Shown one piece after another: positions 1 through 64,000 of a DNA stretch of 64,000 nt (positions are counted from its first letter, which is position 1; each line of letters begins with the position of its first letter). The position numbers and the translations under genes are program-made. The notes beneath the pieces are model-generated. The model was not told where the DNA came from and searched no databases. It saw only the letters and a program-made list of their open reading frames with translations. Source of the DNA: Bacteroidota bacterium (lineage in GTDB: Bacteria > Bacteroidota > Bacteroidia > Chitinophagales > Chitinophagaceae); NCBI GenBank assembly GCA_947476825.1, contig CANJRV010000002.1, positions 1 through 64,000 on the forward strand, written 5' to 3'.

Positions 1-244
1 CCCTACTGTGTACAACAAATCAAAACTCCCTTCATGCAGCCCATAGAATATTTGCTCTCGTACTCCCCTACAGAAATAAGCCAATTCATTAGTATCTTTT
101 TTGCAAAAAAATTTGTATTAACATCTTGTTTTTGCAATGTGGGTTAAATAATTTACCTACCACACGAACATTAATTATAAATGCCAAATTATTCAGCTAA
201 TCCGCCTATTTTTGTTTACATAAATTCATTTAATATTTTACTGG

Positions 245-724
245 ATGCCTAGCTATCACTTTGATTACACCGAATTTAATAATGAGGATGAATTAGAATA
301 TTCCTTTTCTCAATTGCTTGTTGCAGCGAAAAAGGCCACTGAATCTGCTTATGCCCCCTATTCGCATTTTAAGGTTGGGGCTGCTGTATTATTACAAAAT
401 GGAGAAACAATAGTTGGTGTCAATATAGAAAATGCCTCCTACCCTGTTGGCTTATGTGCCGAAAGAAGTGCCTTAGCTTCCGCCATTTCTCAATTTCCAG
501 AACAAAAAATAGTGGCTATCGCTATCAGTTATGTTGCACCCTCCGGTGACAATAATAAACCTGCTTTTCCATGTGGTATGTGTCGCCAATTTATTTCAGA
601 ATGTGAAGACCGAAATGAATCGAGAATTCCACTTCTTTTAGCTGCGCAAGAAGGACAAGTTATCCTTATCCATTCTGCAAAAGATTTATTGCCATTCAGT
701 TTTGGTGGAAATGATCTTGGCTAA
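245..724 (+). CDS. cdd: Cytidine deaminase
   Basis: AYAPYSHFKVGAAV, CAERSA and PCGMCRQ zinc/catalytic motifs of cytidine deaminase. Confidence 0.95.
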   Translation: MPSYHFDYTEFNNEDELEYSFSQLLVAAKKATESAYAPYSHFKVGAAVLLQNGETIVGVNIENASYPVGLCAERSALASAISQFPEQKIVAIAISYVAPSGDNNKPAFPCGMCRQFISECEDRNESRIPLLLAAQEGQVILIHSAKDLLPFSFGGNDLG

Positions 725-728
725 AATT

Positions 729-2843
729 TTATTGCACAATCTTCAATTCGTCTATCACCCATTTTGCATCGCCTAATTTTTCTATGATAAAAAGAGTGTA
801 ACGAATGTCGACAGAAATATTTCTACATAAATTCGGATCAAATAATATATCACTCATAGTGCCTTCCCAAATTCTATCAAAATTAGTTCCTATCAATTCT
901 CCTTTTGCATTCAAAACTGGACTTCCTGAATTGCCGCCTGTAGTATGATTACTTGCTAGAAATGCTAGTGGTACAGTCTTATGGCCATTTTGCATTATAC
1001 TATATCTACCATAATCCTTCCTATTGTAAAGATCCATTAATTTTTCTGGAATTTTAAATTCTTCTACCATTGGGTTATTCTTTCGAATCGCACCATCCAA
1101 GGTGGTATTGAACGCATAGCTCATGCCATCTTGTGGTATTGCGCCTTCTACTTTGCCATAGGTCACACGTAAAGTAGAATTTGCATCGGGATAAAATTGT
1201 TTGCCTTTATTATATTCTTGCAAGGCTCGTAAGTAAATATTGTACTGGCTATTTAATTTCAACAAATTAGCTCTTACCAAAATCAAATTCGCCTTTTGAA
1301 TGCTATCAAAATAATGATAGGTTTTGTAAGCAGGATCTTTTTGAATTACCGTTTTTAAATCCTCGCGATTTGTGACTTGTAGTAAAGAATTAAATTTTTC
1401 AATGGTGGAAATATAAGAATTGTAATAGATCGCGTCAATGTTTGCATCACTGCAAAAAGGCGTGGATTCCATGCCAGCGTCATACATTTTATATAATTGC
1501 TTGGTAATACTAAAGTCAGTAGCCAAGTCAATTGATTTATAAAAACTGATCATCTCGGTCTGGTACTTTTTCAAACTATCTAAACTTTGCAAAGTATCTA
1601 TAGCACTAAGCATATTACTCAGTATATTTCCTTTTTTTATCAAGTCACTGCTCCAAATGGCTTCATTTATATATTCATTCCAAAGGATAGGATGTTGTTG
1701 TGTTTTATAACAAGTGGCTAAGTCTGCAATCACGTGCCCATATTGCTCGGAGTTGATTTTCTTTTCATTCACCCACTTCTGGAAACTCGCTTCTTGGGCT
1801 TTCTTTTTTGCTATCGCATCATTGATTTGTAAGCCTAATAATTCCCCTTTCCATTTTTTATAATAATTAGCGATACCTGCTTGTTTGCTGGCATATTTAA
1901 TAAAAATTTCTTTATTGTCGCGCATGGCAGCATCCATAATATTTAATTTCTTTTCTCTTAACGCTATACGAATTGGATCGAGCGTATTCATCACTTCTGC
2001 TACTCCATCGCTGGTTAAATATTCTTGTGTGCGACCAGGGAAACCATATACCATAGTAAAATCTTTTTCTTTTACACCGCCAATATTCAAGGTTAATGCA
2101 CGTTTTGGTTTGTACACTTGATTCTCCTTTGCATACAAAGCAGGCTTATTATTTTTATTGGCATAAATACGAAACAAACTAAAATCGCCTGTATGTCTTG
2201 GCCATGCCCAGTTGTCTGTATCTCCTCCAAATTTACCAACACCATTCGGTGGAAAACCAACCAATCGGATATCCGTAAATTTCTCGGTTAAGAAGAGATA
2301 ATAGGCATTGTCGTAAAAAAAAGATTTGATTTGGGTATCATATCCTGTGGATGCTTTCATTTCTTTTTCAATGCGCGCAATGTTGGTTGTAATTTTGAAA
2401 TTCTTCGCAGAGTCGGACATAAAGCCAGTTGCACCCTCTTTTACTTTATCTGTCACATCAATAATATTGACAATAAAAGTAACCGATAAACCTGGGCAAG
2501 GAAGCTCTTCTTCTTTATTGCGAGCCCAATATCCATTCGTTAAATAATCGTTTGATACGCTACTGAGTGCCGCTGCTGCTCCATAACCGCAATGATGATT
2601 GGTAAGTACAAGACCTTGTTCAGAAATCACTTCACCAGTGCAGCCACCACCGAAAATAACCACTGCATCTTTGAGGCTTCCATTTTTAACATCATAAATA
2701 TCCTTTGCAGACATTTTCATACCCATGTCTTTCATCTCTTTTTCATTCATCTTCTCTAACAAAAAAGGCAACCACATTCCTTCTTTCGCGGAAAGAGAAA
2801 TTGTGCATAAAAAAAGGAAGGTAAAAAATAGTTTTCGTTTCAT
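729..2843 (-). CDS. S46 family peptidase (DPP7/DPP11-like)
   Basis: Signal peptide from MKRKLFF; GGGCTGEVIS and LTNHHCGY (catalytic His); TGGNSGSPVLNAKGELIG (catalytic Ser). Start trimmed from ORF 729..2897. Confidence 0.93.
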   Translation of the reverse strand: MKRKLFFTFLFLCTISLSAKEGMWLPFLLEKMNEKEMKDMGMKMSAKDIYDVKNGSLKDAVVIFGGGCTGEVISEQGLVLTNHHCGYGAAAALSSVSNDYLTNGYWARNKEEELPCPGLSVTFIVNIIDVTDKVKEGATGFMSDSAKNFKITTNIARIEKEMKASTGYDTQIKSFFYDNAYYLFLTEKFTDIRLVGFPPNGVGKFGGDTDNWAWPRHTGDFSLFRIYANKNNKPALYAKENQVYKPKRALTLNIGGVKEKDFTMVYGFPGRTQEYLTSDGVAEVMNTLDPIRIALREKKLNIMDAAMRDNKEIFIKYASKQAGIANYYKKWKGELLGLQINDAIAKKKAQEASFQKWVNEKKINSEQYGHVIADLATCYKTQQHPILWNEYINEAIWSSDLIKKGNILSNMLSAIDTLQSLDSLKKYQTEMISFYKSIDLATDFSITKQLYKMYDAGMESTPFCSDANIDAIYYNSYISTIEKFNSLLQVTNREDLKTVIQKDPAYKTYHYFDSIQKANLILVRANLLKLNSQYNIYLRALQEYNKGKQFYPDANSTLRVTYGKVEGAIPQDGMSYAFNTTLDGAIRKNNPMVEEFKIPEKLMDLYNRKDYGRYSIMQNGHKTVPLAFLASNHTTGGNSGSPVLNAKGELIGTNFDRIWEGTMSDILFDPNLCRNISVDIRYTLFIIEKLGDAKWVIDELKIVQ

Positions 2844-2897
2844 TTGACCATTATTTTCGTGAAGTTTCAAAACTAATTGAAATGAAATGAATTGCAA

Positions 2898-3461
2898 ATG
2901 TTTATAGAACCAAATATTAGGAATACTAAAAAAGGCTGGATAGAAGTTGTATGTGGTTCTATGTTTAGCGGCAAGACGGAGGAGTTGATTCGTAGATTGA
3001 AACGAGCACAGATTGCTAATTTAAGAGTAGAAATATTTAAACCTACTACGGACACACGTTACGACGAAAACGATATTGTTTCACATAATGCAAATCGTAT
3101 TATCAGTACGCCAGTTGCTAATTCACAACAAATATTATTACTTGCACAAGAAGTGGATGTAGTTGGTATTGATGAGGCGCAATTTTTTGATAAAGAAATG
3201 CCCATGGTTGCTGAAACTTTGGCTGCTAGGGGTATACGGGTTATAGTTGCTGGATTGGATATGGATTTTCTCGGTCGACCATTTGGTCCTATGCCTGAAA
3301 TTTTAGCGATGGCGGATTATATCACTAAGCTTCATGCTATCTGCATGGTTTGTGGCGACAATGCTAGTTTTAGTTATCGCAAAACAGTCTCGGATGCAAC
3401 CGTATTATTAGGCGAAAAGGATGTATACGAGCCTCGATGTCGAACCTGTTTTTATTTGTAA
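2898..3461 (+). CDS. tdk: Thymidine kinase
   Basis: P-loop [22 protein letters not shown]-terminal zinc-binding cysteines. Confidence 0.95.
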
Positions 3462-3462
3462 T

Positions 3463-4299
3463 ATGGAGACATTTCAATTTCAAGCGCAAGGCAAACATTA
3501 CGAATTCAAGGAGCCCATTGTGATGGGTATTTTAAATGTAACACCTGATTCATTTTACAATAAAGGAAGAAATAATAGCTTGCTACAATTGTTGGAACAA
3601 GCACATAAAATGGTAATGGAAGGTGCTACTATTTTAGATATTGGTGGCATGAGTAGTCGCCCCAATGCAACACTAATTTCGGAACAAGAAGAAATGGATC
3701 GCATTCAACCGATTATAGACATTCTTGCAAACGAGTTGCCTTCTACTCTACTCTCTGTTGACACGTTTCGAAGTAGAATTGCAGCAAATGCCATTCAAGC
3801 CGGTGTGCATTGGATCAATGATATCAGTGGTGGCGAAATGGATGATGATATGTTAGAGACTATCGGAAAATACAAAGCTCCTTACGTGTGTATGCATATG
3901 CAAGGCACACCGCAAACCATGCAAGTATCGCCAAGTTACCAAAATATAGTGCAAGAATTATTGGCATTTTTTCAAAAAAAACTGGACAGTTTTCAGCAAT
4001 TGGGAATAGAAGATGTGATATTAGATGTTGGCTTTGGGTTTGGTAAAACGATTGCACATAACTATACATTATTAAATTCTCTAGACGCATTTCAACTGTT
4101 GCTCAAACCCTTATTGGTAGGCATTTCTAGAAAATCGATGGTGTATAAACCACTAAAAACAAATGCAGATGAAGCGCTTAACGGAACTACTGCTCTACAC
4201 ATGATTGCTTTGCAAAAAGGCGCTTCTATACTGAGAGTGCATGATGTGAAGGAAGCGGTGGAATGTGTGGAGCTTTGGAAAATGCTGAAGAAGGCATAG
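3463..4299 (+). CDS. folP: Dihydropteroate synthase
   Basis: MGILNVTPDSFYNKGR, DIGGMSSRP, ISRKS motifs; starts 1 nt after the tdk stop (TAATATG). Confidence 0.95.
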   Translation: METFQFQAQGKHYEFKEPIVMGILNVTPDSFYNKGRNNSLLQLLEQAHKMVMEGATILDIGGMSSRPNATLISEQEEMDRIQPIIDILANELPSTLLSVDTFRSRIAANAIQAGVHWINDISGGEMDDDMLETIGKYKAPYVCMHMQGTPQTMQVSPSYQNIVQELLAFFQKKLDSFQQLGIEDVILDVGFGFGKTIAHNYTLLNSLDAFQLLLKPLLVGISRKSMVYKPLKTNADEALNGTTALHMIALQKGASILRVHDVKEAVECVELWKMLKKA

Positions 4300-4386
4300 G
4301 TTGTAAGGCGTGAGTTGTAAGGCGTAAGGCGTAAGTTGGGAATAGTGATTCATGCTAAACAATCAATTGTAAATTCTGAATGCAGA

Positions 4387-4596
4387 CTATCTTGGATGAT
4401 GAAATCTTGCACCATGATGTCCACCGTCACCAGCTTTGATTCTAGCATGCATGTGCATGTGCGGATGATGGCGATGCGTTTGCACAACCACCACTCTTCT
4501 TGGTGATTGCCTGCAAAAGTAACAAGACGAAGCGAAGATGCTGATGCACAACAGTAAATAAAAGAGGTGATTTTTCATTTCTCGAAAATAAACCAT
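4387..4596 (-). CDS. Small His-rich putative lipoprotein
   Basis: MKNHLFYLLLCISIFASSC lipobox-like signal followed by a tail with HRHHPHMHMHA and HHGARFHH. Confidence 0.5.
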   Translation of the reverse strand: MVYFREMKNHLFYLLLCISIFASSCYFCRQSPRRVVVVQTHRHHPHMHMHARIKAGDGGHHGARFHHPR

Positions 4597-4752
4597 TCCA
4601 TTTAGTATAGCAAGATATTTTTTAGATTTAGATTATGCAGTCTGTGTTGGAATAAAAACGCAGCACCTATTTAGTTTTAGCGAAATTATAATTTGTAGTT
4701 CGTAAAATGTACTTTCACATTTGTACAAAAAATAATTTAAAAAAATCTCATC

Positions 4753-5559
4753 ATGAAAAAACTTCTATTCTACTGCTTCATCCTCTTCTTTTCATTTACC
4801 ACAAATATTTCTAAGGCGCAAACAGAAGTCACTTTTTATACCAGCATGGGAAATTTTGTTGCTCGTATGTATGATACCTTACAACCAATTACGGCTGGAA
4901 ATTTTATCACTTTGGTGAATGCGAAATTTTATGATGGCATTATTTTTCATCGTGTGGTGCATAATTTTGTGATTCAAGGTGGAGACCCAACAGGCACCGG
5001 AAATGGTGGACCAGGGTATACTATTCCAGATGAATTTGATCCATTGGCAAGTAATGTGCAACAGGCATTAGGCATGGCAAATGCCGGACCAAATACTGGA
5101 GGAAGTCAATTCTATATTAATTTGGTAAACAATGTTTTTCTGGATCCAAATTATCCAGTTTTTGGCATTGTAATTTCTAATTTCTCAGTGGTACAAAGTA
5201 TTGGACAAGTTGCAACCAATAGCGCCGACAGACCAATAACAGATGTAGTAATGGACAGCGTAAGAGTTACGCTTGCAGGACCTTTGGGTATGCGTGAAAC
5301 CAACCTTCCAGCATTTCAAGTGGATATTTTTCCGAATCCAATAGTTGATAAAATGAATATTGATTTTGGACAACAATTTTCAAAGGATAATGAGTACAAA
5401 ATAAAAATCAGCAATATACTTGGTGATATTGTGTATACAAATTCCTTAGACCAAAAAGTGACAAGTATTGACATCTCCGCTTGGGGCCATCAGGGAATTT
5501 ATTTTGTACAAATCATAGATAAACATAACAATGTGCTGAATAAAAAAATAGTGCTGTAG
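4753..5559 (+). CDS. Secreted cyclophilin-type peptidyl-prolyl isomerase with T9SS type A sorting domain
   Basis: GNFITLVNAKFYDGIIFHRVVHNFVIQGGDPTGTGNGGPGY (cyclophilin core); C-terminal FQVDIFPNPIVDKMNI...GIYFVQIIDKHNNVLNKKIVL. Confidence 0.92.
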   Translation: MKKLLFYCFILFFSFTTNISKAQTEVTFYTSMGNFVARMYDTLQPITAGNFITLVNAKFYDGIIFHRVVHNFVIQGGDPTGTGNGGPGYTIPDEFDPLASNVQQALGMANAGPNTGGSQFYINLVNNVFLDPNYPVFGIVISNFSVVQSIGQVATNSADRPITDVVMDSVRVTLAGPLGMRETNLPAFQVDIFPNPIVDKMNIDFGQQFSKDNEYKIKISNILGDIVYTNSLDQKVTSIDISAWGHQGIYFVQIIDKHNNVLNKKIVL

Positions 5560-5595
5560 CATTTATTTTTTTTCAAAAAATACACAACAGTATTC

Positions 5596-6066
5596 TCATA
5601 ACGCACCTATCCTATCCTGATAATCAAATTGTAAATCTTCATGCAGCGTCAATAGTTCTGTCTTGATTTTTTTGATTTGGCTTTCGTAGATATTCACCAT
5701 GACTTTACTTGTTTGCCAATCTAAAGGAAGAGCTTTCATTTGTTCGCAGAAATGAATAAGCAATTCAATTTTAGTGGTGACTTGGCTTGAAAATTTACTG
5801 TACTTAAAAATGAATCGTAATATTTTTCGTATCGTTTTTTTTGCGAAATAAATCGTCTGTGTATTTACATCTTCAAACAGTGCAGAAACTTCATCCTTCA
5901 AATTGTTGACATAATTTGATTCATTCGTACTTTCAAAAAGTAGATAATGTAATAACTCTTTATTTTCCTTTTTGAATTTTATCAGCTGCGTACAAACTGC
6001 CACCAATTCGGCATGAGGCATGGCTTGAATTTCTTTCTTTAAATAAGCAATAGAAGATGTTTGCAT
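5596..6066 (-). CDS. Conserved hypothetical protein
   Basis: 156-aa ORF with plausible charged helical composition; family not recognised. Confidence 0.6.
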   Translation of the reverse strand: MQTSSIAYLKKEIQAMPHAELVAVCTQLIKFKKENKELLHYLLFESTNESNYVNNLKDEVSALFEDVNTQTIYFAKKTIRKILRFIFKYSKFSSQVTTKIELLIHFCEQMKALPLDWQTSKVMVNIYESQIKKIKTELLTLHEDLQFDYQDRIGAL

Positions 6067-6095
6067 TTGCTGAAATAGATGATTAAATAATTGGG

Positions 6096-6163
6096 TTTAG
6101 AATTCGTTCCTACACATCAAATATATTAGATAAAATGGATTCGCTTAAAGTAAACTAAGGAAT
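6096..6163 (+). repeat. Imperfect direct repeat, left flank of 6.3-kb hairpin element
   Basis: tttagaattcgttcctacacatc...gataaaatggattcgcttaaag...aaggaa, matching 6624..6691. Confidence 0.65.
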
Positions 6164-6284
6164 TGTCTACTGGTTGGTGTCCACCAAACGAAACCATTAT
6201 TTTTGAAATGACTTTTTGTAACTTTTTTTCATCTTACCTCATAAACTTATTTTAGGACGAGACAGTTGCTAGCAATTGTCATTC

Positions 6285-6454
6285 GTTCTTTTGTCTTGAC
6301 ACAAAAGAACCAAAAAGTCAAGGCTGTGGATAGTTTAGCTAAAAAATGTTCATGCTCGACGCAAATCGTCCAAACTCACAATCCTCCTTCGTCGGTTGCT
6401 CGGACAGGGACGATTTGTTCGCCGACCATTCCATTTTTTTACGCCAAACTATCC
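6285..6454. repeat. Hairpin element: perfect 10-bp stem followed by a long imperfect inverted repeat
   Basis: GTTCTTTTGT-CTTGAC-ACAAAAGAAC (6285-6310); GGATAGTTT..TAAAAAATG..CAAATCGTCC (from 6328) pairs with GGACGATTTG..CATTTTTTTA..AAACTATCC (to 6454). Confidence 0.75.
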
Positions 6455-6623
6455 AAGGCCATTTGCTCCTGCAAATATATATGCAACAAGTATAGATACA
6501 CTTTACATAAATTTTATTGGCATGAAATAAAATACAATCGCGATATTTTTTTTGACCAAAAATTAATCCTATCGGTACTGTCCAACCAGCTCATTTCGGC
6601 TTGGATATCAACCCCTAGATGAA

Positions 6624-6691
6624 TTTAGAATTTGTGCCTACACAATTAAAATTTTTGATAAAATGGATTTGCTTAAGGAAAGCAAGGGAAT
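6624..6691 (+). repeat. Imperfect direct repeat, right flank of 6.3-kb hairpin element
   Basis: tttagaatttgtgcctacacaattaaaatttttgataaaatggatttgcttaagg; second copy of 6096..6163. Confidence 0.65.
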
Positions 6692-6731
6692 AAAAAATGG
6701 ATTCAGAAAGTTAGTCTTTTAGCAGAGGCTG

Positions 6732-6813
6732 TATTGCGGCAACGATTGTAGCGAAAATCCTTTTTGTTGGCTCTGCAACAAAAAGATTGCAGCGAAAAGC
6801 GTGCGTGCCGCCC
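6732..6813 (+). repeat. A-family intergenic structured repeat, copy 1
   Basis: TATTGCGGCAACGATTGTAGCGAAAATCCTTTTTGTTGGCTCTGCAACAAAAAGATTGCAGCGAAAAGCGTGCGTGCCGCCC. Confidence 0.9.
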
Positions 6814-6862
6814 AAATTATTTTCATCTCATTTTTATTACCAAGTCGGTATAAATCAGAAAA

Positions 6863-8488
6863 CTATTCTTTAATAATTTTCTTAGAAATACTGCCGCTTG
6901 CAGATTGAATAGTTAGAATATAGCACCCTTTTGCCAAAGCAGAAATATTCATGGTATTAAATCCATTTTTAGTTTCTATGGTACGCATTTTAGTTCCTTG
7001 CATGGAGTATAAAGAAATGGTAGTTGCTTGCTTATTGTTGTTCAATACAATATTCAACAGTTCATTAGATGGATTAGGGTAAATCTGCACATTCATTTGT
7101 TGGTTTATGTCCTGAATGGCAAGTGGCGCAGGGCAATTCAATGAAGTCCAATTCCATTTATTATCCAACCAAGTTAAACGTTTTTTGATATAGGTTTTAA
7201 AATTATTTATTTCTTCACTGTACGTTGTAGCCATTGGTGTTGGCTCATTGGCAACTGGTACTCCCCATATTGGCCATTGTGCAAAATTTCGATTCACTGC
7301 GGTGAAGCCACCACTAATGGTAGTCATTTTTGTAGCTACTGAATCCAACAAATGAAAGATATGGTTTGTGTCTAATGTTGTCAATCTCAAATCGCGGTAA
7401 TGGCAGCTTAGTTCGCGCATGAAAAGAGTATCTTGGGATAATTTTTTAAACCAGAAAATTGGTAATTCCGTTTGTGTTCCACAATATTGTCCTAATTGAT
7501 AACTCCAACCAGTATCTGTTTGTACTGTACAAGTTGCGGTATTTGCCCAAGCTAAATCCATATCCCATATTGGTCCAACTTTTAACTTTTTACTTTTATC
7601 TTTATGCAGATACATGTTGTTGCGATAAGCGTTAAAGTTTTTGGATAGCTCAGTAATAATCATATAATCTTGCATAGTAGAATTGCCTGCAAATTTTCTC
7701 CAACCAATAGTTGTGTCTTGGAAATTGCTAGCATTCATAGCTGCATCCAAACTATCCACAAAGGATTTGATATAGGCTTTTTGCACTGGTAATATGGCAC
7801 TTGACTTTGGATATTCTATAAAGAAATCGGAAGTTTGACCAGTTGTTGCATAAGGTGGAGCAACGGTAGAAGTCCAATCCGCACCACCACCATCATCTAA
7901 TTTAAAAATATAACCGCCAGTTAAGTTAGCTCCAGATATATCTAGATTTGTAAGTTTTGCAACATCTACACGGTTACTATCTCTTTTAACCATTTCGCCA
8001 AATAAATAAACACCTTGGTAAGTGCTGTTCAAAATCACTTCGCATAATCGCATTCTAGGTGCATAGTACCCCATTTCTGTATAGAGTTCATGAGCTAAAA
8101 TATTTCTAGCAAATGATCTATCTGCATAGCTTGCCATTAATACCCAATCATTATCACCTGGCATACCTAATAAAGAGGTATCCAATGACACTTGTGATGC
8201 GCCAACCCATGTTTCCACATCGTAGGATTTTTTTGGGTAAGTACCAGCAGTTCCACCTCTTTCAGTGATGCCTATTACACCAACAAAAGCTGGTGCATCT
8301 GTAGGTGTGTTTGTTCCACTTATATTATCAACGATAGACATATCACCTTGAATCTGAGTTCCAGTAATTGTACCTGTGCTAGTGATGATCAAAATGGGTA
8401 GATTGGTTGATGTAATTTGCGCAGAAATAGAATGGACAATAAAAGTTGTCAAACAAAGCAACGCGAAGGCTGGTTTAAATAGATTCAT
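6863..8488 (-). CDS. CotH kinase family protein with T9SS sorting domain
   Basis: KKSYDVETW, MPGDNDWVLMASYADRSFARNILAHELY, GVYLFGEMVKRDSNRVDV, WDMDLAW typical of CotH; C-terminal VQIYPNPSNELLNIV...ISKKIIKE. Confidence 0.9.
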   Translation of the reverse strand: MNLFKPAFALLCLTTFIVHSISAQITSTNLPILIITSTGTITGTQIQGDMSIVDNISGTNTPTDAPAFVGVIGITERGGTAGTYPKKSYDVETWVGASQVSLDTSLLGMPGDNDWVLMASYADRSFARNILAHELYTEMGYYAPRMRLCEVILNSTYQGVYLFGEMVKRDSNRVDVAKLTNLDISGANLTGGYIFKLDDGGGADWTSTVAPPYATTGQTSDFFIEYPKSSAILPVQKAYIKSFVDSLDAAMNASNFQDTTIGWRKFAGNSTMQDYMIITELSKNFNAYRNNMYLHKDKSKKLKVGPIWDMDLAWANTATCTVQTDTGWSYQLGQYCGTQTELPIFWFKKLSQDTLFMRELSCHYRDLRLTTLDTNHIFHLLDSVATKMTTISGGFTAVNRNFAQWPIWGVPVANEPTPMATTYSEEINNFKTYIKKRLTWLDNKWNWTSLNCPAPLAIQDINQQMNVQIYPNPSNELLNIVLNNNKQATTISLYSMQGTKMRTIETKNGFNTMNISALAKGCYILTIQSASGSISKKIIKE

Positions 8489-8742
8489 GGGATTTAATTT
8501 GTGCGCAAGATAATTAATCTTCAGTAATTTATTGGATTCGTTATTTCCATCCTAGATGCAATTGAACATTGTCCATGAGGAAACATAAGGATTTGTATAC
8601 ATGCACTCAAGACATATTATTTGTCTTTATCTCTGCTCTCTTTGGCCATAAAAATTTATGCCACACAAAATTATCCGAAACGAATTAGAACATTTGTACT
8701 TAGAAAAATATATTTTCACAGATTATTTCTAAAAAAATAAGC

Positions 8743-9075
8743 ATGGATTTTCCAACAAAATTGGGGCATAATTACACCTTTGATAAACTATTTGATTTGT
8801 CCTTATTACATACACAATTCGCTGCACATAGGCGTTTACGGGTATTTCATCATAAAGGTACACGATGTGTGAAAGAAGGTTGTACTAAGGAAGGCGTTTA
8901 TTTAATTAAGGCTAAAAATACTGATGGAGGTTACCATACCGACTTGTATACTTTGGATTTTGAGTTAATGACAATCGACCATATCATCCCGAAAAGCAAA
9001 GGTGGTAAAAACACTTTAGACAATTTACAACCAATGTGTAATACCTGTAATGCACATAAAGCCGATAAAGTTTAA
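8743..9075 (+). CDS. HNH endonuclease domain protein
   Basis: TIDHIIPKSKGGKNTLDNLQPMCNTCNAHKADK = HNH motif with zinc cysteines. Confidence 0.9.
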   Translation: MDFPTKLGHNYTFDKLFDLSLLHTQFAAHRRLRVFHHKGTRCVKEGCTKEGVYLIKAKNTDGGYHTDLYTLDFELMTIDHIIPKSKGGKNTLDNLQPMCNTCNAHKADKV

Positions 9076-9106
9076 TAGTTCCGAAATAGAAAAAAATACC
9101 CTCGTC

Positions 9107-10186
9107 TTATTTCAAATCTTCTATAAATGGTCGAATAATATGTTGAAGAAGTGCCGCATCATACGTTGGCAAAGGTTCAAATGAAAACGTCGAATAAGTA
9201 AGTAAAGCTTTTTCAACATCCAAGTTGTATTGCTCTTGCGCAAGAAACCATTTTTTATGTTGCAAATACTCACCCAAATATTCCTGTTCTGTTTGTCCAG
9301 GTGTTGGTATAATTATGCCGTGTTTTTTGAGTTTTACCAAATCCATAATAGTTGAGTACCCTGCCCTACTCATGATGATCTTAGATGACAAAATAATTTC
9401 TTGGAGTTCAACGCCGGATGCATAAGAAAGGATGGTAAGGTTCTCATTCTGATTTTGTATTTCTCCTGCATTTGCTTTTCCACGAATAAATATTATTCGC
9501 TTAGTTGTATTTTTCATTTGCTGCAACAAACTATTTTCCAAAATGGTTCTTTGCGGTTCTGGTCCCGACAAAACAATGGCAATATCATATTTGATGATTG
9601 GTTTGGTCATGATTTCCAATCTGGAAAGAATGCCAATGTATTGTATATTTTTTACATTCTTTGCTATCGACAAATTCCCTGAAAGCCTATTCTGTTCTGC
9701 ATCTGGAACCCAACAAGTCGTAAATTGACGAATGAAGAAATGGTTGATGGTATTGACTAATTTTTGCAATACAATGGATTGTGGAACTTGAATTTGGATT
9801 TGATGCGTAATGAAAATACTTGGTATGTTTTTGGTAAATAAACCATATCGATTATCCGAAACAACGGCATCGATTTGATGTTGTTTTATTATTTTTTTTA
9901 GCCAAAAATGTTCTGTGATTATTCGTTTGATAATTTTCGGAATTTGAAAGCCAATGACAAATGGTAGTGTCCATTTTTTTGTAGAGTAATTAATATCATA
10001 ACCTGCCAAATGCAAATAGGTCAAAGAAGGAAATTGTTCTTTGATCAAGGCATTGGTTTGTTCATTGCCAGCAATAAGCACGTCACAATTATTTTGGATA
10101 AAGGAAGCTATTAATGGAATGCATCTCGTAGCGTGACCCATTCCCCAATCCAGTGGTGCAATTAATATTTTTTTTTGCTTGTGCAT
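9107..10186 (-). CDS. Glycosyltransferase, MurG/family 28-like
   Basis: KILIAPLDWGMGHATRCIPL N-terminus; SRAGYSTIMDLVKLKKHGIIIPTPGQTEQEYLG donor-site motif. Confidence 0.88.
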   Translation of the reverse strand: MHKQKKILIAPLDWGMGHATRCIPLIASFIQNNCDVLIAGNEQTNALIKEQFPSLTYLHLAGYDINYSTKKWTLPFVIGFQIPKIIKRIITEHFWLKKIIKQHQIDAVVSDNRYGLFTKNIPSIFITHQIQIQVPQSIVLQKLVNTINHFFIRQFTTCWVPDAEQNRLSGNLSIAKNVKNIQYIGILSRLEIMTKPIIKYDIAIVLSGPEPQRTILENSLLQQMKNTTKRIIFIRGKANAGEIQNQNENLTILSYASGVELQEIILSSKIIMSRAGYSTIMDLVKLKKHGIIIPTPGQTEQEYLGEYLQHKKWFLAQEQYNLDVEKALLTYSTFSFEPLPTYDAALLQHIIRPFIEDLK

Positions 10187-10236
10187 GAAAGTGCCAAATT
10201 ACCTATCTTTACGAAAATTAATTTAAAATATTTTTG

Positions 10237-10374
10237 ATGATGCTAAAGCGAATGTTCACTCTACTTGGATTATTGTTTGTGATGACTGTAGTTGTATCTA
10301 GTTGCAAGGCAAAAAAAGGTTGTGGTTGTGGGCATAATTTAAATTATTATAAGCCGCGTAAATTTAAAAGTTGA
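10237..10374 (+). CDS. Very small putative lipoprotein (45 aa)
   Basis: Read directly: MMLKRMFTLLGLLFVMTVVVSSCKAKKGCGCGHNLNYYKPRKFKS*; lipobox VVSSC; absent from the supplied ORF track. Confidence 0.5.
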   Translation: MMLKRMFTLLGLLFVMTVVVSSCKAKKGCGCGHNLNYYKPRKFKS

Positions 10375-10379
10375 TTTGT

Positions 10380-10616
10380 ATGTCTCGTCATCACAAAGAA
10401 AATATAAAGAACTTGAACGGCATTTATTCTGCTGAAAAGGATTTTAATACCATGCAGTTTTTTTTTGAAACAATGAATCGACAATGCGCCCAATGTGAAT
10501 ATTCAGAATTGATAGACCTGCAACAGTATCAAATCAAACGAAATCCTATAAAAATAAAAATGTTGCTCCAGCATAAGAAAGAAATCCCTTTTGTGTTTAT
10601 TAATTGTTTAAATTAA
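10380..10616 (+). CDS. Hypothetical protein
   Basis: ORF from MSRHHKENIKNLNGIYSAEKDF; no family recognised; collinear with recR. Confidence 0.45.
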   Translation: MSRHHKENIKNLNGIYSAEKDFNTMQFFFETMNRQCAQCEYSELIDLQQYQIKRNPIKIKMLLQHKKEIPFVFINCLN

Positions 10617-10654
10617 TTCGGTAACCCTATCCTTCCCCTTCCTATTTTTGTTGC

Positions 10655-11272
10655 ATGATATTTTCGTCCACACTTATTGAGAATTGTGTCAATGAATTTT
10701 CCAAACTACCTGGCATTGGCAAGAAGTCAGCTCTAAGATTGGTTTTGCATCTGTTGAAACAAGATAAAAACAGTATTGATCAATTTGCAAACGCGATGAC
10801 CAATATGAGAAATCAAATCCAATTTTGTCGTCAATGCCATAATGTTTCTGATCATGAAATCTGTAAAATCTGTACTGATTTTTCCAGAAAGAAAAAGCAA
10901 ATCTGTGTAGTGGAAAGTATTCGGGATGTAATGGCAATTGAAGCAACACAACAATACAATGGCTTATATCATGTATTGGGTGGAATCATTTCTCCATTGG
11001 ATGGCATTGGGCCTGAACAACTAAAAATAACTTCATTAATTGAACGCATTACACAAGAAGAAATAGAGGAAATGATTATGGCATTGAGTCCAACTTTAGA
11101 AGGCGATACCACAACTTATTACATTACTAAAAAAGCACAGCACCTTAATGTCAAGATTACAACCATTTCAAAAGGCGTTGCATTTGGCGGAGAATTAGAA
11201 TATGCAGATGAATTGACTTTAGCAAGATCTATTCTAAATCGATTGCCAATTGTGGATATTATTTCGAATTAA
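10655..11272 (+). CDS. recR: Recombination protein RecR
   Basis: KLPGIGKKSALRLVLHLL HhH; CRQCHNVSDHEICKIC zinc finger; Toprim VVESIRDVMAIE..YHVLGGIISPLDGIGP. Confidence 0.96.
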   Translation: MIFSSTLIENCVNEFSKLPGIGKKSALRLVLHLLKQDKNSIDQFANAMTNMRNQIQFCRQCHNVSDHEICKICTDFSRKKKQICVVESIRDVMAIEATQQYNGLYHVLGGIISPLDGIGPEQLKITSLIERITQEEIEEMIMALSPTLEGDTTTYYITKKAQHLNVKITTISKGVAFGGELEYADELTLARSILNRLPIVDIISN

Positions 11273-11295
11273 GAGTCGGACTAGTCCAATAAAAA

Positions 11296-11320
11296 AACCA
11301 CCCCGAGAGGTGGTTCTTTT
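11296..11320. terminator. Intrinsic terminator between rpsG and recR (convergent)
   Basis: AACCACC-CCGAGA-GGTGGTT stem with T-run on one side and A-run on the other. Confidence 0.85.
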
Positions 11321-11342
11321 ATTATAAACAAAATAAATAACC

Positions 11343-11810
11343 TTAAATTCTGAAATGCGCAAAAGCCTTATTTGCTTCAGCCATACGGTGTGTATCATCT
11401 TTCTTTTTCACTGCATTACCTTCACCTTTTGAAGCTGCAATGATTTCATTTGATAATTTATCAGCCATTGTTTTACCATTACGCTCACGTGCAAAACGAA
11501 CCATCCATTTTATCGTTAAAGAAATTTTTCTATCTGGACGAACTTCAGAAGGAATTTGGAAAGTAGCACCACCAATTCTGCGGCTTCTTACTTCTACGCC
11601 TGGCGTTACATTTGCCATTGCACGTTTCCAAACATCATATCCAGGTTCGTTTAAATTTTTCTCTACTTTGTCTAAAGCATCGTAGAAAATAGTAAGGGCA
11701 ATACTCTTTTTACCACCCATCATCATACAGTTTACAAAACGTGTCACCAATGTATCACTAAATTTAGGATCTGGTGCTAAAGGGATTTTCTTTGCTTGTT
11801 GTTTTCTCAT
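11343..11810 (-). CDS. rpsG: 30S ribosomal protein S7
   Basis: FVNCMMMGGKKSIALTIFYDAL, GVEVRSRRIGGATFQIPSEVRPDRK. Confidence 0.97.
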   Translation of the reverse strand: MRKQQAKKIPLAPDPKFSDTLVTRFVNCMMMGGKKSIALTIFYDALDKVEKNLNEPGYDVWKRAMANVTPGVEVRSRRIGGATFQIPSEVRPDRKISLTIKWMVRFARERNGKTMADKLSNEIIAASKGEGNAVKKKDDTHRMAEANKAFAHFRI

Positions 11811-11896
11811 TTTTTGTAATTTTTATTTAAATTAAATCTAGTCCAGACTTCTTCAAGTATTACACTTTACTCTGTAAAAGATTCAACGGGGTTTAC

Positions 11897-12277
11897 TTAT
11901 TTTTTAACCTTTACGCGTTTAGTACCATATTTACTACGGCTTTGTTTACGATCTTTCACTCCTGCAGTATCCAAGCTACCACGAACGATATGATAACGTA
12001 CACCCGGTAAATCTTTCACACGACCTCCACGTATCAATACGATAGAGTGTTCTTGCAAATTATGTCCTTCTCCCGGAATATAGGCGATGACTTCAATCTT
12101 ATTCGTCAAACGAACTTTGGCTACTTTACGTAAAGCCGAGTTTGGTTTTTTAGGTGTAGTTGTGTACACACGAGTGCAAACACCACGACGTTGTGGACAA
12201 GCATCCAATGCACGCGACTTAGATTTAGCACGAATAATTGTTCTTCCTTTTCTTACTAGTTGTTGTATAGTAGGCAT
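11897..12277 (-). CDS. rpsL: 30S ribosomal protein S12
   Basis: [62 protein letters not shown]. Confidence 0.98.
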
Positions 12278-12394
12278 ATTTAACCTTTAATTTTTGGAGT
12301 GCGAAAGTAGTTTCTTTTTTTTTGATAAACAAGATAAATAGAGAAAAAAGAATGAAATAGCCATTTATTTTTTAGATAATGGCGTAAAAGCCCA

Positions 12395-14095
12395 TTAAAT
12401 AGGCATTTTCGGTGTTGCCAATTTACTATTTTTTCTACTATATAAAAAGTAAATCACTAGCCCGATGAGCAACCAAGCAATAAATCGTATCCAAATCATA
12501 TTCGTTTCTTGTGCCATTAAATAGAAACAACTCACCAATCCCAATACTGGAATTAATGAAAAATTACGACGAAAAGAAAAATAAGTAACTATAGAAATGA
12601 TGATCCAAAAGGAAAGCATGGGTATTCCTTCCAAAGAAAAAAGATGAATAAAATAGGTTGGTACGAAAATGAGTATCGAGGCAATCGCAAGTAGATACAA
12701 AGCTGGCACTATATATTTTCCACTTACATACGGCACTTTAAATTTACTATTCGGCTTATCAGGCATTTGATCTAAAACTAAAATTCCGCCACAAACTAAT
12801 ACGAATGCGAATAAGGTGCCAATGCTCGTAATAGAAATGACAAAATCTAAACTTAAAAATAAAGCTGGAATGGCAACTAACACGCCCGTTAAAATAGTAG
12901 AAAAAGATGGCGTTCTATATTTAGGATGCATTCGTGAAAATATTTTTGGTAGCAATCCATCTCTACTCATGCTCATCCAAATACGTGGTTGCCCCATTTG
13001 AAAAATAAGTAATACACTGGCTGTAGCAATAATTGCACTAAACGAAACGATACCAGCTATCCATTTCAATCCCCTTGCTTCAAAAATAAGTGCCAATGGA
13101 TCACCCACATTTAATTGCGTATACGATACCATGCCAGTTAATATCAATGCCAATACCACATATAAAATAGTACAAATGACGAGTGCATAAATCATACCTC
13201 TCGGTAAATCTTTTTGTGGGTCTTTACATTCTTCTGCAGTGGTAGATATTGCATCAAAACCAATATAGGCAAAGAATACAGCAGATACACCTTTTAAAAT
13301 ACCACTAAAGCCGTTTGGTGTAAACGGACTCCAATTGTCTGGATTGACATAATAAGCACCCAAGACAATAATTAAAAAAATAACAGCCAATTTGATGATA
13401 ACCATCATATTACTCATGGCGCGACTTTCTTTGATTCCAACAAAAACAACTGCAGTAATCAATGTCACAATACAGAAGGCTGGTAAATCCATGATCAAAT
13501 GCAAGCTTCCTAACATAGGTGCATGTACCCATGCATTATATTTTTCAACTAAGTTTATATCCATGGAAGTTAGGCTTTGACCTTTAGCCAATAAGGCACT
13601 TACTTCATTATAACCAGCATGGGAAGTGACATAATCCATCGTGAGCCACGCAGGCATATGCAAGCCAGCTTTGTCCATCAGGTTGGTAAAATAATCGCTC
13701 CATGAAATTGCAACAGCAATATTACCTATGGCGTATTCCATCAATAAGTCCCACCCGATTATCCACGCAAACAACTCACCAAATGCTACATAGGCGTAGG
13801 TATACGCACTTCCCGAAACGGGCACTGTGCTTGCGAACTCGGCATAACACAAAGCTGCAAATCCACAAGCCAATGCAGTAAAAATATATAAAAAAATAAC
13901 GCCAGGACCTCCATCGAAACAAGCTTTGCCGATACTACTAAAAATTCCTGCACCTATGATTGCTGCGATGCCAAAGAAGGTTAAATCTCTTACACCCAAT
14001 ACCTTGTGCATGGGAATATGTTCGGCATCGCCATAACCGGATTGTGCGTCCGATAATATTTTATCAATAGATTTTTTTCTAAATAGAGAATTCAT
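12395..14095 (-). CDS. APC family amino acid permease (cationic amino acid transporter-like)
   Basis: LGVRDLTFFGIAAIIGAGIFSSIG, ~12 TM segments, FFAYIGFDAISTTAEECKDPQKDLPRG. Confidence 0.9.
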   Translation of the reverse strand: MNSLFRKKSIDKILSDAQSGYGDAEHIPMHKVLGVRDLTFFGIAAIIGAGIFSSIGKACFDGGPGVIFLYIFTALACGFAALCYAEFASTVPVSGSAYTYAYVAFGELFAWIIGWDLLMEYAIGNIAVAISWSDYFTNLMDKAGLHMPAWLTMDYVTSHAGYNEVSALLAKGQSLTSMDINLVEKYNAWVHAPMLGSLHLIMDLPAFCIVTLITAVVFVGIKESRAMSNMMVIIKLAVIFLIIVLGAYYVNPDNWSPFTPNGFSGILKGVSAVFFAYIGFDAISTTAEECKDPQKDLPRGMIYALVICTILYVVLALILTGMVSYTQLNVGDPLALIFEARGLKWIAGIVSFSAIIATASVLLIFQMGQPRIWMSMSRDGLLPKIFSRMHPKYRTPSFSTILTGVLVAIPALFLSLDFVISITSIGTLFAFVLVCGGILVLDQMPDKPNSKFKVPYVSGKYIVPALYLLAIASILIFVPTYFIHLFSLEGIPMLSFWIIISIVTYFSFRRNFSLIPVLGLVSCFYLMAQETNMIWIRFIAWLLIGLVIYFLYSRKNSKLATPKMPI

Positions 14096-14197
14096 ATTTT
14101 CATTTTGAAGTGCTAAATATAATAGACTTCCAGCATAAATTAGAACGCTTCATAATAAGATTAAAGCAGTTTGAATAATTATGGAATAATAATTTTG

Positions 14198-14280
14198 GGG
14201 GCGGCATACACGCTGTCCTTCCAATCTTTTTGTTGCAGAGCCAACAAAAAGGATTTCCACTCCATCGTTGCCGCAATACA
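14198..14280 (-). repeat. A-family intergenic structured repeat, copy 2
   Basis: GGGGCGGCATACACGCTGTCCTTCCAATCTTTTTGTTGCAGAGCCAACAAAAAGGATTTCCACTCCATCGTTGCCGCAATAC. Confidence 0.88.
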
Positions 14281-14380
14281 TCCACCATAAAAACCTTTTT
14301 CTCCTACCCAATTTATTGAGCCGCCTCATTTAAAATCACCTATTTTTTAACAATGACTTTTACATCAGAAATGTGTAATG

Positions 14381-14388
14381 TATATTTG
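14381..14388 (+). promoter_or_regulatory. Bacteroidota-type -7 element upstream of trhO
   Basis: TATATTTG matches TAnnTTTG; no clear -33 TTTG. Confidence 0.45.
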
Positions 14389-14438
14389 CACCCAATATCA
14401 ATTTTGTTCGCCTTATCAGCGTCCTTAAAATTACAACT

Positions 14439-15558
<1,120 letters not shown>

Positions 15559-15579
15559 GATTGAGTAGTAGAAAGCCCC

Positions 15580-15684
15580 AGCCCTGAAAGGGCGATATAT
15601 GAATAGCGAGGTGGCGTAGCCCCTCGAAAACAAGCCATGAAAGGGTTTAATATGAATAGCGAGGTGGCATAGCCCCTCGAACAA
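15580..15684. repeat. Two ~53-bp tandem units with GCCCTGAAAGGGC and GAGGTGGCRTAGCCCCTCG hairpins
   Basis: agccctgaaagggcgatatatgaatagcgaggtggcgtagcccctcgaaaaca / agccatgaaagggtttaatatgaatagcgaggtggcatagcccctcgaaca. Confidence 0.85.
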
Positions 15685-15704
15685 AGCATTTAATTGTGAA
15701 ATTC

Positions 15705-15749
15705 AAAGCAACAGAATGAAACTACGAAACGAAAGACATTTTGTAGAAC
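15705..15749 (-). repeat. B-family (REP-like) palindrome, copy 1, partial
   Basis: aagcaacagaatgaaactacgaaacgaaagacattttgtagaac. Confidence 0.8.
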
Positions 15750-15911
15750 AATAAAAAAACCATTTTTTTATATAAAAACTACCTGTAAGTGAATTGAAAA
15801 TCCACCGATAGCGGTTCGACATTGCAAATGTCAAATATTTATATGAAGCACATCACGAATATATGGGGCCGACTATAAATGTGATTACACAATTTAATTT
15901 ATAGTCTAAAA

Positions 15912-18128
15912 TTATTCTTTTACCACTTTTATTTTATATTCAAATTGCTCATTATAAATAACCATAAAATAAATGCCACTTGCAAAGGATGATATATTGA
16001 TATTGTACTTATTTGCAAATACATGTTTTTTCTCATAAACTTTATTACCTGTAGGAGTAACGATTTGAATTGTAGCATTCGAAAATGGCTTTCCAATTCT
16101 TTCAATTTGCATTTTACCATTTGTCGGATTCGGAGATATTTGTATAAAGCTTTCTTTTGGAATTTCAGAAAAGCCAACACCACTTACTGTAACACAAACA
16201 GAAGTGTCTTTACATCCATTTTGAGTAATTATAAGTGCGTAATCACCATTTGTAGTAGCAGTATAGGACTGATTTGTTTCATTAGGAATTATAGAGAATG
16301 AAGCACAATTAACCCATTGGTATGTAGCACCAAAAGCATTGGCAGTGAGTGTAGCACCTGATTGTGTAATAGTGTTGTTAGGATTATTGATAGTGAGATT
16401 TAAAGAAATAATACTATCGCAACCGGTTGAATTTACAAGAGTGTCATAGTATGTACCACTTAAAGTGAGTGTTTGATTATTAAAGAAGTAAGAGTTGCAA
16501 GAAGTTTGATTTAAAATATTTGATGTAGGCGTATTGATAGTTAGATTTAAAGTAATGATACTATCACAACCGTTTGCATTAGCAAGTGTGTCATAGTATG
16601 TACCACTTGTCGTGAGAGATTGATTATTGAAGAAGTAGTTATTACAAGAATTAAGATTATGAACACTACCATTAATACAACCATATTTAAAGAAAAAGAT
16701 ATCACTTATACCAATATCGGATATATTAAATATACTAGGCGTAGGATCAAAGTCAACTGTATCTTTAAAATCTCCTACTCCATAGACTTGATTATTATTA
16801 TCAAGCAAAATAGAAAATGCAGTGCTGGTGCCAATACCTGTACCAATTGTATTATATTGCTCTCCTAATTGTGTTACCCAAACAAAATCCCCCATATTAT
16901 TTAATTTAAGAATAAACAAATCACTATATCCATTAGCTTGAAGATTATACACATTACTTCCTGGATCAAAATCCTCTGAACCTGAAAATAAACCCGTCAA
17001 ATAAATATTAGATTGGTTATCTGTAAGAAAGTAATTATAACCTATATCTTTTATTTCTTTAACCCAAATTAAGATATTATTAGAATCATATTTTGCCAAG
17101 AACGTTCCATTTGCATTGATTGATGCTGGAAGATTGACTACTCCAGTCCCTAAATCAAAATCTATAGCTCCTAAATAATTTGAATTAGCTGTTACATAAA
17201 GATTGTCGTCTGTATCTTTTATAATTTTACATTCTCCATAATTACAACTGTTTCCATACAATTGCCCCCAAATGAAATCACCTGTATCGTTTAAATTTAC
17301 TATGAAAGGATGAGGATATGTGGAACCAAGACATGTCTGACCATCTAAGTTATAAACGTTACTGCTAGGGTCAATATCTGCATTTCCAACTATTGCTCCA
17401 GATATATATATACTATTTGAATTATCAACGATAATATGGTTAATATATGCACCTCCGTCAAGTATTTTAGCCCATATGAAGTTTGCATTGCTATCCATCT
17501 TTAATATAAATGAACCCCCAAGAGAGGAAATAGTATAAATATTCGCACTTGGGTCAACGTCAACTGATCCCGAAAACCTTGCACTTAGAAAAATGTTATT
17601 GCTTGTATCGGTCGTGCAAAACTTCTTATTACCACCATAAGGAATCTCAAATTCAAAATTTTTAGCCCAGATAAAATTACCTGCAGAATCTAATTTTACT
17701 AAAAATGTATTGTCACCCCCACCCACAGACGTTAAGTTAAAAACATTCGGACTTGGGTCAACATCTACAGTGCCATGATAATCTCCAAGAATAAGCAAGT
17801 TATTATATTTATCTACAAAAATACTAGTTGCATAGTTTATATTTAATGCCCATACTAACTCTCCATTCGTATTAATTTTCTGCACAACACCAATATTGTA
17901 GGGAAAATATAATAGATTTTGTATAACTGGATCAGGATTTACATCTAATGTGCCACCTAAAGCATCAATAATATTATATACATTATCCGCTGCATCTTTT
18001 GCAGTATTACGAAGTTGTGGGTTCGTTCCACTGTAACCAATAGATTTTGCCCATAATAAGTTTGGGTATTGTGCAAAAGCAAAATTCGTTATAGTAACAT
18101 AGGATATTATTAAAATTAAGATTTTCAT
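15912..18128 (-). CDS. Secreted beta-propeller-like (SBBP) protein with T9SS sorting domain
   Basis: Repeated VDVDPS..NxYNL and F(I/V)LKLD..GxFxWAK units; two NSCNNYFFNNQ..CDSIITLNLTIN repeats; C-terminal ISPNPTNGKMQIER. Confidence 0.85.
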   Translation of the reverse strand: MKILILIISYVTITNFAFAQYPNLLWAKSIGYSGTNPQLRNTAKDAADNVYNIIDALGGTLDVNPDPVIQNLLYFPYNIGVVQKINTNGELVWALNINYATSIFVDKYNNLLILGDYHGTVDVDPSPNVFNLTSVGGGDNTFLVKLDSAGNFIWAKNFEFEIPYGGNKKFCTTDTSNNIFLSARFSGSVDVDPSANIYTISSLGGSFILKMDSNANFIWAKILDGGAYINHIIVDNSNSIYISGAIVGNADIDPSSNVYNLDGQTCLGSTYPHPFIVNLNDTGDFIWGQLYGNSCNYGECKIIKDTDDNLYVTANSNYLGAIDFDLGTGVVNLPASINANGTFLAKYDSNNILIWVKEIKDIGYNYFLTDNQSNIYLTGLFSGSEDFDPGSNVYNLQANGYSDLFILKLNNMGDFVWVTQLGEQYNTIGTGIGTSTAFSILLDNNNQVYGVGDFKDTVDFDPTPSIFNISDIGISDIFFFKYGCINGSVHNLNSCNNYFFNNQSLTTSGTYYDTLANANGCDSIITLNLTINTPTSNILNQTSCNSYFFNNQTLTLSGTYYDTLVNSTGCDSIISLNLTINNPNNTITQSGATLTANAFGATYQWVNCASFSIIPNETNQSYTATTNGDYALIITQNGCKDTSVCVTVSGVGFSEIPKESFIQISPNPTNGKMQIERIGKPFSNATIQIVTPTGNKVYEKKHVFANKYNINISSFASGIYFMVIYNEQFEYKIKVVKE

Positions 18129-18574
18129 AAGTATGTTTATCTTATGAAGGTAATAAATTAAAATGAAACAATTTTTATACTACATTACTATAATACCCTC
18201 TACTCGACTTTCTCTCAATAAACCAGGGGCCATTAAAATCCGAAAATAGCTGTTTTTAACTTGTTGATTTTCAATTTATAAAAAACACTTTAGAGAATGT
18301 TCGGCTTTCCAGAATTTCAAACAATAGATAAAAAAGGTTATGTGAAACCGTCAACACGGCATAAAGAACAACCATGCCAATTTAGAAATCCAACTACCTA
18401 ATAAAGACATCTTGCATATGTAAAAAAGAAGTCTTGCATCCCAAAAAAGAAATATTCCATCCTGAAAAGAAATCTTAATTACACAATTACAAGTATTGAA
18501 ACCACCGTTCAACATATCTCAAAGAACATATCGAACAGCACCTTTGAAATTTCCCACCCTTTGGAATTTGGAAT

Positions 18575-19489
18575 TTAACTTTTGGAATTTTCGTATTTCG
18601 GGTTTTGCAATTGTTTGCTAGTAAGCGTACTCCCGTCATGACTCCAACCAGGTGCCTTAAATAAATAATTGAATTTGTCTTTCCAACTCGTATTTGGTTT
18701 GGATACATCTTGCCAAATATTTTTCCATTCATGCGTAATAATTTTGATGGGATGATATGGTTGTTCTGGATTTTTTGTAAGACCATACACAACGGTTTCT
18801 GTGTCTAACTCGGCTTGAAATGTGCTAAATAATTTGTCCCAAATGATTAAGACCATGCCCATATTTTTATCCAAATAAATAATATTGCTGGCGTGATGTA
18901 CTCGATGATGAGATGGACTTACAAAAAATGTTTCAAACCAATGCGGCATTCTTCGCACATAACGAGTATGAACCAAGATGCCATAAATTTGACAAATCGC
19001 ATCCATCAATAAAATATCCAAGGGTTTGAAACCGATCAATACCAAGGGAATGAAGAACCAACAGGAAACAAATGGGCGAAATACAGAGGAACGAAAACCA
19101 GTAGTTAAATTATATTCTTGTGATGAATGATGCGTTACATGCACTGCCCACAATAGACGGATGACATGCTCACTACAATGTTCAAAATAAAAACAAATAT
19201 CTAATCCGATAAACAGCAATCCCCAATAGAGATAAGGATTGGTGATGGTGATGATATGGAAAGTCATGAACCAAGATAGCATCAACAGAATAAGTACCTT
19301 GAGGGATAAACCCAATGCGGTATTGGCAATATTCAACCAAAAATTAATTAAGGTTTCTCGGATGGTATAATAATGTCTGTGTTGCTTCTGACTTAAGTAA
19401 ACTTCTAAAGCGATTAGGAAGGTATAGAAGGACGTAGAAATTGCCAATAGCCAATTATGATGAACATAATTTTGAAGTGCTTCTATCAT
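18575..19489 (-). CDS. Sterol desaturase / fatty acid hydroxylase family membrane protein
   Basis: His-cluster motifs HVTHHSSQEYN and SPSHHRVHHASN plus TM helices; start codon overlaps the frr stop (TAATG). Confidence 0.9.
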   Translation of the reverse strand: MIEALQNYVHHNWLLAISTSFYTFLIALEVYLSQKQHRHYYTIRETLINFWLNIANTALGLSLKVLILLMLSWFMTFHIITITNPYLYWGLLFIGLDICFYFEHCSEHVIRLLWAVHVTHHSSQEYNLTTGFRSSVFRPFVSCWFFIPLVLIGFKPLDILLMDAICQIYGILVHTRYVRRMPHWFETFFVSPSHHRVHHASNIIYLDKNMGMVLIIWDKLFSTFQAELDTETVVYGLTKNPEQPYHPIKIITHEWKNIWQDVSKPNTSWKDKFNYLFKAPGWSHDGSTLTSKQLQNPKYENSKS

Positions 19490-20052
19490 TATACAGTCAG
19501 CAATTCTTTTTCCTTAATCGCACAGTGTTTATCTATTTCCACAATTTTTTTATCCGTCAATACTTGCACGCTTGCTTCCGTTTCTTTTGCTAAATCTTCA
19601 CTCAAACCATCTTTCTGCAATTTCTTAATGTCTTCCATTCCATCTCTTCGAATATTACGAATCGCAACTTTTGCCAATTCACCTTCATGCATCACTTTTT
19701 TTACAAATTCCTTTCTTCTGTCTTCTGTCAATGGTGGCAAAAATAATTTGATGATGATACCATCATTTTGTGGTGTAATACCAATATTACCAGCCATAAT
19801 AGACCTTTCAATTGGTGCCAACATGTTTTTTTCCCAAGGTTGAATGGTTATTGTACGAGCATCAATTACAGAAATATTTGCCACTTGCGAAATAGGCGTT
19901 GGGGAACCATAATATTCCACTGTCAAACCATCCAGCATAGTAGGTGTCGCCTTTCCAGCTCGTATTTTTAAAACCTCTGCTTCAAAATGAATAATTGCTT
20001 TTGCCATATTATTGGCAGTATCCTTAATAATATTTTCGGTGGTATCTGACAT
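19489..20052 (-). CDS. frr: Ribosome recycling factor
   Basis: IRAGKATPTMLDGLTVEYYGSPTPISQVANISV, RRDGMEDIKKLQKDGLSED; start trimmed to MSDTTE. Confidence 0.96.
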   Translation of the reverse strand: MSDTTENIIKDTANNMAKAIIHFEAEVLKIRAGKATPTMLDGLTVEYYGSPTPISQVANISVIDARTITIQPWEKNMLAPIERSIMAGNIGITPQNDGIIIKLFLPPLTEDRRKEFVKKVMHEGELAKVAIRNIRRDGMEDIKKLQKDGLSEDLAKETEASVQVLTDKKIVEIDKHCAIKEKELLTV

Positions 20053-20183
20053 GTTTATTTTTTTTACGAAAGGCAAATTTAATATTTATAACGAAAAAAA
20101 AAATTTACAAATTTCGATGCTTCAACAGAACAAAATGCCGAAACAAACAATAATAGGAAAGGAATAGTCTTTAGGTGCAGTTG

Positions 20184-20267
20184 TATTGCGGCAACGATAG
20201 AGCGGAAAGCCCGTATTTCGCTGCTTTGAGCGAAAACGGACTTGGAGTGATAGCGTGTTCGCCGCCC
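20184..20267 (+). repeat. A-family intergenic structured repeat, copy 3 (divergent central hairpin)
   Basis: TATTGCGGCAACGATAGAGCGG...CCGTATTTCGCT-GCTTTG-AGCGAAAACGG...AGCGTGTTCGCCGCCC. Confidence 0.85.
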
Positions 20268-20357
20268 AAATAATTCTCACAAAAAATTTTGTTTTGCCAA
20301 CAAAATAAGGCATTAAAAAAAATGAGCCTATATTTACCCACAATAAAATAAACACAG

Positions 20358-21401
20358 ATGAAAAATCTGCGACATCTTTCTTACCCAGAATTAGAAACTT
20401 TAGTAGTTGAATTGGGTGAAAAGCCATACAGAGCAAAGCAAATACAGGAATGGATTTGGAAAAAAGGGATATCCACTATTGATGATATGTCCAACTTATC
20501 TAAACCTATCAGAGAAAAATTGAAAGAAGAGTATTCTCTTTTCAAACTCTTGATTGATCATACGCAATTGAGCAATGATACGACCATTAAAAACAGATTT
20601 GTACTACATGATAAACATTTTGTAGAGGGCGTTCTAATTCCAACGGAGAATAGAGTTACAGCATGTGTATCATCTCAAGTTGGCTGTAGTTTGAGTTGCA
20701 AATTTTGTGCAACAGGCTATATGGATAGAGCCCGAAATTTAGAGTTTGACGAAATCGTAGATCAAGTCATGCATTTAAATAAACAATCAGAAGATCACTA
20801 CGGGAAACATTTATCTAATATCGTTTACATGGGGATGGGCGAACCATTACTCAATTATGCCAATGTGTTAAAATCGATAGAGAAAATTACCTCACCGGAA
20901 GGAATGGGCATGTCCCCTTCTCGCATTACAGTATCTACAGCGGGTGTTTCCAAAATGATTAGAAAGCTAGCAGATGATGCAGTGAAATTTAATCTGGCGG
21001 TTTCCTTACACGCAGCCAACGATATAAAACGAAACCAGATTATGCCTATCAATGAAACCAACAATTTGAAAGTATTGATGGAGTCATTGAATTATTTTTA
21101 CAAGCTAACGAAAAGTCCAATTACCTTCGAATATATTCTATTCGCTGATTTTAATGATAGCATTGAAGATGCGGATGAACTAATAAAAATTTGCAGACAA
21201 GTGCCGAGTAAGGTGAATATCATTGAATATAATCCCATCGAATTTGCCAAATTTGCAAAACCAGACGAAGCAAAAGTAGACGCCTTTATGGCTTATTTAT
21301 CCAGCAATAAAGTGAATGCACGATTGCGCAGAAGTAGAGGCAAAGATATTGATGCTGCTTGCGGACAATTGGCAAATATTAATCACCCCTCAAACGCATA
21401 A
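20358..21401 (+). CDS. rlmN: 23S rRNA/tRNA adenine C2-methyltransferase RlmN (radical SAM)
   Basis: EKPYRAKQIQEWIWKKG, SSQVGCSLSCKFCATGYMDRARNL, YMGMGEPLLNY, RRSRGKDIDAACGQLA. Confidence 0.96.
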   Translation: MKNLRHLSYPELETLVVELGEKPYRAKQIQEWIWKKGISTIDDMSNLSKPIREKLKEEYSLFKLLIDHTQLSNDTTIKNRFVLHDKHFVEGVLIPTENRVTACVSSQVGCSLSCKFCATGYMDRARNLEFDEIVDQVMHLNKQSEDHYGKHLSNIVYMGMGEPLLNYANVLKSIEKITSPEGMGMSPSRITVSTAGVSKMIRKLADDAVKFNLAVSLHAANDIKRNQIMPINETNNLKVLMESLNYFYKLTKSPITFEYILFADFNDSIEDADELIKICRQVPSKVNIIEYNPIEFAKFAKPDEAKVDAFMAYLSSNKVNARLRRSRGKDIDAACGQLANINHPSNA

Positions 21402-21405
21402 ACCC

Positions 21406-22914
21406 ATGGCAAAAAAGTTTTCCAAAATTCCTTCTGATTATACGCAGGCAAAACCTGCTGAGTTCAAGAAAAAATCAGATGCAAAATCTGAAAAAAAAAC
21501 CTATTCTTCATCTGCTCCTAAGGAAACAAAAAGGTTTACAAAATCGGATACAGATGCGAAACCAAAACGATATTCTAGTTTCAGCAATGAGGATGAACCT
21601 AAACGATATGGTAAACCAAATGAAGCATATGCAGCATCTAAGGACAATGAAACAAAAAGGTTTTCAAAATCAAATATAGACATTAAGCCAAAGCGATATG
21701 CTAAAGCAGAGCATGAGGATGAACCCAAACGATTTGGTAAATCAAATACGGATAAAAAACCTTATCGCGCTTCCAATGCAGAAGGAGATAAATTCCCAAA
21801 AACGGATACTAGAAGACCAAATCGTTACCCACCTAAGTCTGCTGATTCTGCTTATGAAAAAAAGCAAGATGATGGATATAGCCCTTATAAAAAAAGAACT
21901 TCTTCGTATACAAAAAATACAGAGAGACCTGTTGCTAGAGAAAATGAATATTTGCCTAAAGGTAAAAAAAGTGCAACATCCAAGCCATATTCAAAAGATG
22001 CTTATGGCGCTAGAACAGAAGCTGGTAAAGGCGATAAGCAATATTCGGCAGATGGCAAAAGGGTATTTGGACCAAACTCCGGTAAAAGAAATGCTATAGC
22101 AAAACCTAATGCAGACAAGCCAGAACATGCCTTTTACAAATCCGAATATAAAAAGCCTTCGCAAAAAGCAGCGACTGTTGAAGAAGTCAAAAAAGAGGAA
22201 CAAATGCCTTTGAATAAGTTCATTTCACATTGTGGTATTTGTTCGAGAAGAGATGCTGTAGAATTGATTCAAAAAGGAAAAATCAAGGTGAATAGTTTGG
22301 TGCAAACAGAACCTGGTTATAAAGTAACGTCGGAAGATTTTGTGATGTATGAAAACAAGCGCATTGTACCGCAAAAAAATTTGGTGTATTATTTACTCAA
22401 TAAACCAAAAGATTATATCACTACAACCGACGATCCGAAAGAAAGAAAAACAGTTTTAGATTTATTTAGAGCCGCAACAGAAACAAGAATTTTTCCAGTA
22501 GGCAGATTAGATAGAAATACGACTGGGCTTTTGTTGATGACAAACGATGGCGAACTCACGCAAAAACTTTCTCATCCAAAATATAATATTCGAAAAGTAT
22601 ATCAAGTTGTGTTGGATAAAAATTTAAGCAAACCAGATTTTGAAGCAATTGCAAATGGCATCGTTTTAGAAGATGGCAAAGCAGATGTGGATGAAATTGC
22701 TTACACCAATCCAAGCGATAAAAAAGAAATCGGTATTCAAATTCATATCGGACGAAATAGGATTGTTCGTCGCATTTTTGAAAGCCTTGGTTATGAAGTA
22801 AAAGCATTGGATCGCGTGTTATATGCAGGACTTACCAAGAAGAATTTGCCCCGTGGTAAATGGAGAGAACTAACCGAGCAAGAAGTTATTTATCTCAAAC
22901 ATTATAAAGGATAA
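21406..22914 (+). CDS. RsuA/RluB-type pseudouridine synthase with long Lys/Arg-rich N-terminal extension
   Basis: S4 domain MPLNKFISHCGICSRRDAVELIQKGKIKVN; catalytic FPVGRLDRNTTGLLLMTNDG; roughly 260 aa of low complexity upstream. Confidence 0.93.
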   Translation: MAKKFSKIPSDYTQAKPAEFKKKSDAKSEKKTYSSSAPKETKRFTKSDTDAKPKRYSSFSNEDEPKRYGKPNEAYAASKDNETKRFSKSNIDIKPKRYAKAEHEDEPKRFGKSNTDKKPYRASNAEGDKFPKTDTRRPNRYPPKSADSAYEKKQDDGYSPYKKRTSSYTKNTERPVARENEYLPKGKKSATSKPYSKDAYGARTEAGKGDKQYSADGKRVFGPNSGKRNAIAKPNADKPEHAFYKSEYKKPSQKAATVEEVKKEEQMPLNKFISHCGICSRRDAVELIQKGKIKVNSLVQTEPGYKVTSEDFVMYENKRIVPQKNLVYYLLNKPKDYITTTDDPKERKTVLDLFRAATETRIFPVGRLDRNTTGLLLMTNDGELTQKLSHPKYNIRKVYQVVLDKNLSKPDFEAIANGIVLEDGKADVDEIAYTNPSDKKEIGIQIHIGRNRIVRRIFESLGYEVKALDRVLYAGLTKKNLPRGKWRELTEQEVIYLKHYKG

Positions 22915-22976
22915 AGCAAAATAAATCACAAAGCAACTCCCCTACCTCATCCATTTTTAGACCAGTATCGATTGAA

Positions 22977-23696
22977 ATGAAATTAGACATTCTATATGAA
23001 GACGAGCAGTATATCATGGTGAATAAACCCTCTGGAATCCTCTCTATACCTGATCGACATGATGAAGTGTTGCCTTCGGTAGTAACACTTTTACGTCGAC
23101 AATTTGACAATATTTTTATCGTTCATCGATTGGATAAAGACACGAGTGGATGCATTTGTTTTGCGAAAGATGAAAGTACACATAAGTACACTTCGCAACT
23201 ATTTGAAAATAGACAAGTTGAAAAATTGTATGAAGGGATAGTGCATGGTACTATCACGGAAAAGCAAGGTGTTTTAGATTATGCATTAATTGAACATCCT
23301 GTTATCAAAGGTAAAATGATGGTTCACCAAAAGCATGGTAAACCTTGTAAGACGGAGTTTATGGTACTAGAAACTTTTGGTTTGTATAGTTATGTCAGAT
23401 GGAATTTATTGACGGGAAGAATGCACCAAATACGCGTTCACATGCAACACTTTGGTTACCCAATTGTCTGCGATCCATTATATGGTAAAATGGAACCGGT
23501 ATTTATTTCTACCTTCAAAAAGAAATATAATTTATCTAAAAGCGAAGAAGAGGAAAGACCTATTTTGAATCGATTGGCATTGCACGCATCTCAACTTACT
23601 TTTACTTCGAGCTTAGGTAAAGTTATACAAGTAAAAGCGCCATTACCAAAAGATATGTCTGCGATGTTGAATCAATGTAGGAAGTGGTTGAAGTAG
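22977..23696 (+). CDS. RluA-type pseudouridine synthase
   Basis: VNKPSGILSIPDRHD, IVHRLDKDTSGCICFAK, GRMHQIRVHMQHFGYPIVCDPLYG. Confidence 0.95.
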   Translation: MKLDILYEDEQYIMVNKPSGILSIPDRHDEVLPSVVTLLRRQFDNIFIVHRLDKDTSGCICFAKDESTHKYTSQLFENRQVEKLYEGIVHGTITEKQGVLDYALIEHPVIKGKMMVHQKHGKPCKTEFMVLETFGLYSYVRWNLLTGRMHQIRVHMQHFGYPIVCDPLYGKMEPVFISTFKKKYNLSKSEEEERPILNRLALHASQLTFTSSLGKVIQVKAPLPKDMSAMLNQCRKWLK

Positions 23697-23728
23697 TCAC
23701 TTTCCTAAAAATGTAATGAAAATATTTT

Positions 23729-23811
23729 GGGCGGCTCTCACGCTTTTCGCTACAATCTTTTTGTTGCAGAGCCAACAAAAAGGATTTTCGCTACAATCGT
23801 TGCCGCAATGC
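23729..23811 (-). repeat. A-family intergenic structured repeat, copy 4
   Basis: GGGCGGCTCTCACGCTTTTCGCTACAATCTTTTTGTTGCAGAGCCAACAAAAAGGATTTTCGCTACAATCGTTGCCGCAATGC. Confidence 0.92.
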
Positions 23812-23857
23812 ACGAATCATGAAGAATATTTTGTGCTCCACAATTTTAGTTAAGCGG

Positions 23858-23910
23858 TTCTACGAAGCGTCCTCGCTTTGTAGTGGTATTCTTTTTCTTT
23901 CAGCAAACTT
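23858..23910 (+). repeat. B-family (REP-like) palindrome, copy 2, on the 3' side of the RAYT gene
   Basis: TTCTACGAAGCGTCCTCGCTTTGTAG...CTTTCAGCAA. Confidence 0.75.
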
Positions 23911-23913
23911 ATC

Positions 23914-24474
23914 CTAAGTCAATAACAAATCTATCTCAAATATACTTTTTCGATTCGCATAATTTGTTGCACTACTATACATGTAATCAATTTCCTTATA
24001 AACAATTCCTGCTCTAACTGGGTTTTGATGTATGTATAGCAACTTCTGGTAAAAAAAATCTTGTGAAAATATTTCTTCAGGATGATTGTTATTTGTCCAT
24101 ATCTTAAATTTCTTATTTGCTAAGGTTTGCTTACTATAAAAATTGAACATGTGTAGAAGCCACTCCCGCCTGCTTTCGGGTGTTTCATTAATAATCTTTA
24201 TGAATGATTTGCTAGTAAAGGTTTTAAAATCTCTTATAACATCACTTAGATTATTGTCTTTCGCTGTCCAAATTGTGTGCACATGGTTTGTCATTATTAC
24301 AAATGCATGAACCTCAAGGTTTTTATTTTTCTTACAATAGGTAAAACTCTCAAGAAGTAAATCCTTATATATTTGCCTGCTTAATAAATCAATCCAACCT
24401 ACAATAGTAAAAGTTAAATAATGTGGTGCTCCCTGATTTCTAATATGATACCCTTCGCTAAACTCATAACTCAT
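23914..24474 (-). CDS. REP-associated tyrosine transposase-like protein (Y1_Tnp/RAYT)
   Basis: GAPHYLTFTIVG, HAFVIMTNHVHTIW (HxH), YIHQNPVRAGIV...YSSATNYA; flanked by inverted B-family palindromes. Confidence 0.88.
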   Translation of the reverse strand: MSYEFSEGYHIRNQGAPHYLTFTIVGWIDLLSRQIYKDLLLESFTYCKKNKNLEVHAFVIMTNHVHTIWTAKDNNLSDVIRDFKTFTSKSFIKIINETPESRREWLLHMFNFYSKQTLANKKFKIWTNNNHPEEIFSQDFFYQKLLYIHQNPVRAGIVYKEIDYMYSSATNYANRKSIFEIDLLLT

Positions 24475-24500
24475 AATGCGAATTTAAATTTTTTAATTAT

Positions 24501-24564
24501 CATTCCGAAAAAGTTGCTGAAAGCAACAGAATAAAACTACGAAACGAAAGACGTTTCGTAGAAC
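24501..24564 (-). repeat. B-family (REP-like) palindrome, copy 3, on the 5' side of the RAYT gene
   Basis: Reverse complement of TTCTACGAAACGTCTTTCGTTTCGTAGTTTTATTCTGTTGCTTTCAGCAAC. Confidence 0.92.
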
Positions 24565-24573
24565 AATAATTTA

Positions 24574-27500
24574 TTATTTTACTTTACATGCCTCTGGGAA
24601 CTGGGTACCCACACTATTGCTATTTTGGTACTTCATAAATTCTAAACTTCTTCTGTTATTTTTAAATATAGAATTATACGCCATGATAATGCCACCGCCC
24701 AAAGTTCCAACATTATAATTGGCAATACCATTTTCAGAATTCTCAATGATTGCACCATTTTTTATTTCGCAATAACCTTGCGTATAATACCCACCACTTG
24801 TTGATATTTGTCTAAGGCTAGGGTCTGCCTCTACATAAATACCAGTCCACATAGCATCGCAACTATTGGTAAGCGTAGCACCATCTATGATTAATTTTGC
24901 ACCTTTCTCTACTATTATTTTTCCATATTTGGGTAAATGAATAGTTGTAGGATTGTTTGTAGTTCCTGAAATAGTAAGCGTATGACCAGCTAATACTTTT
25001 ATTGAACCTTCAATATATTTATCTCCAGTCCATGTCGTGTTTGCATTAATATTATCCGTAACGCCAGGATTATTATTGGGGATATATAAGTCACTTTGCC
25101 AAATGCCACGACCATAAGTGGCGGCTAAAAGCTTGCCATCGCAATAACTTATGCTCAGTTTGGAAACCATACAATTAGGCATGTGGTTATTCATTTTTCG
25201 CCAGCACTGGGTTGGTTTCCACCAATAATAAACACCATCATCACAGCCCGCGTATATTAAATCATCACTACCATTTTGATAAAGTAAACAATTCACTGGT
25301 AGTTCCGTAAGACCTGTACTCATATTGCTCCATGTAACCCCTGCGTCCTCACTTACCAATACTCTTTTTAAATCAGGTGCATTAGGATTCACTATGTAAC
25401 CTAATGATAAAAATATTCTGTCTGCATTTAATGGGTCTACTGCAAAATCGGTTCCGATAACCCCATTATCTAAATCACTTACTACAGAGGGAGTAATATC
25501 ACTAGTTCCATTTTGATTCCAATTCCAAACCGAACCATTCTTTTTTCCTTTTGTTAAAATAAAATTTGTTTTACTTCCGTTTAGTAAATTATATGCTACA
25601 GTTGCATTACTGGGTGCTACCATAAATTGTATATTATCAGTTTCACTAATTCTGGTTTGTAAATCTTGAGGTGTAGACGAAGATTGAAAATAATTTGTCC
25701 ATCCGGTAGTGCTTCCGCCACCATAGCCGTCAGATGTAATGCTGGATTCAGACTCCCATGCATTTTTAATTCCCAAATCCATTCTGTCTGCTCTAAAGTG
25801 TATTGGAACAGGAGTATACCTTCCATTTTCAGGTTGATGAGTAAGACCAGAAATTGATGCGGGTGTTATAGCAAAAGGATTATGATAGAAATTCATAGGA
25901 AAACTATTTACTCCATTCCAAGAGTTAGAGTTTTTATATAGAATTCTATAGTCATTGTTTGTTGAAAACCTATCATCAAAGCTCGCTGTCAATCCATCTC
26001 CCAAACTAGCTCCTCCCCACAAATTGGTAGCTTTATTCAATACTTGAAATCCATCATGATAAGAAGCAGTTGCAATAGATCTACCTTTTATTTCTTTATC
26101 CACATCATAGGCATCGCTTATATATAATCCTTCTCCATTCAAATTAGATCTTTGACACACATTTTGTTGATTATTATTGTTATCATGCGTCTGAATATTT
26201 TGTATATTATGAGCAAATGTTTTACTGATTCCGCCATCATTTCCCCAGAAAACAATATCATCCATCCCTGGATACGACGCGTTGATATTGCTTTTATACA
26301 AGTATACTTTCCTAATATCAGCATGTATAGGATAATTAATTGTTGAACTTGAATAATCACTAATACTTTTCCAATGCCATGCATTATTGTATCGATAAAT
26401 AATGTTGGCTTGAGTTCTACCCAAGTACATCACGTTAGTATTGTAACTACTTACCGATAGGTTAGTAGCACATTGATCATTAAATGTATTAATTATATTG
26501 TTTACTAATGTAGTACAAACTGTGGGTGTATTCATATCCCATTCGATAATAACATTTTCAAAAGTACCTGAATTTAAAACATACCAATTACCTTGGTTTA
26601 CTATGGGTACAATAGCTATATAGAATTTTCCGTTGCCAACATACTCAATAGAATAATATTGATTGACTGTACTTCCAGTTAATTGACCATTTAATTGCGT
26701 AATTATCCCACTCATGTCATTACAATCTTTATTGATAATTTCAGTTGGGCTACCAGCAACTATAGTTCCATTAGTCAAATCAAATTGAAACTTCCAAACA
26801 CCAGTAGTATACGACACTGGATCCGAATCCCAATTACTCGCCACAAAAAAAGTTCCAGACATGATGTCATTTGCATTTGCAAATTCTATATCACTTAAAT
26901 TTGTAATGTCGCCAAATTGAGAACTTGCTAATGATTTAAGACCGCTCGTTAAAGGAGTCCATGTACCTGTTGAACCCAATTTCGCAAATATTTGATCTTT
27001 ACTGGATAATACAACATACGGTAGTGAATTGACTAAATATGGACAAAAAACTATTTTATTTACCAGTATAAAATCTGGATCGGGCAAAGTCATTTCTTTT
27101 ACCCAAGTGATTCCACCATCCATTGTATGAAATACCCCTAATCCATATTTCTTCCCGAAAAAATGCTCTCCAGCAGAAGTTGAAATATAAATTTCATCAG
27201 TGTTTAACGGATTTACTGCCATACTTTGAATAGCCATAGTACCTAACATAGTTGCGTTGTCCGTTAAATTAATCCACTTAAATCCAGTACCATTTGGCAC
27301 TTGCCGCCATAAGCCACCATTTTCACTTGCCGCCAAAATATTATTTTCATTTAATGGGTCTACCCAAATATCCCTCACTACACCTATGTTTTGATAAGTT
27401 GGCATGTCAGTCTTGGGTCCAATATTTTCCCAATCACCCCTATATGCTTCCAAATTGCATACATCAGATTCTTCTTCTTGGTTTGCATCACTTTTTAATC

Positions 27501-27798
27501 TTGCTTTCTCTACCGCTTTTACATAAGGTTTAAATAATCCATCCGTATCTACCTTTGCCGGCATACGGGTTTTATAAAATAACCTGAATCGTTCATACCT
27601 GTTTTTTACCCCACCCTCAGCACTATCATTTGCAAAACCATTAGCAATGCTATCTGCCAAATGAAAATATTGTTCTGGGGTAGCTCCGATAGTTTGTGAT
27701 AAAGAATTTAGAGCTTGTTGACTATTGCTTTGCGCACAAGAATTTAAACTATAAATTACTATTGCGATAATGCTGATAAATGAAGTAATCTGTTTCAT
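24574..27798 (-). CDS. Large secreted beta-propeller/BNR-like protein, apparently lacking its C-terminal sorting domain
   Basis: Signal peptide; GGLWRQ, FHTMDGGITWVKE, VSEDAGVTWSNMSTGL repeats; ORF stops ~10 bp from B-family copy 3. Confidence 0.8.
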   Translation of the reverse strand: MKQITSFISIIAIVIYSLNSCAQSNSQQALNSLSQTIGATPEQYFHLADSIANGFANDSAEGGVKNRYERFRLFYKTRMPAKVDTDGLFKPYVKAVEKARLKSDANQEEESDVCNLEAYRGDWENIGPKTDMPTYQNIGVVRDIWVDPLNENNILAASENGGLWRQVPNGTGFKWINLTDNATMLGTMAIQSMAVNPLNTDEIYISTSAGEHFFGKKYGLGVFHTMDGGITWVKEMTLPDPDFILVNKIVFCPYLVNSLPYVVLSSKDQIFAKLGSTGTWTPLTSGLKSLASSQFGDITNLSDIEFANANDIMSGTFFVASNWDSDPVSYTTGVWKFQFDLTNGTIVAGSPTEIINKDCNDMSGIITQLNGQLTGSTVNQYYSIEYVGNGKFYIAIVPIVNQGNWYVLNSGTFENVIIEWDMNTPTVCTTLVNNIINTFNDQCATNLSVSSYNTNVMYLGRTQANIIYRYNNAWHWKSISDYSSSTINYPIHADIRKVYLYKSNINASYPGMDDIVFWGNDGGISKTFAHNIQNIQTHDNNNNQQNVCQRSNLNGEGLYISDAYDVDKEIKGRSIATASYHDGFQVLNKATNLWGGASLGDGLTASFDDRFSTNNDYRILYKNSNSWNGVNSFPMNFYHNPFAITPASISGLTHQPENGRYTPVPIHFRADRMDLGIKNAWESESSITSDGYGGGSTTGWTNYFQSSSTPQDLQTRISETDNIQFMVAPSNATVAYNLLNGSKTNFILTKGKKNGSVWNWNQNGTSDITPSVVSDLDNGVIGTDFAVDPLNADRIFLSLGYIVNPNAPDLKRVLVSEDAGVTWSNMSTGLTELPVNCLLYQNGSDDLIYAGCDDGVYYWWKPTQCWRKMNNHMPNCMVSKLSISYCDGKLLAATYGRGIWQSDLYIPNNNPGVTDNINANTTWTGDKYIEGSIKVLAGHTLTISGTTNNPTTIHLPKYGKIIVEKGAKLIIDGATLTNSCDAMWTGIYVEADPSLRQISTSGGYYTQGYCEIKNGAIIENSENGIANYNVGTLGGGIIMAYNSIFKNNRRSLEFMKYQNSNSVGTQFPEACKVK

Positions 27799-27809
27799 GA
27801 TATATAAAT

Positions 27810-29474
27810 TTATTGAATAATAATTTTTTTGGTGGTTTTGTTTTTATCACTTTTTACTAATACGATATAAGTACCAGAAGCCCATGAATGTGTATCTATT
27901 TCACAGGTCTTACGCTTTTGTTTACTTATATAGATTCTTTTTCCTTCCGTAGTATATACTTCAATGCTTCTATTTTCATTTTCTTCAAACGCTACAGTTA
28001 TTTTATCATCAGCAGGATTTGGATAAATGAATACTTGTTCCTCTTGCTCTATAATTTCAGGTATACCTGTTGGCCATAAATTTAATCTGTATATTAAACT
28101 AGATTCATTTAAATCTACATTCATATCCTTTTTTTTGCAATCCAGTGCATTGGTATATTGAGGAGCTGTTCCTGTTTGAATAAGCATATATCCAATATCA
28201 AATCCTGAAACTCTTTTTAATTTTTCACTAAAGCCATCATTAACATATTTATTTAAGCATCGCAATTTGTTTATTATATTTCCATTGCTGTCCAAACGTA
28301 ATAGCCATATTCCACCCGTATCGTTTCCTAAGTCATGATTATCACCATAATCTCTATATACAGTGTTTAATACCCATAAATGGGTATCCAGCAAAAAAGC
28401 ACCAGAGGCACTAACAGATGGCCTTGGGTCGGTTATATTGGGTACAAAGCCACCATATATCCTACTCCATATTTTATTCCCCACACTATCCAAACGCATA
28501 ATCCAGCTATATCTACTTCCATACTCATTTAAATAACTATAATTGGTATCCGCACAGTCTCCGCCTTTTGTATCAATAGAACTAATGCAATAAATATCTC
28601 CATTTACACTGTCAATTATTGTTCTTAAGGGGAAAGTGGGACTATTACTATTTGGATCGCCATATCTTCTTTTCCATATAATATTTTGGCTACTGTCAAT
28701 ACATATAATCACCTGCCTTCCGGCCCCTGTACATCCTGCATAATCTCCATTATTTGACAAACCATACCCTGATAAAATAACCTGGTCGCTTTGATTAATT
28801 GCCATACTAAAGGCAGCATCAGATTGATCTCCTGCTAGTACTTTCATCCATTTTTTATTTAACAGGCTGTCTGCTCTTCCTAAATAAGTATTTGATACTA
28901 AGCTAGGCCCTGTATTACTGGCAAAATCGCCATTTTCTGCATAGGTTTGACCGGTGCAATAAATGCTACCGTCTTTTGCTATATCCATATCTAGTAATTC
29001 TGTAGTACTTCCACAACCCCATGTTAAACCGTGTAAAAAATTTCCATTGGTATCAATTATACATAGCCATATATTACCTACGCCACAATTCCATCCATAA
29101 CTCACATCACCATCTGTGGAGACTGTTTGTCCACCTATCAATAAGCGATTACCTCCAATATACCTAATCAAAGAAAATTGATCTGCCTTGTTTCCTCCAA
29201 AACTTTTTTCCCAAATTGTATTCCAGTTTGCATCATATTTTATCAATCTGGCATTCCAATGTTCCAATGTATCGGGGTCTGTAGAGCTACTGTCTTTTAT
29301 TATTCCAACTCCAAAAGCACCTCCGCCATTCGATAATTGTACAAAGTCCACTATCCTATGATAATCTGTATCACAGCGTACATGCTGTATATTAATATCC
29401 TTTGCTAACAATAGGTTACCATAAAATAAAGTCGCAAATAATATTACTATACACATTAATAAATACTTTTTCAT
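27810..29474 (-). CDS. T9SS type A sorting domain secreted protein (tandem paralog 1)
   Basis: Signal peptide; repeated WxxxYGG / IYCTGQT units; C-terminal VFIYPNPADDKITVAF...GTYIVLVKSDKNKTTKKIIIQ. Confidence 0.88.
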   Translation of the reverse strand: MKKYLLMCIVILFATLFYGNLLLAKDINIQHVRCDTDYHRIVDFVQLSNGGGAFGVGIIKDSSSTDPDTLEHWNARLIKYDANWNTIWEKSFGGNKADQFSLIRYIGGNRLLIGGQTVSTDGDVSYGWNCGVGNIWLCIIDTNGNFLHGLTWGCGSTTELLDMDIAKDGSIYCTGQTYAENGDFASNTGPSLVSNTYLGRADSLLNKKWMKVLAGDQSDAAFSMAINQSDQVILSGYGLSNNGDYAGCTGAGRQVIICIDSSQNIIWKRRYGDPNSNSPTFPLRTIIDSVNGDIYCISSIDTKGGDCADTNYSYLNEYGSRYSWIMRLDSVGNKIWSRIYGGFVPNITDPRPSVSASGAFLLDTHLWVLNTVYRDYGDNHDLGNDTGGIWLLRLDSNGNIINKLRCLNKYVNDGFSEKLKRVSGFDIGYMLIQTGTAPQYTNALDCKKKDMNVDLNESSLIYRLNLWPTGIPEIIEQEEQVFIYPNPADDKITVAFEENENRSIEVYTTEGKRIYISKQKRKTCEIDTHSWASGTYIVLVKSDKNKTTKKIIIQ

Positions 29475-29491
29475 GATGTATATATTTTGAA

Positions 29492-31174
29492 TTAATAAAT
29501 ACTGATTTGTTCTGCTTGCTTAATTCCATTCCATTCATATTCGAGAATATAAATGCCTTTATTCCATTGGCTTGTAGGTATGATCAATTTATTTTGATTA
29601 TACAACAACTCGGATTTGTAACATATTTTCCCTTCACTATTACATATCTTTATTTTATACTTTTTAGTTGCATCATTTAACCCATCACGCTCAATAATTA
29701 TTACATCCTTTGCGGGGTTTGGATAAATTTTTAATACTTCATTTTTTTTGATAACTTCTTTGATTGAATTGGGCCAAAATCCTAGAGTGAATGATAAATA
29801 AGAAGATACACCTGCACTAACATTACTTAAAAGACAACCAAAGCTATTTAGTGGAGAATCAATTGTACCACAATGACTAGTCCAAGCCCCAATATAAATA
29901 TCATTATTATACATACTACCTTTTATATATTTAGGAATATCTTCACATTGTGCACCAAGTCTTTTTCTATTTCTCACATTTCCATTTGCCGTATCAATTA
30001 CTATCAGCCACAAATCACTTTTATCGCCTCCTCCCATAGATTCTCCAATTTCATTATCATCCCTACCAGATATTTGATTTAATATCCATAATTGACCATT
30101 TTTCATTACCCCTCCACCCCAATTTTCCTGCATATTACACGAAGCAAACTGGCTTGGATTATTGCCTAATGGTCCATATATCTTACTCCATTTTTTATTG
30201 CCAATACTATCTAATCTCATTACCCAAGTTAATATCGAATTCGCAATTTCTGGATTATTCAGATTTGGAGATGCATCCCACATATCACCATCCTTAGACC
30301 ATCCAGCACCAATGAGATAAAAGTCATGGGTTTGACTATCTGGTATCAATACATATCCCTGCTCACCTTGTGTGCCTCCGTATTTTTTTTCCCAAATCAA
30401 ATTTTGTGCTGTATCAATACATTTAATAATTGCAACAGATTGCCCATCTGCTATTGTATGCAATGTAAAATCTCCGTCATAAGATGCAGCTCCAAAAGAA
30501 ATGAGTATTTGTTCTTTATCATTTACTATAATTCCGCTTGCGCTTTCTTCATCACTACCCTGAAATATTTTTACCCATTTCTTATTTAGCATAGTATCTG
30601 TTCTGATTACAAATGGATTATATAAAAAACTTGAAGCTCCGTTACCTGCAAAATCTCCAAGCGAAGCCAATGTATTGCCAAGGATATATACATTACCATC
30701 TTGCGAAACTGTTGCATCGGTTACGATGGTATAGCCTCCATAACCATATTCACTTCCATATATTTTATTCCCTGCAGTGTCCACCACCAATACCCAAATA
30801 TTCCCTGTAGTAGATTGTGTATACCCATAGATAGCCAAGTCTCCGTCAGATGATAATGTATTCCCAACTATCAATAACCTATTTTCACTTATTTGTCTGA
30901 TTTTTAAAAATTTATCAGCCGCACTTCCTCCCATATTTTTTTGCCAAAGAATATTATAATCCTTGTCAAATTTTATGATACAAGCTTGCACATCTCCTGC
31001 GGCATACTCGCTACCTACTGCATATATACTTCCTTTGCTGGTTGAGATAATATCATAAATTGGTCTTACTGTATCACAATATCTAGCAGTTACGCCAATG
31101 TTTTGTGCCGCCCCATTTTTATATACAAATATTAAAATGCTAAGAAAAAATAAAATCCGCATGTGCTTTTTCAT
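29492..31174 (-). CDS. T9SS type A sorting domain secreted protein (tandem paralog 2)
   Basis: Same layout as the 27810-29474 protein (ARYCDTVRPI / HVRCDTDYHRI; WVMRLDSIGNKKWSKIYG); C-terminal LKIYPNPAKDVIIIER. Confidence 0.87.
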   Translation of the reverse strand: MKKHMRILFFLSILIFVYKNGAAQNIGVTARYCDTVRPIYDIISTSKGSIYAVGSEYAAGDVQACIIKFDKDYNILWQKNMGGSAADKFLKIRQISENRLLIVGNTLSSDGDLAIYGYTQSTTGNIWVLVVDTAGNKIYGSEYGYGGYTIVTDATVSQDGNVYILGNTLASLGDFAGNGASSFLYNPFVIRTDTMLNKKWVKIFQGSDEESASGIIVNDKEQILISFGAASYDGDFTLHTIADGQSVAIIKCIDTAQNLIWEKKYGGTQGEQGYVLIPDSQTHDFYLIGAGWSKDGDMWDASPNLNNPEIANSILTWVMRLDSIGNKKWSKIYGPLGNNPSQFASCNMQENWGGGVMKNGQLWILNQISGRDDNEIGESMGGGDKSDLWLIVIDTANGNVRNRKRLGAQCEDIPKYIKGSMYNNDIYIGAWTSHCGTIDSPLNSFGCLLSNVSAGVSSYLSFTLGFWPNSIKEVIKKNEVLKIYPNPAKDVIIIERDGLNDATKKYKIKICNSEGKICYKSELLYNQNKLIIPTSQWNKGIYILEYEWNGIKQAEQISIY

Positions 31175-31524
31175 TTTTTTATTTTCTCAATAATACTTAT
31201 TTTAATTTTATTTAACAAAAAAAATTTGATTATATATTTTTTTATTAGCTTTTATTCTTAACTAAGCGTTCTGTATTTTATGAGCTTGTTCCTCATTATT
31301 TTTTACAAAAAATATATGCAACAGGTGTTATTTGGACCACACGCACGTCCCAACTGTAAACATCGGGATCCGTCCATGCCAGTGCGGTACCGGCTTTTCA
31401 TACGATCGTTGCCACAATACACCGCTTATTAAAAATAATTCGTGCACAGCAATTTAATTTTTTTCTTCGCAGATATGCTATCTTCTCTAATCCTTCATGT
31501 GCATAAAATGTTTGTGAGTTACTC

Positions 31525-31572
31525 TTGATTGTCAATCAAAACCGTAGAGTCTCGAGGCGGAGACTTCTGCGG
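31525..31572. promoter_or_regulatory. Palindrome plus strong hairpin upstream of ade
   Basis: TTGATTG-T-CAATCAA (31525-31539), then CCGTAG-AGTCTC-GAGGCG-GAGACT-t-CTGCGG (31542-31572). Confidence 0.55.
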
Positions 31573-31666
31573 AGAAAGGAATAAAAAATGACTCTTATTG
31601 TCAAAAAAAAAAAACGATTACCCAATCCAATTTTACTTTATAAACTTACTGTATTATTTTTAAAGA

Positions 31667-33295
31667 ATGGAAATACAAACTCGCTATCACCATCTTATTG
31701 ATATTCATAATCGAACTACCTATCCTGCTGAAATAAAAATACAAGGAGATCATATTTTATCTATTCAAAAAACAGAACAAGCTTGTACAAATTATATTTT
31801 ACCAGGATTTATTGATGCCCATGTGCATATAGAAAGTTCGATGTTGATACCGAGTGAGTTTGCTCGATTAGCCGTGCAACATGGTACCGTTGCAACAGTA
31901 AGCGATCCGCATGAAATTGCCAATGTATGCGGCATTGCAGGAATAAATTACATGATACATAATGCGGCTAAAGTGCCCTTCCAATTTTATTTTGGTGCAC
32001 CTTCTTGCGTACCTGCTACTTCTTTTGAAACATCTGGTGCTATTATTGATTCGAATGATATTGAAACTTTATTACGTCGACAGGATATTTATTATTTAAC
32101 GGAAATGATGAATTATCCAGGTGTCTTATTTCAGGATGAAGAGGTGATGAAAAAAATAGCGCTTGCAAAAAAATATAACAAACCGATAGATGGACATGCG
32201 CCTGGATTACGAGGTGAAAAAGCAAAACAATATATAGAGGTTGGTATTACGACAGACCATGAATGTGTGAGTAAAGAAGAGGCATTGGATAAATTGAAAT
32301 ATGGCATGCATATTCTCATTCGGGAAGGAAGTGCTGCAAAAAACTTTGATGCTTTAATCGATTTATTGCCAGAGCATAAAGATAAAATGATGTTCTGCTG
32401 CGACGATAAACATCCTGACGAATTAATGCTGCATCATATCAATCGTCATGTAAAAATGGCTCTGGACAAGCATTTGGATCTATATGATGTTTTGCAAGTC
32501 GCTTGTATGAATCCAGTACTTCATTACAAATTAGATATCGGATTATTGCGAGAAAAGGACAAAGCAGATTTTATTGTGATTGATCATATAGACTCCTTTA
32601 ATATTCTAGAGACTGTCATTCATGGTGATATTGTTTATAAAGATGGTGTTGTACAAATTGAATCTATACAAGAAGAATTAATTAATCAGTTTAATTGTGA
32701 AGCCAAAACATTGGCAGATTTTGAAATTCCTTTTTCAAACAACACTACAAAAATTCCTGTGATAGAAGCTATCGATGGACAATTAATTACACGAACATTT
32801 TTTACAGATGGGATTGTACAAGAAGGGAAATTGGTTTGTGATATTGAACAAGATATTTTAAAAATAGTGGTGGTCAATCGTTACCAAAATGCGCCGATAG
32901 CAAAGGCATTTATTAAAAATTTTAATCTCAAACGAGGCGCCATTGCCAGTACGGTTGCGCATGATAGTCACAACATAATTTGTGTTGGTTCGAATGATGA
33001 GGATATGTTGGAAGCAGTCAATGCCTTGATTCATTGCCAAGGTGGAATTGTAGTGGTAAATGGTACAGACAAAACCATCATGCCCTTACCAGTTGGCGGT
33101 TTGATGAGTAATGAACCAGCGGAGAAAGTGACAGCTATGTATTCCTTATTAGACCAAAAAGCGAAAGAATTAGGAAGTACTTTACGAGCACCATTCATGA
33201 CTTTATCTTTCATGGCATTGCTTGTGATACCCCAATTGAAATTGAGTGATAAAGGATTATTTGATGGTGAAAAATTTTCGTTTGTTGATATGTAG
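31667..33295 (+). CDS. ade: Adenine deaminase
   Basis: [57 protein letters not shown]. Confidence 0.95.
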
Positions 33296-33296
33296 C

Positions 33297-33418
33297 AAAT
33301 CCCAAAATCAAATTCCAAAAATCAAATCCCAAATTCCAAATTCCAAAAATCAAATCCCAAATTCCAAAGCCGAATACAAACCACTAACTACTCAATACTA
33401 ACTACTCAATACTAACTA
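33297..33418. repeat. CAAATYCCAAAA / ACTAACTACTCAAT microrepeat array directly after the ade stop
   Basis: Repeated aatcccaaaatcaaattccaaaaatcaaatcccaaattccaaa, then (taactactcaatac)n. Confidence 0.85.
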
Positions 33419-33423
33419 TTCCC

Positions 33424-34806
33424 TTACAACAATATCCCCTTCAAGAATAACAAGGCTACTGAAAAATAAATAACTAACCCAGTTACATCAACCATAGTAG
33501 CTACAAAAGGAGCAGATGAAACAGCAGGATCAGCACCTAATTTTTTTAGTATCATTGGAAACATAGAACCGGTTATAGTTCCCCAAAGCACCACGCCTAA
33601 TAAAGAGAATGCAACTGTACCTGCAATTGCAATAGTATGCGCTCCATAATCGTGAAATATCATATTCCAAAATACAACTCTTATAAATCCAATACAACCA
33701 AGTAAAGAGCCTAACATAAGTCCAGAAAGTATTTCTCTTCGCATCACTCTCCACCAATCGCTAATTGTAATTTCGCCTAATGCCATTGCTTGAATGATTA
33801 ACGTGGAGGCTTGGGAACCTGTATTCCCACCACTGGAAATAATCAATGGAACAAACATTGCCAGTACCAAGGCTTTTGAAAGCTCATCTTGGAAATAGGT
33901 CATCGCGGTTGCAGTTAACATTTCTCCCATAAATAAAATGATAAGCCACCCTGCTCTTTTTTTCAATAATTTCAATAATGGAATTTCTAAATAGGGTTCG
34001 TCCAATGCTTCTGTACCACCCATTTTTTGAATATCTTCCGTGTGCTCTTCTTCTACTACCCATAATACGTCATCAATGGTTACAATTCCAATCAATACAT
34101 TACGATCGTCCACTACTGGTAACGCCACTCGATTATTCATTTGAAAAACATTGGCAACTTCATTTTGATCATCATTTACATGAAGGGAAATAAAACGACC
34201 ATCCATTAAATCCTGCACATAAGTTGAATCAGGATTAACCAATAAAAAATCACGAATACGTATATCATCCAACAACATGCCATGTTCATCAGTAACATAA
34301 ATTACATCAATGGTTTCAGAGCTTTTACCATAATCTCGGATATAAGTAAGTACTTGTGCAACTGTCCAATCTGGTTCTACGTCAATATAATCAGGCGTCA
34401 TCAAACGCCCTACACTCTCTTCAGGATAGCCTAATAAGGATAAAGTAATTTTTCTTTCTTCTGGATTTAATTGCTTGATTATATCTTTTACAATATTGCT
34501 TGGCAATTCACTCAACATCGCCGTTCTATCATCTGGTGGCATATCATTGAGTAATTGCACCAATTGATGAGAGGACAAGCTTTTCAATAGCACCTCTTGT
34601 ATATTAATATCTAAAATCCTGAAAACAGCTAACGCTCTTTGAAAATCTAATTGATTGAAAAAACGCAAAGTATGTTCAGGCATTTCATTAATCAACTCCG
34701 CAACATCAGAAATATTCGAATCATTAATTAGCTCATGTAATTCTACTAACGCATCTAATTCGATAAGTTTTTCTACACGCTCTATTAATATCTGTACGTC
34801 TTCCAT
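33424..34806 (-). CDS. mgtE: Magnesium transporter MgtE
   Basis: N-terminal MgtE_N, CBS pair, TM domain with VPLIISSGGNTGSQASTLIIQAMALGEI. Confidence 0.95.
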   Translation of the reverse strand: MEDVQILIERVEKLIELDALVELHELINDSNISDVAELINEMPEHTLRFFNQLDFQRALAVFRILDINIQEVLLKSLSSHQLVQLLNDMPPDDRTAMLSELPSNIVKDIIKQLNPEERKITLSLLGYPEESVGRLMTPDYIDVEPDWTVAQVLTYIRDYGKSSETIDVIYVTDEHGMLLDDIRIRDFLLVNPDSTYVQDLMDGRFISLHVNDDQNEVANVFQMNNRVALPVVDDRNVLIGIVTIDDVLWVVEEEHTEDIQKMGGTEALDEPYLEIPLLKLLKKRAGWLIILFMGEMLTATAMTYFQDELSKALVLAMFVPLIISSGGNTGSQASTLIIQAMALGEITISDWWRVMRREILSGLMLGSLLGCIGFIRVVFWNMIFHDYGAHTIAIAGTVAFSLLGVVLWGTITGSMFPMILKKLGADPAVSSAPFVATMVDVTGLVIYFSVALLFLKGILL

Positions 34807-34958
34807 GATTTTGCTATGATGGCAAAAATAACTTTATAATTAGTAAATTTGGGCGGCATTTCTTTTTTATTTCAAATGATTTCATAAGAAAAAATAAAAA
34901 AAAGAAGAAATTCTAAAAATAACTAGAGAATATTCTTTCTCCTTCAAAAATTAATCAT

Positions 34959-34966
34959 TACCTTTG
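34959..34966 (+). promoter_or_regulatory. Bacteroidota-type -7 element upstream of rpmB
   Basis: TACCTTTG matches TAnnTTTG, 25 nt before the ATG. Confidence 0.5.
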
Positions 34967-34990
34967 CGTTCCCAAAAAAAATAACTAGAA

Positions 34991-35227
34991 ATGGCTCGAA
35001 TTTGTCAAGTAACCGGTAAGACTCCATTGAAAGGAAACAAAGTTTCTTTTTCAAACAAAAAAAGTATCCGTCGTTTTATGCCTAACTTACATAGCAAACG
35101 CTATTTCTTACCAGAAGAAGATAAGTGGATTACTTTAAAATTAACGGCTGATGCTATGCGCACCATTAATAAAAAAGGTTTATTCAATGTTGTTAAAGAA
35201 CTTCGTTTAGCTGGTCAACATATTTAA
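34991..35227 (+). CDS. rpmB: 50S ribosomal protein L28
   Basis: MARICQVTGKTPLKGNKVSFSNKKSIRRFMPNLHSKRYF. Confidence 0.97.
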   Translation: MARICQVTGKTPLKGNKVSFSNKKSIRRFMPNLHSKRYFLPEEDKWITLKLTADAMRTINKKGLFNVVKELRLAGQHI

Positions 35228-35257
35228 TTCCTACTAACACACATAAAATAAATAGCC

Positions 35258-35440
35258 ATGGCAAAAAAAGGAAACAGAGTTCAGGTCATACTAGAATGTA
35301 CAGAGCATAAAGACTCTAACATGCCTGGAACTAGTCGTTATATTACACAAAAAAACAAAAAGAATACACCAGAACGTATTGAGTTAAAGAAATTTAATCC
35401 AATTCTAAAAAAATATACAACTCACAAAGAAATTAAATAA
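35258..35440 (+). CDS. rpmG: 50S ribosomal protein L33
   Basis: [52 protein letters not shown]. Confidence 0.96.
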
Positions 35441-35447
35441 TTAAGTC

Positions 35448-35618
35448 ATGGCAAAAGCAGCTAAAACCGCACAGAAAAAAGATTTAAAAGCCTCAGCAGA
35501 TGCGAAAAACTGGACTAAAGTAATACGTGCAGTACGTAGCCCTAAGTCTGGTGCTTATACATTTAAAGAGCAAATTATTCACAAGGATAAAGTAAAAGAT
35601 CACTTAGAAGGAAAATAA
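35448..35618 (+). CDS. DUF4295 family small protein
   Basis: Read directly: MAKAAKTAQKKDLKASADAKNWTKVIRAVRSPKSGAYTFKEQIIHKDKVKDHLEGK*; position after rpmG typical of Bacteroidota; missing from the ORF track. Confidence 0.9.
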   Translation: MAKAAKTAQKKDLKASADAKNWTKVIRAVRSPKSGAYTFKEQIIHKDKVKDHLEGK

Positions 35619-35642
35619 TTCTTCTATTTCAATAGATATTAG

Positions 35643-35669
35643 CCACTCTCATCGAGTGGTTTTTTTTTT
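35643..35669 (+). terminator. Intrinsic terminator of rpmB-rpmG-DUF4295
   Basis: CCACTC-TCATC-GAGTGG followed by a ~10-nt T run. Confidence 0.9.
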
Positions 35670-35881
35670 ATACAGAATGAATACTCTAAATATTCTGTAA
35701 TTATTATTCAAAATGCCAGTGAATATTAATATTGAATCAATGAATATGACTTACTAATTCAATTGGATGCTGCTTTAACACTTTGAGAATTCAATGCCTT
35801 AAACGAATACAAGCGCTTTAAATTCTTTTATCTTTCCATTCTAAATTATTACATTTGCTCCTCTAAAAAAATTTATTAAAC

Positions 35882-37429
35882 TTGGCACTTCTCGGACATT
35901 TAATTAATCGATCACTTAGAATACGAAAATCATTTACGATTCAAACGGGTTCTCCGAGAGGTTACCAACACCAAGTGCTGACTAGATTATTAGTTAAAGC
36001 TAAAAATACACATTTTGGTAAACATTATCATTTTGATGAATTGCTAAAAAGTGACCAACTTTATACAGCCTACAAAAAAAACATTCCTTTTCACAACTAC
36101 AATCAAATGTATGGTCGTTGGTGGAAGTTCTGTCATGAAGGAGAAAGCAACGTATGCTGGCCTGGCAAAGTGAAATATTTTGCATTAAGTTCTGGTACAT
36201 CGGAAAGTTCGAGTAAGCATATTCCAGTTACTGACGATATGATTAAATCGGTAAAGCGTGCCGGCATGAAACAGTTCTTTAGCATGCAAAATTTCAAATT
36301 ACCCTCTGGTGTTTTTGATAAAGGAATTTTAATGCTAGGTGGCACTACTTCCCTCTTCGAAAGAGGGGATTATTATGAAGGAGACATGAGCGGTATCAGT
36401 GCGAAGAATATGCCAAAATGGTTATCTTATTTGTTTTACAAACCTGGGCAAAGTATCTCAAAACGAACACGTTGGGAAGATCGAATAAAACTGATTGTGC
36501 GTAAAGCACCAACTTGGAATGTAGGTATTGTTTGTGGCGTTCCTGCTTGGGTTCAAATTGTTTTTGAAGAAATTATTAAATACCACAAGGTAAAAAACAT
36601 TCATGAAATATGGCCTAACCTAGCCTTATACATTCATGGTGGCGTATCCTTTGAACCATACAGAGAAAACTTTAAAAATTTATTAGGACATCCCATTACA
36701 TATATCGAAACCTATATGGCTTCAGAAGGGTCATTTGGATTTCAAGCACGCCCAAATACCAGTGGAATAAAATTAATATTAAACAATGGTATCTTTTATG
36801 AATTTGTACCATTCAATGATGAAAATTTTACAGAAGATGGCGAAATAAAGCAAGAAGCTGAATCCTATCAAATTCATGAAGTTGTAGAAAACAATAAATA
36901 TGCTGTCGTACTTTCTACTTGTGCAGGTGCTTGGCGATATGTAATAGGTGATGTCGTAAAATTTACTTCTGTTAAAAACTATGAGTTTGTGATCGTTGGT
37001 CGAACTAAACAATTCCTGAGTTTATGTGGCGAACATTTAAGCATAGACAATATGAACAAAGCTATTGATGAAGTGCAAAAACAAATGAATATTAGTATCA
37101 AAGAATTCACGGTTTCTGGTTATGTACACAATGGATTATTTGCACATAAGTGGTATATCGGCATTGATGATTTGGAAGTAGATAAAGACGCTATAATGCA
37201 TCATATTGATGCTACTCTTTGTAAAATAAACGATGATTATGCTGTTGAAAGAACAGCAGCCTTACCGCATATTTTTATTGAAGTTTTACCAACTTCTACC
37301 TTCATCGATTTTTTGCACGCTACAGGTAAATTTGGTGCCATGAATAAATTTCCACGTGTATTGAAAAATTCTCAACTTGAACAGTGGACAAAATTTTTAA
37401 ACGCTAGAGTAGAATCCTTTACTGCATAA
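35882..37429 (+). CDS. GH3 family (acyl-acid-amide synthetase-like) protein
   Basis: KYFALSSGTSESSSKHIPVTDDM, ETYMASEGSFGFQ, YRYVIGDVVKF-like GAWRYVIGDVVKF; TTG start assumed. Confidence 0.88.
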   Translation: MALLGHLINRSLRIRKSFTIQTGSPRGYQHQVLTRLLVKAKNTHFGKHYHFDELLKSDQLYTAYKKNIPFHNYNQMYGRWWKFCHEGESNVCWPGKVKYFALSSGTSESSSKHIPVTDDMIKSVKRAGMKQFFSMQNFKLPSGVFDKGILMLGGTTSLFERGDYYEGDMSGISAKNMPKWLSYLFYKPGQSISKRTRWEDRIKLIVRKAPTWNVGIVCGVPAWVQIVFEEIIKYHKVKNIHEIWPNLALYIHGGVSFEPYRENFKNLLGHPITYIETYMASEGSFGFQARPNTSGIKLILNNGIFYEFVPFNDENFTEDGEIKQEAESYQIHEVVENNKYAVVLSTCAGAWRYVIGDVVKFTSVKNYEFVIVGRTKQFLSLCGEHLSIDNMNKAIDEVQKQMNISIKEFTVSGYVHNGLFAHKWYIGIDDLEVDKDAIMHHIDATLCKINDDYAVERTAALPHIFIEVLPTSTFIDFLHATGKFGAMNKFPRVLKNSQLEQWTKFLNARVESFTA

Positions 37430-37455
37430 TATTCTGTTCTAAAGTATTCTTGGCC

Positions 37456-38046
37456 TTATCTATTCAAATAATATAAAACACTGTCTATATTAATATCTTG
37501 GTAGAATTTCTTTTGTAAGATTTTGTTCTTATTGTAAATCATGACTTGAGGTATGCTCTTATACTCAAATAGTAATTTTGTCAAATCTGAATTATCCGCA
37601 CTGACTACAAATGTTTTTGGCAAAGGAAGTAACTCAGTTTCTTTCATAAAATCTGGTAATTCGCCCATCAATTTATCGCCCGTTACAAATAAGATATTCG
37701 CATCCTTAAACTCAGGAATCCGTTTATAAAATTCCTTAGCGCTAGTCTGACAATGTCCGCAATTCGGGTTAAATAACACAAGCACTAAAGGTTTATCTTT
37801 TGCCAAGGAAGTATCAAAGTACATTTTCTCATCCCATGTAACCACATTAAATGGAACCAATTTAGCGCCAATATCCGCATCTGGCTTTTCACTTTTTTGT
37901 GTCATTAAAATAGGTTGAACTTTTTTAGCCGCTGCCTCTTGCTCTTTGGCAATACGTACTTGTTCTTCTAGATTTAGTTTTTTCTTTTTTTGTGCCATAC
38001 AAAAAAGTGGAAGCAGCATAAGCGTGCATAAAATAAGTTTCTTCAT
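37456..38046 (-). CDS. Secreted thioredoxin-like protein
   Basis: LVLVLFNPNCGHCQTSAKEF (CGHC active site); start overlaps the aroC stop (TAATG). Confidence 0.85.
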   Translation of the reverse strand: MKKLILCTLMLLPLFCMAQKKKKLNLEEQVRIAKEQEAAAKKVQPILMTQKSEKPDADIGAKLVPFNVVTWDEKMYFDTSLAKDKPLVLVLFNPNCGHCQTSAKEFYKRIPEFKDANILFVTGDKLMGELPDFMKETELLPLPKTFVVSADNSDLTKLLFEYKSIPQVMIYNKNKILQKKFYQDINIDSVLYYLNR

Positions 38047-39125
38047 TAAATTTTGGACAATTTTGAGAGTAAATAAGCATCTGCTAACACAAGATAAGTA
38101 TAAGCTTCAACGATAGGCACAGCGCGAGGTAAAGCACATGTATCATGACGGCCTTGAATCTGAATTTCAATTTTTTGATGTTGAATATCTACCGTATGTT
38201 GTGTTTGAGAAATACTAGATATTGGCTTAAACGCAAGTCTGAAAACTAGGTCTTGACCATTGCTTATACCGCCTTGTATACCGCCGCTATGGTTGGTGGT
38301 TGTTGTAATTAAATTATTCTCTACAGTAAAGGCATCATTGCTTTCACTACCTTTTAAATTGGCATTGTCAAATCCATCACCAAATTCAAATCCCTTTACT
38401 GTATTGATGGACATCATGGCATTCGCAAGCATGGATTGTAGCTTCCCAAAAATTGGTTCGCCCAATCCAACTATCATGTTGCGAACTACACATTCTATAA
38501 CGCCACCTAATGTATCGCCGCTTGCTTGTGTTTCTTCAATATGTTGTATCATTTTCGTGGCAGTAATATCATCAGGGCAACGAACCATATTTTTTTCAAT
38601 GGCATTAAAATCGAATTGATGATAATCAGTTTCTAACAACGCAACAGAACCAATTTTACGAACAAAAGCAGTAACTTGCATGGACGAATAATTTTGCAGA
38701 AGTTGCTTGGCAATTGCGCCAGCAGCTACTAGTGGAGCAGTAATACGAATAGAACTTCGCCCCCCACCCCGTTCATCTCGAATACCATATTTTTGTTGGT
38801 TGGTATAATCGGCATGACTAGGTCTGAATACATGTTTCAAGGCATCATAATCTTTCGATTGTGCATCTTCATTTCGAATTAAAATACAAATTGGACTACC
38901 TAAAGTTATTCCTTGATAAACACCAGAAATAATGTCAACGATATCCTTTTCTTTTCTTTCTGAAGTGAATGCAGATTGATTTGTTTTTCTTTTATCGACT
39001 GCTTGTTGAATGGCATCTAAATCTATGGCTAAACCAGCAGGGCATCCATCAATGACACAACCAACATGGCTTCCATGCGATTCCCCAAATGAAGTTATTT
39101 TAAAATGTGTACCCAGTGTATTCAT
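38046..39125 (-). CDS. aroC: Chorismate synthase
   Basis: FGESHGSHVGCVIDGCPAGL, RDERGGGRSSIRITAPLVAAGA, HSGGIQGGISNGQDL, GRHDTCALPRAVPIVEA. Confidence 0.97.
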   Translation of the reverse strand: MNTLGTHFKITSFGESHGSHVGCVIDGCPAGLAIDLDAIQQAVDKRKTNQSAFTSERKEKDIVDIISGVYQGITLGSPICILIRNEDAQSKDYDALKHVFRPSHADYTNQQKYGIRDERGGGRSSIRITAPLVAAGAIAKQLLQNYSSMQVTAFVRKIGSVALLETDYHQFDFNAIEKNMVRCPDDITATKMIQHIEETQASGDTLGGVIECVVRNMIVGLGEPIFGKLQSMLANAMMSINTVKGFEFGDGFDNANLKGSESNDAFTVENNLITTTTNHSGGIQGGISNGQDLVFRLAFKPISSISQTQHTVDIQHQKIEIQIQGRHDTCALPRAVPIVEAYTYLVLADAYLLSKLSKI

Positions 39126-39367
39126 AGATGCAATGACGGCAAATCATAGATTAAAGTACAAGTTTACGACTAGAAATTTGTTTAAAAATCAATTTGCAAC
39201 AAGTAATCTTAAATTGAATGCTAAAAGACAAAGTGTGTTTCTCTCCATTTTGGAGAACCGAATATCTACTGATCGAAAATATTCATGAAATTAATTATTC
39301 CAATTTTGGTATTAAAGAAACAGACTAAACCAAACAAGTAATGAATTGGATAATTCTTAGGTGCTTT

Positions 39368-39450
39368 ATATTGCGGCAACGATAGTAGTGGAAATCCTTT
39401 TTGCTCGCTTTGGAGCAAAAAGATTGTAACGGATAGCGTGCGTGCCGCCC
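39368..39450 (+). repeat. A-family intergenic structured repeat, copy 5
   Basis: TATTGCGGCAACGATAGTAGTGGAAATCCTTTTTGCTCGCTTTGGAGCAAAAAGATTGTAACGGATAGCGTGCGTGCCGCCC. Confidence 0.9.
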
Positions 39451-39451
39451 A

Positions 39452-39532
39452 TACTGTAGCATTAATTTTTTTGCAAAAAATACGCTACAGTATTTCATCG
39501 TAGCATTAATTTTTTTTCAAAAAATACGCTAC
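39452..39532. repeat. Two tandem hairpins of the GTAGC-ATTAATTTTTTT-CAAAAAATAC-GCTAC family
   Basis: TACTGTAGC..GCTACAGTA (39452-39492) and GTAGC..GCTAC (39500-39532). Confidence 0.85.
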
Positions 39533-39582
39533 TGTATAACTCTCAAATAAACTTCGATTTGCAAAAAAAAATGCATTTGGTA

Positions 39583-40119
39583 TTACTCCTTTCCTGTTCC
39601 CTTAAATGCATCATCCACATTCTTGAAAAGTACATTGAAAGTGGTCAAGGATCCATAAATGCGTGTGATGTATTGTTGTAGATCTACTTTATCCGCATCG
39701 GATAATATTTTATGTGCATTGATTTGTTGTTCCAATACACGTAGTCTATCTCTTACCATCACTATTTTATGAAAGAAAGTTTCTACGGGAATTTCTTTGC
39801 CTTGCATACCTTCTTCTAAAGGTTTGATTACCAAAGTGCCACCTTGCCATTTAGAAGCCAATGGAACTCGCACACTTATTTCACTTCTATCATCGAATAC
39901 TTTGTGCAACATAAATTCTAGATCCGCCATATTAACTACTGAAGACGTATCTGAATTTTCGCTGGCAGATAAAATACGTAAGCCATCAAACTGTTTGCCA
40001 ATGCTTTTGACTGCATTACTACTTTTAAACCAAATATTATAAAATTCAGTTCCATTATCAACAATAACGCCCTTACCAAAATTGGGATGTTCTACTCTTG
40101 AACCGATACCTAATTCCAT
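39583..40119 (-). CDS. Conserved hypothetical protein
   Basis: 178-aa ORF, MELGIGSRVEHPNFGKGVIVDNGTEFYNIWF (SH3/CarD-like N-terminus); family not recognised. Confidence 0.75.
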   Translation of the reverse strand: MELGIGSRVEHPNFGKGVIVDNGTEFYNIWFKSSNAVKSIGKQFDGLRILSASENSDTSSVVNMADLEFMLHKVFDDRSEISVRVPLASKWQGGTLVIKPLEEGMQGKEIPVETFFHKIVMVRDRLRVLEQQINAHKILSDADKVDLQQYITRIYGSLTTFNVLFKNVDDAFKGTGKE

Positions 40120-40319
40120 ACTTATTATTTTTTTGGCGAATATAGAAGAAAAAAGGGATTTAATAAATCTTACTCATTTTCTATTAAATCATCTTATTTC
40201 GATAAAAATTGGATTCGTCAGTACTATCTCATTTTTATTTGTAGATGTCCTTTTGACCACTTACATTTCGAATAAAAAGGTTAACTTTGGATTCTTATTT
40301 CTAAGAAACAACTACCTCA

Positions 40320-43300
40320 ATGAAATCATTAAATACCTTTTTATTTTTATTGCTTGTTGCTTCACTACCACAAAAAAGTTTTTGCCAATTGATTGTAGTG
40401 AACAATCAAACTGCCAATCAAATGGTTGACCGATTAGTAGGTGCCGGTGTGGTTTATACTAACCCTACATTGACCTGTCCGAGTGGGGCTAGCGGCAAAT
40501 TCGATAATGGACTTGCTACCACCTTATTGATTGATAGTGGAATAGTACTAACTTCAGGCAGCGCTAAAACACTTGGCGCATCCATAGGTGTTAATGCGGC
40601 TGCGAGTTCTTTCGCAGATAAAAATAACAATACAAATGGTGGCGATGCCGATTTAGCCGCCGCGGCTTCTGGTGCACTGCGTGATATGTGTAAACTAGAA
40701 TTTGACTTTGTTTCCGTTGGCGATACCATTACGTTTCAATACAGGTTTGGGTCAGAAGAATATACAAATTATACTTGCTCTAATTTTAATGATATTTTCG
40801 CTTTCTTTATTTCAGGGCCAGGATTTGCAGTGCCTACTAATATTGCAAAAATACCAGGAACAAATTGCCCTGTATCTATTAATACCATTAATAGCTCTAC
40901 AAGTAATCCTTGCGGAGGAATTACCTCCCCCTGCGCACCACCGAACAATGCATTATATGTCAATAACAATAGTAGCCCCAACATTTCATACGATGGAATG
41001 ACTGTTTTATTGACAGCCAAAGCCCCTGTTACTGCATGTTCTACTTATCACATGAAATTCGCAATTGCAGATGTTACCGACCATGCATTGGATTCTGGTG
41101 TATTTTTAAAAGCCAACAGTTTCGTTTCTGAAGCTGCAAAAATTAGTGCTTTAAGTCAGCCCTCAGCGATTGAGGGTTGTTCATCTACCATTGTTTCTAT
41201 TACAAGACCTTACCCAAAACCATATGCACAAACGGTTACGTTATCTTACTCTGGAACTGCGACAGTGGGAGTTGATTGTAATACATTGCCAATATCCGTT
41301 ACGATTCCAGCGAATGATACCATTGTTACTTTCTCTATCACACCTTATTTAGATGCACTTATTGAAGGTACAGAAACAATAGTGATTACTGCTTACGGTT
41401 CCATTTGTAATAATACAATTACAGACACTGTTACCACCTACATTATTGACTATCCAATGTTCAATGTAAGTAATGATACTAGCATTTGTGTAGGCGCGAC
41501 AGCAACATTAACTGCCACTTCTATTCCACTTAATTCATTGCTTACTTTTACATGGAATGCTGGAACCACTCCCAACTCTGGTACAGTAGTAACAGCAACA
41601 CCCGTTACCCCTACAACCTATACTGTTACTGCACATTATCCAGGTTGTCCTGATAGAGATTCCTCGATTTTGGTTGATATATCTCCAACACCTATCGTAT
41701 CCATAACCCCCACAAATATTAATTGCAGTACCATCAATACAGGTGCATTATTGGTCACAAGTAATGCAGTCGGCATTCCAACATATACATTAAATCCTGG
41801 TGGGCAAACGCAAACTTCAAGCACAGCAAATTTTATCAATTTAGCTGCTGGAAATTATACTGTTACTACCACTTCCGCTATAGGTTGTTCAACTACAACA
41901 ACTGCAACAATTACACAATCAATCAACCTAACTTGGAATTCGGTTACATCTACAGTTGCTCCTTGCGGTGGTCCTGGACAAATTACTGCACTCGTTAATG
42001 GTGGTGCTCCTGTAATTAATTATACCTTGATGCCAGGTGCTATTGTAAATTCTAGTGGTATTTTTTCCAATTTAAATACCGGTAATTACACCATCACAGC
42101 GAACGATGCAAATAATTGTTCAACGGATACAAGTATAACTATTACACAATCATTAGTCGCAGCCTTCACAACTGCAAACAGCGCCCCTGTTTCTTGTTTC
42201 GGCGGAGCGAATGGCAGTATTCTTGTTGGATCAACAACACCAAATGGAATTGTCACTTATACTATTACACCAGGCGGACAATCCAATACAACAGGCCAAT
42301 TTAACAACTTAAGTTTTGGAAATTATACCATTACCTTATCAGACGCAACTGGATGCACGACAACAACAACCGTAAATGTTGCACAACCAAATAGCCCATT
42401 AATACTAGGAAATCTAGTGACCACAACCGTAACTTGTTTTAATGGAAACAATGGCTCCATTTCACAACAAGCAAATGGCGGCACCGGAATTATTACCTAT
42501 ACGATTCAGCCGAATGGCACTTCAAACACAAGTGGTATTTTCACTAATTTAATCGCAAATACATATACCATTATTGCAACAGACGCAAACAATTGCAGTG
42601 TATCTACTACGGTTACCGTAGCTCAAGCGACTCAAGTACAAATAATCAATATTACCAATACTATTCCTTCTTGCGTTCCGGGTAATGATGCGACATTAAG
42701 TATTTTAGTTAATGGTGGTGTTCCTGCTTATACTTATTCCATTGGAACAGGTAATCAAAGCAGTAGTTTATTTTTTGCATTAGGAACAGGAACTTACACC
42801 GTATTAGTTACAGATGCGAATGGTTGTACAGCTACAGATACACATCAAATTATTGCTCCTAATCAACCAATAATTACGAATACTTCAACAACTGTTGTTA
42901 GTTGTCATGGAGGTAGCGATGGTGTGTTAACAGTCAATGCTAGTAGTAGCGTAGGAAACATGAATTATACGCTTTCGCCAGGTGGAATAACAAATACAAC
43001 AGGAAGTTTTTCGGGACTCAGCATTGGCAATTATTCTATACTCGCGACCGATGCAAATGGATGTACTATTTCTACAACACTTAGTATGACCGAGCCTGTG
43101 GCACTTAGTTGGAATGCTGTGAATTTTACACCTCTTCTTTGTAACGGCAATTCAACAAGCACTATAACATCATCCGTAAGTGGTGGCAATGGCGGTTATG
43201 TATATACATTGGCTCCATTAAATCTGAATAATACGACTGGTACTTTTTCAGGTTTAAATACATTCATTTATACCATCACAGCAGTGGATAGTAAAAATTG

Positions 43301-45269
43301 TAGCATTAGCACAACTGTTTCTATCACGCAACCGAATGCCATTGGTTGGATGAGTGCTACACCAAACAATGTTACTTGTTATGCCGCAAATGATGGCATC
43401 ATTGACGTTAGTGCTTTAGGCGGTACAGGAATACTAACTTATCAAATATTACCAGGAGCTAGCACTAATACTACAGGCAATTTTAATAACCTAATACCAG
43501 GTTTATATACTATCACAGTTAGCGACGCAAATGGGTGCACCAATACAACCACTTTACAAGTTAATCAACCTAGTTTATTACAAATTATTTCTATAAATAC
43601 AACAATTCCTAGTTGTGTTCCGGGTAATAATGGAACTCTATCCATTAATTCTATAGGAGGCACCCCAAATTATACATATTCTATTGGAGGCCCTTCACAG
43701 AGCAATGCATCCTTTACTGGACTGAATGCAAATGCCTATACGATAACCGTTAGTGATGCGAATAATTGTAGTGTATCATCTACAGCAATTATTCAAGCAC
43801 CAATCGCTCCTATTTGGACTAGCTTCACAACTACAAATAGCAATTGTAACGGCGCGCAAAATGGTCAAGCCACCATGCAAATCAATAATGGTATTGGTGC
43901 GGGTAGCTACACCTTGCAACCAGGTGGTTCAACCAATACGACTGGCAATTTTTCTAACTTAGGTGTTGGAAATTATACTGCTACAGCTTCAGATGCAAAC
44001 AGTTGTACCGTAAGTACTATTTTTAGTATTTCTCAACCAACACCAATCACCAATACAAATTTGCAGTTGACGAATGTTACTTGTTTTGGGAATAATGATG
44101 GTATAATTTCCATTCAATGTAGTGGTGGAACTGGTGCAATTAATTATACTTTACTTCCTTCTAATTTGAATAATTTGACTGGCATATTTACCGGACTCAT
44201 TGCTGGTAATTATACCGTAATTGCAAGTGATGCAAATAACTGTACAACCACAGTTTCTGCAACAATAACGCAACCTACCCCATTAACTATAACTTCAGTA
44301 ACTCCAACGAATGCTGGTTGTAATCCATCAAACGATGGTTCATTGAATATTACGGCAAACGGAGGAACGCCATCTATAATGTATTCTATAGGCGGTGGAT
44401 TTTCAGGATCTTCTAATTTTACAAATCTTACTGCTTCCATTTACACGATTACTGTGAAAGATGCTAAAGGCTGTACTATCACTTCTACTGTCGAAATTGG
44501 CACAACAGCAAATCCAAACATAATATCCATTCAAACTAAAGATTTGCTTTGTAATAATGACAATAACGGGCAAATACAAGTAGCAGCAACAGGAAGTTCT
44601 GCCATTGTCAACTATTTTTTAAGCCCTAACAACCGCCAATCCACTTCCGGATTTTTTGACAGTTTGGCTAGTGGAAATTATATCCTTATTGCCATGGATA
44701 CAAGAGGATGTAGGGATACTAGTATTGCCAATATAATTAACCCACTTCCATTAATGATTACTAATGTTCAAATTGAAAATACAACCTGTGGGAATGAAAA
44801 AAGCGGCAAACTATATAGCAATTCAACTGGTGGAACAGGCTCTATCAACTATACACTCCAGCCTTTAGGATTCACAAATACCATCGGCACATTTTCTAAT
44901 TTAAAAACGAGTAATTATACGCTAGAAGCTACTGATGCCAATGGTTGTACTACAAATACAAATGTGTATATTGGTGAAGATAAATGCTGTGAAAATATTT
45001 TTATTCCGAACGCTTTTTCACCAAATGAGGATGGCAAGAATGATGAATTTAAATTAGTCCATGCAACAGGTATTGAATTGAAAAGTTTCCTTATTTTGAA
45101 CAGATGGGGCGAAATTATTTTTCAAACAGAGAGTATAGAAGATGGCTGGAATGGCAAATATAAAGGTGTAGATGCTGATGTGGATACCTATTTTTACCAA
45201 ATAAAGTATACCTGCAATACGACCCAAATAAATTATTTATTAAAAGGAGATGTATTGTTGCTTAGATAA
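40320..45269 (+). CDS. Giant adhesin-like protein: choice-of-anchor L domain, ~14 SprB repeats, gliding-type (T9SS type B) C-terminal domain
   Basis: GIVLTSGSAKTLGAS..FRFGSEEY-like region; 14 units ending D(A/S/T)xxC; C-terminal NIFIPNAFSPNEDGKNDEFKL..ILNRWGEIIFQT..DGWNGKYKG. Confidence 0.93.
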   Translation: MKSLNTFLFLLLVASLPQKSFCQLIVVNNQTANQMVDRLVGAGVVYTNPTLTCPSGASGKFDNGLATTLLIDSGIVLTSGSAKTLGASIGVNAAASSFADKNNNTNGGDADLAAAASGALRDMCKLEFDFVSVGDTITFQYRFGSEEYTNYTCSNFNDIFAFFISGPGFAVPTNIAKIPGTNCPVSINTINSSTSNPCGGITSPCAPPNNALYVNNNSSPNISYDGMTVLLTAKAPVTACSTYHMKFAIADVTDHALDSGVFLKANSFVSEAAKISALSQPSAIEGCSSTIVSITRPYPKPYAQTVTLSYSGTATVGVDCNTLPISVTIPANDTIVTFSITPYLDALIEGTETIVITAYGSICNNTITDTVTTYIIDYPMFNVSNDTSICVGATATLTATSIPLNSLLTFTWNAGTTPNSGTVVTATPVTPTTYTVTAHYPGCPDRDSSILVDISPTPIVSITPTNINCSTINTGALLVTSNAVGIPTYTLNPGGQTQTSSTANFINLAAGNYTVTTTSAIGCSTTTTATITQSINLTWNSVTSTVAPCGGPGQITALVNGGAPVINYTLMPGAIVNSSGIFSNLNTGNYTITANDANNCSTDTSITITQSLVAAFTTANSAPVSCFGGANGSILVGSTTPNGIVTYTITPGGQSNTTGQFNNLSFGNYTITLSDATGCTTTTTVNVAQPNSPLILGNLVTTTVTCFNGNNGSISQQANGGTGIITYTIQPNGTSNTSGIFTNLIANTYTIIATDANNCSVSTTVTVAQATQVQIINITNTIPSCVPGNDATLSILVNGGVPAYTYSIGTGNQSSSLFFALGTGTYTVLVTDANGCTATDTHQIIAPNQPIITNTSTTVVSCHGGSDGVLTVNASSSVGNMNYTLSPGGITNTTGSFSGLSIGNYSILATDANGCTISTTLSMTEPVALSWNAVNFTPLLCNGNSTSTITSSVSGGNGGYVYTLAPLNLNNTTGTFSGLNTFIYTITAVDSKNCSISTTVSITQPNAIGWMSATPNNVTCYAANDGIIDVSALGGTGILTYQILPGASTNTTGNFNNLIPGLYTITVSDANGCTNTTTLQVNQPSLLQIISINTTIPSCVPGNNGTLSINSIGGTPNYTYSIGGPSQSNASFTGLNANAYTITVSDANNCSVSSTAIIQAPIAPIWTSFTTTNSNCNGAQNGQATMQINNGIGAGSYTLQPGGSTNTTGNFSNLGVGNYTATASDANSCTVSTIFSISQPTPITNTNLQLTNVTCFGNNDGIISIQCSGGTGAINYTLLPSNLNNLTGIFTGLIAGNYTVIASDANNCTTTVSATITQPTPLTITSVTPTNAGCNPSNDGSLNITANGGTPSIMYSIGGGFSGSSNFTNLTASIYTITVKDAKGCTITSTVEIGTTANPNIISIQTKDLLCNNDNNGQIQVAATGSSAIVNYFLSPNNRQSTSGFFDSLASGNYILIAMDTRGCRDTSIANIINPLPLMITNVQIENTTCGNEKSGKLYSNSTGGTGSINYTLQPLGFTNTIGTFSNLKTSNYTLEATDANGCTTNTNVYIGEDKCCENIFIPNAFSPNEDGKNDEFKLVHATGIELKSFLILNRWGEIIFQTESIEDGWNGKYKGVDADVDTYFYQIKYTCNTTQINYLLKGDVLLLR

Positions 45270-45384
45270 ACAAAATGATCTCTTCTCATTTGAATGTCTA
45301 AAAATAAAGTCCTAATTTTCTACATGTTATTCTACTGATGTCAAAAAACTTTTCTCACCCATTTATTATTTGTAGTATTGACCC

Positions 45385-46131
45385 ATGAATCAAATGTCAT
45401 GTCGGGTTGCTTGTGCTAATGTGATGTCTGAACCCAACCATTATAGTGAATTACAAACGCAATTATTGTATAATGACGTGGTAGATTGTTTAAGTGAATC
45501 CGCAATTTGGGCGCATGTCCAACATCGCTGGGAAGGCCATACTGGTTATGTATTACGGAGCCAAATTGCGCCAGAAAATATTGGAGTAAACAATGCCTTT
45601 ATTGTAGAAAATATCAAGACTTATTTATCCCAAAAATTTATTTCTATACAAATTCCAATGGGGGCATTTATTACAAATCCATCCAAAATCGAAGGGGAAT
45701 TATGTAATCTTGCTACCACTATTTTTGACGAGCCTACCATCCGTAAAATTGTTTATTCTTATTTACATACCCCGTATATGTGGGGAGGCATGACGCATCA
45801 AGGAATTGATTGTTCTGGATTTTCACAAATACTATATCGTTTTTTTAATATCCCTTTATCGCATATCGCATCTGATCAAATCCTTGCCGGAACGGTGTTG
45901 GATTTTTTGGCTAATGCCAATATTGGAGATCTTGCATTTTTTGAAAATGAACAGAAAGAAATAAATCATGTTGGAATTCTATTATCACCAACAGAAATAA
46001 TTCATGCCTCCGAAACGAACGGCAAAGTTGCTATTGATTCTATCGACATGCATGGTATCATAAACCGAACTTCAGGAAAAAGAACACATACTTTGCGACT
46101 CATCAAAAGACTTATTACGATTACAAAGTAG
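45385..46131 (+). CDS. C40 (NlpC/P60) family peptidase with SH3-like N-terminus
   Basis: TPYMWGGMTHQGIDCSGFSQILYRFF; NHVGILLSPTEIIHAS. Confidence 0.93.
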   Translation: MNQMSCRVACANVMSEPNHYSELQTQLLYNDVVDCLSESAIWAHVQHRWEGHTGYVLRSQIAPENIGVNNAFIVENIKTYLSQKFISIQIPMGAFITNPSKIEGELCNLATTIFDEPTIRKIVYSYLHTPYMWGGMTHQGIDCSGFSQILYRFFNIPLSHIASDQILAGTVLDFLANANIGDLAFFENEQKEINHVGILLSPTEIIHASETNGKVAIDSIDMHGIINRTSGKRTHTLRLIKRLITITK

Positions 46132-46182
46132 AAAGTAAAAAGTAAAAAGTGGCATTTAATTTTCGATTGCGGGATTGCCAGA

Positions 46183-47052
46183 TTAGCTTGTCCTCAATGC
46201 AATCAATTGCAAAATTTCTTCTTCTAATTCAAACTCCCCCATTTGTTTGTATTTGTGCATGAGAGCTTCCAAATTAGAAGCAATAATATCGTAATTAGAA
46301 AGTGGCGTATAGGTATTTGCATCCGCAACTAATTTATATTTATTCAAATATACATCTACATCATTTTGTGTGTAAATATTACCAGTTACTGGATCTATAT
46401 AAAATTGAATGGTAGGTACAGGTTCATTTTTTCTAAAAAAATCATGCTGGGTATCAAAATAAGCCAACATGTATTGCTGTGGCAATTGTATCGCAAAGAC
46501 AGGAATATCAAGCATCTCACAGAGTGTTTGGTAAAGAATTGCCAAAGAAAAATTGTTACCGTGCCTTGTATCAATTACTTCATGCAAATAATAATAATTG
46601 ATTTTACTTTCTTCTTGGTTAAACCCTTTAAATTTATACATACTATAAAAAATGCTATTGATGATAGTCACTTGTTCTAGCGGTGTTAGGTAATTATTTA
46701 ATTCAAGCCAGCAACTTTGATAAATACTTTTTATTGTTTTCCGAATGGTATCTTCATCCACCTCTGGAAATCTAAACTTTGAAATTAAAATAGCACCATC
46801 CAACAAAGAAGGTTTTTCAGCCGCAAACCAACGGGCAAACCCTACTACCACATCTTGAAAATTCAGTTTATGAATAATACTTAGTACTCGTTCTTGGACT
46901 CTTTCGTCTTCTGTTGTTTCCCATAAATTTTCTAAGTTTGGAATTATATTTTTTCCATATTGAATGAGTTCTGCGGACACTGTTTGGAATATATCTGCAT
47001 CTGGATCATCCAGTAAATGAAACAACGCTTTTATCTCTTTCGTATCCTTCAT
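46183..47052 (-). CDS. Transglutaminase-like (SirB1-type) protein
   Basis: EVIDTRHGNNFSLAILYQTLCEMLDIPVFAIQLPQQYML. Confidence 0.82.
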   Translation of the reverse strand: MKDTKEIKALFHLLDDPDADIFQTVSAELIQYGKNIIPNLENLWETTEDERVQERVLSIIHKLNFQDVVVGFARWFAAEKPSLLDGAILISKFRFPEVDEDTIRKTIKSIYQSCWLELNNYLTPLEQVTIINSIFYSMYKFKGFNQEESKINYYYLHEVIDTRHGNNFSLAILYQTLCEMLDIPVFAIQLPQQYMLAYFDTQHDFFRKNEPVPTIQFYIDPVTGNIYTQNDVDVYLNKYKLVADANTYTPLSNYDIIASNLEALMHKYKQMGEFELEEEILQLIALRTS

Positions 47053-47264
47053 ATTAAAAAAAAACTTATAGTTCCTAAGAAGCCGAAAATAAAACTATTT
47101 TTATTTTTCATCCTATGGAAGTTGAAATAGTTTTTCACAAAGTTAGTATTGAGTAGTGAGTAGTATTTAGTTAGAATTCAGATTTTGGAATTTGGGATTT
47201 GATTATTGGAATTTCCTTCTGGAATTGGGATTTATAAGTTTGAAATTTTGAATTAAGATTTGAA

Positions 47265-47294
47265 TTTGCATTAGCAGTTTAGAACATATATTTG
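47265..47294 (+). promoter_or_regulatory. Bacteroidota-type promoter for the deoxyhypusine synthase-like gene
   Basis: TTTG (47265-47268), 18-nt spacer, TATATTTG (47287-47294), 18 nt before the ATG. Confidence 0.65.
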
Positions 47295-47312
47295 CTTCTT
47301 AAAAAATCAAAT

Positions 47313-48287
47313 ATGAGCAAGGGACCTATATCTCAATTTATAGAACATAATTATAGACACTTCAATGCAGCAGCTTTAATGGATGCAGCTAAAGGCTATG
47401 AAACACATTTGCTGGAAGATGGTAAAATGATGATAACCATTGCAGGCGCGATGAGCACTGCTGAATTAGGTATCTCCTTGGCAGAAATGATACGCCAAAA
47501 TAAAGTACATATTATTTCCTGTACTGGCGCCAATTTAGAAGAAGACATCATGAATCTGGTTGCACATAGTCACTATAAACGTGTTCCTAATTACCGTGAT
47601 TTAAGCCCACAAGACGAATGGGATTTATTAGAAAATCACTACAACCGCGTAACGGATACTTGCATTCCTGAAGAAGAAGCCTTTAGACGTTTACAAAAGC
47701 ATATTCATCAATTGTGGAAAGAAGCAGATGATAAGGGCGAACGTTTTTTTCCGCATGAATATATGTATAAAATGTTGTTGAGTGGTGTACTTGAACAATA
47801 TTATGAAATAGATCCAAAGAATAGCTGGATGCTCGCTGCAGCACAACACAATATTCCAATTGTTTGTCCAGGTTGGGAAGATAGTACGATGGGAAATATT
47901 TTTTCATCGTATATCATAAAAAATGAAATGAAAGCGAGTACCATGAAAAGTGGTATTGAATATATGGTTTGGTTGGCTGATTGGTATAGAAATAATAGTG
48001 CAGGAAAAGGAGTTGGCTTTTTTCAAATTGGTGGTGGTATTGCCGGTGATTTCCCAATTTGCGTAGTGCCAATGATGTATCAAGATTTGGAATGGCATGA
48101 TGTTCCGTTCTGGAGCTACTTCTGTCAAATATCAGATTCTACTACATCCTACGGTTCATATAGTGGTGCTGTTCCAAACGAAAAAATAACTTGGGGCAAG
48201 CTAGATATCCATACGCCAAAGTTCATTGTAGAAAGTGATGCTACCATTGTGGTTCCTCTTATTTTTGCATGGATACTAGGACAATAA
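47313..48287 (+). CDS. Deoxyhypusine synthase family protein
   Basis: ITIAGAMSTAELGISLAEMIRQNKVHIISCTGANLEEDI; GVGFFQIGGGIAGDFPICVVPMM; SYGSYSGAVPNEKITWGKL. Confidence 0.9.
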   Translation: MSKGPISQFIEHNYRHFNAAALMDAAKGYETHLLEDGKMMITIAGAMSTAELGISLAEMIRQNKVHIISCTGANLEEDIMNLVAHSHYKRVPNYRDLSPQDEWDLLENHYNRVTDTCIPEEEAFRRLQKHIHQLWKEADDKGERFFPHEYMYKMLLSGVLEQYYEIDPKNSWMLAAAQHNIPIVCPGWEDSTMGNIFSSYIIKNEMKASTMKSGIEYMVWLADWYRNNSAGKGVGFFQIGGGIAGDFPICVVPMMYQDLEWHDVPFWSYFCQISDSTTSYGSYSGAVPNEKITWGKLDIHTPKFIVESDATIVVPLIFAWILGQ

Positions 48288-48403
48288 TTTTTTTCACTTG
48301 AAAAATGAGAAACAATTAATATCCCTATCTTCCATCTTTGATTCGTATTATTTATTCCCTAAAATTGACATACGCCATTTAGCAGAAAATAAATCCATAG
48401 ACT

Positions 48404-49963
48404 ATGTTCGTTCGTTGTAAGAATATACTTAATAGAAGAGTGTTTGGATTTTTACTGTTGATATCCTTATTGACTGCCTGCCATGATGAAAAGGATTTGA
48501 TACCTGTACAATCTGAAAACTTTTGTCTCCATATTCACCGTGATGATTCGGTTACTTTAGAACAACAACTTCGTCCGTATGATTCACTCATGCAAAACAA
48601 AACAGGCGCCTATGTGTTAGAAGATGGTGGCGGTTCATTGGTTACTAGAGCTTGGCTTTGCGAACATGCCGAGAAAACCATAGATGTACAGTACTTTATT
48701 TTTTCTACCGACAATGTTGGACTCATTGCTTGTGATTACCTTGTACGTGCTGCAGATCGTGGCGTAAAGGTTAGAATTCTAGTAGATGACATGATGGTGG
48801 AATCAAGTATTCATGAAATACTCATGCTGAATTCGCATAAAAACATTGATTTAAAAATTTATAATCCTGGCGTTAATTTAGGAAAAAATATTTTTCAGAA
48901 AATCAAAAAAATCGCTACTTCTTTTCGAACTGCCAATCAACGAATGCACAATAAAACATTTATAGTGGATGGAAAAGTAGCCATCACAGGTGGTCGAAAT
49001 ATTGCAGATGAATATTTTGATTACGATCATGAATATAATTTCCGGGATCGAGATGTATTGTTAATTGGCAAAATAGTCGGAAATATTAAACAGTCATTTG
49101 AACAATTTTGGAATGGTCATTTGAGTATCCCAGTTACCGATTTAGTATCCGAAAAGGAGAATCATTTTGAGGATACAAACCGCTTTGAACGATTACATGA
49201 ATATGCTTGCAACCCCAATAATTTCTGGCCACAAGTGCAAGATCAAATCAAACACCTACATACCACATTCGATTCGATTCAACATTCAAACGGATTGATT
49301 TGGAGTGATAGCATTTATTTTGTGTCTGATACCATGGGTAAAAATAATGGAACCCATGGTTTAAGTGGCGGCGGCGTTACAACAGACGCATTAATTAATT
49401 TAGTGCAACATGCCACACATTCAATTGACATTCAAAGTCCGTATTTAATTACAACCGAAAAAAGTCTCAACTTATTTAAGGCTGCAGTACAGCGTGGTGT
49501 GCACATTAGAATCCTCACCAACAGTCTGGCTTCAACCGATAACCTCGAAGCCTTTGGTGCTTATCAACGCGTGCGAAAAAAACTACTAGAGGCAGGCGTT
49601 GCTATTTATGAATTTAAACCCAACGCAGCAGAACGAACTAAAATTGCTACAGGAGCACTGCAGAAAAAATTAAACTATGTGCCCATCTTTGGCTTGCATG
49701 CTAAATCCATGGTTGTTGACAGACATATCACGGTAATAGGCACCTTTAATCTTGATCCTAGAAGCGCCAATTTAAATACAGAATGTTTTGCACTAATCTA
49801 TTCAAACACCATGGCAGAAAGAGTTTTACAAGGGATGGAAGAAGAATACAAATCGGAAAATGCATGGCACACTACCCTTCAATTTAACCCAGACGCAGAA
49901 GTAGGTAAATGGAAACGTTTTAAAACATTCACCAGAAAAGCATTACCAAAAAGTATTTTGTAA
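48404..49963 (+). CDS. Phospholipase D / cardiolipin synthase-like lipoprotein
   Basis: Two HKD motifs: MHNKTFIVDGKVAITGGRNIADEYF and LHAKSMVVDRHITVIGTFNLDPRS; lipobox LLTAC. Confidence 0.92.
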   Translation: MFVRCKNILNRRVFGFLLLISLLTACHDEKDLIPVQSENFCLHIHRDDSVTLEQQLRPYDSLMQNKTGAYVLEDGGGSLVTRAWLCEHAEKTIDVQYFIFSTDNVGLIACDYLVRAADRGVKVRILVDDMMVESSIHEILMLNSHKNIDLKIYNPGVNLGKNIFQKIKKIATSFRTANQRMHNKTFIVDGKVAITGGRNIADEYFDYDHEYNFRDRDVLLIGKIVGNIKQSFEQFWNGHLSIPVTDLVSEKENHFEDTNRFERLHEYACNPNNFWPQVQDQIKHLHTTFDSIQHSNGLIWSDSIYFVSDTMGKNNGTHGLSGGGVTTDALINLVQHATHSIDIQSPYLITTEKSLNLFKAAVQRGVHIRILTNSLASTDNLEAFGAYQRVRKKLLEAGVAIYEFKPNAAERTKIATGALQKKLNYVPIFGLHAKSMVVDRHITVIGTFNLDPRSANLNTECFALIYSNTMAERVLQGMEEEYKSENAWHTTLQFNPDAEVGKWKRFKTFTRKALPKSIL

Positions 49964-50028
49964 GCTAGGCATTCTGCGAAAGCTAAAAGAGTTATTCTCC
50001 ATCATTCAATTATCTATTATACTCTTTT

Positions 50029-50112
50029 GGGCGGCACTCACGCTTTCCATTACAATCTTTTTGCTGCAGAGCCAGCAAAAAGGATTTCCATTACAATCGT
50101 TGCCGCAATGCA
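50029..50112 (-). repeat. A-family intergenic structured repeat, copy 6
   Basis: GGGCGGCACTCACGCTTTCCATTACAATCTTTTTGCTGCAGAGCCAGCAAAAAGGATTTCCATTACAATCGTTGCCGCAATGC. Confidence 0.92.
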
Positions 50113-50286
50113 CCCATCAAACTAAATCATTTGCACAGGTACGTCCAAGTACACCAAGCTATTTTAAAGGCACAGTGAATACCCTTTTTTTCTTAACTCT
50201 TGAACTGAATTAATTATAAAAATCGCTTGAACAAACTAAAAAAAACAAGAATATTTATATTTATAATAAAAACTCTAAGTTGATAT

Positions 50287-50316
50287 TTTGTAAATTCAAA
50301 AATACCTCTATATTTG
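50287..50316 (+). promoter_or_regulatory. Bacteroidota-type promoter for the tRNA operon
   Basis: TTTG (50287-50290), 18-nt spacer, TATATTTG (50309-50316), ~27 nt before tRNA-Gly. Confidence 0.7.
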
Positions 50317-50342
50317 CACTCCCGAAGTTCTTAAAAACTAAT

Positions 50343-50415
<73 letters not shown>

Positions 50416-50468
50416 CATCAAAAAATCCATTCATCGAGAATGGATTTTTTAATTTTCTTTACCAAAAT

Positions 50469-50554
50469 ACCTTGGTGGTGAAATTGGTAGACACGCAGGA
50501 CTTAAAATCCTGTGGGCAGCAATGTCCGTGCGGGTTCAAGTCCCGCCTGAGGTA
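50469..50554 (+). tRNA. tRNA-Leu (UAA)
   Basis: ACCTTGG...CTGAGGT acceptor; CAGGA-CTTAAAA-TCCTG anticodon arm; long variable arm; GCGGG-TTCAAGT-CCCGC. Confidence 0.94.
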
Positions 50555-50794
50555 CAAAAAATCAGAGTGAGAAACAGTGCGAAAGCGAGGTTTTAAGCTC
50601 TGATTTTTTTGTTTATGAAATTCTAGCTTTTCTTTTGCAAGAACTATTTCTTCTCTCTATTAACAAGGAATACAACAAAGTGAATTAGATCTTCTATGAT
50701 TAAATTTTTAGAACTTGGTCAATATCGCGCTTCACAAAATACAACCACTAATTCCAATCGATTCTATTTGTTATTATTATTAAATATTCCCCAT

Positions 50795-52120
50795 CTACTT
50801 TGCTTCCTCTTGCAAATATTTTTTATCCTCCTCGCTAACGGATACTTTCCAATAAATTCTTTGATAATAGGCCCATGTATTCCTATCGCAGTGAAGAATT
50901 CCAGTATTGTATTGAAATACTTGAAATAGATTTAAACATAAAAAATAGAGCAAACAAATCCCCCAAATTATTTTCAATTTTGACATTAGCATTTTTTGTA
51001 AAATAGCTAACATGGGTAACAACATTATAGGAGTTGATTGAACCAATGCCCTAGCGCTATACGAACCGCCATAACGCCAAATATGCCAAGCAATAACTAT
51101 CCAAATATTAAGTAACATAAACGATCTAATACTCAGGGAGAATTTCTCTTTTCCAATAAAAAATAATCCGATAAGCATCAGCAAACAAATGGGTGTATAA
51201 AGTAACCCCCCTTTTTCTTCCCCAAAAAGTACCCTGAAATGTGGTGACAAAAAATCCCATTTGCTACCTACATCAAACACCCAATGGTTAGTGGTATATT
51301 TCCAATACATCAACTGGATACTCAGAATACAAAACATACCCAAACCAGCAAGCAAAAAATAAACCCAATTCAATTTTACAAAAGAAGAAAATTCATTTTT
51401 TGGATACCCCCATAACAATGGAATAAATAAAATAACGCCTTCAGTTGGTCTACATAACATCGCAAAGCCAATAAGGATACCTATTCCAATCGACTTTAAT
51501 ATAGTTTTTCTTTTATACCATGAGTCACTTAAAACTAAAATGTATACATACAATGGAAAAATCCACGCATGACTTTGGCAATTATCTACTGCAATATATT
51601 GAATCGCATTTGTGCCTAAAATGGCCAATATCAATCCAATTCCAACCGTCAAATCGTTATAATAATTAAGTAAAAATCGCCGTAAAACAATAAGTGAAAT
51701 GAAAGCCCAAAATATTGCACCATAGGCAATCCCTTTTTGGTAAATGGAAGAGAACCCATCTGCTTCTCCATTAACTTTTGCTATACCATGTGCCATCAGA
51801 AAAAATGGCAATTGCAAAACCGCTACCCCTACAAAATATTTTCCTGTGTAAAACCCAGATTCATTTTTTTGGAATTGATAAAAATTGTTTTCCTCTCCTT
51901 GCAAGTGATATTTCTTTTCTATACTATCATAAAATGATAAGCCACGAATATCATGATAAATGAAAGTTGCAGGCAAATACAAATAGTACCCTAAGGCATC
52001 CCATGTTGTAACCTTAATTGGCATTTGATTATCAGAAGTAGGATAGGCATTTCTTTCATATAAACAAACAATTGCAATTAGCAAAAGTGCAAAAGTTGAA
52101 AACCTAATTCTTGATTTCAT
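50795..52120 (-). CDS. Polytopic membrane protein, glycosyltransferase-like (GT-C/PMT type)
   Basis: ~10 hydrophobic helices; WDALGYYLYLPATFIYHD, AMLCRPTEGVILFIPLLW. Confidence 0.7.
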   Translation of the reverse strand: MKSRIRFSTFALLLIAIVCLYERNAYPTSDNQMPIKVTTWDALGYYLYLPATFIYHDIRGLSFYDSIEKKYHLQGEENNFYQFQKNESGFYTGKYFVGVAVLQLPFFLMAHGIAKVNGEADGFSSIYQKGIAYGAIFWAFISLIVLRRFLLNYYNDLTVGIGLILAILGTNAIQYIAVDNCQSHAWIFPLYVYILVLSDSWYKRKTILKSIGIGILIGFAMLCRPTEGVILFIPLLWGYPKNEFSSFVKLNWVYFLLAGLGMFCILSIQLMYWKYTTNHWVFDVGSKWDFLSPHFRVLFGEEKGGLLYTPICLLMLIGLFFIGKEKFSLSIRSFMLLNIWIVIAWHIWRYGGSYSARALVQSTPIMLLPMLAILQKMLMSKLKIIWGICLLYFLCLNLFQVFQYNTGILHCDRNTWAYYQRIYWKVSVSEEDKKYLQEEAK

Positions 52121-52498
52121 ATTTATTGTTCATCTCTAAAAACTAAAATTAATCATCCTTTGTTCAAAAGTATTCATCCTTTAGTGGTTTATTTTAAATT
52201 CATATTCCAAATCTACTTAAAAATAAAAAAGTTGACCTAATTGAATTTATTTGACAACGCTATTTATTCAACAAAAAATGAAAAAAGAAATCCTAATTCA
52301 ACTTATCCATTTATTTCAAGTTGTTATCTGATTCAATAAAGGCTTTCTCAATTAGCTTAGCAATTCTTAATAAAGAGAATTCAATCCAATTTATTTTAGT
52401 TATTTTTATCAATTGAATTCTAGAAAATCCAAATTAAAACTAATCATTGAACGTCCTACTAAAAATTAATTCCTCCATCAAAAACCATAAACAAAACC

Positions 52499-55195
52499 AT
52501 GAAAAAAAATCTATTCCTTCTTTGCACCTTGGTATGTATGCTTATCAGCACTTTTGTATTTGCACAAGTTCCACAAAAATTTAATTACCAAGGTATTGCA
52601 CGCGATGCGAAGGGTACTCCCCTAGTAAAGCAAAAAATGACTTTGAAATTATCTGTTTTAGCCACATCCGATGCAACATTTGCAGAATACGAAGAAATAC
52701 AAATGGTAACTACCAATGAGTTTGGATTATATACTTTGCAAATTGGCAACGGCACACCAGTATCTGGTGAAATGAAATCCGTAAAATGGGAGACTGGCAA
52801 TAAATATATTAAAGTGGCTATCGATCCAAATGGCGCTAACAATTTTGTAGAGGCTGGTACTTCCCAATTACTTTCTGTTCCGTATGCATTATATGCAGAT
52901 AAAGCTGGATCATCCACGAATGCAACGCATGGTGAAACACGCACTGGTGCAGTAAGTTCGAATGCAGCACATGTTGGAGGGGATGCAAATTATATTACGA
53001 AATTTACGGCATTAAATACGATTGGCAAATCAATACTTTACGACAATGGAAGTGCTATTGGTATAGGAACAACAAGTCCAGTTGCAGGTACTAAAATCCA
53101 TATTTATGATACGAATGCTGGGATTACAGAAATGAGAATTCAACATACGAAACCAACTCTTGGCGGTGCTTCACGCCTTTCTTTTTTCAATGACGCAAAC
53201 ACAGCCTTCACAGCTACTGCTAATTATGCGGTGATGAATAAACAAGCAACTAATAATACGGGTATAGTAGGTCCAGGTTTTGCCAATTCAAAATTATTCG
53301 GATTTAACAATAGCCAAGGTAGTCTACTTTTTTCAACGGGTGGTAATATTGGATTTGGTTATTATAATCAATCGAATTCTACAGTTACTACAAGATTATT
53401 TATTGATAGTACTTCAGGTAATGTGGGACTTGGTAATACAAGCCCAGGTGCAAAGCTAGAGGTAACAGGACAAGTTAAAATTACTGGTGGCACGCCAGGA
53501 GCTGGAAAGGTATTAACTAGTGATGCGACAGGATTAGCTTCTTGGACTGCATTAGCAAGTGGACCTACTGGTCCTGCTGGCGCAACGGGTGCAACAGGTG
53601 CGCAAGGGCCTATTGGATTAACAGGTCCTGCGGGTGCTGCAGGTGCTACTGGACCTCAAGGCGTTCAAGGTGCTGCAGGAGCTAATGGTGCACAAGGAAT
53701 ACAAGGCCCAGCTGGAGCAAATGGAGCACAAGGAGTTCAAGGCCCTGCGGGTGCTAATGGTGCTCAAGGATTACAAGGTCCAGCTGGAACACCTGGTGTG
53801 CCTGGTTCTAATGGAGCCGCAGGTGCTACAGGGGCAACAGGCCCTACAGGTGCTGCTGGAACTTCTGCTTACACTGCTGGAGCTGGTATTAGTATTGCTG
53901 GTTCTGTTATCTCTGCAACTGGCGGCGGTGGCGGAGTTAGCGGTAGTGGTACTACAAACTATCTAAGTAAATTCACAAGTGCAAGCGCAATTGGTAATAG
54001 CAGTATACAAGACAATGGAACTAACCTTGGTATTGGTGGTGCACCGAATGCCATAGAAAAATTAAACATCCCAATGTCTACTGGCACTGGTGCATTAAGC
54101 ATTGACAAAACAAATACAACTGCTGGCTCTTACGCAACTCGCTTTACGCAAACAGGCACTAATGGACAAAAAGTGTATATGAATTACAATGGTACGTTTA
54201 CAGCAGGGGCCTTCTCTGCACCAAGTCCAGCTATTGCTGTTTATACTACAGGAGCAAATCTTGGTATTTATTCCATTACATCTGGAAATGGTGCTGGAAC
54301 TGCAATGAATGGCGAAAGCACTATATGGACAGGAGGTCGTTTTCGTACAAAAGATTCAACGAATCTAGGTGCTTCTGGGCTTGTTGGTATTACTGAATCG
54401 AAAAGGAATAATGTAGGCGCCATCATAGGACTTAATACCGCTACAAATACAGACTCAACCCATGTTGGCGTGTATGGAACCTACAATGAAACCGCATATG
54501 GCGTTGGTGTCATGGGTCTTGGTGCTGGTGCATCAACTTTAACTTCTACTACAAATGATATAGGTGTTTACGGTAGTGCAGATACTTATGGAATGTTTGG
54601 GTTAAGTGATGCTGGCGTAGGCGTATATGGATATGTGAATAATACTACAACTGGTTATGGTGTGGTTTCAGATGGTAATTTCTATGCATTTGGTGATACT
54701 TACGCAACCGGTACTAAATCGGCAGTGGTACCAACTAGCCAAGGAAATAAATTAGTATATTGTAGTGAAAGCCCTGAAATTTGGTTTGAAGATTTTGGCA
54801 ATGGTACATTAGCACAAGGAGAAACAGACATTCAACTTGATCCATTATTTTTAGAAATGGTAAAAATAAATGAAGACCATCCAATGGTTGTAACCGTTAC
54901 ACCACTTGGCAATTGCAATGGTTTATATGTAGAGCCTGGTACAACTGGATTCAAAGTTAAAGAATTAAATAACGGAACCAGCAATGTGAAATTTAGTTAT
55001 AGAATAAGTGCAAAAAGAATCAATTTCGAAGACAAACGCTTCGGTGAAGATCCAATGATAGCTTTTAATAAAGCCAAAGAATTGAACGCAAAAAAAACTG
55101 GCGACCAAGCTCAAACTTTACCTGCAAACTCCAATAAAACACCCGTGAATTTTAAAGCGCTTGCTACACAAGCAGCAGCTAGTAGTAAGGAGTAG
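52499..55195 (+). CDS. Secreted protein with collagen-like Gly-X-Y segment
   Basis: Signal peptide, QVPQKFNYQGIARDAKGTPL N-domain; GPTGPAGATGATGAQGPIGLTGPAGAAG...GPTGAAG triple repeats; conserved C-terminal domain. Confidence 0.88.
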   Translation: MKKNLFLLCTLVCMLISTFVFAQVPQKFNYQGIARDAKGTPLVKQKMTLKLSVLATSDATFAEYEEIQMVTTNEFGLYTLQIGNGTPVSGEMKSVKWETGNKYIKVAIDPNGANNFVEAGTSQLLSVPYALYADKAGSSTNATHGETRTGAVSSNAAHVGGDANYITKFTALNTIGKSILYDNGSAIGIGTTSPVAGTKIHIYDTNAGITEMRIQHTKPTLGGASRLSFFNDANTAFTATANYAVMNKQATNNTGIVGPGFANSKLFGFNNSQGSLLFSTGGNIGFGYYNQSNSTVTTRLFIDSTSGNVGLGNTSPGAKLEVTGQVKITGGTPGAGKVLTSDATGLASWTALASGPTGPAGATGATGAQGPIGLTGPAGAAGATGPQGVQGAAGANGAQGIQGPAGANGAQGVQGPAGANGAQGLQGPAGTPGVPGSNGAAGATGATGPTGAAGTSAYTAGAGISIAGSVISATGGGGGVSGSGTTNYLSKFTSASAIGNSSIQDNGTNLGIGGAPNAIEKLNIPMSTGTGALSIDKTNTTAGSYATRFTQTGTNGQKVYMNYNGTFTAGAFSAPSPAIAVYTTGANLGIYSITSGNGAGTAMNGESTIWTGGRFRTKDSTNLGASGLVGITESKRNNVGAIIGLNTATNTDSTHVGVYGTYNETAYGVGVMGLGAGASTLTSTTNDIGVYGSADTYGMFGLSDAGVGVYGYVNNTTTGYGVVSDGNFYAFGDTYATGTKSAVVPTSQGNKLVYCSESPEIWFEDFGNGTLAQGETDIQLDPLFLEMVKINEDHPMVVTVTPLGNCNGLYVEPGTTGFKVKELNNGTSNVKFSYRISAKRINFEDKRFGEDPMIAFNKAKELNAKKTGDQAQTLPANSNKTPVNFKALATQAAASSKE

Positions 55196-55200
55196 TGAGT

Positions 55201-55281
55201 AATGAGTAGTGAGTAATGAGTATTTAGTAGTTAGTAGAAAGTACCTTCATGGAGATACTTTTTACTTTCTACTTTCTACTT
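55201..55281. repeat. GAGTAATGAGTAGT / AGTAGAAAGTA microrepeats with an inverted second half
   Basis: agtaatgagtagtgagtaatgagtatttagtagttagtagaaagtacc...tactttttactttctactttctactt. Confidence 0.85.
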
Positions 55282-55354
55282 AGTTGAGATGCTTCAATCA
55301 AATAATGTGGAATAACAATTACTACTTTTAATTTTTGAAAATTATCTTTACCCA

Positions 55355-55987
55355 ATGACAAATTTTATTCCTATTTTCCCTTTGAATATTGTGGTGTTTC
55401 CATTTGAGAAATTAAACCTTCATATTTTTGAACCTCGCTATAAACAACTAATAAAAGAGTGCTTTACCGAAAAAAAACTTTTTGGCATTCCAACGGTATT
55501 AAATGGAAAAGTTTCGGAATTTGGCACTACAGTTGAAATTCTATCCATAGAAAAAGAACATGCAAATGGGGATATGGATATCCGAACGGAAGGAAAACAA
55601 ATATTTAAAATTTTAGAATTCATCAAAGAATTACCCAACAAACAATACAGCGGTGCTATTGTCCATTACCCTGAAAACAACATGTACGGTGTTCATCGAA
55701 AAATGGAAAAAATAATATTGGAAGTTCGCCATTTTCATGAACTATTAGAAGTCACAAAACAATACCGCAAAGCAGACGACGAATTATGTACATACGACCT
55801 TGCACATCATGTGGGCATGTCATTGGATCAAGAATATGAATTTCTAAATCTACTTCGTGAAGACCAACGACAAGAATACTTACAGCAACATCTTAAGAAT
55901 ATTATTCCAACCATTATTGAGTTACAAAACTTAAAAGATAGAATTCAATTGAATGGTCACTTTAGAAAACTTTCTGTAGAAGAATAG
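55355..55987 (+). CDS. Lon N-terminal (substrate-binding) domain protein
   Basis: FIPIFPLNIVVFPFEKLNLHIFEPRYKQLIKEC; stand-alone ~210 aa. Confidence 0.88.
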   Translation: MTNFIPIFPLNIVVFPFEKLNLHIFEPRYKQLIKECFTEKKLFGIPTVLNGKVSEFGTTVEILSIEKEHANGDMDIRTEGKQIFKILEFIKELPNKQYSGAIVHYPENNMYGVHRKMEKIILEVRHFHELLEVTKQYRKADDELCTYDLAHHVGMSLDQEYEFLNLLREDQRQEYLQQHLKNIIPTIIELQNLKDRIQLNGHFRKLSVEE

Positions 55988-56125
55988 TAAAGTAAGGCTC
56001 TGGAAATATTCCTATTTGCTTCAAATAACTTCCTGAATAAAGTGAATATAATTTGACATTTTACAACTTCAGTTCTGTGTGCCTGAAGCCCCCTACCCTA
56101 ATAAACGAATGCACCAAGCTACACA

Positions 56126-56803
56126 CTAATAATCCCCATTTATACCAACTTCAAACAAACCAACACTATCGATACCAACAGAACCTGTATTACCTTTCAA
56201 ATACATGGTATAAAAATATCCAGGTTGAAATGTAGTCGGTGGAGACGCATAAATTAAATTGGAAGTACCAGCTTGGTTTACGATAAATTTATAAGTCCCT
56301 GAATTAAAGCTTGTATAAGGTGAATATTCTCCATTTTTCATGGAATGGAAAAATAATGTATTGGCAGTATCTAACACATCAACTCGATTCACATTATTGG
56401 ATAAATGCAAAAAGCGAACATTACAAGTTGAACCTACTGGTGTAATAAAATTTTCTTCAATGACTTTATGCAGGATATAACCAGCTGAATCATACACAAA
56501 CAAAGTATAATCTTTATTCTCCACAATGGTGATGGCTGTATCAATAAATATTGCACCGGTAATATTTCGAATTTGTAGTTTATGTTTCGTAGCAATATAA
56601 TCACGGAAAAGGCTATAGTTTAAATACTCCACATAGGTATTATAAACCGTTCCGTAATCCATATCAATATTAATGCCGCCCGATAAATACGAAGCATTAA
56701 TAACGCGCATTCTACCTATATTTTCCTTGACCTTATTGCCTTTGCAACAAAGCAAAAAAGCCAAAGAAATAAACAATAATAAAAGTGGAAGATATTTTTT
56801 CAT
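56126..56803 (-). CDS. DUF4397-like lipoprotein
   Basis: Lipobox LLCCKGN; RVINASYLSGGINIDMDYGTVYN...VRFLHLSNNVNRVDV. Confidence 0.75.
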   Translation of the reverse strand: MKKYLPLLLLFISLAFLLCCKGNKVKENIGRMRVINASYLSGGINIDMDYGTVYNTYVEYLNYSLFRDYIATKHKLQIRNITGAIFIDTAITIVENKDYTLFVYDSAGYILHKVIEENFITPVGSTCNVRFLHLSNNVNRVDVLDTANTLFFHSMKNGEYSPYTSFNSGTYKFIVNQAGTSNLIYASPPTTFQPGYFYTMYLKGNTGSVGIDSVGLFEVGINGDY

Positions 56804-56813
56804 GCAATAAAAT

Positions 56814-57443
56814 TTAAGGATTGAATCTTGGATGTTGTAATTGTTCTATAAAAAAAGGAATGATGGATGGCTTAAAAATAAGTGGAAAAAGGATACCGAA
56901 TACAGCACCCCAAAGATGTGCGTCGTGACCAATATTGTCATTTGCTCTTTTACTCATGTAAGAAGAATAAGCTACATAGCCAATTGCAAATAGGATGGCA
57001 GGAATTGGAATAAAAAAATTGAATCTTAATGTTTGCCAAGGATCAAACATAATTGCTGCAAACATGACCGCAGATACTGCGCCGCTCGCTCCTAGTGCAC
57101 AATAGTGATAATTGTCTTTATGTTTGAAATAAGTTGGGATACTAGAAAAAACTAAAGCCGAGAAATAAAAGAGCAGGTATACCATCGGGTTGCCAAAAAT
57201 TTGTCCAAATAAATACTCTAAATTTAGACCAAAGAAAAAAAGCGTTATCATATTAAATGCCAAGTGCGTATAATCTGCATGAATAAAACCATGTGTTATA
57301 AACCGCCACCACTCATTTGGATTTCGCCGAATAGCAGTTGGATAAAACATCAATTTATTTAATTGCGATACATTTTGCAAAGCAGAATAAGATACCAAAA
57401 CGGTAATGCCTATTATAATTAGCGTGATGATAGGTAATTCCAT
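56814..57443 (-). CDS. Rhomboid family intramembrane serine protease
   Basis: GFIHADYTHLAFNMITLFFFG; CALGASGAVSAVMFA (GASG catalytic Ser); GHDAHLWGAVFG (catalytic His). Confidence 0.94.
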   Translation of the reverse strand: MELPIITLIIIGITVLVSYSALQNVSQLNKLMFYPTAIRRNPNEWWRFITHGFIHADYTHLAFNMITLFFFGLNLEYLFGQIFGNPMVYLLFYFSALVFSSIPTYFKHKDNYHYCALGASGAVSAVMFAAIMFDPWQTLRFNFFIPIPAILFAIGYVAYSSYMSKRANDNIGHDAHLWGAVFGILFPLIFKPSIIPFFIEQLQHPRFNP

Positions 57444-57446
57444 TTT

Positions 57447-58640
57447 TTATTGATTAGGATATTGTGTCAATGCGATTTCTAAACAATCCATAGCCGCATG
57501 AATATCATCTGTATTTAAGACATATGCGAAACGAACTTCATTCAAACCCAAGCCTGGCGTGGAATAGAACCCAGCCGCAGGAGCCATCATCACCGTTTGA
57601 TTATTGTGTGAAAAATGTTCGAGCAACCATCTACAAAAATCTTCAGCAGAAGTGACTGGTAATTTTGCAATCGCGTAAAATGCGCCACCTGGATTAGGAC
57701 AAAGTACACCTGGCATTTTATTTAATCGGTCCACCAATACATCACGTCTTTTCAAATACTCTGCTTTTACTTCATCGAAATAATCAGCGGGCAAATCCAC
57801 TGCCGCTTCACCAGCAATTTGCGCAAAACTTGGCGGACTCAAACGAGCTTGTGCAAATTTCATTGCTGCTTGATACACCTCTTTATTTTTGGTTACAAAT
57901 GCACCAATTCGTCCACCACAAGCACTATATCTTTTTGAAATCGTATCCAATAAAACAACATGTTGCTCCATCCCTTCTAGGTTCATGGCAGAAATATGTG
58001 TATGTCCATCGTAACAAAATTCGCGATATGCTTCATCAGAAAATAAAAACAAATTATGTTGCAAACAAATATCTTTCAGCACATTCATTTCCTCTGCAGA
58101 ATACAAATATCCTGTTGGATTATTTGGATTACAAATCATGATAGCTTTGGTACGCGATGTAATATTTTTTTCAAACTCCTCAATCGGCGGCAATTTAAAT
58201 CCGTCTTCAATACTCGAAAAAATTGGTTTGATTGCAATTTGACTAGCTACTGCAAATCCATTATAGTTTGCATAAAATGGTTCTGGAATAATAATCTCAT
58301 CACCTGGATCTAGACAAGCCATCAACGCAAATTGTATGGCTTCACTTCCACCAGTAGTTACAATGATTTCTTCTGGCGTAAGTTCAATATTAAATCGACG
58401 ATAATAGTCGCAAAGTTTTTTTCGATAACTCTCAAAACCTGCGCTATGGCTATACGCTAGCACGGTCATGGTTGTATGACGAACCGCATCCATTACTGCT
58501 TGTGGTGTTACAATATCTGGTTGTCCAATATTTAAATGATATACTTTGGTTCCTCGTTTTTTAGCCGCTTCGGCAAAAGGAACTAATTTACGAATAGGTG
58601 ATGAAGGCATTTGCTCGCCTCGATGTGAGATAGATGGCAT
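57447..58640 (-). CDS. PLP-dependent class I/II aminotransferase
   Basis: VYHLNIGQPDIVTP, MICNPNNPTGYLYS, SDEAYREFCYDG, DTISKRYSACGGRIG. Confidence 0.93.
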   Translation of the reverse strand: MPSISHRGEQMPSSPIRKLVPFAEAAKKRGTKVYHLNIGQPDIVTPQAVMDAVRHTTMTVLAYSHSAGFESYRKKLCDYYRRFNIELTPEEIIVTTGGSEAIQFALMACLDPGDEIIIPEPFYANYNGFAVASQIAIKPIFSSIEDGFKLPPIEEFEKNITSRTKAIMICNPNNPTGYLYSAEEMNVLKDICLQHNLFLFSDEAYREFCYDGHTHISAMNLEGMEQHVVLLDTISKRYSACGGRIGAFVTKNKEVYQAAMKFAQARLSPPSFAQIAGEAAVDLPADYFDEVKAEYLKRRDVLVDRLNKMPGVLCPNPGGAFYAIAKLPVTSAEDFCRWLLEHFSHNNQTVMMAPAAGFYSTPGLGLNEVRFAYVLNTDDIHAAMDCLEIALTQYPNQ

Positions 58641-58707
58641 AATTAATTTTAATGCTCACAAAGTTAATTTTTTTTAGGAGACGAGGAAAACAATGATGAA
58701 TTATATT

Positions 58708-59200
58708 GTCTGAACTATGATATTGCGGCTGTGCTCAATACAAGTTTTATTGAATAGTTGGAATGCTATGATTCTTTGCTAGTTAAAGTCTTCATATTCT
58801 ACGAAACGTCTTTCGTCTCGGAGTTTTATTCTGTTGCTTTCAGTAAGCTTTTCTAAATGAATATATTGTCAGAACTATGATTTTTTTGATTAGTAGGATT
58901 ACTATGATTCTTTGCCTGTTTAAATCTTCGCCTATTATGTTCTACGAAACGTCTTTCATTTCGCAGTTTTATTCTGTTGCTTTCAGCAACCTTTTCGACA
59001 TGCTCATATTGTCTGAACTATGATTTTTTTGATTAGTAGGATTACTATGATTCTTTGCTTGATTAAGTCTTCATCTATCATGTTCTACGAAACGTCTTTC
59101 GTTTCGTAGTTTTATTCTGTTGCTTTTAGCAACCTTTTCGAAATGATTATATTGTCTGAACTATACTTCGGCTGCACTCAGTTCAGGTTTTTTTGTAATG
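58708..59200 (+). repeat. Composite tandem array, 143-bp period: phased GATT module plus B-family palindrome
   Basis: TTCTACGAAACG palindromes begin at 58797, 58940 and 59083; each is preceded by TTGTCTGAACTATGAT..CTATGATTCTTTGC, with a last partial module at ~59152. Confidence 0.93.
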
Positions 59201-59409
59201 CAGATAGTGTGCATGTTGCACTTTAAAGGCTGGGATAGTTATTTGGATTTATAAAAATGAACAGTTAGGTTTAAGAAGAATACAAAGCCTAAACTTCTGA
59301 TATGTTTTCCATGGAAAACGGTTAGTAGCGTTGAATCGTTATAAAAGCAAGTGATTGACAAGGTTCAAAGAAATTGTTATGTAATGAGAATTTTATATAA
59401 ATTTACAAT

Positions 59410-59604
59410 ATGAATACAGCAGAACTTAAACTGAATATAATTCGTCAAGTAGACACACTAAACGAAGATGTTTTGAAAGAAGTAACTGACTATATACAAA
59501 GTAAGATTAATAGTCAAAATGCTTCAGTATTTGAATCATGTTCTTCGAAACGTCTTTCGTTTCGAAGTTTTATTCTGTTGCTTTCAGCAACCTTTTCGAA
59601 ATGA
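59410..59604 (+). pseudogene. Antitoxin-like ORF with C-terminus replaced by a B-family repeat
   Basis: MNTAELKLNIIRQVDTLNEDVLKEVTDYIQSKINSQN resembles Bacteroidota antitoxin N-termini; residues from ~SSKRLSFRSF are encoded by the palindrome. Confidence 0.65.
59541..59603 (+). repeat. B-family (REP-like) palindrome, copy 7, inside ORF 59410..59604
   Basis: TTCTTCGAAACGTCTTTCGTTTCGAAGTTTTATTCTGTTGCTTTCAGCAACCTTTTCGAAATG. Confidence 0.93.
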
Positions 59605-59677
59605 TCATTAAAAATTATAGATTTTTATTTGCTAATGCAAGTGTTCTAAATTGGATGGTGCAGATTTTGCAACTCAG

Positions 59678-59941
59678 CTAGTCGTAATGTCCTTTACAAC
59701 TTATTATTTCAATATCAGCATTTACAGCAATTCTATATATTAACCTGTGTTCATCTGTAATGCGCCTGCTCCAACACCCTTTTAAATTATGTTTCAAAGG
59801 TTCGGGCTTGCCTTTGCCTTCAAAGGGTGTTCTGCTTATATCTTTCAACAATTCTGCAATACGTTTAAATGTATTTTTATTTACAATAGCCCAATTCGTA
59901 AAATCTTCAAAAGCATCTCTATGAAATATGATTTTTTTCAT
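59678..59941 (-). CDS. yoeB: Txe/YoeB family addiction module toxin
   Basis: MKKIIFHRDAFEDFTNWA...GKGKPEPLKHNLKGCWSRRITDEHRLIYRI...CKGHYD. Confidence 0.92.
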   Translation of the reverse strand: MKKIIFHRDAFEDFTNWAIVNKNTFKRIAELLKDISRTPFEGKGKPEPLKHNLKGCWSRRITDEHRLIYRIAVNADIEIISCKGHYD

Positions 59942-59948
59942 TGCTTTA

Positions 59949-60203
59949 TTATAGTTTTTCAAAAATAATTTCATCTAACTGAGCTTCGGTAAATGATATT
60001 ATGTTTGTTTTATTATTCATATCTTCTAAGCATTTTTCTAATCGTGCAAGACTAGCCTGTGGCGTTTCCGTTTGTAGCAAATTAAAATCTTCTGGTGTTG
60101 ATACAGATATTTGTAATTGGCTTCGGTGTTTAAATAATTTTTTTAGTGATGCCAAAAAATTACTATTTAATTCATCAGGTGTGACAATGAAAGTTGTTTC
60201 CAT
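59949..60203 (-). CDS. Antitoxin partner of YoeB
   Basis: 84-aa ORF immediately upstream and cotranscribed with yoeB; assigned mainly by position. Confidence 0.7.
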   Translation of the reverse strand: METTFIVTPDELNSNFLASLKKLFKHRSQLQISVSTPEDFNLLQTETPQASLARLEKCLEDMNNKTNIISFTEAQLDEIIFEKL

Positions 60204-60404
60204 ATTAAATGTATTTGAATGCGAATATAGTTATTGATTGTTTTCCTGCAGTCTTCTTCACCATTAATATTTATTAGCAAGCCTCTGTTTTGCTGACTTG
60301 GCAACCATCCAAAATACCCCAAAAATGTTCCTACAAATTTATTTGATTGTTCAAAACAAATAATTGAAACAGTTCGAGATATGCAATCTCGGATTTCTAT
60401 CTTG

Positions 60405-60467
60405 TTCTACGAAACTTTTTTAGTTTCGTAGTTTCATTCTTTTGATTTCAGCAATCTTTACGAAATG
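60405..60467 (+). repeat. B-family (REP-like) palindrome, copy 8
   Basis: TTCTACGAAACTTTTTTAGTTTCGTAGTTTCATTCTTTTGATTTCAGCAA. Confidence 0.85.
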
Positions 60468-60569
60468 CTTTTATTGTCTGAACTATGATATTTCGGCTGT
60501 GCTCAATACAAGTTATTGATTAGTAGGCTTACTATGATTCTTTGCTTGATTAAGTCTTCGTCTATCATG

Positions 60570-60632
60570 TTCTACGAAACGTCTTTCGTTTCGTAGTTTT
60601 ATTCTGTTGCTTTCAGCAAGCTTTTCGCAATG
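60570..60632 (+). repeat. B-family (REP-like) palindrome, copy 9
   Basis: TTCTACGAAACGTCTTTCGTTTCGTAGTTTTATTCTGTTGCTTTCAGCAAGCTTTTCGCAATG. Confidence 0.93.
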
Positions 60633-60808
60633 ATTATTAAAAAAAATAGAATTTTATTTGGTCGTTCTAGTTTCGAAACTGATAGACAATTGTAATCTCA
60701 AATGACTAATAAATCAGTGTTTAATTTACTAAATCGCCGTATCACTTTTAGTATGATTTCATGTTACAAGGTCCTTACAAGGATTACAAAACATTTTATT
60801 TGTCGATG

Positions 60809-60890
60809 TATTGCGGCAACGATTGTAGCGAAAATCCTTTTTGCTGGCTCTGCAGCAAAAAGATTGTAGCGAAAAGCGTGTGCGCCGCCC
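60809..60890 (+). repeat. A-family intergenic structured repeat, copy 7
   Basis: TATTGCGGCAACGATTGTAGCGAAAATCCTTTTTGCTGGCTCTGCAGCAAAAAGATTGTAGCGAAAAGCGTGTGCGCCGCCC. Confidence 0.92.
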
Positions 60891-60928
60891 AAAATATTTT
60901 TATTCAAAATGTAGAATTACCGTTCCTA

Positions 60929-61675
60929 TTACAACTTCGCAAACGGCGTTTTCACATCATGGTAAAACAAAAAAGTCCAGTGGTTTTCTTTTCCTTCTTC
61001 CGCAAATTGTTGCCTTAGTTCCATACATTTTTTACCATCAAAATCATACTTGGCAATGTAGCGAGTAATGAGTTGTTTGTATTGCGGCACCACATCTCCT
61101 CCAAAGAAAACATATTCTCCATCTGCATGAAACAACATACTAATATGAAATGGACAATGCCCGCCAACAGTTTGGTATTGTAGCATGTTGTGCAAATTTC
61201 CTTCGTCATCTAACCACTCTACTTGTGGCGAATTTTGCAACAATTCAATATCTGAAATGACATAAGATGGAGCACCATTTTGCATCGCGTATTCAAACTC
61301 TTTTTTGCTGACATAATACGTTGCATTCGGAAAAGACAAAGTTTCAATTCCCATCGCATTGACAAATGAAATGCCCCCTGCATGGTCTTTGTGTAGATGC
61401 GAAAGGATTACACTGTGTACCTGCTCGGGCTCAATACCTATGCGGCGTAGGTTATGGTGCAACTGTAATTCACCAGTCGGTAAAGTAAAACCTAAGCCAG
61501 TATCTAAGAGAATATTTTTTCCATTTATCTGTATTAAAAATGGTTGGATTTCTACCAATAATGAACCGATAGATCTTTCTTCCAATACATGATTGTCGAC
61601 ATCAAAAAGATGAAATATTTTATCATGTCCTATTGTAAAAACGCCTTCAGAAAGTGGATGAATTTTTATACCCAT
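60929..61675 (-). CDS. MBL fold metallo-hydrolase
   Basis: VILSHLHKDHAGGISF; NILLDTGLG; later metal ligands GGHCPFHISML and FFGGDVV. Confidence 0.92.
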   Translation of the reverse strand: MGIKIHPLSEGVFTIGHDKIFHLFDVDNHVLEERSIGSLLVEIQPFLIQINGKNILLDTGLGFTLPTGELQLHHNLRRIGIEPEQVHSVILSHLHKDHAGGISFVNAMGIETLSFPNATYYVSKKEFEYAMQNGAPSYVISDIELLQNSPQVEWLDDEGNLHNMLQYQTVGGHCPFHISMLFHADGEYVFFGGDVVPQYKQLITRYIAKYDFDGKKCMELRQQFAEEGKENHWTFLFYHDVKTPFAKL

Positions 61676-61681
61676 ATTTTT

Positions 61682-63001
61682 TTATCTTAATACCATATGT
61701 CTATCTGCATCCAAACGAACCAAAATAAAAATAAGGATAGAGAAGGTTAATAATGAAGTGCCGCCATAACTCAACAATGGCAATGGAATACCAATAACGG
61801 GCGCAATTCCAACGGTCATGCCGATATTAATGACCAAATGAAAAAACAAGATGCCAGCAACACAGTAGGCGTATACCCTACTGAATTGAGACCTTTGCCT
61901 TTCTGCAATAAATCCAATTCGAAGAAGAAAAACAACATAGAGTAATAAGAGAATGGTGCTGCCAAAAAAACCAAATTGTTCGCCTATGGTACAGAAAATA
62001 AAATCTGTCCTTTGCTCTGGCACCCAATCAAATTGTGTTTGTGTTCCATTCAAATAACCCTTGCCCCAAAAGCCACCAGATGCAATGGCTATCTTGGATT
62101 GACTTACATTATACTGCGCTGCATTTTGCTTTTTATTGTCTACGCCTTCTTGCGTATATTCTTCAGGAACTTCTTGCCCCAGCATGGTATACACTCTTTG
62201 CACTTGATATCCTTTCAATACATGTTTGAATGCAACAGGCACTATCACTTGCGAAAACAAAACACCAACAAACCAAATACCAGTAATGATAATCAACACA
62301 TCTCTATTTCTGCGTAGTAGTTTTCTTTGCGAATAAATAATGAGTGCAGCCAACACGGTCAAAATAATAAATAATATATTTTTAGGAATCAATAAGGTAA
62401 CCAAGGTGAGCGTCAACAAAGAGAAGCCTATAATCAAAACGATATTAGGTAAGCCTTCTCGATACATCGCCAAAAAGAAAGAAAAATAAACCAATGCCAA
62501 ACCCGTTTCACTTTGCATAATAATAATAATGGCGGGTACTAAAGCAATGGCAGCACAATACATTCTATGTTTCAATGTCCCGAAATTGACTTCCTGCATC
62601 GACAGAAATTTGGCTATTGACAAAGAGGTAAATAATTTCATCAACTCGCCTGGCTGAAAAGTAAAAAAGCCTAGATTGAGCCATGAGTGCGACCCTTTGA
62701 CCCCTTTACCTAAAGGCGTAAGTGCTAATATTAAAAAGACAAAGCCAACTACATAGGATAAAAAAGGGATCGCAGTAATGAATTTACTATCCATCAATAA
62801 AATAATAATTGCCAAGCAAATAGAAATGCTGAACCAAATTAATTGCTTCATATAATTTCTATTCATGATAAAAATACTAGCATCTGTATCTCTATGTTCG
62901 ATAGAAAAAATACACAGAATACCAATGATTGATAATGCTAAAAAAAGAAAGACCAGTAACCAATCTATTCGTTCTGAAAATGTTTTGCGTATGATACCCA
63001 C
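61682..63001 (-). CDS. rodA: Rod shape-determining protein RodA (SEDS family)
   Basis: Polytopic; GSHSWLNLGFFTFQPGELMKL, QSETGLALVY, FIFCTIGEQFGF, GIPLPLLSYGGTSLL. Confidence 0.95.
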   Translation of the reverse strand: MGIIRKTFSERIDWLLVFLFLALSIIGILCIFSIEHRDTDASIFIMNRNYMKQLIWFSISICLAIIILLMDSKFITAIPFLSYVVGFVFLILALTPLGKGVKGSHSWLNLGFFTFQPGELMKLFTSLSIAKFLSMQEVNFGTLKHRMYCAAIALVPAIIIIMQSETGLALVYFSFFLAMYREGLPNIVLIIGFSLLTLTLVTLLIPKNILFIILTVLAALIIYSQRKLLRRNRDVLIIITGIWFVGVLFSQVIVPVAFKHVLKGYQVQRVYTMLGQEVPEEYTQEGVDNKKQNAAQYNVSQSKIAIASGGFWGKGYLNGTQTQFDWVPEQRTDFIFCTIGEQFGFFGSTILLLLYVVFLLRIGFIAERQRSQFSRVYAYCVAGILFFHLVINIGMTVGIAPVIGIPLPLLSYGGTSLLTFSILIFILVRLDADRHMVLR

Positions 63002-63006
63002 TTCAA

Positions 63007-64000
63007 TTATTGTTTTGTGTTCTTGTAATAAATTCGATTAAAAATATATCTCGCTTTCAAGGAATCATTAAAATGTTGAATGCTATCTTTCACATGATTT
63101 AATTTTGCCAGACTATCTTTTGATAAATGCTTCAATGCCTGACGATCTTTATATGCTTGCTTTTCTAAAGAGTCTAGAATATAAGTATAGTTCGGAATAA
63201 TTTTTGCTTCTTGCATTTTCTTCAATAATGGAGCGCGACTGACATTGATGGTATCATTTAAAAATTGTTCCATCATCAAACTCGCAATCGGACCTGCCCA
63301 AGTAGCTCCGTATCCTGCATTTTCAATACATACCGCCACGGCAATTTTCGGATTATCTCTTGGCGCAAATGCCACAAACAATGAATGGTTTTGCAACTTT
63401 ACTCGTTTACCAAAGATGATCCGTTCGTTTTGTGCGGTACCCGTTTTACCACAAACGATAATATTCGGAATACGTGCTATCTTACCTGTACCTTCTTCTA
63501 TTACTGCTTGCATTCCAGCAATAACGGCATTGAAAGCAGTATCAGCTACCCTTGCTACCACATGCTTTTCTCTGAATTTCTTAAGCATGGGATGAGATGT
63601 ATCTCCATTGATGGTTCGCACAAAATGTGGAATATAAAAAGAACCTCTGTTGGCAATGATACACATGGCATTTGCCATTTGCAGCGGCGTCAATAATACC
63701 TCACCTTGTCCCATGCCAATGATACAATTGGTACATGAATTCCAACTGCCATTATATACTCGATTAAAATAAGTTGAATCGGGGATATTGCCACCGCCTT
63801 CGGAAGGAATATCAATACCAACTGGATGACCAAGTCCAAACTCATTCATATAACGATGCCAACGTTGTAAACCCACGTGTATGTTTTCATAATGAGGGTT
63901 GTCAATAATTAAGCGAAATACATGACAGAAATATGCATTGCATGAATGGGCAATTGCCAAATACAAATTCGCTGCATGACCAGACCAAGATTCTGTACAA
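63007..64000 (-). CDS. mrdA: Penicillin-binding protein 2, partial (N-terminus outside the window)
   Basis: SCNAYFC (SxN motif), GHPVGIDIPSEGGG, CGKTGTAQN (KTG); frame stays open to the window edge. Confidence 0.93.
   Translation of the reverse strand, partial: CTESWSGHAANLYLAIAHSCNAYFCHVFRLIIDNPHYENIHVGLQRWHRYMNEFGLGHPVGIDIPSEGGGNIPDSTYFNRVYNGSWNSCTNCIIGMGQGEVLLTPLQMANAMCIIANRGSFYIPHFVRTINGDTSHPMLKKFREKHVVARVADTAFNAVIAGMQAVIEEGTGKIARIPNIIVCGKTGTAQNERIIFGKRVKLQNHSLFVAFAPRDNPKIAVAVCIENAGYGATWAGPIASLMMEQFLNDTINVSRAPLLKKMQEAKIIPNYTYILDSLEKQAYKDRQALKHLSKDSLAKLNHVKDSIQHFNDSLKARYIFNRIYYKNTKQ

Follow-up and report, generated by a model that had tools for sequence, protein, structure and literature searches.

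A REP/RAYT system with a two-hairpin repeat unit in a Bacteroidota genome

Introduction

Gammaproteobacterial REP-associated tyrosine transposase (RAYT) genes always lie between two inverted REP sequences (PMC2817692; PMC3116915), and the biochemistry of REP/RAYT systems, in the part of the literature covered here, rests on three proteobacterial proteins. REP/RAYT systems of Bacteroidota are already in the literature: the main text of PMC6006769 describes subclass 2.6 RAYTs in Bacteroidetes, with flanks that it calls 'atypical'. In the available portion of PMC3733652, Bacteroidetes figure only for CGTC repeats, said to be without a dedicated transposase. As far as these sources go, the Bacteroidota branch is known only for its 'atypical' flanks, with nothing testable on the target that is recognised.

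The locus considered here lies in a window of 64,000 nucleotides from the 3.3-Mb genome of a member of the Chitinophagaceae. An earlier note had read it as a REP/RAYT system; the RAYT, its flanks and the dispersed repeats bear this out, but the system is of the subclass 2.6 two-hairpin type and not of the canonical, proteobacterial GTAG kind.

The RAYT gene and its flanking units

The gene and the repeat units on either side of it are as follows.

23914..24474, minus strand: RAYT (TnpAREP) gene, 186 aa, with HUH residues H64-V-H66, W126 and predicted catalytic Y147
24513..24564, minus strand: upstream unit (5' of the RAYT gene), two hairpins; from BLAST with the unit and folding
23857..23908, plus strand: downstream unit (3' of the RAYT gene), inverted, of a divergent subfamily; first hairpin (H1) intact, second (H2) degenerate

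The open reading frame is intact and carries the motifs NHVH and YIHQNPVRAG..YSSA that had marked it as a Y1/RAYT protein, an assignment strengthened by scores above cut-off for the REP-associated tyrosine transposase model (NCBIfam NF047646; 97.6 bits, cut-off 80) and Pfam Y1_Tnp (27.3 bits, cut-off 23). With a profile from 15 relatives, the top solved structure is E. coli TnpAREP (4er8; E 2.9e-7), and the predicted structure of the window protein is a confident model (pLDDT 82.8, pTM 0.81). H64, H66, W126 and Y147 are invariant across these 15 relatives.

The flanking units are inverted with respect to each other, with the long palindrome on the outer side of each, as had been claimed. The full upstream unit (minus strand, 24564-24513), GTTCTACGAAACGTCTTTCGTTTCGTAGTTTTATTCTGTTGCTTTCAGCAAC, consists of a GTT foot, H1 (CTACGAAACG-TCTTT-CGTTTCGTAG), a linker (TTTTATTCT) and H2 (GTTGCT-TTC-AGCAAC); as single-stranded DNA it folds into both hairpins at -15.6 kcal/mol, against a shuffle mean of -3.9 (z -7.6). 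In the downstream unit H1 (CTACGAAGCG-TCCT-CGCTTTGTAG) is kept and H2 has lost its pairing, so the two hairpins that the earlier note gave the repeat stand for the upstream unit but not for the left flank. The subfamily of this unit at the 3' end of the gene is also found beside the second RAYT gene associated with this repeat family, called B (contig C93), and on contig C74. No GT[AG]G foot lies 0-2 nt 5' of the hairpin; the foot is GTT (GYT in relatives), and within the B unit family GTAG is present only at the 3' end of the H1 stem.

Dispersed copies of the unit and other repeats

Seven further copies lie in the window.

15705..15750, minus strand: partial copy (palindrome match, BLAST)
58797..58859, plus strand: first copy of a direct 143-bp array (palindrome match, BLAST)
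58938..58997, plus strand: second copy of the array (palindrome match, BLAST)
59081..59145, plus strand: third copy of the array (BLAST); the surrounding block, 58696-59179, is missing in the sister species
59539..59603, plus strand: copy coding for the C-terminus of the truncated ORF 59410-59604 (BLAST, comparison with the sister species)
60403..60467, plus strand: diverged copy (palindrome match, BLAST)
60568..60632, plus strand: copy (palindrome match, BLAST)

The palindrome has eight matches in the window with at most three mismatches (15722, 24537, 58799, 58942, 59085, 59543, 60407 and 60572), where shuffled sequence is expected to yield 0.00, and each of the recurrences listed in the earlier note coincides with a copy. 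The genome-wide count against a control that it proposed gave 27 sites for the same pattern, against 1 for the reversed control, and about 32 places by BLAST with the 65-nt unit (E<=1.5e-5), a figure that is approximate, several copies lying at contig ends. Many dispersed copies are 94-97% identical to the unit. When 15 of them are aligned on the foot, pairwise identity is 0.89-0.97 from -1 to +48; outside this stretch it is 0.66, then ~0.5-0.6 to +78 on one side and 0.5-0.4 to -21 on the other, with background beyond. The conserved dispersed unit is thus ~54 nt by this profile, not 63 nt as first proposed. Dispersed copies are mainly single or in direct head-to-tail arrays, and the dispersed inverted pairs that characterise REPINs were not found among them. 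An extension, CCAGTTCCTCGAGGCATGTAAAATAA, lies upstream of many copies. Considered as a potential target in its own right, it has eight matches genome-wide, most adjoining a unit, and may belong to a subfamily of the unit.

Several other arrangements were observed around these copies. Between the units of the 143-bp array stands another repeat motif, GTCTGAACTATGATTTTTTTGATTAGTAGGATTACTATGATTCTTTGC, in alternation with them (58745-59170, and again at 60470-60565), giving a mosaic of two repeat families. On contig C8 of the host (locus L029, ~280-345), the opening ~9 codons of a B-type RAYT lie between two units in direct orientation; this is the remnant of a deleted REPtron. Dispersed units at loci L030 and L050 and at 59.6 kb of the window adjoin apparent RelE/YoeB-type toxin-antitoxin genes, among which the window YoeB is the one checked by profile.

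The window also holds repeats of other kinds. The Rfam 'RNA' Flavo-1 (RF01705) has six copies, on both strands, one of them directly beside a RAYT unit.

6734-6810, 14202-14276, 23732-23808, 39371-39447, 50032-50108 and 60811-60887, both strands: Flavo-1 copies (Rfam)

They correspond to an 'A' repeat that was considered as a part of the REPtron and rejected: it is Flavo-1, and among 18 RAYT loci it occurs only at the sister orthologue and at C77. Flavo-1 matches have been reported in sense and antisense of transcripts (PMC9723704); Flavo-1 behaves like a DNA repeat scattered through the genome, and looking at it again in that light may be worthwhile. Tandem 14-bp arrays, of AGTAGAAAGTAAAA and AGTAGTGAGTAATG types, lie at 15470-15578 and 55177-55257.

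Unit architecture in relatives

A search with a profile built from ten close relatives yielded 80 RAYT loci, all with Bacteroidota names. Inverted flanking units are present in 69 of the 76 loci with enough flank to be tested, against 15 of 451 controls in which flanks of different loci were paired. For a set of 54 loci, the proximal flanks form inverted repeats in 48 and the distal flanks in none (0/54); loci with inverted flanks were chosen without any hairpin criterion. Direct-orientation matches between flanks (26/54 loci) are expected because H1 is itself palindromic, and the polarity of the unit rests on the loop T, the order of H1 and H2, and the linker.

At least two hairpins form in 69.6% of 138 flanking units and in 0.9% of dinucleotide shuffles. 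The two-hairpin units (n=96) have a median gap of 9 nt (quartiles 8 and 10) and median stems of 10 and 7; T opens the H1 loop in 93 and the H2 loop in 92 of the 96. The GYT foot occupies -13 to -11 from the H1 loop (G 0.80, C/T 0.95, T 0.96), positions -4/-3 are A/G, and H2 has no foot. We read GYT as a putative functional counterpart of the GTAG guide. The two-hairpin rule holds in most relatives checked and makes the DNA target testable. A group of mostly Bacteroidales units (L172-L174, L179, L180, L182, L188, L208, L211 and L214) keeps a G-T mispair (GGC..GTC) in H1 near the foot, reminiscent of the bulge required in E. coli REP.

Covariation was assessed in 26 units, taken from 13 close relatives and aligned by sequence alone. 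Stem cells pair in 95.9% of cases, against 75.1% in shuffles; changes on both sides occur at 12 of the 16 stem pairs; and doubly changed cells number 95, compared with 28.5 in shuffled and at most 19 in slid alignments. One-sided, wobble-type (G-T/U) changes account for only 6 cells. An energy-based consensus recovers the same two-hairpin structure unaided. Because compensatory changes come with few G-T pairs, and G-T is a mismatch in DNA, the pattern appears to fit a constraint on DNA hairpins better than one on RNA.

This bears on the proposal that the units act in RNA, chiefly as terminators or as stabilisers of mRNA at the ends of genes, with their adjacency to the RAYT secondary. H1 followed by TTTTATTC does score as terminator-like in four copies (58.6-60.8 kb), but the T run is missing from many related units, an Rfam search with the unit matched no family, the loop T and GYT foot set a polarity that appears in mirror image on the two sides of the gene, and 95 double compensatory cells against 6 one-sided ones is unlike RNA; the proposal is improbable.

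Co-occurrence of RAYT and repeat

A RAYT is found in 40 of 61 genomes and the B-type repeat in 8. The earlier note had held that a repeat equally abundant in relatives lacking a RAYT would speak against the system, and this is not what is seen: high counts occur only with an identical or 97% alike RAYT (at least 20 copies in the host, G000, and at least 17 in the sister species, G001). There are 4 copies in G003 (RAYT 81%), 1-5 in a few other genomes and none in the remainder of the 61, and many genomes without the B repeat have RAYTs that are 40-60% identical and accompanied by other repeats. In G006, five diverged B copies occur and a RAYT was not detected, so repeats can outlive the gene. 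Over 50 loci, RAYT identity and unit similarity are correlated (Mantel r 0.65; maximum of 2000 permutations 0.16), a correlation for which co-inheritance alone could be enough.

Pairing of gene and repeat is also seen within the host, where NF047646 matches 11 places, five of them near-full-length genes. The B repeat is common to the RAYT genes of the window (contig C2) and C93, and the RAYTs of C77, C58 and C19 each lie between inverted copies of a different palindrome of their own (25, 14 and 38 copies respectively, the last a pattern count with at most three mismatches). Four RAYT lineages thus coexist in the host, and each is paired with a repeat family of its own, a pattern already described for other RAYTs (PMC2817692 and PMC6006769). 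Four lineages and four families in one cell amount to a natural cross-specificity experiment.

Comparison with the sister species

Both B-type RAYTs lie at matching sites in G001 and are 96% identical there, and the differences between the two species concern arrays and blocks. The three-unit array at ~58.70-59.18 kb is missing from G001, which has 28 bp at the site; at 59.54 kb, G001 carries an additional 143-bp unit, and at C74 it has three tandem copies where the host has one. ORF 59410 of the host has been shortened at the 3' end by ~115 bp, a loss that stops exactly at a unit, and this unit codes for the final ~22 residues; the G001 counterpart has 81 aa and a different C-terminus. A further 478 bp (window 24605-25082) is absent in G001; this segment begins near the RAYT's upstream unit and belongs to the 3' portion of an ORF of 1074 aa. 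Deletions abutting units would agree with nicking beside the unit, and replication slippage or recombination could also be their cause. No single-unit insertion with an empty site was found in G001 with flanks from 13 copies, most of which were searched; matching sites were either occupied or differed by blocks or arrays, and no difference was resolved to a single unit. The neighbours of the truncated ORF, 59678-59974 and 59949-60203 (both minus strand), are a YoeB toxin gene (Pfam above cut-off) and its likely partner; the name antitoxin, considered for ORF 59410-59604, lacked Pfam support and was dropped.

Fixed sites for the B-type genes, together with units that outnumber the genes many times, speak against an ordinary IS200/IS605-like insertion sequence that has the two units as its ends and moves as a whole. 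Such an element would have a Y1 transposase with subterminal hairpins, as here; the C19-type gene is seemingly absent at the matching G001 site (right flank 93.6% over 1260 bp; left flank 91 bp, 84%), and in Ilyomonas limi the two end copies are the only ones. However, the ends are inverted here and lie on one strand in IS200/IS605, and the window protein scores 20.5 bits with the IS200/IS605 NCBIfam model, well under its cut-off of 55, which leaves this explanation with very little probability.

The same fixed sites suit another account, in which the RAYT is vertically kept and domesticated for a cellular role, such as the processing of stalled forks at the hairpins, and the repeats, no longer copied by it, remain as relics or as structural sites. 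RAYTs have been termed domesticated transposases (PMC8266576), repeats survive in G006 without a RAYT, and the window gene differs from its G001 orthologue by 8 synonymous and 5 replacement changes, a dN/dS of 0.13 that indicates purifying selection. Array numbers that differ between the sisters at 58.7-59.2 kb, at 59.54 kb and at C74, and the 94-97% identity of many copies, point to recent turnover of units and make the loss of copying doubtful, though a fair minority chance is left to it.

A proposed mechanism

The locus is very probably a REPtron whose subclass 2.6 RAYT acts on its cognate two-hairpin unit. The single-tyrosine HUH nuclease would recognise this unit in single-stranded DNA, the target comprising the GYT foot, a 10-bp H1 with a T-first loop, a linker of ~9 nt, and a 5-7-bp H2 with a T-first loop, in which the foot and the loop Ts are candidate contacts. 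It would nick adjacent to the unit and rejoin strands, and units might in this way be copied, multiplied in direct arrays, or lost along with neighbouring DNA, while the RAYT gene itself stays at its site; the RAYT may thereby mobilise the repeat, and such events may have produced the copy-number differences between the sister species.

Several observations weigh against the REPtron proposal. The array and block differences between sisters are possible products of slippage or recombination; the unit of Ilyomonas limi is present solely as the two RAYT flanks, so dispersal is not universal; repeats persist where a cognate RAYT was not detected (B in G006; the C19-type repeat, with 29 copies, in G001); and simple co-inheritance also predicts correlated divergence of gene and repeat.

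Whether the rule extends to subclass 2.6 RAYTs across Bacteroidota, which would read a bipartite single-stranded target (a pair of T-loop hairpins whose order and spacing are fixed and of which the outer carries a GYT foot), is evenly balanced. If so, two hairpins would be read jointly, a recognition logic distinct from that of other HUH enzymes that read one hairpin with a GTAG guide.

Comparison with known systems

IS200/IS605 elements (IS608, ISDra2) share with the window system Y1 HUH catalysis (predicted here), hairpin ends and a loop T, which is specifically contacted in those elements (PMC8266576); there, however, the whole element moves, and its two ends do not occur as inverted copies scattered over the genome. 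The E. coli REPtron (TnpAREP of group 2, subclass 2.2; 4er8; PMC8266576) shares an HUH Y1 nuclease, inverted adjoining palindromes and dispersed units, but E. coli REP is a single hairpin, bulged and preceded by GTAG as its 5' foot, and often forms inverted pairs (BIMEs), in place of the two hairpins, GYT and direct arrays found here. Inverted REP flanks, a REP family for each RAYT and complementary stem changes are likewise features of gammaproteobacterial RAYT/REP systems (Nunvar, 2010, PMC2817692; Bertels and Rainey, 2011, PMC3116915), in which, unlike the window system, the REP has a GT[AG]G head and a single hairpin, and REPINs are inverted doublets. TIRtrons, with their TIRYTs, also combine RAYT-like genes with inverted repeats that lack GTAG (long ones in that case) and sometimes moderate repeat families; the available portion of PMC3733652 does not state a two-hairpin rule.

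By motifs, spacing and taxon the window protein fits RAYT subclass 2.6 (Bertels group 5), as characterised in the main text of PMC6006769. It has NHVH for NH[LIV]H, YIHQNP for YIH[QN]NP, the downstream SS in YSSA, an HUH-to-Y spacing of 83 where the subclass median is 82, and Bacteroidota relatives; the inserted segment before W, the lack of GT[AG]G and flanking secondary structures that are copied elsewhere are shared too. It departs from the consensus in having T instead of Q after W126 throughout its clade (15 relatives), so that the WQ motif is absent, WQ being a consensus position in the subclass 2.6 table and not strictly defining. The flanks in that main text are atypical, manually found and of weaker structure, compared with a conserved unit here in which two T-loop hairpins follow a GYT foot. 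What is new relative to it is the quantified target architecture, which may be partly recorded in its supplement, and the coexistence of four cognate families; the two-hairpin rule, so quantified, provides a concrete substrate, its polarity and candidate contact bases.
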